Part shown: positions 1 to 43,845 of the stretch, piece by piece
Position numbering within the stretch: the stretch's first letter is position 1
Layout of the letters: each line of letters begins with the position of its first letter
From: Planctomycetota bacterium
Lineage (GTDB): Bacteria > Planctomycetota > Planctomycetia > Planctomycetales > Planctomycetaceae
Length of the DNA: 43,845 nucleotides
NCBI GenBank assembly: GCA_027618475.1
Contig: JAQCEJ010000039.1
Span: 1 to 43,845 of the forward strand
Direction: 5' to 3'
Notes under the pieces: model-generated
What the model saw: only the letters and a program-made list of their open reading frames with translations
What the model was told of the DNA's origin: nothing
Database searches by the model: none
Translations under genes and position numbers: made by a program

Positions 1-67
1 CGGGCTGGACGAAGTTCTGGCCCTTTGGGCCGGAAAACAGGGGGACTACCATTTAACGGATGCACCC
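1..67. mobile_element. Right end of a MITE-like element, truncated by the window start
   Basis: Positions 43-67 match the right terminal repeat of the complete element at 12484-12653 at 23 of 25 positions (core ACCATTTAACGGA then GCACCC). As in that element, the interior carries short hairpins: GGCCC-TTT-GGGCC at about 20-32. The left end and any target duplication lie outside the window. No coding sequence is seen here. Confidence 0.6.
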
Positions 68-94
68 GTGGCATATCCTTAAGCAAAATCGTGA

Positions 95-123
95 TTGACA
101 CTCGTCCGATCGTATCTTATGAT
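95..123 (+). promoter_or_regulatory. Sigma-70-type promoter for the cimA leader
   Basis: A perfect -35 box TTGACA (95-100) is followed by 17 bases and a TATGAT -10 box (118-123). Transcription would start near 130, about 35 bases before the leader reading frame. Five of six -10 bases match consensus and the spacing is ideal, so this is the best promoter match in the window. Confidence 0.75.
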
Positions 124-163
124 CAACTATCGATTTGATCGTCCGCACAGTTCAAATGGTGGT

Positions 164-280
164 ATGATGTCTGCTTTCGTTGCTAATTCCGTGAATGGAA
201 CCTCGTTGGGAATCGTCGTCACGATTATTTCTCGATGCGGTATTGCAGGCATTATTATCGAGAACGCCACGCGACTGTGA
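164..280 (+). CDS. Isoleucine-rich leader peptide of the cimA attenuator
   Basis: This 38-codon frame starts with two adjacent ATGs (164 and 167) and ends at TGA 278-280. It has seven Ile and four Val codons, concentrated at the end: the stretch GIVVTII is followed by GIAGIII, with three consecutive Ile codons at 251-259. It sits between a consensus promoter and an intrinsic terminator, 137 bases before cimA, whose product commits carbon to isoleucine. This is the layout of ilv-type leader peptides, whose role is to let the ribosome sense charged tRNA-Ile. The upstream GGTGG is only a weak ribosome site. The frame is too short to have detectable homologues, so the call rests on position, codon content and the RNA fold. 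Confidence 0.7.
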   Translation: MMSAFVANSVNGTSLGIVVTIISRCGIAGIIIENATRL

Positions 281-337
281 GGACCGATTTCACAAGAATC
301 CATACCACCCTCAGGTCGCAAAGCCTGAGGGTTTTTT
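231..337 (+). promoter_or_regulatory. Ribosome-mediated transcription attenuator upstream of cimA
   Basis: Two mutually exclusive folds are visible. Antiterminator: 271-282 pairs with 309-319, giving 11 base pairs including one G-T wobble, with a single bulged G at 277. Terminator: 307-315 pairs with 324-332, followed by T residues. The antiterminator uses the whole left arm of the terminator. A further hairpin, CTCGAT (231-236) with ATCGAG (257-262), encloses the triple Ile codons. Inferred switch: a ribosome stalled at 251-259 for lack of Ile-tRNA leaves 271-282 free and the antiterminator forms; a ribosome that reaches the stop at 278-280 covers 271-282 and the terminator forms. Confidence 0.7.
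307..337 (+). terminator. Intrinsic terminator (attenuator) before cimA
   Basis: The GC-rich stem CCCTCAGG (308-315) and CCTGAGGG (324-331) is perfect, extended by A307-T332, with an 8-base loop and a run of six T at 332-337. It lies between the leader peptide stop and the cimA start, so it can only act on leader transcripts unless an unseen upstream gene reads through. Confidence 0.85.
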
Positions 338-417
338 CGTAGGTATTCGCAAAAAGCCCGTTCGGCAGGCAAATGCCAGTACTCCAAACGTTTTGACTCT
401 CGACTCTGGACTCAATC

Positions 418-2022
418 ATGACCCGCATTCAGATGTACGATACAACGCTCCGCGACGGCAGTCAGGGGGAAGGGATCAGTTTTTCGCTGCAAGATAAATT
501 GCAGATCACGAAAAAACTCGACGACCTCGGCTTCGATTACATTGAAGGGGGGTATCCGCTCTCGAACCCAAAGGACTCCGAATATTTTCTCCAGGCGGCT
601 CAACTCGATCTCAAGCACGCAAAAATCACTGCGTTCGGCATGACGCGTCGCAAGGGCGTTGACGCGAAAGATGACATCGGCATGCAGGCGTTGATCGCCT
701 CTCAAGCCCCGACGATCACCGTCGTCGGCAAGACGTGGGACTTACACGTCACCGAAGTCTTACGCGTCGATCTCGACGAGAACATCGCCATGATCCGCGA
801 TTCGCTGGCGTTTCTCAAATCGCAGGGACGCGAAGTCTTTTATGACGCCGAACATTATTTCGACGGCTATCGAGCGAATCCCGAATATGCTCTCAAGACC
901 ATTCGCACGGCTGAAGAAGCCGGTGCCGACATGGTGATTCTTTGCGATACCAACGGAGGAAGTCTGCCGGAAGTGATCGTCGAATGTCTGAAAGCCGCAC
1001 AGAACGAACTGTCGATTCCTGTCGGGATTCACTGTCACAACGATTGCGAACTCGCCGTTGCCAATTCGCTGGCAGCTATCGATCACGGTGCAGTACAAGT
1101 TCAGGGAACCATAAACGGAATTGGCGAACGTTGCGGCAATGCCGATCTAATCAGCGTGGCGTCGAATCTGGCCCTGAAGAAAACCGGATACGAAATCCTT
1201 CGTCCCAATGGGATTGCTCGACTGACCGAACTTTCGCGTTATGTTTACGAGATCGCGAATATGAATTTTCGATCGGGGCAGGCGTTTGTCGGTTCGAGTG
1301 CGTTTGCACATAAGGGGGGGATGCACGTGCACGCCGTCAATCGCGTGTCGCACAGTTACGAACACATCAACCCCGAAGTTGTCGGCAACGTCCGCCGCGT
1401 GCTGGTGAGTGAACTCTCGGGCCGTTCGAACATTGTCGCTAAGACGACGAAGTATCAGTTGAATCACGATCAACAATTAATGACAAAGATTCTCGAAGAG
1501 GTGCAGAATCTCGAAAACACCGGTTATGAATTCGAAGCCGCCGAGGCGTCGTTCGATCTTCTCGTCCGCAAAATCGCGGGAACCTACGAGCCGAAATTCG
1601 AGCGGATTCATTATCGCGTCAATGTCGAAACCGATGCCGCCGAAGAACCGAAGACCGAAGCGACGGTCAAACTACGAGTGAACAATCACACCGAACACGT
1701 CGTCGCCGAGGGGGATGGCCCGGTCAATGCTCTCGATCGGGCATTGCGGAAGGCTCTTTCGCCCAGTTATCCGAACCTCGAACGAATGCACCTTGTCGAC
1801 TACAAAGTCCGCGTGGTCAATTCGAGCGAAGGGACGGCGGCTCGCGTCCGCGTCGTCATCGAAAGCCGCGACGCCGATGAAGTCTGGAGCACCGTCGGTG
1901 TGAGCGAAAACATCATCGAAGCGAGCTGGCTGGCTCTCGTCGACAGCGTCGAATACAAGATCTTCAAAGATGAAGGCGTAGCGAGCGATTCAAAATTGAC
2001 CGCATCAGCGTCAGTAACATGA
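418..2022 (+). CDS. cimA: (R)-citramalate synthase
   Basis: This enzyme condenses pyruvate with acetyl-CoA to (R)-citramalate, the first step of the threonine-independent route to 2-oxobutyrate and isoleucine. The 534-residue protein has the DRE-TIM/LeuA fold: the DTTLRDG active-site motif at 8-14, the GIHCHND metal motif with His205 and His207, and a C-terminal LeuA-type allosteric domain from about residue 385. The opening sequence and the pattern EGGYPLSNPKD resemble the CimA subtype more than 2-isopropylmalate synthase (LeuA), and the Ile-rich leader upstream supports isoleucine rather than leucine. A homocitrate or isopropylmalate synthase is the alternative but is less likely. The ATG at 418 directly precedes the conserved N-terminus; only a weak GGA lies upstream. 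No other branched-chain gene is in the window. Confidence 0.93.
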   Translation: MTRIQMYDTTLRDGSQGEGISFSLQDKLQITKKLDDLGFDYIEGGYPLSNPKDSEYFLQAAQLDLKHAKITAFGMTRRKGVDAKDDIGMQALIASQAPTITVVGKTWDLHVTEVLRVDLDENIAMIRDSLAFLKSQGREVFYDAEHYFDGYRANPEYALKTIRTAEEAGADMVILCDTNGGSLPEVIVECLKAAQNELSIPVGIHCHNDCELAVANSLAAIDHGAVQVQGTINGIGERCGNADLISVASNLALKKTGYEILRPNGIARLTELSRYVYEIANMNFRSGQAFVGSSAFAHKGGMHVHAVNRVSHSYEHINPEVVGNVRRVLVSELSGRSNIVAKTTKYQLNHDQQLMTKILEEVQNLENTGYEFEAAEASFDLLVRKIAGTYEPKFERIHYRVNVETDAAEEPKTEATVKLRVNNHTEHVVAEGDGPVNALDRALRKALSPSYPNLERMHLVDYKVRVVNSSEGTAARVRVVIESRDADEVWSTVGVSENIIEASWLALVDSVEYKIFKDEGVASDSKLTASASVT

Positions 2023-2029
2023 CAAGGCC

Positions 2030-2094
2030 CGAGCGGCGGGGTTTACCCCCGCCCTCTTCGTGGTCAGAAAGGCGGGGATAAATCCCGCCGCTCG
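2030..2094. repeat. Nested GC-rich palindromic element after cimA
   Basis: Two 24-base arms (2030-2053 and 2071-2094) are inverted copies matching at 22 of 24 positions, with a 17-base loop. Each arm is itself a palindrome (GGCGGGG, four bases, CCCCCGCC in the left arm). The sequence can therefore form one long stem or two short ones. It starts 7 bases after the cimA stop. No T run follows and no target duplication is visible, so a role as terminator or mobile repeat is open. Confidence 0.75.
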
Positions 2095-2175
2095 TGGACA
2101 TCGATTGCTTCATCTTATACATTCTGGCCAGCCACAATTTTAAGGCTCTCCTTCTTCATCACGGACCGAACCGAT

Positions 2176-5151
2176 ATGCCGACCGAACTTTCGAAGCAGT
2201 ACGAACCGAAAGAGGTTCAAGCGAAGTATCTTCCGTTTTGGGAATCTCGCGGTTATTTCGACGCCGCTCCCGATCCGTCAAAGCAGCCGCACACGATTAT
2301 GATTCCGCTCCCCAATGTCACCGGGGCACTGCACATGGGGCACGCCCTCAACGGCACGCTGCAGGATCTCATCACGCGTTATCGACGAATGCAGGGTTTT
2401 GAGGCCTTGTGGATGCCCGGGACCGATCACGCCGGCATCGCCACGCAAGCGGTCGTCGAGCGGCGGATGCTCGAAGAAGAAGGACTCACACGGCATGACA
2501 TCGGCCGCGAAGCACTCGTCAACCGCATCTGGAAATGGAAAGATGCGTACGAACACCGCATTCTCAATCAGCTCAAACAGCTCGGCGCCTCGTGCGATTG
2601 GCGGCGTGTGCGGTTCACTCTCGACGACGTCTGCTCGCGAGCCGTTCGTCGCACGTTCTTCAAAATGTTTCGCGACGGATTAATCTATCGCGGCAAACGG
2701 CTGGTCAACTGGGATCCCTATCTGCAAACCGCCGTTGCCGACGACGAAGTCTTTCACGAAGAAGTCGACGGCCACTTCTGGACGTTCGAGTACCCGGTGG
2801 TGGGCAGCAACGAACGAATCGCCTTCTCGACAACGCGCCCCGAAACGATGCTCGGCGACTCGGCGGTTTGCGTCCATCCCTCCGATGAGCGGTATCTGCA
2901 TCTTATTGGCAAGAATGTGCGCATTCCTGTGAACGACCGTGAGATTCCGATCATCGCCGATGCGCTGCTCGCGAAGAAAGACCTCGGGACTGGTGCGGTA
3001 AAAGTGACTCCCGCGCACGATCCCAACGACTACGCCTGTGGTCTGCGTAACAATCTCGAGATGATCAACATTCTCAACGCCGATGGAACGCTCAACGAGA
3101 ACGCCGGCAAGTACAAAGGGCTCGATCGTTACGAGGCCCGCAAGCGGGTCGTCGCTGACATGGAAGTCCTCGGTTACTTCGTCAAAGTGGAAGATCGAAA
3201 AATCGAACTGGCGCACAGCGACCGCTCGAAGACACCGATTGAACCGTATCTGTCGGACCAATGGTTCGTACAGATGGCGGATCTTGCGCAGGGGGCAATC
3301 GACGCCGTCAACGACGGCCGCGTGCGGTTCTTCCCCGGCCGTTACGCGAGCACGTATCTCGACTGGCTTGGTGAGAAACGTGACTGGTGCATCAGCCGGC
3401 AGTTATGGTGGGGACACCGTATACCGATCTGGTATTGCGACACCTGCACTGAGGCCGATTTGAAATCTGCTTTCGCAGGGCGAGAAGATCTCACATGGAC
3501 CCGCGATACTGAAGATCGCTATTGGCTGATCTGTAGTGAGACCGACCTCGCCGAGGATGCGCTCGGTGCGGATCATACGCTTCGCCAGGATGACGACGTT
3601 CTCGACACCTGGTTCAGTTCGGCACTGTGGCCACATGCCACACTCGGCTGGCCCGATCTCGATCGCAATCCGCCGATGCAAGGGGACAATCCCTCCGCTA
3701 CTTCCGATGGCAACGCCGTGCTGAAATACTTTTATCCCGGCAGCGTGCTCGTCACCAGCCGTGACATCATCACGTTGTGGGTCGCGCGGATGGTCCTCAC
3801 AGGGCTCTACAATCTTGGCGATGTACCATTTCATCACGTCTGCATTCACCCCAAAATTCTCGATGGATTCGGGCAGACGATGTCCAAATCAAAAGGGAAC
3901 GGCGTCGACCCGATGGACCTCATCGATAAATACGGCACCGATGCCGTGCGTTTCACCATCGCTTCATTCGCCGGCGAAACGCAAGACGTGCGACTGCCGA
4001 TGGGCTACGAGTGCCCGCACTGCGGCGTGGTGATTCCTCAGACCCTCGAACATCAAAAAGCAACTCCGTCCGGCGGAGAAAAACCCCGAATCAAATGCCC
4101 CGGCTGCAAGAAGGCTTCGCAGTATTCGAGCCCGTGGTTCGAACCCGATCCTGATGAACCCGTCGCACGCGTTGTCAGCGACCGCTTCGAATACGGGCGA
4201 AATTTCTGCAACAAGCTCTGGAACGCCTCGCGATTCGTGATGATGAATCTCGAAGGTTACACGCCCGGTGCGATCGATGAATCCGATCTTGCTCTCGAAG
4301 ATCGCTGGATTCTCAGCCGGCTCTCGTCGCTCACGCACGAACTGACGGCGATGCTCGACCGCTATCAGTTCGATGGGGCCACTCGTATTCTTCGTGATTT
4401 CACGTGGAATGAATTCTGCGACTGGTACATCGAGATGATCAAACCCCGGCTGCGCGATGAAGACAAGAAACCGCTCGTGCAACGCGTGGTCGTCGGCATT
4501 TTGGATGTGCTTGTGCGATTGTTGCAACCGTTCATGCCGTTTATCGCCGAGGAACTATGGCAGAAGTTGAACGAGGTTGCTCCCGAGCGCGGTTTGCCGG
4601 ATCCACTAAAAACTGCAGAGAGTGTGATGATTGCCCCGTGGCCGCAGTTGCCGACGGCATGGCAAGATCGTACGCTCGAAAACCGCTTTTCGCGGCTGCA
4701 AGAGACGATCGTCGCCGTGCGGAATATTCGCGCGATGTACAACATCACGGCATCGACGCCGCTGAAGTTACATGTGCGCTGTCCTGAAGAGGTTGCTGCC
4801 GATCTCAACGGCGTCGCCGGTCAATTCGATAATCTCGCGAGGACGATGCTGGAATCGGTCGGGGCCGACGTGACCCCTCCCCCAGGATCGGCGAATTTTT
4901 CGGTGACCGATGCCGACGGTTTCATTCCTCTGGAAGGGATTATCGACCGCACCGTCGAACTCGACCGGCAGCAGAAAGAGAAGAAGAAACTCGAAGGCTT
5001 CATCTCGGGCCACGAAAAGAAGCTGTCGAACGCCAGTTTCGTCGAACGCGCCCCCGCCGACGTCGTCGCAAGCGTCCGCGAAACACTTGACGGGCTGAAG
5101 AAGCAGCTGCAGAGCGTCGAGGAGATCATTCAGCAGCTTAGTGCTGATTGA
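2176..5151 (+). CDS. valS: Valine--tRNA ligase
   Basis: This class Ia aminoacyl-tRNA synthetase charges tRNA-Val in the cytoplasm. The 991-residue protein has the HIGH-type signature HMGH at 53-56, the TTRPETMLGD editing-domain motif, the KMSKS loop as TMSKS at 568-572, the anticodon-binding domain, and a C-terminal coiled-coil arm ending near the stop. Length is slightly above the usual 880-950. The extra length is partly a cysteine-rich insertion just after KMSKS: CPHC at 613-616 and CPGC at 641-644, which looks like a zinc ribbon not present in the E. coli type. It follows cimA by 153 bases, most of it palindromic repeat, so a shared transcript is possible but not shown. ATG 2176 opens the conserved N-terminal helix. 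Confidence 0.97.
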   Translation: MPTELSKQYEPKEVQAKYLPFWESRGYFDAAPDPSKQPHTIMIPLPNVTGALHMGHALNGTLQDLITRYRRMQGFEALWMPGTDHAGIATQAVVERRMLEEEGLTRHDIGREALVNRIWKWKDAYEHRILNQLKQLGASCDWRRVRFTLDDVCSRAVRRTFFKMFRDGLIYRGKRLVNWDPYLQTAVADDEVFHEEVDGHFWTFEYPVVGSNERIAFSTTRPETMLGDSAVCVHPSDERYLHLIGKNVRIPVNDREIPIIADALLAKKDLGTGAVKVTPAHDPNDYACGLRNNLEMINILNADGTLNENAGKYKGLDRYEARKRVVADMEVLGYFVKVEDRKIELAHSDRSKTPIEPYLSDQWFVQMADLAQGAIDAVNDGRVRFFPGRYASTYLDWLGEKRDWCISRQLWWGHRIPIWYCDTCTEADLKSAFAGREDLTWTRDTEDRYWLICSETDLAEDALGADHTLRQDDDVLDTWFSSALWPHATLGWPDLDRNPPMQGDNPSATSDGNAVLKYFYPGSVLVTSRDIITLWVARMVLTGLYNLGDVPFHHVCIHPKILDGFGQTMSKSKGNGVDPMDLIDKYGTDAVRFTIASFAGETQDVRLPMGYECPHCGVVIPQTLEHQKATPSGGEKPRIKCPGCKKASQYSSPWFEPDPDEPVARVVSDRFEYGRNFCNKLWNASRFVMMNLEGYTPGAIDESDLALEDRWILSRLSSLTHELTAMLDRYQFDGATRILRDFTWNEFCDWYIEMIKPRLRDEDKKPLVQRVVVGILDVLVRLLQPFMPFIAEELWQKLNEVAPERGLPDPLKTAESVMIAPWPQLPTAWQDRTLENRFSRLQETIVAVRNIRAMYNITASTPLKLHVRCPEEVAADLNGVAGQFDNLARTMLESVGADVTPPPGSANFSVTDADGFIPLEGIIDRTVELDRQQKEKKKLEGFISGHEKKLSNASFVERAPADVVASVRETLDGLKKQLQSVEEIIQQLSAD

Positions 5152-5170
5152 AATGTCGAATGTCGTAGCT

Positions 5171-5260
5171 CGAATGTCGAATCAAGTCCGAATGACGATA
5201 CGCCTGCATTCGTCAGTCGATAACACACATTACATTTGGACATTCGGATTTCGACATTCG
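5171..5260. repeat. Imperfect inverted repeat downstream of valS
   Basis: CGAATGTCGAA (5171-5181) pairs with TTCGACATTCG (5250-5260), and TCCGAATG (5187-5194) pairs with CATTCGGA (5241-5248). Part of the left arm is also repeated in tandem from about 5154. No T run follows. It may act as a weak terminator for valS or be a dispersed intergenic repeat. Confidence 0.55.
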
Positions 5261-5277
5261 TTATTCCCGACGTACCG

Positions 5278-5306
5278 TTTCCCTTACGATGTTCTCAACA
5301 TATAAT
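5278..5306 (+). promoter_or_regulatory. Candidate promoter of the bifunctional-nuclease-domain gene
   Basis: A perfect TATAAT lies at 5301-5306. The best -35 at 17-base spacing is a poor TTTCCC (5278-5283). The start codon is about 55 bases downstream of the inferred transcription start. The -10 is convincing and the -35 is not. Confidence 0.4.
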
Positions 5307-5367
5307 TGCCGCTATCGTTAGGACGTTGAAGCACATCAGAAATAGTCGGGCATCAGGGGGTATCGCC

Positions 5368-5769
5368 GTGGCAGTCAAAATGGAACTCGTGAGAATCATC
5401 ATCAGCGAACTCGGCGAGCAGCAGATGATATATCTCCGCGAAGTCGACGGCACACGGACGTTTCCGATTTTGATCGGCATCTTCGAAGCCACCAGCATCG
5501 ACCGGCGCGTCAAAGGGGAAGTCCCCATGCGGCCGCTCACGCACGACCTGCTCAAAAACGCCATCGAGAAAATGGGAGGGACGGTGCAGGACGTGGTGAT
5601 CAACAACCTCAGCGAACACACGTATTACGCTGTCATCCGCATCGAAAAAGATGACGGCGAAATCGTCGAACTCGACAGCCGCCCCAGCGACGCCATCGCG
5701 CTCGCCGTGCATTACTCGCCGCACCTGCCGATTTATGTGGAAGAATCGGTGCTGGATGAGGTGACGTGA
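5368..5769 (+). CDS. Bifunctional nuclease (BFN/DUF151) domain protein
   Basis: This 133-residue protein is a single BFN domain (DUF151). The visible family features are the opening KMELVRIIISE, a central stretch with PILIGIFEA, the conserved RP.THDLL segment, and the late SRPSDAIALA motif. Related proteins in Mycobacterium, Thermotoga and plants have been reported as DNases/RNases or of unknown function; the role here is not known. The frame is open upstream to 5236, but GTG 5368 is preferred: AGGGGG lies 7 bases before it and the conserved domain begins four codons later. The extra upstream residues would not belong to the family. It converges on the DapA-like gene; no terminator is obvious in between. 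Confidence 0.88.
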   Translation: MAVKMELVRIIISELGEQQMIYLREVDGTRTFPILIGIFEATSIDRRVKGEVPMRPLTHDLLKNAIEKMGGTVQDVVINNLSEHTYYAVIRIEKDDGEIVELDSRPSDAIALAVHYSPHLPIYVEESVLDEVT

Positions 5770-5834
5770 GGGAGGGATGCCGCAACCCAACACGATTTCA
5801 TTGACACAGTCATGAATTTCTACGCCACTTGTGA

Positions 5835-6744
5835 CTACACTACACCCAACTGCAGCAACGTCTCCCGGATCGCCGCGCGGCCTGATTCCGGGACGTCCAG
5901 TCTCGGTGGGCGGCTGGGGCCGCCGTGTAGGCCTACAATATCCATCGCCGCTTTGACCATCGCGGCGTCGTCGTGGGCCATGCGCAAGCGTTCGAGCGGG
6001 GCGATGCGCTTTTGGATTTCTATCATCTTCGGCCAATTCTGCTCAAGAGCCGCGGCGTGCAGTTCGAGTTCCGGCTCGGGCCAGAAGTTGCTTTGTCCCG
6101 ACGTGAAACCTTCCATCCCCATCTGATACCGCAGATGCGCTACGCCTGGGTCGTGCTTTTTGTTGCCGACCCACACGAATCGCGAGCCGAGTTTCTGGAT
6201 CGCTTTGAAGAATTCTTGCGGCACCAGGCAGGGATCTTTGATGCCGATGATCGAATCGATCTCGGCGAGATCGACGAACAGCTCCGCCGGCCAGCCTTGC
6301 GTGTTGTACGGCATTAAAGGGAGCGACGTCGCTTTCGCGATTTCGCGAAAATACGCGACCACGCCGCTAAGATCGGCGGGGATTTTTCCGCGAATCAGCG
6401 GCGGCATGCCGAGCAGAAGTTCGATACCGAGTTTTTCGTAGCGCGGGATCAGATCGTGAGCCTCGCGGAAATTCCCCGGCAGACAGGCGATGATCAGCGC
6501 CCGCCCGTTCGACACGCCGAGTGCGGTCTTGGCGAGCAACTCGAGTTCGTCAATGTTGAGCGTTTCGATCTCCCCCGTCCCGCCACCGACGGCGATCACT
6601 TTCATTCCGTGCGAGATCAGGAACTCGATATTCTTTTCGAGTGCCGCGACGTCGATCTGCAAGATGTCATCGTTGCGAAACGGCGTGACGGCGTATGTGT
6701 GGACGTTCTTGAGTCGCTGAAGAAGGGAGGGGGGGAAGTTCATG
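5835..6744 (-). CDS. Dihydrodipicolinate synthase (DapA/NAL) family aldolase-lyase
   Basis: This 302-residue TIM barrel belongs to the class I aldolase group that includes DapA, N-acetylneuraminate lyase and 5-dehydro-4-deoxyglucarate dehydratase. Visible active-site elements are the GGGTGE loop at 53-58, Tyr146 in PYNTQG and the Schiff-base Lys169 in GIKDP. The sequence is closer in style to the sugar-acid dehydratase branch than to lysine-pathway DapA, and no lysine genes are nearby, so the substrate is not assigned. ATG 6744 is preferred over an upstream TTG at 6764. It is the last gene of a minus-strand set with a DUF1501 and a DUF1553 gene, a common planctomycete arrangement, 103 bases after the DUF1501 stop. 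Confidence 0.85.
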
Positions 6745-6787
6745 AGTGCTTTCAAGTACGTCAAATATCACCACTCTGATGAAACAG

Positions 6788-6813
6788 AGTGGGAGATGGG
6801 GAGAGTGGGAGAC
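6788..6813. repeat. Purine-rich GGGAGA repeat, copy 1
   Basis: The sequence is built of GGGAGA/GGGGAGA units and lies between the DUF1501 stop and the DapA-like gene. It resembles the copies at 8309-8338 and, inverted, 8739-8770 that flank the four-helix-bundle gene. Confidence 0.5.
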
Positions 6814-6847
6814 AAGACGCTCATTCCGACACATCCTTCATCCCCTC

Positions 6848-8302
6848 TCACGACAATATGTCGTGTATCGGCTTGCCGTGGTCGATTTCTAACCGTTGGC
6901 GGCCGGGGATGTCGAGGCGGTGCGGGTCGAGTCCTAATAGATGCAGCAGCGTCGCGTGGATATCGGTCACATAGTGCGGATTCTCGACGGCGTGGAACCC
7001 GAGCTCGTCGGTCTTGCCGTGGACATAACCTTTCTTGATGCCGGCCCCGGCGAACCAGACGGTGAACCCGTGCGGATGGTGATCGCGACCGGTGAATACC
7101 TTGTAGGCGTCGCGAACTTCGACGCCGGGCGTGCGGCCGAATTCGGTGCAGAAGACGACGACGGTATCGTCGAGCAGTCCGCGGCGTTTCATATCCTTGA
7201 GGAACCCGGCGATCGGTTTATCGACCCGTTCGCACGAGCGGGCATGCAGCTTCTTGAGATCGAGGTGCGAATCCCATTCGCCGTAATCGCTGACGTATGC
7301 CAGCGTGAATCGAACGCCTCGCTCGCACATCCGCCGGGCAGCGAGCAGACGGCGGCCGTAAATTTCGGTCGTCTTGTTATCGATGCCGTAGAGCTGCATG
7401 GTTTCTTGCGTCTCACCCGACACGTCGATCGCTTCGGGGACCGACATCTGCATGCGGTAGGCAAGTTCGTATGATTTGATGCGCGCCCGCAGCTGGTCAT
7501 CCTGCGGATATTCGACTCCGGCCAGCTTGTTGATCTCACCAATGAATTCGAATTGGTTGCGCTGTTCTTCGGCGAGAACGCCAGCCGATTTCACACCGAA
7601 GGGGAGGGGATTCTTCGGATCGAGCGAGAGTTCGACTCCGGAATATTGAGGGCCGAGATAATCGGCATAGTAATCTTGCTTGATGCGGCTGTCTTTCGAT
7701 TCTCCGATGAAGACGAACTGCGGGAGATTTTCGTTGAGGGTGCCGAGGCCGTAGTGAATCCACGAGCCGATGACCGGCTGAGGGGGATCGAGCTTGTGCC
7801 TTCCGTGATGCATTTGAAATTCGGCGGCGTGATCGTTGTCGGTGGTGTACATCGATCGAACGAAGGCGACATCGTCGACACAATCGCCGAAGTGAGGCCA
7901 CCAGTCGGTGATTTCGATACCGGCTTCGCCGCGCTTGCGAAAGCCGACCTGCATCGGAAAGATCTTCGAATGGGGACGATCGCCGCCGACGACGGCGCGG
8001 GATCGTTCCATAAAGAGGGGATCTTTTGTCGGGTTCGCGTACTCGGTCTCGTCGTACGTCTTGTCGGCATATTTCGTGAGGGCCGGCTTGGGGTCGAAGG
8101 TCTCCATCTGGCTGTAGCCGCCGGAAAGAAAAACCCAGATCACTTTTTTCGCTTTGGGAGCGAAATGAGAACGGCCATCGGGCAAGATATGTGCCTGCTG
8201 TTCGCGAGCCAGGGTCGACTGCTCATTCCCCAACATGGCACCGAGGGCCAAACCGGTGAATCCCATGCCGATGTCAGCGAGAAAAGAACGGCGGGACGCC
8301 AT
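6848..8302 (-). CDS. DUF1501 domain protein with Tat signal
   Basis: DUF1501 proteins have an alkaline-phosphatase/sulfatase-like fold and are exported by planctomycetes; their substrates are unknown. The N-terminus has a twin-arginine signal, SRRSFLADIG with Arg4-Arg5, and a hydrophobic stretch GFTGLALGAML. Later come FLSGGYSQMETFDPKP, EFGRTPGVEV and the metal-site-like GRDHHPHGF, then the closing TDIHATLLHLLGLD. Length 484 is usual. An in-frame ATG at 8356 would add 18 residues, but these are mostly a translation of the purine-rich repeat, so 8302 is preferred. Neither start has a clear ribosome site. The 8356 ATG overlaps the stop of the four-helix-bundle gene (ATGA), so coupling is possible. 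It belongs with the DUF1553 gene upstream. Confidence 0.9.
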   Translation of the reverse strand: MASRRSFLADIGMGFTGLALGAMLGNEQSTLAREQQAHILPDGRSHFAPKAKKVIWVFLSGGYSQMETFDPKPALTKYADKTYDETEYANPTKDPLFMERSRAVVGGDRPHSKIFPMQVGFRKRGEAGIEITDWWPHFGDCVDDVAFVRSMYTTDNDHAAEFQMHHGRHKLDPPQPVIGSWIHYGLGTLNENLPQFVFIGESKDSRIKQDYYADYLGPQYSGVELSLDPKNPLPFGVKSAGVLAEEQRNQFEFIGEINKLAGVEYPQDDQLRARIKSYELAYRMQMSVPEAIDVSGETQETMQLYGIDNKTTEIYGRRLLAARRMCERGVRFTLAYVSDYGEWDSHLDLKKLHARSCERVDKPIAGFLKDMKRRGLLDDTVVVFCTEFGRTPGVEVRDAYKVFTGRDHHPHGFTVWFAGAGIKKGYVHGKTDELGFHAVENPHYVTDIHATLLHLLGLDPHRLDIPGRQRLEIDHGKPIHDILS

Positions 8303-8308
8303 AAGATA

Positions 8309-8338
8309 AGGAGACCGGGAGATATGGAGACTGGGAGA
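8309..8338. repeat. Purine-rich GGGAGA repeat, copy 2
   Basis: This copy lies directly downstream (3' side) of the four-helix-bundle gene and next to the DUF1501 start. It is inverted relative to the copy at 8739-8770, so the pair brackets the gene. Confidence 0.55.
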
Positions 8339-8352
8339 AAATGCAGTAGAGT

Positions 8353-8736
8353 TCATTGAAACAATATCCATTTGTCGGGGTTATTTATCATTGTGACTAG
8401 CATGGCAATGATCTCGTCGTATTCATTATATATTGGCTTCACAATTTCTCGATCGACATATTTACTATCGACGGCGAACTGGATCCAGACTTGAGTTTCG
8501 GCCGCCTCGGCTTCACTGTCACACAACTTGGCAATAAATGCTCCCTTGTACCTTCGCTTCTGCCATGCTTCCGCCAGGTTGGCGCAGACGGAACGAGACG
8601 ACCTGCGAACTTGATCGATTAACGAATATCTTTCTTCTATAGGAAACGACTTGGTCGTTTCAAATAACGTCATCGCCGCTGTGTAGGCACGCTGATAAAC
8701 GATCAAGTCCGTATGACGGCGAATCTTGGATTCCAT
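8353..8736 (-). CDS. Four-helix-bundle protein (S23 / 23S rRNA intervening-sequence family)
   Basis: The 127-residue protein fits the S23/TIGR02436 family: it opens with a lone helix containing DLIVYQRAY, then FPIEERYSLIDQVRRSSRSV, CANLAEAW, and a late helix with EAAETQVWIQFA. Members were first noted in 23S rRNA intervening sequences of Leptospira and are related to the Avd accessory protein of diversity-generating retroelements. Most are orphan genes of unknown function. ATG 8736 is preferred over GTG 8739 because GGGGAG lies 4 bases upstream. The gene sits between a DUF1553 and a DUF1501 gene that are normally adjacent, and is bracketed by inverted purine-rich repeats. This suggests it is an inserted cassette. 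No reverse transcriptase or variable repeat is present. Confidence 0.88.
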   Translation of the reverse strand: MESKIRRHTDLIVYQRAYTAAMTLFETTKSFPIEERYSLIDQVRRSSRSVCANLAEAWQKRRYKGAFIAKLCDSEAEAAETQVWIQFAVDSKYVDREIVKPIYNEYDEIIAMLVTMINNPDKWILFQ

Positions 8737-8738
8737 CA

Positions 8739-8770
8739 CTCTCCCCGTCTCCTGGTCTCCCTGTCTTCCT
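8739..8770. repeat. Purine-rich GGGAGA repeat, copy 3 (inverted)
   Basis: On + this reads as pyrimidine-rich CTCCCC/TCTCC units; its reverse complement resembles 8309-8338. It begins immediately after the stop codon of the DUF1553 gene and supplies the ribosome site (GGGGAG) of the four-helix-bundle gene. Confidence 0.55.
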
Positions 8771-11700
8771 CAGCGGATTGTCACGAAATCTGTATGGTTA
8801 AACAAAGCCTGTGCGAGAGTTTCCCGCGCTCTCAACTGTGGATCGGTCGAGGCGGGAATGGTTTCTCCTTCCACCTGTTGTGCGATGACCTCGGGCTCCG
8901 CCTGTTCGAAGACGGCTTTTTGTTTTAACAGATAATTTCGGCTCAGTTCGAGTTCGGCATGACTGGGTGAGCGCGTCAGTATCTGTTCGAAGGCGGCGAT
9001 GACGAAGTCTTCATCGGATATCGGCACAGTCGATAAATCTCGCGCCAGCAAACGGCCGAGCTTTTGCACGAGTGCGCTGTTGGTTAATGCCAAAGCTTGT
9101 TGCGGGCGGACGCTCGATGAACGGCGGTAACAGTCGCAGGCATCGGGAGCATCGAACAGGTCGAGAAACATCATCTTCTCTTCGCCGTGCTGCGAGAAAT
9201 AGACCGAGCGTCGCCAGTTGGTTAAACCTTCGGTCTGCTCGACTTCTTTGCCGCCGAATGTTCTATCCAATTGTTTGGCGCTGGCGAGCAAACTGTCGCG
9301 GACGACTTCGGCTTCCATACGGGTGGAGTTGAAACGCCAGAGATAAACATTGTCGCGATCGATGGCGAGATTCGGATGATCGGACATGCCGGTGTAAGAC
9401 TTCCGCCGATACGCCTGACTGGTGACGATTAGCCGATGAATCGGTTTCATCTTCCAATTGTTGGCGATCAGTTCCGCCGCCAGCCAGTCGAGCAGTTGTT
9501 GATGCGTCGGACGGGCACCATTTCGGCCGAACTCTGCCGGGGTGGTGACGATGCCACGCCCGAAATGCCGCAACCAGATGTGATTGACGGCGACACGAGC
9601 CGTGAGCGGGTTTTCTTCGCTGGCAATCCATTTCGCCAGTGCCGTTCTTCGCCCGGTGCTTTGTGTAGGATACTGTGGCCCGAGCGGTGTGTATTCGGTC
9701 GTATCGGTCGCCAGTGCCGTTTCCGCGTTGGCAACCGCGGTGTTCGCCGACGTCAGTTGAGCCTGTGCCTGCGTAATGGCGGGGCTTCGTTTTTCGTCGG
9801 TCATCTCCATCGCTTCAGCAGCGGCGAGCGCTTGAGATGCCGTCACCTGTGTCAACCTGGCGGCTGCCAAATTCGCTTCACGTTCGGAGCGAGCGGCGGC
9901 TATCATCAATGCGTCGCTATTCGCGTCATCGATTTCGGCAACCGGTTCTCCGCCTGGTAATGTATTGAGATAGCGATACGAGTCCGCGTCGATTTTCGCT
10001 TTCAGGCTAGCCGATTCCATTTCGGCCGACGCGAGTTTCTGCTGTGCGACGTCGACGAGTCCCTTCGCGGCATCGAGCTTTCGCTGAGCCTGTTGTAACG
10101 CGAGTTCGGCGGCTTTGAGTTCAGAAGAATCGGTCATCTGACTGCTCACCACCGATGTCGCCGGGGCTACGGTAAACGGTGCCTCGGTCCAGTCTTCGAT
10201 TCCGATCAGATCTTTTTCTGTGCCATACAAGGGGGCTTCGAAGTCGAAACGGACGGTTGGCTTCGATGTCTCCGCTCCCGTGCCGCTCGTTTCAGTCACC
10301 TGCGCGAACATGAGGTCGTCGAATACTGTCCGCGTGCCGGTGCGAACATCGACGAGAATTCCGTGTTCGGCGTTCTTCGACTTATCCCAGCCGTTGAGAG
10401 CCGTCGGGACATTTTCGGCAAACGTTGTCTCGCCGTCGCTCGATTTCACAGTCACAAGCATCTGATTCTGACTTGGCTTAATTTGGTACGAGACATCAAA
10501 TTGCATCTGCCCGGCGGCAACGTCGTATTTGCCGATTTCGAACTCTTCCCACCCGCCGGGACGGTACGATTTGATGATGCCATTTTGAAAGCAGACCCAA
10601 CCGGCGGTCGCACCTTTCGTCAAACTCAGAGACAACTGAATATCGGCGTGTCCATCCTGAATGACCTGCAATCGATACGAAAATGTGGTCTGGTCGTCGA
10701 CCTGCTTAAGTCCATTGAGGGGATTGATGAGACAACGCCGGCCTTGAGAGGCGTCAACGAATAACGATTGCCCCCCCGAGAGTGCGTTCACGAGTACGGA
10801 CGATGATTTGGCAGCTTCGGCAGCGACGTCTCTCGCGGTTTGTGCCTGAGCAACAGACTGTTCCAGTTCCGGTAGAACTTGAGCGAATTGCGTATTCGCC
10901 GTCGAGAGTTCTTGCGAGGCAAGGCTGATGGCTTCTTGACGTTTTGCAAGTTCTTCTTGCCGAATGAAATCCTTCATCCCCGGATACCACGCTCGCGGCG
11001 GGAGATCGACTTTCACAATCGCGAAGGAATCGTGATTCAGGAACGCCGGCGGGCCGGGTTCGATTGGTGGTTTATCCTTGACGAAGCTATCTTCGCGGCC
11101 GCCAGTGTAGAATAACGTCTGGGCATCGAGTTTTTCGTCAAAGATGCGAATCGCTCCGCTTTGAATTGGTTTGTACGATGTTCCGTAGGTGTATTTCTGA
11201 AACAACCCAGGATCAGCTTCGCCGGCAACGCGATCGTGTCGCAGTTCAAGCGGCTCGAAAAACGCGCGGAATTTGAAGTATTCTTCCTGCGTGAGCGGAT
11301 CGTACTTGTGGTCGTGACAGTGACAGCAGTTAAACGACAAGCCGAGAAACGCTTTGCCGGTATGCTCGATGTTGTCCTTCATCCAGGTGTTGTAATTCCA
11401 GCGAAAAAAATTGCGGACGAGAAAACCGGTGGCGACGACGTTGTCATCGTCTTCGCCGGCAATTTCGTCGGCGGCGAGCATCTCCATGACCATGCGGTCA
11501 TAGCCTTTGTCTTCATTGAGCGAGCGGATGATCCAGTCTCGCCACCGCCAGATTTGGGCATAACTATTTAAGACGTCGGGAACCGCACGCCGACCGTACC
11601 AGTCGCTGTAACGCCAGACGTCCATCCAATGGCGTCCCCAGCGTTCGCCATATTGCGGACTGTCGAGCAGGCGATCGACAACTCGCTCGTAAGCGTCGAT

Positions 11701-12336
11701 GCGATCGTCGGCGAGAAAGGCATGTAAATCTTCGCGAGAAGGGGGGAGTCCTGTCAGATCGATATACAACCGCCTCAACAGAACATGTTTCTCTGCCGGG
11801 TCGAGCGGTACCAGCCCACGCTCTTGCTGTTCGACGGCGATGAACTGATCGATCGGGTTTCGAGATTCACCAATCGAATCGACAACCGGCAGTTCCGGTC
11901 GGACAATCTTCTGAAACGCCCAATGGTCACGCGGGTCTTCTTCCGGGAGATCATCGGCTGGAGCCGCGGCTCCTAGAGCAATCCAAGTTTTGATGTGTTC
12001 AATTTGCTCTGCCGTCAATGGTTCGCCTTCCGGCGGCATGCGAATCGAATCGTCGGCTGCGGAGATTCGTTCGAGGATCAAACTTGTCGACGCATCGCCG
12101 GCAATGATCGCGGGGCCGCTGTCGCCCCCTTTCAGCATCGATGGGACGGTGTCGAGCCGTAAACTTGCTTCCTGTTTGAGTGCTCCGTGGCAGGCAAAAC
12201 ATCGCGATTTGAGCAGTGGTTTGACACTCGTCTCATACAGCTCGTTCTGATCTTCGGCATATGCCGTCTGATCCGCGTGAAATGCCACTTGCGAGGTGAT
12301 GCTGAGCAGAATCAGGCAGAGTTGCGGGAACTTCAT
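8770..12336 (-). CDS. PSCyt1-DUF1549-DUF1553 protein with a central insertion
   Basis: This is a large exported planctomycete protein of 1188 residues. Order: signal peptide (about 1-28); PSCyt1 domain with a heme-binding CFACH at 46-50 and the later MPPEGEPL segment; DUF1549 from about 155, with RRLYIDLTGLPP and YGERWGRHWMD; a long Ala/Gln/Glu-rich helical stretch; an inserted beta-rich region of about 150 residues; a second Ala/Gln-rich coiled coil; and DUF1553 (NPLTARVAVNHIWLRHFGRG, and RRSSSVRPQQALALTNS near the end). Function is unknown; a redox or hydrolytic role on polysaccharides has been suggested for such proteins. ATG 12336 is chosen because AGGA lies 5 bases upstream. It heads a minus-strand operon that also holds the DUF1501 gene. 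Confidence 0.92.
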   Translation of the reverse strand: MKFPQLCLILLSITSQVAFHADQTAYAEDQNELYETSVKPLLKSRCFACHGALKQEASLRLDTVPSMLKGGDSGPAIIAGDASTSLILERISAADDSIRMPPEGEPLTAEQIEHIKTWIALGAAAPADDLPEEDPRDHWAFQKIVRPELPVVDSIGESRNPIDQFIAVEQQERGLVPLDPAEKHVLLRRLYIDLTGLPPSREDLHAFLADDRIDAYERVVDRLLDSPQYGERWGRHWMDVWRYSDWYGRRAVPDVLNSYAQIWRWRDWIIRSLNEDKGYDRMVMEMLAADEIAGEDDDNVVATGFLVRNFFRWNYNTWMKDNIEHTGKAFLGLSFNCCHCHDHKYDPLTQEEYFKFRAFFEPLELRHDRVAGEADPGLFQKYTYGTSYKPIQSGAIRIFDEKLDAQTLFYTGGREDSFVKDKPPIEPGPPAFLNHDSFAIVKVDLPPRAWYPGMKDFIRQEELAKRQEAISLASQELSTANTQFAQVLPELEQSVAQAQTARDVAAEAAKSSSVLVNALSGGQSLFVDASQGRRCLINPLNGLKQVDDQTTFSYRLQVIQDGHADIQLSLSLTKGATAGWVCFQNGIIKSYRPGGWEEFEIGKYDVAAGQMQFDVSYQIKPSQNQMLVTVKSSDGETTFAENVPTALNGWDKSKNAEHGILVDVRTGTRTVFDDLMFAQVTETSGTGAETSKPTVRFDFEAPLYGTEKDLIGIEDWTEAPFTVAPATSVVSSQMTDSSELKAAELALQQAQRKLDAAKGLVDVAQQKLASAEMESASLKAKIDADSYRYLNTLPGGEPVAEIDDANSDALMIAAARSEREANLAAARLTQVTASQALAAAEAMEMTDEKRSPAITQAQAQLTSANTAVANAETALATDTTEYTPLGPQYPTQSTGRRTALAKWIASEENPLTARVAVNHIWLRHFGRGIVTTPAEFGRNGARPTHQQLLDWLAAELIANNWKMKPIHRLIVTSQAYRRKSYTGMSDHPNLAIDRDNVYLWRFNSTRMEAEVVRDSLLASAKQLDRTFGGKEVEQTEGLTNWRRSVYFSQHGEEKMMFLDLFDAPDACDCYRRSSSVRPQQALALTNSALVQKLGRLLARDLSTVPISDEDFVIAAFEQILTRSPSHAELELSRNYLLKQKAVFEQAEPEVIAQQVEGETIPASTDPQLRARETLAQALFNHTDFVTIR

Positions 12337-12405
12337 AATTATCCTGCCATAGGTCAAGAAACCGCTGTTGGGGGGAGGATGTCAGGTGGGAATAGGCCTA
12401 TCACT

Positions 12406-12434
12406 ATTGTACATCAGCATTTCTGCAATTCCAA
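12406..12434 (-). promoter_or_regulatory. Candidate promoter of the DUF1553 operon
   Basis: On the minus strand TTGGAA (12434-12429) is followed by 17 bases and TACAAT (12411-12406). Four of six and five of six positions match consensus. The inferred start is about 65 bases before the ATG at 12336. The MITE-like element begins 50 bases further upstream. Confidence 0.45.
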
Positions 12435-12483
12435 CTGCAATCATCGCTTCCTGTTCCATGAATCAGGGAGTTCACACGCTCAT

Positions 12484-12653
12484 GGGTGCATCTGTTAAAT
12501 GGTGGAGGTCATTCGGGTGGCCGGGACAGCTTTGTGTCCCGGTCGCCTGGCGACAAGAGGATTTCTCAGCCGAGGTCTTCGACCTCGATCCGGCCTCAAA
12601 GAGGCTAGCGACAGAGGCATAACGGAAGGGACCACCATTTAACGGAGGCACCC
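12484..12653. mobile_element. MITE-like element with terminal inverted repeats and 9-bp target duplication
   Basis: The 170-bp element is bounded by imperfect inverted repeats of about 22-25 bp (12484-12508 and 12629-12653; 20 of the outer 22 positions match, both with the core GTTAAATGGTGG or its complement). It is flanked by a perfect direct repeat CACGCTCAT at 12475-12483 and 12654-12662. The interior has three hairpins: CCGGGACA with TGTCCCGG (12521-12542), CGAGGTC with GACCTCG (about 12571-12587), and GCCTC with GAGGC (about 12593-12605). It encodes no protein and would need a transposase in trans. A second, truncated copy is at 1-67. A 9-bp duplication occurs in several IS families, so the parent is not named. 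Confidence 0.85.
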
Positions 12654-12680
12654 CACGCTCATCCGCAGGGTTCCTTGGTA

Positions 12681-12709
12681 TTGACCCATTTCGGGAGTAG
12701 TCGTACGAT
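12681..12709 (+). promoter_or_regulatory. Candidate promoter of the glycosyltransferase gene
   Basis: TTGACC (12681-12686), 17 bases, then TACGAT (12704-12709). The start codon at 12753 lies about 35 bases after the inferred transcription start. The promoter begins 18 bases beyond the right target duplication of the MITE-like element, so it is not part of it. Confidence 0.5.
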
Positions 12710-12752
12710 TCCCCCCCCTTTGTGCAGAGGATGATGGCGAGCGGATTATCGT

Positions 12753-14021
12753 ATGAAACAATGGCAAGCCACTTCACGCTGGCTGTGGATCGTTCTCGCT
12801 TTGGCGTTCCTGGCAAGGATTCTCGCCGCCATGATGCTTCAATACCAACTCGACCACGTCTGGAAACGAGATTTCTTTATTCCCGGCGATGCTGAAGGAT
12901 ATTGGGAACTCGGTAAATCGATTGCAGCCGGTCAGGATTATTCCGTCTACGATCCTCCTCGACGAGTGCTTCGTATGCCGGGGTTTCCCTTGGTACTCTC
13001 CGGATCGGTCGCCCTCTTTGGAAACAGTTTTTTTGCGGCTCGCATCGTCCTGGCATTTTTCGGCACGTTGGGTTGCGCGGCGGTATACCTGCTGGGACGC
13101 GAGTTATTCAACGACCGCGCGGCTCTTGTCGGAACAGCCATTGCAGCCGCGATGCCGACATTTGTGTTGTTCAGCGTGGTGATGCTGAGCGAGACGCTGT
13201 TTGCCCTGTTCATGCTTCTCAATCTCTGGGCGTTTGCGGTCTTTCTCAGAAAGTGCAATTCGAACGCTTCGCTGGCATCGATATTGTGCTGGGCCTTCAT
13301 CGGCGGCGTACTTGTGACTGTTGCCAGTTATGTCCGACCGAGTTGGATTCTTGTCGGTTTCATATTTCCTGCCGTGTGGTGGATCTGCCGGAAATTCAGT
13401 CGTCAGGCCGCGCTGCAAGGGGTTGTCATGATCGCCGGCATGATTGTCAGTCTCGCACCCTGGGCATGGCGAAATTATCTGGTGACCGACAAGTTCGTTC
13501 CTATGACGCTCTGGATGGGGGCGAGTCTATATGACGGCTTGAATCCGCAGGCAACCGGCGAAAGCGAAATGTCATTCTTCGAGCGCGACCAGCTCCCGTT
13601 GAAAATGTCTGAATACGAAATCGATCGACATTACCGAAACGCGGCGTGGGAGTTCGTCAAAGCGAATCCCGGTAAGACCATGACACTCGCCTATTACAAG
13701 TTCGTGCGATATTGGAAACCCTGGCCCAATGCAACCGTCTTTCGAAACATGACCGTAATACTGGGGACTCTCATTGGTTTTTCATTTTTAATTGGTAGCG
13801 CTATCGCGGGAGGATGGACGTTGCGTGACAGCCATTGGGCATTGGTGCTGCTCGCCGGGCCCGTCATCTACTTTTGCCTGATACATATGGTGTTTGTGAG
13901 TTCGCTTCGTTATCGGCTACCTGGTGAATATGCACTGACTCTCCTTGCCGCATTTTACTGGACAAGTCGGGGTCGGGTGGAAAAGTCAGCGTCAACCGAA
14001 TTAACGCCGGCTGGTTCATGA
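12753..14021 (+). CDS. GT39/ArnT-like polytopic membrane glycosyltransferase
   Basis: The 422-residue protein is an integral membrane protein with about ten hydrophobic segments. It shows the pattern of the dolichyl-phosphate-mannose/ArnT-like superfamily: an acidic motif GDAEGYWELG after the first membrane helix (Asp46, Glu48), RMPGFPL at 74-80, and an amphipathic segment after the second to third helices. Such enzymes move a sugar from a polyprenyl-phosphate donor to lipid or protein on the outer side of the membrane. Donor and acceptor cannot be told from sequence. It has its own candidate promoter and lies 155 bases before a giant AsmA-like gene, both facing the same way. A 90-bp repeat fills most of that gap. 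Confidence 0.85.
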   Translation: MKQWQATSRWLWIVLALAFLARILAAMMLQYQLDHVWKRDFFIPGDAEGYWELGKSIAAGQDYSVYDPPRRVLRMPGFPLVLSGSVALFGNSFFAARIVLAFFGTLGCAAVYLLGRELFNDRAALVGTAIAAAMPTFVLFSVVMLSETLFALFMLLNLWAFAVFLRKCNSNASLASILCWAFIGGVLVTVASYVRPSWILVGFIFPAVWWICRKFSRQAALQGVVMIAGMIVSLAPWAWRNYLVTDKFVPMTLWMGASLYDGLNPQATGESEMSFFERDQLPLKMSEYEIDRHYRNAAWEFVKANPGKTMTLAYYKFVRYWKPWPNATVFRNMTVILGTLIGFSFLIGSAIAGGWTLRDSHWALVLLAGPVIYFCLIHMVFVSSLRYRLPGEYALTLLAAFYWTSRGRVEKSASTELTPAGS

Positions 14022-14066
14022 AGAGTCGGGGAGAGTTATCGATTGACGTTAGGTCAATTTGTTTTA

Positions 14067-14156
14067 TTAGAACTGGTTTCATAACCCGGTTGGCGACCGA
14101 AAAGACGTTCAAATGGTCCTGAAATACTCGAAGTCCAGAGGGTTATGAAGCGGCTT
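14067..14156 (+). repeat. 90-bp dispersed repeat, copy 1
   Basis: This segment matches the reverse complement of 20068-20157 over 90 bases without gaps, with 16 differences (about 82 percent identity). It starts 46 bases after the glycosyltransferase stop. Its ends can pair: TTCATAACCC (14078-14087) with GGGTTATGAA (14140-14149). Read in the frame that is open in copy 2, it encodes a related peptide but has a TAA after five codons. Confidence 0.8.
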
Positions 14157-14176
14157 CCCGCGTGAAAAGTTTCTGT

Positions 14177-17100
14177 ATGAATCTCCGCAAAACGTTCAAA
14201 TGGACTGCGATCTTTCTCTTCCTCCTGGTGATGGCAGGTGGGGGCGTGGGATATTGGATTTGGATGCAGGGAGACGAACTGCTGAAAGCCACGATCATCA
14301 CTCAGGCCAATACGATCATTCCCGAAGGCGATTTCAGCTTGGGGACAGCTCATTTCGATCTCAGTCGACGCATTCGTCTGTACGACGTAGAACTAAAACC
14401 GAAAACCGACCAGCCGCCGATGGTGAGCATCCCCGAAATCATTCTTAAGATCGATAACGATCTGCTTGCACGCGAACAACGTGTTCTCGTCCATAAAGTT
14501 ACTATCGAACGACCTACGTTCGAATTTGTGTTACGGCGCGACGGCACATGGAATTGGCAGTCGATCTGGCCGCTTCCTGCGAGTGACAATAGCTTGCCCG
14601 AATTTGAAATTCAGCGGGCGACCATTACGCTGCATTGGGAACCTGCTTCGGGCGTGCAGCATACGTCTGTCACGCTGCAAAACGTCGATTTGCATCTGAT
14701 TCCCTCAGGACATCGAGAGTTTCATGTGACTGCCGCCGGGGATGTGAATTTCTCCGGAAAAGTAAACCTCGAAGGGAAACTCAATCTCGAACGCAGCTCG
14801 TGGACCGTGATCGGCAAATGGAAGGGGCTGAAGGCCGGGCCGGAACTGGGGCAACTCATCTCTACGATATTCCCCGAGTTCGACGAAAAGTTGCAGCGAT
14901 TGTTGGCAGAGAATTCTGAAACATTCTCCGATGCTGCCTATGATGATGAGTTGGATAATGAGCAGCAAGAACTCGACGAAAGCAAGAACGCCGTCGACGC
15001 CGTTAGTGATGTAACTTTTTCGGAAAACCATCCGGAGGCATCCTCTGCTCAAACTCCTGTTACATCGCCTTCGATCGATTCGGTTCGACAAACGGCTGAT
15101 TCTGGTGACCCGGAACGTGTCTCGACACTGTGGACCGGTGATACGAGGCAGGCGGAAGGAATAAGCGACTCGTCCGCTTCTGCACGATCGATTTCGCAAA
15201 GACTTTGGCAAGGGTTATCTGCGTCGCTCGATGTGGGTTTCGAATTGTCATCGAGTTCAAGTTACAAAGTTCCCCGGGCTCGAGTCAGTGTGCAGGTGCA
15301 GGAGGGACGCTTGGCCCATCCCGATTTGCCCTTTGATCTGAATGAACTGTTCGGTACTGTCATCTGGGATAACAACTCGCTCGAAATCCGTGATATGCAG
15401 GCGACTCACGGTGCGACTCAGTTTTTATTGCATGGAAAGCGCGCACAAACTGCTGAAAGTTTTTCGAGTCTATGGCATGTGCAAATGACAGGGCTTGTGC
15501 TCGATCAGCAATTTCGTAATGTCCTCCGCGGCGGTGTTGCACGGTTGTTCGACGCCATTCAACCGCGCGGGAGCGTCGACCTGGTATTCGATCTCAAAGA
15601 GAATCATCCCACGGACGTGACTTCAATTCAACGGGCATCGATCGAGGAGAATCGTGAAGTACACGTCGCTTTAGACGAGGTTTCGGCCGACGAAGCCGCG
15701 TCCCTCGATTCGATTCTGCCAATAGGGAGGGAAATTGACACGGCGTCGCGCGCGCCGGAAACACCGCTGTCTTCAACGCCGCGCCGCTGGGAAGTTGAAA
15801 ACTTGTTGTTTACTGTAAAAGATGCGTCGATGATGCTGGCTAAGTTCCCGTATCCGATTCACCATATCAGCGGTCAAATTCAGCAACAAGATCGGGAGTT
15901 GTCTGTTTCACTGCAGGGGATGGCGGGCAAGCGGCCTGTTGTCGCAAAAGGGATGATCCAAAATCCGGGCATCGATGCCGGAGTCGACATGACGATTGTC
16001 GTCGACAAGATTTCCATCGACGAAACTCTGATCGCGGCGTTGCCGAGCGACATTCAACCGACCGTCAACGACTTACGACTGACCGGGACAATGGACGGTG
16101 CCGTTCACGTTGTCCGACCGGGGGGCCGTCATCGGCTCTGGTCGATTTTCGTCGATGCCGATATTGCCGACGGAACGATTCAATTCCAGAAATTTCCACT
16201 GCGGATGATCGACCTCAACGGTCATCTGATCTATTCAAATTCAAATCACCGCTGGTCGGTCACCGATTTGCATGCAAGGCGAGGCAAGGGGATTATCGAA
16301 GGAGAAGCACACTTTCGTTCTCCTGCACACAGCCACGAACTGTCGCTTAATCTCAAAGCCGAACAGCTTCCCCTCGATGGAAATCTGCTACAGGCGCTTC
16401 CCGAAGGACTTCGACGTGCCTGGGAGTTCATGGATCTTCGCGGCACAGCGGACATCTCGGCCATCGTGTTGTGGAATCCCGATGAGGCGGTGGATATTAC
16501 GCTTCCAACCGTAGAAGTGACCAATGGAAGCCTGCGATTGGAATCGTTCAAATATCCTCTCGAGCAAGTCCGTTCAAAATTCCGGTACAACGACGGGCTG
16601 GTTCATTTTCATTCGTTCAGCGGCCGTCACGATGATACGTTGGTGCGTGCGAAGGGTATGATGCGACTGATGGACGACGGTGGATGGAACCTGCATCTGG
16701 AACCATTTTTTGTCGATGACCTGCTACCGGGGCGTAGTTTTCGTCGGGCATTGTCGCCGGCTCTCAAACAGGCTGTCGACTCCGTCGATCTGCAGCAGCC
16801 TTTGTCGATGTCGGGCAAGGTGACCTTTGAACAGAAAGTCGAAGATGAAACATTGTTGCCGATGTCAGCGGCATTCGACGTCGAAACGATACTCACCGGC
16901 AATGCGATTGATGTTGGCGTCGAAGTCAAGAACATCTACGGTCGCGTCACCACTTCAGGAACATGGGATGGTTACCAATGTAAAATGATCGGCACGATTG
17001 ATCTCGAATCGCTGCTGGCACACGGTTATTACATCACACAGGTGCAAGGTCCGTTTCGTTTCGATAATCAAAGGCTCATGCTTGGCTCGCCGCAGATGGT

Positions 17101-17953
17101 CAATTCGATCCGTTCATCATTGCCGCAGACACCGGTTCCCTCTGAAGAACGAATCGCCGGCAGAACGATCGGCGGAGTTATCACACTCGATTCGGTGATC
17201 GAAGCGGGGACTCCTCCGCCACAAGAAACATCGGGCAATTACAATGCAGTGCTGACGCTCTCCGAAGGCAGGCTCGAAACCTATGCGCAGCAGTACCTCA
17301 CCGACAAAAAGAATTTGCGAGGCGTGATCAACGCCTGGTTGAGCTTGAACGGAACAAATTCCGATTCAGAGTCGCTACGTGGGTTTGGTCAATTGCGGAT
17401 CAGTCCGGCAGCAATCTACGAGTTACCGGTGATGATTCGGACGTTACAGTTGCTCCGCCCGGGCCCGCTCGAAAAAGCAGCGTTTCAATATGTTTTTCTC
17501 GAATTCAACCTGATCAATCAACGCGTCGAATTTAATAAGATCGATCTGGTGGGTGATGCCGTCAGCTTGCGCGGCCGCGGGACGGCGACGCTGGATGGAA
17601 AGCTCGATCTCGACTTTTATTCGATGATGTCGCAGAACCAGATGTCGATTCCGATATTGAGTGCGATCGTCGGTGAAGCGACGAAGGGCTGGGTGGGAGT
17701 GAAAGTGACCGGCGAAGTTGGCAACCCCGACGCCGAAATTCAACCCTTGAAAAACCTCGACACGGCTCTCAAGACGTTTCTCGGGGCATTCGATCCTGGA
17801 AAGAGCTATCCGTCACCTCGACTGACAACTCCCAACCGTCCTGTGCCGCGAACAAACGTCTTTCCCGGGTTGCCGACATTCGCCCCTCCGTTCCAACCAC
17901 GGCAGAGCCCCCCGCAGTCGGCGTCTCCCAATCGGCCGACGTCAACGCGGTGA
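14177..17953 (+). CDS. Giant AsmA-like inner-membrane-anchored protein
   Basis: The 1258-residue protein starts with a positively charged segment and one membrane helix (about 8-28, with FLFLLVMAGGGVGYWIW). A long beta-rich region of AsmA/YhdP/TamB type follows: segments such as RRIRLYDVELKP, IEIILKID-like strands and repeated LNG.L.Y strands. A Ser/Asp/Glu-rich linker lies at about 250-340. The C-terminal part (about 1030-1200) has the AsmA-2-like pattern LRGRGTATLDGKLDLDFYS. A Pro-rich tail ends the protein. AsmA-like proteins are bridge-like lipid carriers between inner and outer membranes in gram-negative cells, so a role in envelope lipid transport is inferred. A GTG at 14162 could add five residues; ATG 14177 is preferred as it opens the signal-anchor. 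Confidence 0.8.
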   Translation: MNLRKTFKWTAIFLFLLVMAGGGVGYWIWMQGDELLKATIITQANTIIPEGDFSLGTAHFDLSRRIRLYDVELKPKTDQPPMVSIPEIILKIDNDLLAREQRVLVHKVTIERPTFEFVLRRDGTWNWQSIWPLPASDNSLPEFEIQRATITLHWEPASGVQHTSVTLQNVDLHLIPSGHREFHVTAAGDVNFSGKVNLEGKLNLERSSWTVIGKWKGLKAGPELGQLISTIFPEFDEKLQRLLAENSETFSDAAYDDELDNEQQELDESKNAVDAVSDVTFSENHPEASSAQTPVTSPSIDSVRQTADSGDPERVSTLWTGDTRQAEGISDSSASARSISQRLWQGLSASLDVGFELSSSSSYKVPRARVSVQVQEGRLAHPDLPFDLNELFGTVIWDNNSLEIRDMQATHGATQFLLHGKRAQTAESFSSLWHVQMTGLVLDQQFRNVLRGGVARLFDAIQPRGSVDLVFDLKENHPTDVTSIQRASIEENREVHVALDEVSADEAASLDSILPIGREIDTASRAPETPLSSTPRRWEVENLLFTVKDASMMLAKFPYPIHHISGQIQQQDRELSVSLQGMAGKRPVVAKGMIQNPGIDAGVDMTIVVDKISIDETLIAALPSDIQPTVNDLRLTGTMDGAVHVVRPGGRHRLWSIFVDADIADGTIQFQKFPLRMIDLNGHLIYSNSNHRWSVTDLHARRGKGIIEGEAHFRSPAHSHELSLNLKAEQLPLDGNLLQALPEGLRRAWEFMDLRGTADISAIVLWNPDEAVDITLPTVEVTNGSLRLESFKYPLEQVRSKFRYNDGLVHFHSFSGRHDDTLVRAKGMMRLMDDGGWNLHLEPFFVDDLLPGRSFRRALSPALKQAVDSVDLQQPLSMSGKVTFEQKVEDETLLPMSAAFDVETILTGNAIDVGVEVKNIYGRVTTSGTWDGYQCKMIGTIDLESLLAHGYYITQVQGPFRFDNQRLMLGSPQMVNSIRSSLPQTPVPSEERIAGRTIGGVITLDSVIEAGTPPPQETSGNYNAVLTLSEGRLETYAQQYLTDKKNLRGVINAWLSLNGTNSDSESLRGFGQLRISPAAIYELPVMIRTLQLLRPGPLEKAAFQYVFLEFNLINQRVEFNKIDLVGDAVSLRGRGTATLDGKLDLDFYSMMSQNQMSIPILSAIVGEATKGWVGVKVTGEVGNPDAEIQPLKNLDTALKTFLGAFDPGKSYPSPRLTTPNRPVPRTNVFPGLPTFAPPFQPRQSPPQSASPNRPTSTR

Positions 17954-17972
17954 CAAGTCGCGAGTCCCAAGT

Positions 17973-18266
17973 TTACTGATTCACCAGCACATTCCGGATC
18001 TGCTGTTGGACAAGCGGTGGGATGTGGCGTGAGAAGACGACACGCTGGCTCGGCGTGATGGCGATGAAACCGTGCACAATGCCAGTTTCGTTCACAATGC
18101 CGGCGATATGCTCTTTCGTCAGTGAGGTAAGCGCACCGCGCGTGACATGGATCGACCCCGAGCGAATCTTCACAAGAGTATTCACATTCGGCGGGGGCGC
18201 GAAACGGAAATGCACTCGACCAAACAGCGCAGCGATGATGATGACGACAATCGTGAGTAACCACAT
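17973..18266 (-). CDS. Small membrane-anchored protein, possibly DUF3634-like
   Basis: The 97-residue protein has one N-terminal membrane helix (MWLLTIVVIIIAALFG) and a soluble part of about 75 residues with a KIRSGSIHVTRG strand pair and a closing RVVFSRHIPPLVQQQIRN helix. The pattern resembles short DUF3634-type proteins, but this is a weak recognition. Function is unknown. The frame is open up to an ATG at 18338, which would add 24 hydrophilic residues before the membrane helix; the start at 18266 gives a normal signal-anchor. Neither has a clear ribosome site. It converges on the AsmA-like gene 19 bases away. Confidence 0.6.
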   Translation of the reverse strand: MWLLTIVVIIIAALFGRVHFRFAPPPNVNTLVKIRSGSIHVTRGALTSLTKEHIAGIVNETGIVHGFIAITPSQRVVFSRHIPPLVQQQIRNVLVNQ

Positions 18267-18451
18267 TGCACGACAATGTTCAACGTTAAGATGCGATTTT
18301 CTATCGAAACCGATCGTACGATCAATCCAAAATGCCATACTCTGGGGAATTCGTCAATTGCACCGACAAAATCGCCTCGGCCCGTCATGCCATTGATCCC
18401 TTTCCAAAAACCGAATATTTTGGCGACCATTCAAATATACTCCATAAAACA

Positions 18452-18480
18452 TTGAGTTCCGCTCGATTTTGAACTATAAA
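18452..18480 (+). promoter_or_regulatory. Candidate promoter of the lone DUF1501 gene
   Basis: TTGAGT (18452-18457), 17 bases, then TATAAA (18475-18480); the region is AT-rich. The start codon at 18548 leaves a leader of about 60 bases. Confidence 0.55.
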
Positions 18481-18494
18481 TATAAACGAACCGT

Positions 18495-18517
18495 GATGTG
18501 ATTGACGATATCACATC
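18495..18517. promoter_or_regulatory. Palindrome in the leader of the lone DUF1501 gene
   Basis: GATGTGAT (18495-18502) and ATCACATC (18510-18517) form a perfect 8-bp inverted repeat with a 7-base spacer. It lies just after the inferred transcription start and 31 bases before the ATG. It could be an operator for a dimeric repressor (GntR- and CRP-type sites have similar halves) or an RNA hairpin. Confidence 0.45.
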
Positions 18518-18547
18518 CAATGAGTTGACGAACTATGGAGCCAGCCG

Positions 18548-19954
18548 ATGATTTCTATGATCGACGGCGAAGGACAATCAAATGGCCTGTCCCGGCGTGG
18601 GTTTCTAACCGCCGGAGCGATGGGATTGGGAAGTCTGTCGCTTGCCAATCTGCTGCGCGCGGAATCCGCCGTGGGGCTTGGTTCCTCTCATAAGTCGATC
18701 ATCTTCGTGCATCTTGACGGCGGTCCGCCACAGATGGACATGATCGATCTCAAGCCGCTTGCTCCTGTGGAAATTCGCGGAGAGTTTTCACCAATCGCGA
18801 CCAACGTTTCGGGAATTCAAATCGGCGAGCTGCTCCCTCGCATGGCTGAGGCGGCTGATCAGTTTGTGTTTGTCCGTTCGCTGGTCGGATCGACCGGGCG
18901 GCACGATGCCTTTCAATGTCAATCGGGTTATGACGAAAAAGACCTTTCGGGTATCGGTGGACGACCGGTACTGGGGTCGGTCGTTGCCCGTTTGAAGGGC
19001 TCACCAGCCGATCCCGCGCCCGCATTTATCGATCTGATGCAAGGACGTCCGCTCGTTCGCAACAGTGCCCGCCCGGGATTTCTCGGCCCGAGCTACAAGC
19101 CTTTTCGTCCCGATATTTCGACAATGTTCGAACGAGAACTCGAAAAAGGGATGCAGGGAGAACTTGCCCGACTGGGGGCAAATCATAGCATCGCGTTAAC
19201 TCTTAACGATGCCATTACACTCGATCGCCTGAACAACCGACGTCAACTCATGGCGCAGCTCGATCGCATTCGCCACGATGTTGACGCCAGTGGCATGATG
19301 GACGCAATGGACCAGTTCGAACAGCAAGCCGTAGGAATTCTGACCTCGGGCCGATTGGCCGACGCACTGGATTTCGAAAAAGAAGACCCACGCGTTCTCG
19401 CCCGGTATACGTTCTCTGAATCGTCGGACGGGACGAAATTTTCAACGGCTGACGGACCTCAGGCGGTCCGCAAATTCTTGCTGGCCCGCCGATTGATCGA
19501 AGCGGGGTCTCGCATCGTCAGTCTCACGATAAGCGATTTTGATACGCACAGGGACAATTTTCCCCGCTTAAGAAGCGTATTGCCGATCGTCGATTATGGA
19601 TTGGCGACACTGATTGCCGATCTTGATGAGCGAGGCATGCTCGACGACGTCTGCATATGTGCCTGGGGTGAATTCGGTCGAACGCCGCGCGTCAACAAGA
19701 ACGGCGGTCGCGATCACTGGCCGCGGGTCGGTCCGGTAATTCTTGCCGGCGGCGGACTGCGCACCGGGCAAGTGATCGGAGAAACGGACAGTACGGCGAG
19801 TTATGCGACATCGCGTCCCGTCGATTATAAAGACATCTTCGCCACGCTATACCATACGATCGGCATCGACGCTCTCTCGACCACGCTCACCGATCCGCAT
19901 GGTCGTCCGCAATATCTGCTCGATGCCGGGCGTGTACTCAAGGAACTGGTGTGA
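18548..19954 (+). CDS. DUF1501 domain protein with Tat signal (stand-alone)
   Basis: The 468-residue exported protein has a twin-arginine signal (SRRGFLTAGAMGLGSLSLANLL, split here as SRRGFLTAG then the hydrophobic run; Arg16-Arg17). Family motifs are VHLDGGPPQMDMIDLKP, a DFDTHRDNF segment, GEFGRTPRVNKNGGRDHWP and the end segment DIFATLYHTIGID. The fold is that of alkaline phosphatase/sulfatase; the substrate is unknown. GGAG lies 7 bases before ATG 18548, which settles the start against the ATG at 18557. Unlike the other two DUF1501 genes here it has no adjacent DUF1553 partner on its strand. It has its own promoter-like sequence and palindrome. Confidence 0.92.
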   Translation: MISMIDGEGQSNGLSRRGFLTAGAMGLGSLSLANLLRAESAVGLGSSHKSIIFVHLDGGPPQMDMIDLKPLAPVEIRGEFSPIATNVSGIQIGELLPRMAEAADQFVFVRSLVGSTGRHDAFQCQSGYDEKDLSGIGGRPVLGSVVARLKGSPADPAPAFIDLMQGRPLVRNSARPGFLGPSYKPFRPDISTMFERELEKGMQGELARLGANHSIALTLNDAITLDRLNNRRQLMAQLDRIRHDVDASGMMDAMDQFEQQAVGILTSGRLADALDFEKEDPRVLARYTFSESSDGTKFSTADGPQAVRKFLLARRLIEAGSRIVSLTISDFDTHRDNFPRLRSVLPIVDYGLATLIADLDERGMLDDVCICAWGEFGRTPRVNKNGGRDHWPRVGPVILAGGGLRTGQVIGETDSTASYATSRPVDYKDIFATLYHTIGIDALSTTLTDPHGRPQYLLDAGRVLKELV

Positions 19955-19968
19955 CGCACCTTAAAGAG

Positions 19969-20157
19969 TCACGATTCGATCAACTCAAAATCGGATGTCA
20001 TCTCGTTGGAATCTTCGTCTGAATCGAGCGATGAACTGTCGGGTTTCAATTGAGAGATTTTCTTTTCAAGCCGTTTCATCACTCTCTGGACGCCGGGTCT
20101 TTCAGGGCCATTTGGACGATCGTTTCGTCGCCAACCGGGGTATGAAACCAGTTCTAA
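19969..20157 (-). pseudogene. Possible C-terminal coding remnant carrying the 90-bp repeat
   Basis: On the minus strand a frame is open for 62 codons from 20157 to a TGA at 19971-19969. It passes through the 90-bp repeat (reading PGWRRNDRPNGPERPG, then MKRLEKKISQL) and on into a Ser/Asp/Glu-rich tail. It has a helical, coiled-coil look, like the end of a real protein, but no start upstream; an ATG at 20079 would give only 36 residues. Differences from the copy at 14067 fall at third codon positions in 9 of 16 cases. It may be a gene fragment or a short expressed protein. The parent protein is not recognised. Confidence 0.35.
20068..20157 (-). repeat. 90-bp dispersed repeat, copy 2
   Basis: This is the inverted counterpart of 14067-14156, same length, no gaps, 74 of 90 identical. 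It begins exactly at the end of the neighbouring DUF1501 gene, whose stop codon (20154-20156) lies inside its first bases. The terminal pairing seen in copy 1 is weaker here and the changes are not compensatory, which argues against a conserved RNA stem. Confidence 0.8.
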
Positions 20158-21605
20158 GACAGAATCTCCTGCACGACACGGGCTTCACTTACGCCTGTAA
20201 GACGTTCTTCGAGACCGTTGCGCGGATACGACAGGTGTTTGTAATCGAAACCCAATAGATGCAATACCGTTGCGTGCCAGTCGGTAATGCTGACCTTATC
20301 GACCGCAGCGGCCAGGCCGACTTCATCGGTCTCGCCGTAAATCGTTCCGGATTTGACTCCTGCACCGGCGAGCCACTGAACCATCGCATTCTTATTGTGA
20401 TCTCGTCCCGCCTTGCGTTCGTCTTTGTCGCCAGGAAGTTGTGCGATCGGCAGGCGTCCCATTTCACCTCCCCAAAGTACGAGTACGTGGTCGAACAATC
20501 CCCTCTGTTTGAGATCTTTCAGTAACGCTGCGATCGGTTTATCGGTCTTCTCGCACGCACTTTTGAGCGTCGAGCTGATCTCGTTATGATTGTCCCAGAT
20601 CTGCCCGTTGATGAAGAGTTGCACAAACCGTACACCCCGTTCGACAAGCCGGCGTGCGATCAGGCAACGCCTGCCATAGGAATCGGTTGCTGGTTCGTCA
20701 ATGCCGTACATCTTTAACGTTTCGGCAGTTTCCTGCGAAAAATCGAGTGCCTCCACTGCCGAGAGCTGCATGCGCGCGGCGAGTTCGTAGCTCGCCAAAC
20801 GTGCGTCAAGCTGAGATTGAAACGGCCGGCGGTCTTTATGAAGTTGATCGAGAGAACGCTGCAATTGTCGCTCTTCGAACGTAACACGATCAGGTTCGTC
20901 GTATTCACGCTTCAAGTGCAACAGTGGCTCCCCCGTTGCGCGAAAGCGCGTTCCTTGATACACCGGCGGTAAAAATCCCGATTGCCAATTCTGCGTGCGA
21001 TTGATCGGCAAGCCCTCCGGGTCGTCAAGCACGACATAGGCCGGCAGATTCTGGTTTTCGCTTCCCAATGCGTACGTCACCCACGAACCAAACGAGGGAT
21101 AGCCGGGAAGCGTTCGGCCGCTGTGCACCTGAAACAAAGCAATTTCGTGAGTAAGATTTGTGGTATGTACCGAACGAATCAATGCGACATCGTCGACGCA
21201 TTCAGAGAAATACGGCATCGCATCGGAAACATCCATGCCGCATTCACCGTACTTTTTGAACTTGAAAGGACTACGCATCAGCAGACCGGCGGAATCGGGA
21301 GACTCGACCTCGCCCGCGATCTTATCAAAGTACGACTTGCCATGACTTCGATCGAGTTCGGGTTTCGGATCGAACAAATCCATCTGGCTCGGCCCGCCGT
21401 TCATGAAGAGATGAATGACGGCCTGGGCCTGAGGTTTGAAGTTCGGTTCTTTAGGTGATAGATCGTGAATTCGACGTTCGCTTGCGGTGAGATCCTGTTC
21501 TAACAGCCACGCCAAAGCCGCCCCGCCGACGCCACTGGCGACCCGGTCGAAAAACCCCCGACGTGATACCTGTTGAAGTACACCCTGGCTTTGTTCAAAC
21601 GTCAT
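20154..21605 (-). CDS. DUF1501 domain protein with Tat-like signal
   Basis: The 483-residue protein carries a twin-arginine motif SRRGFFDRVASG (Arg15-Arg16) and a short hydrophobic segment. Typical motifs are HLFMNGGPSQMDLFDPKPEL, VALIRSVHT, LFINGQIWDNHNEI, GGEMGRLP and the end segment TDWHATVLHLLGFD. Function and substrate are unknown; the fold is alkaline-phosphatase-like. The ATG at 21605 has GAGG 7 bases upstream and is preferred over the GTG at 21608. It lies 16 bases after the DUF1553 gene and surely shares its transcript. The stop codon overlaps the first bases of the 90-bp repeat. Confidence 0.92.
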   Translation of the reverse strand: MTFEQSQGVLQQVSRRGFFDRVASGVGGAALAWLLEQDLTASERRIHDLSPKEPNFKPQAQAVIHLFMNGGPSQMDLFDPKPELDRSHGKSYFDKIAGEVESPDSAGLLMRSPFKFKKYGECGMDVSDAMPYFSECVDDVALIRSVHTTNLTHEIALFQVHSGRTLPGYPSFGSWVTYALGSENQNLPAYVVLDDPEGLPINRTQNWQSGFLPPVYQGTRFRATGEPLLHLKREYDEPDRVTFEERQLQRSLDQLHKDRRPFQSQLDARLASYELAARMQLSAVEALDFSQETAETLKMYGIDEPATDSYGRRCLIARRLVERGVRFVQLFINGQIWDNHNEISSTLKSACEKTDKPIAALLKDLKQRGLFDHVLVLWGGEMGRLPIAQLPGDKDERKAGRDHNKNAMVQWLAGAGVKSGTIYGETDEVGLAAAVDKVSITDWHATVLHLLGFDYKHLSYPRNGLEERLTGVSEARVVQEILS

Positions 21606-21621
21606 CACATAACCTCAAATC

Positions 21622-24600
21622 TCAGTCGATGGTGATAAACTCCGCTGAATTGAACAGAGCGTGGCAAAGATTGACCAGCGCCTTTTCCGCAGCTTCGGCT
21701 GCAGCATCCGTTGACTTCTTTTCGTCAACAGAAAGTTGAGACAACCACTGATCCGACAGTTCTTTCAAGGCGGTTGTCGCAATCTGGTTTTCTTCGATTG
21801 TGGGCTTCCGGGCAAAGGCGAGTTTCCACGCCACTTCAATCTGGGCCGGCGTTTCTGTTCCGGCGATGTCTTTAACGCGAGCGGCAAAACGCTCGGCGAG
21901 CTTGTGCACGAACTGATTATTCATTAGATGCAGTGCTTGCGGAGCGACGGTCGAAATCGGTCGATCGACGCAGTTCGGAAGCATCTGCGGCAAATCAAAA
22001 TCTTCAAGCATCGTCAACGTTTGTGTCCGTCGCTGCAGGATATACACCGTCCGACGCCAGCCGAGGTCGGTCCCTTGGGAAACGACAAGCCCCGAAGGAT
22101 GAGAGTCGACCGCGTCAGGAGGTCCGAATGGAGTGACATCCAGCCGTCCGGCCACGGCGAGCAGACTGTCGCGAATAATCTCGGCTTCGTTGCGGCGCAT
22201 CGGCATTCGCGAGAGGAGCATGTTTTCAGGATCTTGCTGTTCCATCTCCTCCGTCAACCGCGATGACTGCCGATATGCGGACGAAGTGACCATGAGTCGA
22301 TGCATCTCTTTGATGCTCCAGCCATTGTCGATAAACATTCGAGCCAGCCAGTCGAGCAGCTCTGGATGCGTCGGCAGATCGCCGGTTTTGCCGAAGTTAT
22401 CGAGAGAGCGGACGATGCCGGCACCAAAATGATGACGCCAAATGCGATTGACCATGACACGAGCCGTGAGCGGATGATTCGGCTCGGTGAGCCAGCGGGC
22501 AAATGCCAATCGACGCCCCGTTTGTTTGGCATCCGGCCATGGGGGGGTAACGACAAACGGCGTTTTGCCATCGGTGAGCACGGAGAGAACGCCCGGTCCG
22601 ACTTCGCGGCCGAATTTCTTGTAGTCGCCCCGCTTGTAGATATAAGTTGGTGACGGTTCGCCGCGATCCCACAACGCAAAAATATAGGGTTCAGGACGAC
22701 GTTGATCGTTCAGTGCTTTGACTTGTCGATCGATCTCGTCGGCGAGCTTTTGAAATTCGGGTTCAAGCTTTTTTAGTTCATCGGTATTGAATTTCAATTC
22801 CGCTTCGAATTTTGTGGCGAGATATTTTTGGATGTCGTCGCGCTGTTCGTCAGGTGTCGTCAGCATCTTGCGCAAATCATCTCGCAGTGGCTCGGGAAGC
22901 GTTGCGAGCTTCGTTTCTAATTGCTTCTTGTTGTACTCCGATTCTTTGGATGCGAGCGATTCGCGAAGCTTGGCGCTTTCTTCAGCGATTCGCTTTTCAT
23001 TTGCCTCCCATTCGTTCTGTTCTTCCGTCGTTACGAATTTGAGTTTTCGTTCGCCCCACGGCCCCCGGGCATCGGTCTCTTTGGTGGCTTTCAACCAGTC
23101 GTGTTCGTCAAATGCTCCCTTGAAGATCGCCGACAGTCGATAATAGTCGCGGTGGGGAATCGGATCGGATTTGTGAGTGTGGCACCGTGCACATTTAAGG
23201 GTCAAACCCATCACCGCTGAGGAGAGGACATTGAGTTCGTCGGAAATAATATCCAGCCGATCCGGTACGAAGTTGGTGATGTTCGCGGTCGAGCCGTCCG
23301 GCGTCATGCGCAGAAAACCGGTAGCGACCAGATTGTCGTAGATTTCAGGAGTTATTACCGGAGCATGTTCATAATCGGCGAGCTCGTCACCGGCGATCTG
23401 TTCGGTCAGAAATCGGTTGTACGGTTTATCGTCGTTGAAGGCCCGAATCACATAATCGCGATATCGCCAGGCATTTTTGCGTACCACATCGGCATGTTGC
23501 ACGCCGTACGAGTCCGAATACCCAGCCAGATCGAGCCAGTAACGTCCCCATCGTTCGCCATAGTGAGGAGAATCGAGCAGTCGATTGACAAGCTTTTCGT
23601 AGGCATTGGGAGAGTCGTCTTCCATAAATTGAGACGTTTCTTCCGGCGTCGGCGGCAGGCCGGTAAGATCGAAAAACAAACGGCGCATCAGAACCTGACG
23701 ATCGGCTTCCGGAGCCAGAGTCATTCCCTTTGCCTCGAGTTTTGCAAGCACAAATGCATCAATGGGATTTCGCACACGATCGGTGTGTACTACCGACGGC
23801 ACCGTCGGCAATTGAGGCGGCTGAAACGACCAGAAATCGCGGTCTTCATCGCTTACCAAGGGGTCGGGATCGGTCGTGGCAATATCGGGAGGTATGTCGG
23901 ATTCGAGTGCGCCGGCTGCGATCCACGCGATGATCGTATCTGTTTCGTCTGGTTCGATCGGTTTGATGCTGACGTCGACAACTTTTCGTCGGGGGGGCAT
24001 TTCTTCCGATCGAATTTTCTTTATGAGCAGACTCTCCTCGGGCTGTCCGGGAACAATCGCCGGACCGGAATTACCCCCTTTGAGCATCGACGCCTTGGTC
24101 CGCAGGTCGAGTCCCCCTTCTTGCACGTGTGTTCCATGACAGACCGTGCATCGCAGCCACAGAATGGGAATGACGTCATGTTGAGTGATTGTCGCGGAGT
24201 CGCCAGCTGTCCCGAACGATGCCCCCGCGGCAATCCAGCGGCGCACAAATTCGACCTGCTGATCGGTGAGGGGGCGTTCTCCTTCGTTTTCAGGAGGCAT
24301 ATAATGGTCGCGAATCGCTTCATACAACGGGCTTTCTTCAGGTTTGCCAGCCACGATGACGGCACCCGATTCGCCACCTTTCAGTACGCCTTCACGGATC
24401 GAAAGATTAAGTTCCCCCTTTTGGACATCATCCCCGTGGCATTTCCAACAGCGATCGCGAAACAGTGGCAAGATCGTTTTACTGTAAAAATTCTCATCGA
24501 CCGCCGACTTATCGTCGGCGATGATGTTCGGTAACAGTACATTCGCGCACGAAATCATCGCGCAGCACAAAAAAATACGAAATACCTGCGATTTCAGAGG

Positions 24601-24636
24601 CGGGTGGTAACCAATGGGGGAGTGCAATTTCTTCAT
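21622..24636 (-). CDS. Double PSCyt1-DUF1549-DUF1553 protein
   Basis: This 1004-residue exported protein has a basic N-terminus with a hydrophobic segment (about 17-40). Two PSCyt1-type heme motifs follow, CWKCH at 63-67 and CTVCH at 163-167, each with its downstream MPP segment. DUF1549 begins near 295 (RRLFFDLTGLPPTPEE, YGERWGRYWLDLAGYSDSYG), and a heavily charged coiled-coil region lies at about 530-640. DUF1553 follows (HPLTARVMVNRIWRHHFGAG, and STVAPQALHLMNNQF near the end). A CARCHTHKSDP motif inside DUF1549 may bind a further heme. The function is unknown; it would sit outside the cytoplasmic membrane. It is first in a two-gene operon with DUF1501 and is divergent from the phosphonate FAD oxidoreductase gene. 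Confidence 0.93.
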   Translation of the reverse strand: MKKLHSPIGYHPPLKSQVFRIFLCCAMISCANVLLPNIIADDKSAVDENFYSKTILPLFRDRCWKCHGDDVQKGELNLSIREGVLKGGESGAVIVAGKPEESPLYEAIRDHYMPPENEGERPLTDQQVEFVRRWIAAGASFGTAGDSATITQHDVIPILWLRCTVCHGTHVQEGGLDLRTKASMLKGGNSGPAIVPGQPEESLLIKKIRSEEMPPRRKVVDVSIKPIEPDETDTIIAWIAAGALESDIPPDIATTDPDPLVSDEDRDFWSFQPPQLPTVPSVVHTDRVRNPIDAFVLAKLEAKGMTLAPEADRQVLMRRLFFDLTGLPPTPEETSQFMEDDSPNAYEKLVNRLLDSPHYGERWGRYWLDLAGYSDSYGVQHADVVRKNAWRYRDYVIRAFNDDKPYNRFLTEQIAGDELADYEHAPVITPEIYDNLVATGFLRMTPDGSTANITNFVPDRLDIISDELNVLSSAVMGLTLKCARCHTHKSDPIPHRDYYRLSAIFKGAFDEHDWLKATKETDARGPWGERKLKFVTTEEQNEWEANEKRIAEESAKLRESLASKESEYNKKQLETKLATLPEPLRDDLRKMLTTPDEQRDDIQKYLATKFEAELKFNTDELKKLEPEFQKLADEIDRQVKALNDQRRPEPYIFALWDRGEPSPTYIYKRGDYKKFGREVGPGVLSVLTDGKTPFVVTPPWPDAKQTGRRLAFARWLTEPNHPLTARVMVNRIWRHHFGAGIVRSLDNFGKTGDLPTHPELLDWLARMFIDNGWSIKEMHRLMVTSSAYRQSSRLTEEMEQQDPENMLLSRMPMRRNEAEIIRDSLLAVAGRLDVTPFGPPDAVDSHPSGLVVSQGTDLGWRRTVYILQRRTQTLTMLEDFDLPQMLPNCVDRPISTVAPQALHLMNNQFVHKLAERFAARVKDIAGTETPAQIEVAWKLAFARKPTIEENQIATTALKELSDQWLSQLSVDEKKSTDAAAEAAEKALVNLCHALFNSAEFITID

Positions 24637-24825
24637 GACGTCATTTTACAACACGCATCCACGATGGTCTATACAATGTCCGTCGATTCATCGAATTTGA
24701 AACGCACCTTAACGAATGGCGACCAACTTGAATGGGACGATCGTGTTCGGTCGCCACATTCGTTATTTTACTTCTTATTCTGACCGTCAGGATTTTTACC
24801 TGGAACCAAGAAGGAATTCTCATCC

Positions 24826-25950
24826 ATGCATCAGGCCGACGTAGCCGTGGTAGGGGCAGGGATAGTCGGAATGGCTCAAGCGTACGCTGCTGCTCAACGG
24901 GGAGTCTCGGTCGTTGTATTCGATCGCGATCCGCAGGCGATCGGTGCCTCTATCCGCAACTTCGGGATGATCTGGCCAGTCGGTCAGCCAAGCGGCAAAC
25001 GCCATCGCATGGCGCTGCGCAGTCGTGCCATCTGGTTAAAGATAGCGGCCGAGGCAGGATTCTGGATTCAGGAATGCGGCTCTGTTCACCTCGCACATCA
25101 CGACGACGAATGGAACGTGTTGCAGGAATTTCACGCACTGGCCGATTCGCTCGGCTACGAAACTGGTCTTCTGACGCCAAACGAAGTCATGGCCAAGTCT
25201 CCGGCAGCCAATCCCGATGGATTGCGGGGGGGATTGTGGAGCCCTACCGAATTATGTGTCGACCCGCGTGAAGCGGTGCGTACGCTACCGGCGTATCTCC
25301 ATAAAAACGTTGCGATCGAATTTCGCTTCGGTACGACCGTTCGACAGATTGACGGCATGGAACTGGAAACATCAGACGGACAACATTGGCGTGCCGAACA
25401 GATTATTGTTGCCAACGGCAGCGACTTTGAAACGTTGTTTCCCGAGTTGTTCGCCAAATCGTCGCTGAAAAAGTGTAAGCTGCAAATGCTGAGAACTCGT
25501 CCTCAACCGGAAGACTGGCGGATCGGACCGCATCTTGCCAGCGGGTTGACCTTGCGCCATTACGCGAATTTTTCCGTTTGTCCGTCACTTGAAATCGTCA
25601 AGCATCGAATTGCTGACGAACAGCCGTTGCTCGATAAATTTGGCATACACGTGATGGCCGCTCAAAATCGGCTGGGGGAAGTCATCATCGGCGATTCGCA
25701 CGAATATGGCGATGTCTTTACCCCCGTCTGCAGTGGTGAGATCGATCAATTGATTCTCAATGAACTCGCCTCGGTTATTACACTTAAAGATTGGACGATC
25801 GGTGAGCGGTGGTTCGGCGTCTACGCCAAACACCCGGAAAAAGCGTACTTCGTTCACGATCCTTACCCTGGCGTAAAAATCGTCACCGGCCTCGGCGGTG
25901 CAGGGATGACGCTCTCTTTCGGATTGGCAGACAGCCTATGGGGAGTTTAA
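24826..25950 (+). CDS. FAD-dependent oxidoreductase of phosphonate loci (TIGR03364 type, PbfD-like)
   Basis: The 374-residue protein is a DAO/glycine-oxidase-like flavoenzyme: the dinucleotide-binding VVGAGIVG lies near the start (Gly10, Gly12, Gly15), with the ribose-binding Asp33 at the end of the second strand, and GLGGAGMTLSFG at the C-terminus. Members of this subfamily are found beside phosphonoacetaldehyde hydrolase genes. As I recall, characterised relatives (PbfD) oxidise 2-aminoethylphosphonate or, better, its N-methyl form to phosphonoacetaldehyde. Here it stands convergent to and 4 bases from the end of the phosphonate operon, which lacks a PhnW transaminase, so this role is likely. 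AAGGA about 12 bases before ATG 24826 supports the start. A glycine/sarcosine oxidase is the alternative. Confidence 0.85.
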   Translation: MHQADVAVVGAGIVGMAQAYAAAQRGVSVVVFDRDPQAIGASIRNFGMIWPVGQPSGKRHRMALRSRAIWLKIAAEAGFWIQECGSVHLAHHDDEWNVLQEFHALADSLGYETGLLTPNEVMAKSPAANPDGLRGGLWSPTELCVDPREAVRTLPAYLHKNVAIEFRFGTTVRQIDGMELETSDGQHWRAEQIIVANGSDFETLFPELFAKSSLKKCKLQMLRTRPQPEDWRIGPHLASGLTLRHYANFSVCPSLEIVKHRIADEQPLLDKFGIHVMAAQNRLGEVIIGDSHEYGDVFTPVCSGEIDQLILNELASVITLKDWTIGERWFGVYAKHPEKAYFVHDPYPGVKIVTGLGGAGMTLSFGLADSLWGV

Positions 25951-25954
25951 TCGC

Positions 25955-27046
25955 TCAACCCATAATCACAGCCGTACGGATCGAACGTCCGCTCAGTGCT
26001 TCTTCGATGGCGGCATTGATCTCGGCTAGTGAAAACGGATGGCCGAATAATTTCTCATAGGGATAGATCTTGAATGTCTTACGCAGAAAATCGACGGCAT
26101 GTACCAAGTCGACGACCACGTAATTGTGAACCCCTTCGATGCGAATCAACTTACGCACAATCTGTTCCGGCAGAAATGTCACTTCGGGTACCGGAAAGAC
26201 GGAGCCGACGAGAATCAATCGGCCACCGATCGCAAGGATTTCCAGCGATTGTTGTATCGCCGTTGATGATCCCGACATCTCTAACACCATGTCGGCCCCA
26301 TATGGGGCTGTGAATTTTGTGATTTCTGCGATGACATTCGTATCGGGAGTCACCAGAATGGTATGTGATGCACCGAATTCTCGTGCCAGTTCCAGTCGCG
26401 CTGAAGACACATCGGTTACGACAATCTGTTGTGCTTCATAATGACTCGCCATCGCAACGGCGGTTAATCCCAGCATTCCGGCGCCATGTACGACGACCCT
26501 CTTTTCGCCAAAACCGCCGGCGACGCGCATCGCTGCTGACACCGTGGCTGTTGCACAGTTCGCCGGGCAAGCGATGAGGTCTGGTAATTCGTCGGGAAGT
26601 TTCACCAGGTGTGTCCCCGGCTTGATGATGCAATATTCTGCGAGTCCGCCGCTGAGTGGTGTCAGGTCACTGATGACTTCGTGACCGTACTTGAATAACG
26701 ATTCACATTTTTGCGGTATTCCCGTTAAGCAGAAATGACAACGGTCACACGAAGCCATAATCGACCACGTCACACGGTCACCGATCTTCAATGACGTGCC
26801 TCGGCCGTCGCTAAGGATGGTTCCGTCTGCCGGGGTCGCCGCGATCGTTCCCATAATTTCATGCCCAAGAATCATCGAACCGGCAAGTTGACGGGCACCG
26901 CGGATCGAATGCAGATCGCTGCCACAAATCGTACACGCCGAGATTTTCACGAGCATCTCGCCCGCTTGCAGCGCAGGAATCTGAAGACGCCGCAACTCCA
27001 GAGGGCGTCCTGGTTCGACAAATACGGCGGCAAGCGAATCGTTCAC
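25955..27046 (-). CDS. Zinc-dependent alcohol dehydrogenase of phosphonate loci (TIGR03366 type)
   Basis: The 363-residue protein is a medium-chain dehydrogenase. Visible features: catalytic-zinc residues Cys41 and GHE (His62, Glu63), structural-zinc cysteines 100, 103, 106 and 114 (CDRCHFC...C), and the NAD(P)-binding GAGMLG. This subfamily is associated with 2-aminoethylphosphonate degradation clusters. Its substrate is not settled; acetaldehyde from the phnX reaction is a natural candidate, and phosphonoacetaldehyde or a hydroxyphosphonate are others. GTG 27046 is used, with AAGGA about 10 bases upstream; no ATG gives a family-like N-terminus. It is the last gene of the transporter-HD-phnX-ADH operon, 18 bases after phnX. 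Confidence 0.87.
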   Translation of the reverse strand: MNDSLAAVFVEPGRPLELRRLQIPALQAGEMLVKISACTICGSDLHSIRGARQLAGSMILGHEIMGTIAATPADGTILSDGRGTSLKIGDRVTWSIMASCDRCHFCLTGIPQKCESLFKYGHEVISDLTPLSGGLAEYCIIKPGTHLVKLPDELPDLIACPANCATATVSAAMRVAGGFGEKRVVVHGAGMLGLTAVAMASHYEAQQIVVTDVSSARLELAREFGASHTILVTPDTNVIAEITKFTAPYGADMVLEMSGSSTAIQQSLEILAIGGRLILVGSVFPVPEVTFLPEQIVRKLIRIEGVHNYVVVDLVHAVDFLRKTFKIYPYEKLFGHPFSLAEINAAIEEALSGRSIRTAVIMG

Positions 27047-27064
27047 GCGGGCGAATCCTTCATG

Positions 27065-27868
27065 TTATAGCGGAAGACGGCCGAGCACACCCGGGAGTTC
27101 GGACAGCGACCTTATGACGAGATGTGCGCCGGCCGCGGTCAATTTTTTCGTAGCCGCGTGATGACGTTCATCCCGTTCTTGTGATGACAGTTTCGCCAGT
27201 TCGACCTGAGACAGACCAAATTCGCTGCCGCTTTCGGTGACACCGATGGCCCACACACCTGCGTTACGTGCGGCTTCCATGTCGGGAACGGTATCACCGA
27301 TATTGACCACTGCATGAGGTGGAAAAACCCGCAATTGTTCCATACATCGAAAAATCATCCACGGTTCCGGTCTTCCTGCAGGAAGGTCGTCGGCACAATA
27401 CGATACGTCGGGACGGAATCCGTTCCGGGCCACGACGTCAAGAATCGGATCAGCGACTGCTCGCGGGTAACCGGTCGTTGTTGCGATAGCCAGACCTTGC
27501 TGACGAAACGCGGCGATCCCTTCGAGAATTCCGGGAATGAAATCGGTGAATTTGAGCGCAATTGCTCCCTGCATCGGCACAAACGTGTTGTACAGAGAAC
27601 GCACATCGTCTTCGGTCCACGGGCGCTGATGAAGTGTCTCCCATTGCTGAGTCAATTCGGGAAGTCGAAACAACTCGCGGATGTGATCGAGCTTGCCTAA
27701 TCCCATCGGGCCACGGGCCTGTTCAATCGTTAGGTCCATCCCCGACTGCTTGAACGCTTCAACGAATGCGACAACGGGAGCCAGACAGCCAAAGTCGATG
27801 GCGGTCCCTCCCAAATCGAAAATGGCCAGCCGAATCGGGCCTCGCGACGTTGAACTCGTACCTGTCAT
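27065..27868 (-). CDS. phnX: Phosphonoacetaldehyde hydrolase (phosphonatase)
   Basis: This HAD-superfamily enzyme cleaves the C-P bond of phosphonoacetaldehyde to acetaldehyde and phosphate. In the 267-residue protein the nucleophile is Asp18 in FDLGGTAID and the Schiff-base lysine is Lys59 in MGLGKLDH. Their spacing of 41 residues equals that of Asp12 and Lys53 in the Bacillus cereus enzyme. The cap-domain segment ARGPMGL and the late NIGDTVPDMEAARNAG are also typical. Where most phosphonatases have DxAGT, this one has DLGGT, a Gly in place of the Ala. The ATG at 27868 overlaps the preceding stop by one base (TGATG); a GTG at 27871 is an alternative. Translation is probably coupled to the HD gene. 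Confidence 0.93.
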   Translation of the reverse strand: MTGTSSTSRGPIRLAIFDLGGTAIDFGCLAPVVAFVEAFKQSGMDLTIEQARGPMGLGKLDHIRELFRLPELTQQWETLHQRPWTEDDVRSLYNTFVPMQGAIALKFTDFIPGILEGIAAFRQQGLAIATTTGYPRAVADPILDVVARNGFRPDVSYCADDLPAGRPEPWMIFRCMEQLRVFPPHAVVNIGDTVPDMEAARNAGVWAIGVTESGSEFGLSQVELAKLSSQERDERHHAATKKLTAAGAHLVIRSLSELPGVLGRLPL

Positions 27869-28437
27869 CACACCAAACCTTTCGTTACACAGAGTTCGAC
27901 GATCTTCAGAAAATGCGACAGCGAAGGAGTCGTCAACTTTGGAATTTTCGCTGCTTCATCCCATCGTCTCAATTGCACGGCCTCGTTAAAATATCGTTCT
28001 TCTCGAAATGACGAGACTTCCTCCGCCGACATGGGGCCTCCTTGCAGCGACAAACTCAACTGCGACGCGGCAGATAGCTGTCGATAATAGGTGACATCGG
28101 TTGCACAGCGATAACGCTTAGCCGCGACATGCAGTCTTACCGGCTGGCGTACGGCATCGTCGAAATACGATGCCAGCCATTTCGCCCCGAGATATTCATG
28201 CTTGTCGTCGATTCCCTCCAATGCACAATCTTCTCCGTTGTCATGCAACAGATGTCCTACGTCGTGCAACAGCGCTGCGGTCATCAGTGATGGTGCGGCG
28301 TTCGCCTGTTCTGCGGCCCACGCGCACTGCAAGGCGTGTTCGGTCTGGGTCACAGGCTCGCCCGCATACATGCTGTCACCCTGTTCGGCAAACAATCTTT
28401 CGATTTCGCAGAGCACGGGATGCCGAGAACCGCTCAT
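27868..28437 (-). CDS. PhnZ/TmpB-type HD-domain phosphonate oxygenase (TIGR03276)
   Basis: The 189-residue protein is an HD-domain protein of the mixed-valent diiron oxygenase type that cleaves hydroxylated aminophosphonates. Counting from the third of three consecutive ATGs, Tyr24, Glu27, His34, His58, Asp59 and His80 fall at exactly the numbers known for PhnZ, and His103 and Asp160 are one residue off. PhnZ turns (R)-2-amino-1-hydroxyethylphosphonate into glycine and phosphate; TmpB acts on the trimethylated form. That third ATG (28437) has GAGGG 6 bases upstream; 28443 would overlap the transporter stop. No PhnY or TmpA hydroxylase is in the window, so the source of its substrate is unclear. 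It lies between the transporter and phnX genes. Confidence 0.87.
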   Translation of the reverse strand: MSGSRHPVLCEIERLFAEQGDSMYAGEPVTQTEHALQCAWAAEQANAAPSLMTAALLHDVGHLLHDNGEDCALEGIDDKHEYLGAKWLASYFDDAVRQPVRLHVAAKRYRCATDVTYYRQLSAASQLSLSLQGGPMSAEEVSSFREERYFNEAVQLRRWDEAAKIPKLTTPSLSHFLKIVELCVTKGLV

Positions 28438-28439
28438 CA

Positions 28440-29765
28440 TCATCCCTCTTGAATTACGGGTTCATCTAACCGGTGGATGGTTGTTATCGACGTGATTTCG
28501 GAAGTCAATCGTTTATAATGCCGCCACACCAGGGTCAGCAATAGAATCGAAACCCCGGCGATCAACAGCGATACGATGTTGAACAAATACAGGTGATTCT
28601 GTGCACGCGATACGGCGTGCCGTAAGAGAATGACAAAGACATAACCAAGATACCCAAGCGTATCGGCGAGATACATCAAATAACCGATATTTCCCCGCTC
28701 GCGAAACGTCGCAATCAAACGTTCGAAAATCGTTGTATGAAACGCAACATATGGTAGATACATCCCTAGCCCCATCAAGACCATATACGGGAAAGCCCCC
28801 ACATACTGTTGATGCTGGGCCACGATCGCACTGGCTACGAGGACGAATCCTGCGATCGATAATCCGAGCGAACTCAGCAGGGCCAAACGGTTTGATTTGA
28901 TGGCGATGAAGGCACCGCTCAGCAGCACCACGCCAAACATAACCAGCATTTCCGACTGTGCGTAGATTTCGGCCTTCCCGGCTTCGCCCAGGTCTTGCCA
29001 GATTTCGACGGCGAAATCGTCACGAAAGCTGCGAACGACGGTGAGCAACACATACGTTGTCATTAACCCCAGCAGGCCCCACTTGTGTCGTTGAAAAAAA
29101 TCCCAGCGCTGCTGGCGAAACATCGGTGTCCGTTTCGAACGGAGTTCTGAATCGGTCGTTGTTGGTGCAGGAATCTGATTGAGCATCCATACAAAAAAAC
29201 AAAGTGGTAAAAAGAAAAACAGTCCTGTCAGCGCCGGCATCCAATATTCTGAAATGCCGCCGTCGAGAATCAAAAATCGTCCCACCGATTTGACGACTCC
29301 CGACGAGACGATAAAACTCGCGCACAATCCTGCCGACAGGGCCTCGGTGACGCGACGACCTTCAAGATACGCCAGCACCAGCCCGAAGACCATTCCGAGC
29401 GGAAGCCCGTTCAGAAACAACATGACACAGTTAAAAGGGGGGGGGACGATCGCGAATAAGAAGAGTGCGGCCTCAGCAGCGACAATAAGACCGACGATTG
29501 TGACCGAGCGCCGCGACGGTTTCATCTCGGAGACGACACGAATGCCGATGTATTTCGATAATGCGTATCCAAATACCTGCGACGTAACGAGAACCGTTTT
29601 ATAACCGACCCCCAGCAAGGTGACATCTTCAAATGTCCCCGCAGTAAACGGCTTGCGAAACGCATACATGCAGAAGTACGTTCCAAATGCAGCCGTGATG
29701 CACCACGCCGAAAAAAACAGCGAATTGGTGTCGTTTAATTTTCGCGGGATGTAGGAAACGCTCAT
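28440..29765 (-). CDS. DUF5690 / MFS-like membrane transporter
   Basis: The 441-residue protein has about twelve hydrophobic segments and the look of the DUF5690 group of the major facilitator superfamily: the opening SAWCITAAFGTYFCMYAFRKPF and the middle NGLPLGMVFGLVLAYLEGRR. Substrate is not known for the family. Its position as first gene of the phosphonate operon, overlapping or abutting the HD oxygenase gene, makes an organophosphonate or a breakdown product the likely cargo. No ABC-type phosphonate importer (PhnCDE) is seen, so it may be the importer. The 148 bases upstream, between it and a methyltransferase gene, show no clear promoter or terminator, so read-through from the upstream operon is possible. 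Confidence 0.8.
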   Translation of the reverse strand: MSVSYIPRKLNDTNSLFFSAWCITAAFGTYFCMYAFRKPFTAGTFEDVTLLGVGYKTVLVTSQVFGYALSKYIGIRVVSEMKPSRRSVTIVGLIVAAEAALFLFAIVPPPFNCVMLFLNGLPLGMVFGLVLAYLEGRRVTEALSAGLCASFIVSSGVVKSVGRFLILDGGISEYWMPALTGLFFFLPLCFFVWMLNQIPAPTTTDSELRSKRTPMFRQQRWDFFQRHKWGLLGLMTTYVLLTVVRSFRDDFAVEIWQDLGEAGKAEIYAQSEMLVMFGVVLLSGAFIAIKSNRLALLSSLGLSIAGFVLVASAIVAQHQQYVGAFPYMVLMGLGMYLPYVAFHTTIFERLIATFRERGNIGYLMYLADTLGYLGYVFVILLRHAVSRAQNHLYLFNIVSLLIAGVSILLLTLVWRHYKRLTSEITSITTIHRLDEPVIQEG

Positions 29766-29913
29766 CGTCGGTCTTGATTCCTGACAGCGAAGAGAATAGC
29801 TGCGAGTTCACAGCTTACAGTAAGGCGGCGGTGATGTGTAGGGAGGATATTCGTCATGCCACACAGTCTTCGCGGGTCCGTTTCACACGTTGCACATCAT
29901 GTCATTGCATTCG

Positions 29914-30654
29914 TTATCCCGGTTTACGCGCGATCATTCCAGCACGTTGCGGAAGTAACGGGTACTCCCCGTAGTGTCGCACGACTTGCACACAAAAGCC
30001 GATGTCGCGGAGTATCGCAACGATGGCCTCTGCTTCATAAAGTTGAAGGGTGTGCGTTTCCTGTGAACGACGATACAACTCGTTTTGCCTGCGGAATGTG
30101 ACGATATGCCTTGACAGTCGCTGCTGTTCATCGTCGTACTCGAATCGTACGAGACATGCCCAGTCGTCCCCTTCACGAAACGTCGGAGGCGTCTCGCGAT
30201 TCAAACCGACTTCGGCGATGTCGAAGATGAAAACTCCCCCCGGTTCAAGTGCGCGATAAACGCGATGAAATACCGTTGACAGCGACTGTCTCGATTCGGG
30301 TGCATCAAATAAATAGCACAGCACTTCACCGAGTGCCGTCACGGCACGACACTCGGGAATTTCGAAGTCGGTCAATGACGCCGCGTGAAAACGACCGAAA
30401 GGAACACGCTCGCCCGCAATAGCAATCATCGCCGGGGAAATATCGACGCCACAAACGTGGTAGCCATGTTCGACAAGGTATTTCGCCCAGATACCGCTGC
30501 CGCAACCGAGATCCACGACAAGCCCCGTATCGAATCCGGCCTGTTGTATGATCTCCAGTAAACCGGGCGCCGCACCGTTGGCGAATGCGCTGTAACCTGA
30601 ATCGTGAATGTAGGCGAGATCGGTTCCGTACGCAGCTTCTGTCATTGGTGTCAT
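29914..30654 (-). CDS. SAM-dependent methyltransferase (class I)
   Basis: The 246-residue protein has a Rossmann methyltransferase core: motif I VVDLGCGSG at 46-54, a following acidic residue in GVDISPAM, motif post-II ALGEVLCYL and the EPGGVFIFDIA segment. The substrate is unknown; the general form is that of small-molecule methyltransferases. It is 27 bases downstream of a second methyltransferase gene and is the last of a tight minus-strand run. The following 148 bases (29766-29913) hold no gene on either strand that I would support. Confidence 0.85.
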   Translation of the reverse strand: MTPMTEAAYGTDLAYIHDSGYSAFANGAAPGLLEIIQQAGFDTGLVVDLGCGSGIWAKYLVEHGYHVCGVDISPAMIAIAGERVPFGRFHAASLTDFEIPECRAVTALGEVLCYLFDAPESRQSLSTVFHRVYRALEPGGVFIFDIAEVGLNRETPPTFREGDDWACLVRFEYDDEQQRLSRHIVTFRRQNELYRRSQETHTLQLYEAEAIVAILRDIGFCVQVVRHYGEYPLLPQRAGMIARKPG

Positions 30655-30681
30655 GCCCTACGCGTAAAGATCACGAAAAAA

Positions 30682-31395
30682 TCACTTTACCGCACCGAAT
30701 GCGGCGAAACACGAATTCTTGTGCAATATATCGGTTCGCGTGAAGCCGACCTGTCGTAAAAGATCGAGCTGAAACATAAGCGGACGCGGCGTGTCTTCTC
30801 GATCGATATACGCAAACACATGATCGCGATAGGTATCGTCGCGAAATGAGGTCAGATATTCGCCGTACCGATGCCACTGCATGGCCTGAACTGCGGGAAT
30901 CGAACTTTCGACGAGGTCGAAAATCCATAACGATCCGCCGGGTCTCAAGGTACGAAACAATGTACGAAACACGCAGTTCCATTCGTCGTCTGATCGCAGG
31001 TGATGCAACACAGCCGCTGCGAGAATGATGTCGTAATGCTCGTCGGCAAGGGCGAGGTCGCGAATGTCACTTTGAATCGGTTCAACACTGCCGCTGGTTT
31101 TCGACGAGATACGTTCGACCGCGCGGTCGAGCATCGGACGGCTGAGGTCGACCAGTGAGGCGTTTACGCCGGGGAGATACTCCAGCAGTTTTAAGGTATA
31201 GTTTCCGGCGCCACATCCGATGTTGAGGACTGATTGCGCCTGAGGTGTCGTCAATGCGGCGGCTTGTGCGACGAGTGACATCGCCAATGTGGCGTCGACT
31301 GTCGCCGATTGACCCGTTTCAAGATTCGAGAATCGATCGACATCGGCATCAAAGCGGGCACGAATTTCGTCAACGGTCGATTTTTGTGGCGTCAT
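30682..31395 (-). CDS. SAM-dependent methyltransferase (class I, UbiE-like)
   Basis: The 237-residue protein has motif I SVLNIGCGAGNYT (NIGCGAG at 58-64), the acidic residue in LVDLSRPML, a downstream AAAVLHHL and a LRPGGSLWIFDLVE segment. Methyl acceptor unknown. Its start overlaps the stop of the sterol-desaturase-like gene by four bases (ATGA), so the two are translationally linked. Together with the second methyltransferase downstream this suggests stepwise modification of one product. It differs enough from that neighbour in sequence not to be a recent duplicate. Confidence 0.85.
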   Translation of the reverse strand: MTPQKSTVDEIRARFDADVDRFSNLETGQSATVDATLAMSLVAQAAALTTPQAQSVLNIGCGAGNYTLKLLEYLPGVNASLVDLSRPMLDRAVERISSKTSGSVEPIQSDIRDLALADEHYDIILAAAVLHHLRSDDEWNCVFRTLFRTLRPGGSLWIFDLVESSIPAVQAMQWHRYGEYLTSFRDDTYRDHVFAYIDREDTPRPLMFQLDLLRQVGFTRTDILHKNSCFAAFGAVK

Positions 31396-32273
31396 TGTTT
31401 CATGTTCCGATGCTCAATCATTTCAGGTGAGTGGCCCTTGTGAGATGTCGTAATCGATCGTTTACCAGGCCATAACGGTGTTTTCAACATCCCGCCGATT
31501 GTCTGAGACGCCTCGTCGCTGAACTCGGCAAGGCCGAATTCAATCGATCGGGTCTCCGGCCTCATGGTCCACGTACCGGCCAGTCGATCCCAGAACGAAA
31601 AGACCGATGAGTAATTCGAATCGGTCTCCGTTTGTAATCGGGAATGATGCATCTTGTGCATATCGGGCGTCACGATCAGCAGCCGTAACCAGCGATCGAA
31701 TCGTCCGATCGAGATATTCGCATGATGAAACTGAACGACGATCTGCATCAGAATTTCATAACACACCAGCTCCCAGACGGTGATGCCGAGCACAGGAATC
31801 ACGATGCAGCGCAACGCAGCCGAGAGTCCCACTTCGCCGAGATGAAACCGTATCGCCGTCGTGGCATCCATCTGGAGGTCGCTATGATGCATCCGATGAA
31901 ATCGCCAGAGAAAGGGAACTCGATGATTGGCTCGATGCCACAAGTACATCCAACCGTCGAGCAGAACGAGAGCCGGCAGCCATCGAACGGTATCAGCGAG
32001 TGTGAACTGTGCCAGTAATCCCCATCCGTTTCGATCGACCAGCTCGGCAATGACGATTGTGATCAGCCCGAGAGTAAAGGCAAGCAGGGACGCGTTCATA
32101 AATCCAATAAAAAGATTCCGCAGGTCGTGTCGAATTTTCTTGTCCCGTTGATCAAAAAACGGACGCCAGAACTCCCAACACCAAAGTACAATCAGCGTCA
32201 GAAGAGGAACCAGCAACCGGGCGGACGCCAGAACTCCAATCGAATCGATGGCTTGGTTCCAGAGAACGATCAT
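31392..32273 (-). CDS. Sterol desaturase / fatty acid hydroxylase family protein
   Basis: The 293-residue membrane protein has the diiron histidine boxes of the FA-hydroxylase superfamily: HRANH at 113-117, HRMHH at 126-130, FHHANI, and HKMHHS in the C-terminal part. Four or so membrane segments surround them. Such enzymes hydroxylate or desaturate lipids, sterols or carotenoids at the membrane. ATG 32273 is chosen because it overlaps the permease stop by four bases and opens the first membrane helix; the frame is open 246 bases further upstream inside the permease gene, which is not credible. The next genes are two methyltransferases, so a modified lipid or small molecule may be the product. 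Confidence 0.88.
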   Translation of the reverse strand: MIVLWNQAIDSIGVLASARLLVPLLTLIVLWCWEFWRPFFDQRDKKIRHDLRNLFIGFMNASLLAFTLGLITIVIAELVDRNGWGLLAQFTLADTVRWLPALVLLDGWMYLWHRANHRVPFLWRFHRMHHSDLQMDATTAIRFHLGEVGLSAALRCIVIPVLGITVWELVCYEILMQIVVQFHHANISIGRFDRWLRLLIVTPDMHKMHHSRLQTETDSNYSSVFSFWDRLAGTWTMRPETRSIEFGLAEFSDEASQTIGGMLKTPLWPGKRSITTSHKGHSPEMIEHRNMKQ

Positions 32274-33610
32274 GTGCTGGTTTTCGCTCTTAACTGATGA
32301 AAGCGTAAGGCCGCCTGTTGCCAAATCAGACCAACAACGATAAGGGAAATTCCTGCGATCCAGACCGCTTGTTCGACCCAGAAAGCAAGAAACAGGCACG
32401 ACATCAGCCCCAGGACGGCAACGAAGCGGGGAAATCGACGTTCTTCTGGGCTCATACGCATGGCTGCCAGATTGGTTAATGCATAATAAATCAACACGGT
32501 AAATGCGCTGAACGACCACGTCGTTTTCACATCCCCCAGCAGCACCAGTCCGGCAATGATAAATCCCACGACGACAACAGCCGCGGAGGGTGTCGTCCCC
32601 GCATGATTTAATCTACCCAATCGTGACGGGAGATCTCGACGTCTTCCCATCGCCAACATCACCCGTGAAAGTCCAAGTATCAAGTTGAGCAACACTCCCA
32701 GCATCGACGTCATCGCTCCTACGGCAATGACAATGCCCAGGCCGTTAACATCGAATTGACGCGCCACGATTTCGAGTGGTGCCGCCTGTTGTTGCGACGC
32801 GGCGGCAAGCGATTTCGAACCCACGGACGCTATCGCGACGTAACCGACCGAAATGTATAACAGCATCGACACGGCAAGCGTTACGATGATGGCCAGTGGG
32901 ATATTTCGCTGAGGATTACGAATTTCCTCCCCCAGCGTGGCGATCCGGCCATACCCTGTATAGGCAACGAACATCAACGCACACGCTTCAAGAAATCCTG
33001 GCCAGCCATGAAATGTGATCGACGTTTTGAGCTCATTCCACGTTAACGGGTCGGTTCCTGTCTGCGTCGTCGTGGATAATCCAGCGATGACGAAGGCCAA
33101 AAGCGAGATTAACGTGATCGAAACGATCGCAATATTCAACTCGTTAGAACGACGAATACCGCTCAAGACAAGAAGTGTTAAAACGACGACACAAACAAGG
33201 CCCGCACCAATACGCCATTCGGTGTATTCGGGGCCGGCGAGGTTCAACAGATAACCGGCGAATCCCAGCGCCGCAGTCGCGGCAGATGCACTTTTTGCCC
33301 ACAGAAACATCCAGCCGGCGGTAAAACCAAGCGAAGGGTGCAACCAGCGATATCCATATTCGTACGTGCCGCCGCTGATCGGATGAGCTGCGGCAAGTTG
33401 AGCGCTGTTCAAACCGTTCAATGTTGCCACCACCGCCGCGACTGCAATCGCCAGAACGACAGACGATCCCGCGGCACCCGCAGCGTTGCCGATGCTGACG
33501 AAGATTCCGGTTCCCACGATCGAGCCCAACCCCATCATCGTTGCCCCGACGATGCCGACGACGCGGGGAAGTTCTTTAGATGTGGATGATTCAGTTGAGG
33601 GATGCGACAA
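32270..33610 (-). CDS. APC-family amino acid permease
   Basis: The 446-residue protein has about twelve membrane helices and the APC hallmark in the first helix, GLGSIVGTGIF at 27-37, plus HPISGGTYEYG in the next loop-helix and GYGRIATLGEEIRNPQRNIP in the sixth to seventh region. The family imports amino acids or polyamines by proton symport or exchange; the substrate is not clear. It follows the cytochrome c peroxidase gene by 11 bases and overlaps the desaturase-like gene by four. Confidence 0.88.
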   Translation of the reverse strand: MSHPSTESSTSKELPRVVGIVGATMMGLGSIVGTGIFVSIGNAAGAAGSSVVLAIAVAAVVATLNGLNSAQLAAAHPISGGTYEYGYRWLHPSLGFTAGWMFLWAKSASAATAALGFAGYLLNLAGPEYTEWRIGAGLVCVVVLTLLVLSGIRRSNELNIAIVSITLISLLAFVIAGLSTTTQTGTDPLTWNELKTSITFHGWPGFLEACALMFVAYTGYGRIATLGEEIRNPQRNIPLAIIVTLAVSMLLYISVGYVAIASVGSKSLAAASQQQAAPLEIVARQFDVNGLGIVIAVGAMTSMLGVLLNLILGLSRVMLAMGRRRDLPSRLGRLNHAGTTPSAAVVVVGFIIAGLVLLGDVKTTWSFSAFTVLIYYALTNLAAMRMSPEERRFPRFVAVLGLMSCLFLAFWVEQAVWIAGISLIVVGLIWQQAALRFHQLRAKTST

Positions 33611-33621
33611 GACTCAGGCTC

Positions 33622-34635
33622 CTACGGCAATTGTTCCGGTTCAACAAGCGGGGGATCTCCTGAAAGTGTTTTTAAGAATGCCACAATGTCGCTAATTTCC
33701 GAAAAGCTTTGACCGGAGATAGGTACGATATCAAGTGGAAGCTCGTCCGGTGTTTTTCTTGGTACGCCTCGATAATAGAACGTGACAACGTCATCGAGTG
33801 TCTCCATCGATCCGTTATGCATATACGGGCCGGTATCGGCGATGTTGCGCAACGTGGGAGTACGGAATTTACCCTTGTCTTCGGGGTTCTGAGTCACCCC
33901 GGCGAGTCCGACATCACGAAACGAAACGCCAAGTCGATAAAACTTGCTGTCGCTGAGAAGCGGCCCATGATGGCATCGAATGCAGCCGGCCGCCCCTCTG
34001 AAGAGTTCCAACCCTCGAATTTCGTCGGCCTTCAAAGCGTTTTTGTCACCGGCAAGATAACGGTCGAATGGTGACGGTTTCGTGATCAACGTTCGCTGAA
34101 ATGCAGCCAGTGCTTTGGCAATTCCGTCGCGTGTGACCGTTGTACCGAAGACGTCTTGAAACTGACGCTTGTAACCGGAAATATCGTTCAGCTCTCGTTC
34201 GAGGTCATCGAGATTCTGGTTCATTTCGTCAGGGCTTGCGATCGGTTCCAACGCCTGCGCTTCGAGACTTTCCGCACGCCCATCCCAGAAATACCGCGTG
34301 TAGAACCCGACATTGAGAACAGTTTGTGTATTTCGGGCCAACCTCTTTTCATTATGACCTTTGGCTCGTGCGAGGCCGTCACCGAATGCCTTCTCGGGTA
34401 AATGGCATGTCGCACAACTCATCGTATTGTTTCCCGAGAGCCTGGGATCAAAGAATAATTGTTTTCCCAGCGACACTTTTGCTTCGGTGAAAGGGTTATC
34501 CTCGGGCGAGGGAATAGAACGTGGTAACGGAACGAGTTCCCGTTTGTTCTGCGAACGCTCTTCGGAGTGCAAAGACGTTGCTGCGAATAGCATAAAACCA
34601 ATCGATACAGGAATGTGAAAAATGCTCGTTCTCAT
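33622..34635 (-). CDS. Di-heme cytochrome c peroxidase (CCP/MauG family)
   Basis: The 337-residue exported protein has a signal peptide (about 1-24) and two c-type heme sites, CATCH at 74-78 and CIRCH at 218-222. It carries the usual LGKQLFFDPRLSGNNTMSCATCH lead, seen as FFDPRLSGN before the first heme, the RNTQTVLNV and FWDGRAESLEAQ segments, and PYMHNGSMETLDDVV near the end (distal heme ligand Met or His region). The family reduces hydrogen peroxide or, as MauG, oxidises protein or small substrates. ATG 34635 overlaps the stop of the esterase gene by four bases, so the two are coupled. Confidence 0.92.
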   Translation of the reverse strand: MRTSIFHIPVSIGFMLFAATSLHSEERSQNKRELVPLPRSIPSPEDNPFTEAKVSLGKQLFFDPRLSGNNTMSCATCHLPEKAFGDGLARAKGHNEKRLARNTQTVLNVGFYTRYFWDGRAESLEAQALEPIASPDEMNQNLDDLERELNDISGYKRQFQDVFGTTVTRDGIAKALAAFQRTLITKPSPFDRYLAGDKNALKADEIRGLELFRGAAGCIRCHHGPLLSDSKFYRLGVSFRDVGLAGVTQNPEDKGKFRTPTLRNIADTGPYMHNGSMETLDDVVTFYYRGVPRKTPDELPLDIVPISGQSFSEISDIVAFLKTLSGDPPLVEPEQLP

Positions 34636-36659
34636 TTCCAGTTCTCATCAAAGAATCCACAGAACACGACCGCCGGGTCGAAAAACAGATGGGGATCGGT
34701 CCGTTCGACAAGGTTGATGTCCGCCTTCAGAATCGCCCAGTCGCCCAACCGAGGGAAGAGCAGATAATTCACGGCAGAGAATTCAGCTTTGCCGAACGTA
34801 TGGCCCGTGTTAAGAACGATGTAATGCTCTCCCGTTTCGTCCAACGGGTTCGGCGCGATCAGGACGGGGACATGCCCTTGCGAAGGAGTCGTATGGTCGC
34901 GGATTTGCAGTGTGTCTTCAGTCCATTTTAGCGGCAATTGCGGAAGCAACCTGGCGATCCATGAATTAGAGCCGGGGTCGCCAAATAAGATGAGATGGCT
35001 GCCGGCCACATCTTCTGCCGTGACATCTACATCATCCACAATCAGCACGTCGCCGCGCATATACTGCCGCCAAGTCTCGCGAAATTGCATTAACCTCGCG
35101 TCGACCCAGGCTGTGTTTTGCGGAAACCACGGTTGTCCGGTGCCGCGCACACAGATAAATCGTGACGCGAAGGCATCGTCGATCGGTCCTTGCACGCCGG
35201 GGCGTTTCCCTTGTTTCAATGCGGGATCGTCATTGGAGATTTGATGCCATCCGTGTTCGTTCCGCGATAATATCACGTGAGGAGCCGGCGTGATTTCGAG
35301 CGTCTGACCGGCGATTCTGACTCGATCCAGTGGTTTACCAATTCGCTCGGCATCGATGGCCAGGCGATCGATGTTTTTTGACGAGGTGACGACCACCGTC
35401 ACCCGGTCGCCGTCAATTTCCAGCCCGGCTTCGATTTCGGCTCGCTCGTAATGCTTCTGTAGCCGCAGGAGTTTTATCCAATGGCACCGATTGTATTTCA
35501 GTGTCCATGTGACAAATCGAACGGTTTGTGGGAGATGTTCGAGCCCCTTATCCTCATATTCCCCGATCAGGCGCAACTGTTCGGCATGCACAGCGGGGTC
35601 GATGACGTGTCCGGTCCCCGGAGAAATCAAGTTGGTCATCGTCAGCCCTTCACGGGCTTGCGCATTTTTCATGAGCACATGGGCATCGAAAAAAATGTCC
35701 TTTTCTCCCATCGCCGCTATGGCAGGGACGACTCCCGCATTGGCGGCGTAATCGATCGAATCGAGCATATGCAGGACGCGCGACTGATATTCGGGAAGTT
35801 CGTTCACAACGATGAAGTTTCCGAGCGGCGTTTTCGAAAATTCGCGCGTATCGACATAGCCGCAGTAGGGGCCGATGGCGACAAATTTGTCAGGGTGTTT
35901 CAGTCCCAGATGCCAGGTTCCCGAGGCTCCCATCGACATCCCCCGCAGTACGATGCGGTCGCGATCGATGTTGTAGTTGCGGCAGGTCGCTTCGATCGCC
36001 TCAAAGACGTCGGTTTCTCCCCCCCAGCGATAACAGTTCTCGACGCGGCCGAGGGGATGAAGTTCGATGTAATTCACGTCGGGAGGGGGATCCTCTCCCA
36101 TAAATCGCTGCATGAAACGCAACTCGACCATTCCGACGGGACGTACACTGCCGTGCAAAACAACGTGCAATCGCATTGGTGTCGAGGGGTCGTACGACGC
36201 CGGCACGATTACCCCGTAGGGCTGAACCGAATCGTCGATATTCGAACGAAACCCGCGAATGACTTTGCCTTTTCGATCGGTCCAGGGGAATTTTTCGTTG
36301 GCAAGATGGCCGGCACGTTCCTTTCCGAGATCGAGACCTTGTTGAATGGCTCGTCGATCGGCTTCGGTATACGTATCGTTATAATCGAGTCCCCACTGGA
36401 CCGCGCGTCGGAAAATATCGACATCCGCCCAGAAATCCGATTTCTGCGGATTGGGGGTGATGAGCATATCGCGCAATTGATTCAACGATGATTGAAATTC
36501 GCGACGCATTTCAATCGTCAAGGGTATTGGTTCTTCGCCGGCCGATGCGGGAACATCGTAAAATGCTGGTGTAGCAATCACGATCGCTGTCCAGATGACA
36601 GAAACAACAAATCGTCGTCGCTGCGAATCGAATTTCTCAGACATCGCGACAAGGCTCAT
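34632..36659 (-). CDS. Exported alpha/beta hydrolase (esterase / prolyl-oligopeptidase-like)
   Basis: The 675-residue protein begins with a basic segment and a signal-peptide-like helix (FVVSVIWTAIVIATPAFYDV, then ASAG). The hydrolase core has HVVLHGSVRPVG, an oxyanion-loop region, the nucleophile elbow GMSMGASG with Ser242, and a late GTGHVID with the likely catalytic His. A C-terminal beta-rich domain with DVTAEDVAGSHLILFGDPGSNSW follows. Planctomycete relatives are annotated as putative esterases or peptidases; the substrate is unknown. The frame is open up to 36776, but those 39 residues are Arg-rich and look like upstream DNA; ATG 36659 is used. It is the first gene of a long minus-strand run and is divergent from the dehydrogenase/cytochrome gene. 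Confidence 0.82.
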   Translation of the reverse strand: MSLVAMSEKFDSQRRRFVVSVIWTAIVIATPAFYDVPASAGEEPIPLTIEMRREFQSSLNQLRDMLITPNPQKSDFWADVDIFRRAVQWGLDYNDTYTEADRRAIQQGLDLGKERAGHLANEKFPWTDRKGKVIRGFRSNIDDSVQPYGVIVPASYDPSTPMRLHVVLHGSVRPVGMVELRFMQRFMGEDPPPDVNYIELHPLGRVENCYRWGGETDVFEAIEATCRNYNIDRDRIVLRGMSMGASGTWHLGLKHPDKFVAIGPYCGYVDTREFSKTPLGNFIVVNELPEYQSRVLHMLDSIDYAANAGVVPAIAAMGEKDIFFDAHVLMKNAQAREGLTMTNLISPGTGHVIDPAVHAEQLRLIGEYEDKGLEHLPQTVRFVTWTLKYNRCHWIKLLRLQKHYERAEIEAGLEIDGDRVTVVVTSSKNIDRLAIDAERIGKPLDRVRIAGQTLEITPAPHVILSRNEHGWHQISNDDPALKQGKRPGVQGPIDDAFASRFICVRGTGQPWFPQNTAWVDARLMQFRETWRQYMRGDVLIVDDVDVTAEDVAGSHLILFGDPGSNSWIARLLPQLPLKWTEDTLQIRDHTTPSQGHVPVLIAPNPLDETGEHYIVLNTGHTFGKAEFSAVNYLLFPRLGDWAILKADINLVERTDPHLFFDPAVVFCGFFDENWK

Positions 36660-36676
36660 GGTAGGTTTTTCTTTAG

Positions 36677-36704
36677 CGTATAAAGATCGTTTTATTCTTG
36701 TCGA
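36677..36704 (-). promoter_or_regulatory. Candidate promoter of the esterase-led operon
   Basis: On the minus strand TCGACA (36704-36699) is followed by 16 bases and TATACG (36682-36677). The -35 matches consensus at five of six positions, the -10 at four. The start codon is 18 bases beyond the -10 box, so the leader would be short. Confidence 0.35.
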
Positions 36705-36918
36705 ACGGGGGCGATCAGTTGGTCGTCCGGATCTGCGAGCGTGGCGCGACGACGTGTGGATGTCAAGGGATACCAAATTCGTTTGTTAGAAATCGATTCT
36801 CAGGCATGGCTTGAAGATAGACTCGCGACCTATCAGAATGGGACATTCAAATAAGATTGCTCGCTGTCATCGATTAATATCCCTCCAGAGTCTTTTTACC
36901 GTTCGCGTGGAGTTATTC

Positions 36919-39900
36919 ATGTCATTTTCGACCAGAAGTTTCATCAATGTTGTGACGGCTTGCTTTGTGATTGCGATGGCATGCCGGACGAAAACCTCGT
37001 TCGCACAAGGTGAGAAGCCTTTTCCCGCTGAAGAAGCGGCACGGACGATCACTCTGCCGGAAGGTTTTCACGCCACCGTTGTCGCCGAAGAACCGGACGT
37101 CGTCCAGCCGATCGCCTTCACATTCGACGGTAAGGGGCGATTGTGGGTCGTGGAAGGAATGACCTACCCCTCTTGGATGGATGGCGGAACGCTGCACGAC
37201 CGCATCATTATTCTCGAAGACAAAGATGGCGACGGTCACGCCGAAACGCGAACTGTCTTTTATGATGAAGGAATGAACTTCACTGGTATCGAACTCGGCT
37301 TCGGCGGTGTCTGGATCTGTGCCACGCCGCATTTGTTGTTCATCCCCGATCGCAATAGAGATGACATTCCCGACGGACCCCCTGAAGTCGTGCTGGATGG
37401 CTGGGACGAAAAAGCACGGCACAACATGTTCAACGCGCTGCGCTGGGGGCCGGATGGCTGGCTTTACGGCTGCAATGGCATTCTCTCGAACTCGAAAGTA
37501 GGACGACCTGATGCGCAGGATGACGACCGCGTTGAACTCAACTGCGGCGTCTGGCGGTATCATCCCTCAAAACAGATTGTCGAGGCGGTTGCACACGGGA
37601 CGACTAACCCCTGGGGACTCGACTTCGACGAATACGGGCAGATGTTTATCACGAATTGCGTCATCAAACATTTGTTTCATGTCGTTCCCGGCGCTCACTA
37701 CGACCGCATGTTCGGGCAGGGAGTCAATTCGCATGTCTATTCGCTGATCGAAAGTTGTGCCGACCATCGTCACTGGGGCGAAGGGCACTGGACTGATTCG
37801 CGCGGCGGTATCGGCGAACACGATGGGCCCGGCGGAGGTCATGCTCACGCCGGTTGCATGGTCTATCTCGGCGATAACTGGCCGGCGGAATATCGCAACA
37901 CATTATTCACCTGCAACATTCACGGCCAGCGTCTGAATAACGACATTCTGGAACGCGATGGGTCGGGATACGTCGCTCACCACGGCAAGGATTTCCTCAA
38001 ATTTGCCGACCCGTGGTATCGCGGCCTTGAAATGAAATACGGACCCGATGGGAGTGTCTATCTCACCGACTGGTCGGACATCGGCGAATGCCACGACTAC
38101 GACGGCCACATTGCCCGCGACAACGGTCGGATCTACAAAATTACGTACGGTGAACCAACGCCAGCCAAGACCAATGTTTCGAGTCTCATCGATAGCGAAC
38201 TGGTAGAACTTCAATGGCACACTAATGAATGGTTCGTTCGTCAGGCACGTCACGAGTTGCAGCAACGGGCCGTGACTCGAACGCTTCGAAGAGATGTCTA
38301 TGAAGCTCTCCATGCCAAGCTGACATCCGAAGTTCCACTACCGCAGCGATTGAGAGCACTCTGGGCTTTGCATGTCACCCACGGATGCACTCAGGAAAAA
38401 CTGGCCGAACTGCTCGACGATGAGAGCGAGCACATTCGTTACTGGGCCGTCGTGCTCGAACTGGAAGATCATGATGCGTCGCCAAAGACCATCGAAAAAC
38501 TGTATCAGATGGCGGAAAGCGATCCGTCGCCGCTGGTCCGGCTCGCACTCGCCAGCGGGATGCAGCGCCTTGGCGACGATCAGCGCCGGGAACTCGTACG
38601 ACGATTATCGACGCATGAAGAAGATATCGACGATCACAATCTGCCATTGATGTTGTGGTATGGCGTCGAGCCGATGGTGATGTCGGATATAGACGGCGCG
38701 ATGAATTTGATGCATTCGTCGCAGATTCCACTCCTGAGAAAACATATCGCCCGCCGCATGACGATCGATACGCTTTCTGCCACAGCCGAGAATGATTCCC
38801 ATGAAACGCCACTCAATCGACTTGTGAAATTTCTCGCGTCTGAAAACAATCCGGATGTTCAACGTGATGCTCTGTTGGGGATAGCCGAAGCGCTGGAAGG
38901 CCGGCGCGACGTACCGATTCCGGCGTCGTGGTCGACGCTCGTGAAGTCGATCGATGCGGGTTCGTCCGACGTTGCCAAAGAATCGGCCCTGACGCTCTCG
39001 GTTACGTTCGGCGATCCTCGGGCATTGAAAATTCTTCGCACGCGCGTCGCCGACGAATCGCTCGACACCGAGACGCGTTCACGTGCATTGAAAACGCTCG
39101 TTCGCAAGCACGATCGCGAGACGTCGCTGCTGATGCAGAAGTTGCTCAAACAGTCGAATTCGGCAAAACGGGGGACGCTGCGCAGCGAACTGTTGCGAGG
39201 TCTTGCCGTATATGACGATGCCGCCATTCCCACGATTATTCTGAAGGGATATTCCTCGTATTCCGATGCAGAACGACAGGATGCCATTAACACGCTTGCC
39301 GTCCGTCCCGAATGGTCGAGGATGTTACTTCAAGCCGTTGAAAACAAGACAATTCCCCCACGTGATATCAGCACGGTGACGGCCCGGCAGATTTATGAAT
39401 TGAAGGACGCTGAAATTCAGAAACTGTTGAGCGAGGTCTGGGGCGACTTGCGCGATACGTCGAAGGAAAAGCAAGAGCTTATCGCTCAGTACAAATCGCA
39501 ATTGACTCCTGACGTGGTGATGCAGGCCGATCGTTCCAACGGTCGGGCTGTCTTTACGAAAACTTGCGCGGGATGTCACAAGCTCTTCGATACCGGCCGG
39601 GCCGTCGGCCCCGAGTTGACGGGGGCTCAGCGCAACAACATCGATTATCTGCTCACCAACCTGCTCGATCCGAGTGCCAATGTCAGCCGATCGTACCTGT
39701 TGAATATTATTGTCACGACCGACGGTCGAGTCTTGAACGGCGTCGTCCAGCAGGAGTCGCCGAATACGATCACACTGCTGACCGCGAACGATACGATCAT
39801 AGTCTCGACGGCGGATATCGATGAGCGCGTGCAGGCTCAGGTCTCGATGATGCCGGAAGGAATGCTCGGAAAATTATCGGAAATCGAAGTTCGCGACCTG

Positions 39901-39957
39901 ATCGGTTATCTTGCTGGCGCTGAGCAAGTCCCTTTGCCCGATGAGACCGGGAAATAG
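36919..39957 (+). CDS. PVC-type membrane-bound dehydrogenase / HEAT / cytochrome c protein (TIGR02604-TIGR02603)
   Basis: The 1012-residue exported protein has a signal peptide (about 1-30), then a beta-propeller sugar-dehydrogenase-like domain (about 35-400; TLPEGFHATVVAEEPDVVQP, KGRLWVVEGMTYPSW, EDKDGDGHAETRTVF, YLTDWSDIGECHD). A HEAT-repeat-like helical region follows (about 430-850), then a C-terminal c-type heme domain with CAGCH at 883-887 and a closing MPEGMLGKLSEIEVRDLIGY. This architecture is abundant in planctomycetes and is thought to oxidise sugars or polysaccharide parts in the periplasm; the substrate is unproven. GGAG six bases before ATG 36919 settles the start; the frame is open upstream to 36811. 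Confidence 0.93.
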   Translation: MSFSTRSFINVVTACFVIAMACRTKTSFAQGEKPFPAEEAARTITLPEGFHATVVAEEPDVVQPIAFTFDGKGRLWVVEGMTYPSWMDGGTLHDRIIILEDKDGDGHAETRTVFYDEGMNFTGIELGFGGVWICATPHLLFIPDRNRDDIPDGPPEVVLDGWDEKARHNMFNALRWGPDGWLYGCNGILSNSKVGRPDAQDDDRVELNCGVWRYHPSKQIVEAVAHGTTNPWGLDFDEYGQMFITNCVIKHLFHVVPGAHYDRMFGQGVNSHVYSLIESCADHRHWGEGHWTDSRGGIGEHDGPGGGHAHAGCMVYLGDNWPAEYRNTLFTCNIHGQRLNNDILERDGSGYVAHHGKDFLKFADPWYRGLEMKYGPDGSVYLTDWSDIGECHDYDGHIARDNGRIYKITYGEPTPAKTNVSSLIDSELVELQWHTNEWFVRQARHELQQRAVTRTLRRDVYEALHAKLTSEVPLPQRLRALWALHVTHGCTQEKLAELLDDESEHIRYWAVVLELEDHDASPKTIEKLYQMAESDPSPLVRLALASGMQRLGDDQRRELVRRLSTHEEDIDDHNLPLMLWYGVEPMVMSDIDGAMNLMHSSQIPLLRKHIARRMTIDTLSATAENDSHETPLNRLVKFLASENNPDVQRDALLGIAEALEGRRDVPIPASWSTLVKSIDAGSSDVAKESALTLSVTFGDPRALKILRTRVADESLDTETRSRALKTLVRKHDRETSLLMQKLLKQSNSAKRGTLRSELLRGLAVYDDAAIPTIILKGYSSYSDAERQDAINTLAVRPEWSRMLLQAVENKTIPPRDISTVTARQIYELKDAEIQKLLSEVWGDLRDTSKEKQELIAQYKSQLTPDVVMQADRSNGRAVFTKTCAGCHKLFDTGRAVGPELTGAQRNNIDYLLTNLLDPSANVSRSYLLNIIVTTDGRVLNGVVQQESPNTITLLTANDTIIVSTADIDERVQAQVSMMPEGMLGKLSEIEVRDLIGYLAGAEQVPLPDETGK

Positions 39958-39992
39958 CAGCGTTTCATTCGGTCGTATCACCGATTTCGCGA

Positions 39993-41015
39993 TCAGTATT
40001 CACCGAGAACTTCTCTACCGTCACGTGTGCCCAGGGCCCGCCAGACATTAAGGTCGATGTTTTCGGTGATCGACTTGGATGACCCATCCATCATGACAAC
40101 CTGCACGATTCCCTCGTGAGCGCTTCGCGAAGTGATGAAGGCATAACTGGGGCTTCCCGCAGATCCATTCTTACCTTCCTGCCACGAATTATAATCCATC
40201 TCGGAGTAGGTCATTCCTGACACCGTCAATGGCACTTGTGAGTTTGGAGGCAGCGTGACGGTGAAGCCCGTATGATGCACACGACCGTCGGGCCATTCGG
40301 TGTGTCCGGTATTTTTGAATTCTCCCCCTGACGCGGCGATCGCAGCGGCCTCGCTGGAATTCGAGGGTATCGTGACCGTCGACGGGCCGCCGTTGCGTTG
40401 ATACGGTGTCCAGGCTTTGACTTCTGCGGCCATCAACGTATGGGATGACCCGTCGGTCGCGTCTCGGAAGGTGAGTTTCGCGTTGGGGTAGAACAGACCG
40501 TTCCCTCCACTGCCGGTTGTTGGCGAATAGACGAACCATGTGCCGTAATTGAAGCCATAGTTGGTAGGGAAAAGTATCGGCTTTCCCCCGCCGGGATCAC
40601 GGGATAAATCGCTGCCGGGGTCGCTGGGGCAGGCATAGACGGGGATTTTCAGACCGCTGATCGCGTGCTGAAAATCCCAGGCGACGGTCAGGTCGACGAC
40701 GTTGAACAGGTTGCCCTGATCGAGATGGGGGAGAATACGGCCTGTCACACCCCACGATCCGTTATTGCCTGTCGCCGTCACCGACACGTCGACACAGGCT
40801 CCGGGAGGCAGGAAGTTATGCACATCGATATAATTGTGCAACGCCAGTCCAATCTGCTTGAGATTGTTTTTGCATTGGGTTCGGCGTGCCGCTTCACGCG
40901 CCTGCTGCACTGCAGGCAACAAGAGTGCGATCAGAATCGCAATGATCGCGATGACCACCAGCAGTTCGATCAGCGTGAACCCGCTCCGGCGGAGGGAAAA
41001 GGGGGGACAAGGCAT
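39993..41015 (-). CDS. DUF1559 protein with prepilin-type N-terminus
   Basis: The 340-residue protein starts with a type IV prepilin/pseudopilin signal: [13 protein letters not shown], with the cleavage Gly12 and the conserved Glu17, then a hydrophobic helix running into [14 protein letters not shown]. The DUF1559 body follows, with [13 protein letters not shown] and a C-terminal H-x9-DG motif (His300, Asp310-Gly311). These proteins are found in dozens of copies in planctomycetes and are thought to be surface or secretion-related pseudopilins, possibly binding glycans; the role is unproven. It converges on the dehydrogenase/cytochrome gene 35 bases away and is divergent from the histidine kinase. 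Confidence 0.94.
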
Positions 41016-41161
41016 GGTTTCTCATTCGTGTTGGTGATGGAGGCTGGAAATTAGAATGGTCGGCCATCACGATCCATGGTCCACTGCAAATGATGTTCCC
41101 ACGTTAAGTTTTCGTAAAATTCAGCATTTTCAAGTATCCATTGCACTGAGGGACGTTTCTG

Positions 41162-41201
41162 GTGGCGAAATAGTCGTCTTTTTCGGCGAGACTTTCGCCA
41201 C
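41162..41201 (+). repeat. Inverted repeat in the leader of the two-component operon
   Basis: GTGGCGAAA (41162-41170) and TTTCGCCAC (41193-41201) pair perfectly over 9 bp around a 22-base loop. A smaller alternative is GGCGA with TCGCC (41185-41199). Confidence 0.55.
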
Positions 41202-41235
41202 TGTGACTGAAGGTGGCGTCTTCTTCGGAGGGGCG

Positions 41236-41272
41236 GTACATTGAAATCAGCAATGACCTGATTTCAATGTAC
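41236..41272 (+). repeat. Perfect 15-bp inverted repeat before the histidine kinase gene
   Basis: GTACATTGAAATCAG (41236-41250) and CTGATTTCAATGTAC (41258-41272) are perfect inverted copies with a 7-base loop, ending 63 bases before the GTG start. No T run follows, so it is not a standard terminator; an operator for a dimeric regulator or an RNA control element is more likely. Confidence 0.7.
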
Positions 41273-41335
41273 ACACCGAATAGATTCGAGCGAAAATGCT
41301 CTTCCGTATCGTTGCTCACTTGAGGTAATGAATTC

Positions 41336-42757
41336 GTGCGCTGGCCGATCCGTAATCAAATCCTGATTCCGTTTGTCGTCATTCAGTGTACGTCGCTGGC
41401 AATTATAGTCAGTTCATCGGCGTGGATCGCGGTCCGGCAGGTCGAAGAGGATCTCAACATTCGCTTGAATAATGTGCTCGACACACTCGAAGCCTCGAGT
41501 TTTCCCTTAACGCCAACGGTTCTCGATCAACTTCATCCTCTCTCGGGGGCCGATTATGTCGTTCTCGATTCTCAGAATCATGTTCTTTCTGCAACTCTGA
41601 CGGGAATTTCAACCGGCTTAATCGAAGAGATCATCGCCAACAACCAGCAAGCGAATGCGATGTATGTATTGCGTCACGACGTTGTGACCGTTAACGGTGA
41701 GCGATTCTTCGTCGGCAAAGCGAATCTGAAAGGGCGAGCCAATGCGGGGGGGGTGATCGTGCTCTATCCCGAAAAAAGCTGGGAGATGGCTCGCTGGGAG
41801 GCGTTGTCTCCCCCGCTGACCATCGGTGCGGGCTTGCTCTTCCTTACGTTTGTTGCCTCCGTCGCCATCGCACGTAAGTTAGGGAACCGTATTCTTCGCG
41901 TGCAGCACCAGGTCTCGCGCATCGCCGGCGGGGACTTCGAGCCGATCGACATTTCGTCGATTGACGACGAGCTGAAAGACCTGTCGCTCAGCGTCAATCG
42001 CATGTGCATCGCACTCGAAGAATCGTGGGATCGGCTCCGCGAGACCGAACGGTCGCAACTCGTATCGCAGATCGTCGGCGGGATCGCTCATCAATTGCGA
42101 AATGCAATTACCGGCGCCCGCATTTCGTTGCAAGTTCATCGTGGACGGTGTCCTAAACAAGATGATGAAGCGATCGACGTCTCGCTTAAACAACTGACAT
42201 TGATGGAAGAACAGATCAAAGGCCTCCTACGGCTGACGCGCGGCGAGTCCCGTACAGCGTTTGCGGCCTCTGTCGGCGAAATTCTCGAAGAAATTCTGGC
42301 GATGGTTGCGCCGATTTGCCTGCACAAGAAAATCGAATTGCAGTTTGGCGGAGAAACCATCGCCGCGAAAGTGCCGGATGCCGACGCTCTGCGTGCCGCT
42401 TTGCTCAATCTGATTATGAATGCCATCGAGGCGTGCGGGCCTCACGGCCGAGTCGACGTCGTGTCACGGGAAGTGTCGGACCAGGTGGTGATCGAGGTTA
42501 GCGACAACGGCCCCGGAATTCCCACCGAGCTTGAAACCGAGATTTTTCAACCTTTTTTCTCGACGAAATCCGAGGGAATCGGCCTCGGACTCGCGCTGGC
42601 GCGGCAAGCGGCGATCGATTGCAAAGGGACGTTATCTCTACACCAGTCTGATGGATGGACCACATTTCGATTGACTTTGAAACCGATGGTTACAAATGAT
42701 GGAACACTCAGCCGGGCTGAAATTCAGGGGATTGCCGATTCGGTACGTGCCACGTGA
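41336..42757 (+). CDS. Membrane sensor histidine kinase
   Basis: The 473-residue protein has a first membrane helix (about 10-33), an extracytoplasmic sensor region (about 34-155), a second helix (about 158-182), a HAMP linker, and a kinase core. The phosphorylated His252 lies in GGIAHQLRNAITG; the ATP-binding domain shows the N box NLIMNAIEA, the G1 box DNGPGIP, the F box FQPFFSTK and the G2 box GIGLGLA. This is the NtrB/AtoS/ZraS-like class that partners sigma-54 activators. The GTG start follows a GAGG about 10 bases upstream; no ATG is in frame nearby. The response regulator gene begins 37 bases downstream. The signal sensed is unknown. Confidence 0.93.
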   Translation: MRWPIRNQILIPFVVIQCTSLAIIVSSSAWIAVRQVEEDLNIRLNNVLDTLEASSFPLTPTVLDQLHPLSGADYVVLDSQNHVLSATLTGISTGLIEEIIANNQQANAMYVLRHDVVTVNGERFFVGKANLKGRANAGGVIVLYPEKSWEMARWEALSPPLTIGAGLLFLTFVASVAIARKLGNRILRVQHQVSRIAGGDFEPIDISSIDDELKDLSLSVNRMCIALEESWDRLRETERSQLVSQIVGGIAHQLRNAITGARISLQVHRGRCPKQDDEAIDVSLKQLTLMEEQIKGLLRLTRGESRTAFAASVGEILEEILAMVAPICLHKKIELQFGGETIAAKVPDADALRAALLNLIMNAIEACGPHGRVDVVSREVSDQVVIEVSDNGPGIPTELETEIFQPFFSTKSEGIGLGLALARQAAIDCKGTLSLHQSDGWTTFRLTLKPMVTNDGTLSRAEIQGIADSVRAT

Positions 42758-42794
42758 TGGCCGCGCGATAAACTTCCGATAGAAACAAGCGAGT

Positions 42795-43845
42795 ATGTCT
42801 ACCGTCTTAATTGTCGATGACGAACCAGCCATTTGTTGGGCACTCGAACAAGCCTTGACCGATCACGGCCATCGCGTGTTGACGGCTCCCAATGGGGAAG
42901 ATGCGCTCATCATGGCCGAACAGACGAAGCCCGACGTTGTATTGATGGATGTTCGCCTGCCGGGTCACGACGGTTTGACGGTGATGAAAGAACTCCAGCA
43001 AAAATTCGCCGAGACCCCGGTTATTGTGATGACGGCATTCGGCAATCTCGAAACGGCCGTCGACGCCGTCAGTCACGGTGCGTTCGAGTACCTGACGAAG
43101 CCGTTCGATCTCGACGCTGCGGTCGAAATCATCCGCCGGGCGCTTGCACCGATTCACTCCATGGAAACAAGGGGGACAGACACCACGACGGATGATGCGA
43201 ATCGAGGATTTCTCCTCGGCGTTTCCAAACCGATGCAAACGATCTTCCGTCAGATCGCCCTTGTCGCCGAACGCGATATTCCGGTGCTGATCACGGGAGA
43301 AAGCGGCACGGGTAAAGAATTGATTGCAACGGCGATTCACCGCTACGGAAAGCGGTCTGCCGGCCCGTTTGTCCCCATTTGCGTTCCCGCCATGAGCGAG
43401 AATCTTATCGAAAGCGAATTGTTCGGTCATGTCCGTGGCGCTTTCACCGGTGCCGAGACGGAGCGGACCGGCCTGCTGAATTTGTCGCATGGTGGAACGG
43501 CGTTTTTCGATGAAATGGGAGACATGACGCTTGCGACTCAGGTGAAGTTGTTACGCGTGCTCGAAACAAAGTCCGTGTTCCCCGTCGGGTCGAATTTGTC
43601 GATGACGACCGATTTTCGTCTCGTTGCCGCCACAAATCGCGACGTGGAAGAAATGGTCGCCGCCGGTGAATTGCGAGAAGATCTTTATTACCGGCTGAAC
43701 GTTTTTCGCATCGAAGTCCCGCCGCTTCGAGAACGGCGGGAAGACATACCGGTGCTTGCACGGCATTTTCTCAATCTGGCGGGAGTGGCCGAGCGTTTCG
43801 CGATTTCCGACGCGGCAATGGAGAAACTGTTGTTGCAGCCGTGGC
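42795..43845 (+). CDS. NtrC-family sigma-54-dependent response regulator (truncated by window end)
   Basis: The first 350 residues are present. The receiver domain has the acidic pocket at Asp8-Asp9, phospho-acceptor Asp52 in LMDVRLPG, Thr80 and Lys102 in LTKPF. The AAA+ domain has Walker A GESGTGKE at 168-175, the sigma-54 contact loop GAFTGA at 215-220, Walker B AFFDEMGD and the arginine-rich RLNVFRIEVPPLRERREDI segment. The C-terminal DNA-binding Fis-type domain must lie beyond the window. An intact GAFTGA shows that it can activate sigma-54 RNA polymerase. It surely pairs with the histidine kinase just upstream. ATG 42795 opens the receiver directly. Confidence 0.95.
   Translation, partial: MSTVLIVDDEPAICWALEQALTDHGHRVLTAPNGEDALIMAEQTKPDVVLMDVRLPGHDGLTVMKELQQKFAETPVIVMTAFGNLETAVDAVSHGAFEYLTKPFDLDAAVEIIRRALAPIHSMETRGTDTTTDDANRGFLLGVSKPMQTIFRQIALVAERDIPVLITGESGTGKELIATAIHRYGKRSAGPFVPICVPAMSENLIESELFGHVRGAFTGAETERTGLLNLSHGGTAFFDEMGDMTLATQVKLLRVLETKSVFPVGSNLSMTTDFRLVAATNRDVEEMVAAGELREDLYYRLNVFRIEVPPLRERREDIPVLARHFLNLAGVAERFAISDAAMEKLLLQPW

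Follow-up and report, generated by a model that had tools for sequence, protein, structure and literature searches.

An isoleucine-rich leader peptide and competing RNA stems suggest ribosome-mediated attenuation of cimA in Planctomycetia

The region upstream of the citramalate synthase gene cimA in a 43,845-nucleotide stretch of planctomycete DNA (contig JAQCEJ010000039.1; hereafter the window) is very likely a classical ribosome-mediated transcription attenuator. The parts of the attenuator are observed in the window, and their conservation, covariation, geometry and amino-acid specificity are observed in related genomes. Comparison of the leaders gives good support to a real isoleucine (possibly isoleucine plus valine) attenuator of a cimA-valS unit that is widespread in the class Planctomycetia and that very probably would turn cimA off when isoleucine is plentiful. 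The features of the locus, in window coordinates, are as follows.

95-123, plus strand: sigma-70-type promoter, TTGACA-17-TATGAT (11/12 match)
164-280, plus strand: leader peptide ORF of 38 codons, 7 Ile and 4 Val (ORF reading)
251-259, plus strand: Ile triplet ATT ATT ATC, likely control codons (direct reading)
271-282, plus strand: antiterminator 5′ arm, including the leader stop at 278-280 (pairing energy, covariation)
309-319, plus strand: antiterminator 3′ arm, overlapping the terminator left arm (pairing energy, covariation)
307-337, plus strand: intrinsic terminator with a 10-bp stem, a 6-nt loop and a T-run at 332-337 (terminator search, folding)
418-2022, plus strand: cimA, citramalate synthase (TIGR00977, 690.5 bits)
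2176-5151, plus strand: valS, valine--tRNA ligase, 3′ of cimA

A sequence-only reading of this locus had proposed the promoter, a 38-codon frame with seven Ile codons (three of them consecutive), the intrinsic terminator and a one-bulge antiterminator, and we found each of these elements at the positions it gave. The leader frame opens with ATG at 164, followed by a second ATG at 167 and preceded by a Shine-Dalgarno sequence that is weak by direct reading, and it ends with TGA at 278-280. It encodes MMSAFVANSVNGTSLGIVVTIISRCGIAGIIIENATRL; the seven Ile codons proposed are there, but with four Val codons the frame is rich in Ile and Val, not in Ile only. The terminator hairpin at 307-332 (ACCCTCAGGT-CGCAAA-GCCTGAGGGT) has a folding energy of −18.2 kcal/mol (z −4.9), and the antiterminator one of −15.5 kcal/mol (z −3.3), with none of 200 shuffles as good. 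The antiterminator was thought to consume the whole left arm of the terminator; it takes most of that arm but leaves the outermost positions, 307-308, unpaired. The proposed overlap of the switch region with the end of the peptide frame is borne out by the position of the leader stop within the 271-282 arm. The identity of the downstream gene, also part of the earlier reading, is secure, since its TIGR00977 score lies well above the cut-off of 450 bits. Rfam covariance models run against the whole window at gathering thresholds gave no match to a T-box or other described riboswitch, and we rejected such an identity for the element.

We compared the leader with a null scan covering 631 kb of the same genome and 151 terminator-like sites. 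The cimA leader had the richest upstream Ile/Val frame among these sites (9 of 16 codons, the next best having 7), and the cimA terminator pattern occurs only once in the 5.93-Mb genome. A Met-rich 'leader' that appeared in the same scan (L214) was dismissed as chance, since it is an acidic gene rich in GATGAT that has been read out of frame.

The sequence-only reading had named conservation in relatives as a test, and the Ile-rich frame, terminator, antiterminator, promoter and spacing all proved to be conserved across Planctomycetia. We gathered cimA loci from 80 contig records and 59 whole genomes, which left 95 loci with enough upstream sequence after removal of duplicates; the window genus had no further member among them, and the nearest cimA was 77% identical. 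A strong intrinsic terminator preceded cimA at 81 of the 95 testable planctomycete loci and was absent, by the criteria used, at the other 14. When the ORF ending 10-75 nt before the terminator was scored against dinucleotide shuffles, 67 of the 81 terminator-bearing leaders contained a frame enriched in Ile and Val (p≤0.05 each), with a mean of 6.9 Ile plus Val per 16 codons versus 2.0 in the shuffles; examples of the encoded peptides are MSFPSSSRSLHDSTAIIAARIIVISIIGDV (L083), MPFFPSIRPTPGSAIARIVVVSIIGVV (L013) and VFTRSAPAVIAATAIIGVVVVITTG (L072). Many relatives also carry a promoter matching at least 10 of 12 positions, with a spacing of 17 and at an equal distance from the terminator. Substitutions between related leaders numbered 176, 186 and 302 at codon positions 1, 2 and 3, counted over pairs that are not independent, a bias that is as expected for a translated frame and that would support translation indirectly. 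Ile codons in 72 leaders favored ATT, with 234 cases against 103 of ATC; the neighboring cimA and valS genes showed no such preference, the corresponding counts there being 30 and 47.

Both competing stems were conserved in an alignment of 29 family members, each with five pairs showing double changes, in agreement with the covarying terminator and antiterminator pairs that the earlier reading had anticipated. In the terminator, 99.6% of cells were paired and none of 500 shuffles reached the observed values; in the antiterminator, 89% were paired, the covariation score was equaled by 1 of 500 shuffles, and slid controls were at most 55% paired. Because the terminator and antiterminator share an arm, we added an alignment-free swap test, in which the 5′ region of each leader was matched in turn against the terminator left arms of all leaders. 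Own pairings were more favorable, by 2.8 kcal/mol, than expected from the row and column means, and none of 20,000 permutations was as good, in a comparison where relatedness is only partly corrected and where terminator switches occurred in several lineages. At four loci (L038, L052, L057 and L087) the terminator sequence had changed and the antiterminator had changed along with it. Antiterminators of the Gemmatales type are shorter (GGGGUC with GACCCC, and variants). A 1:2 protector hairpin between the antiterminator arm and leader sequence upstream of it was not conserved among 53 leaders (mean z −0.6, with 6 of 53 below −2). The apparent lack of this conserved element, which in attenuators of the trp/his type keeps polymerase and ribosome in step, was the one anatomical difference we found from that type.

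As a control for amino-acid specificity, we ran the same script on leuA, a paralog of cimA in these genomes. Of 19 leuA leaders scored, 18 were Leu-rich with a layout like that of cimA. The genome of the window has a separate predicted attenuator of this kind before its own leuA (L153, contig C34:45364-46124, minus strand), with a TTGACA promoter, the leader MSASRHALPLSLLLSLWDTGMV and then the terminator CCCCGGTCAACTGTTGACCTGGG. Over the last 24 residues, leuA leaders averaged 6.2 Leu and 0.4 Ile, whereas cimA leaders averaged 0.9 Leu and 5.0 Ile (p-value below 1e-9 for each amino acid), along with 2.7 Val. We found no comparable leader upstream of ilvB in 24 genomes, nor upstream of hisG, trpE or ilvD in the genome of the window, and therefore the method does not create such leaders. 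Leu codons in the same layout before leuA provide independent evidence of amino-acid specificity, and this contrast between leuA and cimA is the strongest argument that selection has acted on the codons and not merely on the RNA.

The geometry of the leaders points in the same direction. Measured from where the last Ile codon begins, the antiterminator arm followed at a median distance of 16 nt in 72 leaders (14 nt in the window leader); in the same leaders the arm began a median of 4.5 nt before the leader stop, and the terminator lay 32 nt after it. For the ribosome we assumed an edge 13 nt beyond the first base of its A-site codon. When it was placed at the last Ile codon, the antiterminator captured the terminator left arm in 81% of leaders; placement at the stop codon reduced this share to 8%. 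This spacing fits a ribosome footprint, such that a stall at the last Ile codon would free the arm and a ribosome at the stop codon would cover it.

In the mechanism that we infer for leader translation, stalling, termination and the physiological response, RNA polymerase would start near 130 and a ribosome would translate the leader frame of 38 codons. With too little charged tRNA-Ile, and perhaps tRNA-Val, available, the ribosome would stall at the Ile codons ending at 259 with its leading edge at about 270, leaving 271-282 free to capture 309-319 once that segment is synthesized; the terminator left arm would then be sequestered by the antiterminator, and polymerase would read on into cimA-valS. 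If Ile were plentiful, the ribosome would reach the stop at 278-280 and cover 271-282, the terminator at 307-337 would form, and transcription would end. In the full transcript the terminator is thermodynamically favored in nearly all leaders, and antitermination must therefore be kinetic, set by the order of synthesis, on which antitermination also depends in trp attenuation.

The gene downstream of cimA enters into one alternative explanation. At 69 of 93 loci in planctomycetes, cimA is followed by valS on its own strand and no more than 2 kb away, and this association of an isoleucine synthesis gene with a valyl-tRNA synthetase gene is conserved; we found no terminator-like site between the two genes in the window, and they probably share a transcription unit, a linkage that may tie a tRNA synthetase gene to an Ile/Val sensor. 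It is possible, though doubtful, that the leader senses valine, or isoleucine and valine jointly, and that its main target is valS. The four Val codons of the window leader (IVV), the Val content of cimA leaders in general, the Val runs that dominate those of the Gemmatales type and the frequent position of valS behind cimA are consistent with this idea, but Ile codons are the most frequent and, in the window leader (251-259), those nearest the antiterminator; the first gene is always cimA, and the CimA product is an Ile-specific precursor.

Two further explanations would leave the Ile codons without a function. The conserved terminator and antiterminator could be worked by a protein or ligand, as in a riboswitch, with the Ile-rich frame incidental; Rfam covers described families only, and absence from it is no proof to the contrary. 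We nevertheless consider this very improbable, given that the sequence between the antiterminator arms is hardly conserved and has no aptamer-like core, that Ile codons in cimA leaders and Leu codons in leuA leaders stand at equal spacing, and that the leader frame shows a third-position bias. The terminator might instead end an upstream transcript, or a gene for a small RNA or small protein, with the cimA promoter located 3′ of it. An upstream gene does end at about 81, near the contig edge, by direct reading; however, the strong conserved promoter at 95-123 separates the terminator from that gene, a search of the plus strand from 337 to 418 gave no sigma-70-like site, and the conserved antiterminator and Ile codons would be left without a role, so that we regard this explanation as extremely improbable. 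Ribosome-mediated attenuation remains the reading we favor.

The cimA attenuator layout was also found in Gemmataceae-type genomes, for example that of Limnoglobus roseus (L082). Gottshall et al. reportedly proposed in 2014, in a claim that is disputed, a spatial separation between transcription and translation in Gemmata obscuriglobus. Leader-peptide attenuation works only with a ribosome close behind RNA polymerase, and its layout in Gemmataceae-type genomes therefore provides a direct genetic test of the separation claim. One lineage, of the Gemmatales type, has a near-invariant GCGCAGGGAGTGCGC inside the leader ORF upstream of cimA (L052, L053, L055, L057, L058, L059, L065, L068, L069, L075, L082 and L111), which reads AQGVR in the leader frame, also forms a 4-bp GCGC hairpin and is conserved even at third codon positions. 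We put at about even the chances that Planctomycetota, including those of the Gemmataceae type, run a set of ribosome-mediated attenuators, one responding to Ile/Val before cimA-valS and one to Leu before leuA, that would require the ribosome directly behind RNA polymerase, with the Gemmatales-type hairpin maybe an added pausing or sensing element.

Leader-peptide attenuation is textbook knowledge in Proteobacteria, and in Enterobacteria ilvGMEDA, ilvBN and leuABCD have the leader-peptide attenuators ilvL, ivbL and leuL. The planctomycete cimA element resembles these in its leader rich in the end product, its mutually exclusive antiterminator and terminator and the biosynthetic genes 3′ of them; it differs in belonging to another phylum, in its predicted control of cimA, and thus of the citramalate route, instead of ilvG or ilvB, and in that we found no conserved 1:2 protector hairpin. 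In Actinobacteria, leader-peptide attenuators have been predicted or shown for trp, leuS and ilvB (PMC1262725), and the ilvB-II uORF of Corynebacterium is reported to be one of them (PMC10272879). Like the planctomycete leaders, the actinobacterial ones combine codons for the product amino acid with a terminator, although before other genes: ilvB has a leader in Actinobacteria but none in the 24 planctomycete genomes, and leuA has a LEU pseudoknot in Actinobacteria versus a Leu-rich leader and terminator in planctomycetes. The histidine leader peptides of Firmicute hisS and hisZ are a case of attenuation outside Proteobacteria and Actinobacteria and differ from planctomycete cimA in phylum, amino acid and gene; according to the report describing them in 2010, none had been shown outside those two phyla before, and both Planctomycetes and cimA are absent from its main text (PMC2965389). 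A 2016 study considered planctomycete leader genes in connection with reinitiation distances, with citramalate and isoleucine unmentioned (PMC4833913). The sequence-only reading knew of no described case for cimA in this phylum, and we likewise found no description of a planctomycete, cimA or leuA attenuator in the open-access literature, with Lopatovskaya et al. 2010 a place that could hold earlier predictions. Leader-peptide attenuation is thus apparently new, as far as the open-access literature goes, for both Planctomycetota and cimA, and the evidence from about 80 leaders would extend it to a new phylum and a new gene, with leuA in the same organisms predicted to use the scheme too.

Two minor observations concern the surroundings and the distribution of the element. 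The gap between cimA and valS in the window contains, at 2030-2095, a hairpin-like interspersed repeat, GCGGCGGGGTTTAYCCCCGCC, with an inverted partner; the repeat has 22 matches in the genome, several of them arranged in pairs that face each other across some tens of bases. Outside the class Planctomycetia, cimA genes mostly lack the terminator, and we regard the element as mainly one of this class because only 4 of 20 cimA upstream regions from other classes of the phylum (L115, L116, L120 and L126) show a terminator and an Ile leader. These four, from other classes or families, carry runs of Ile before the terminator, for example MNIQNIIISIIINIGGD and MTNTLIIIGRIII.
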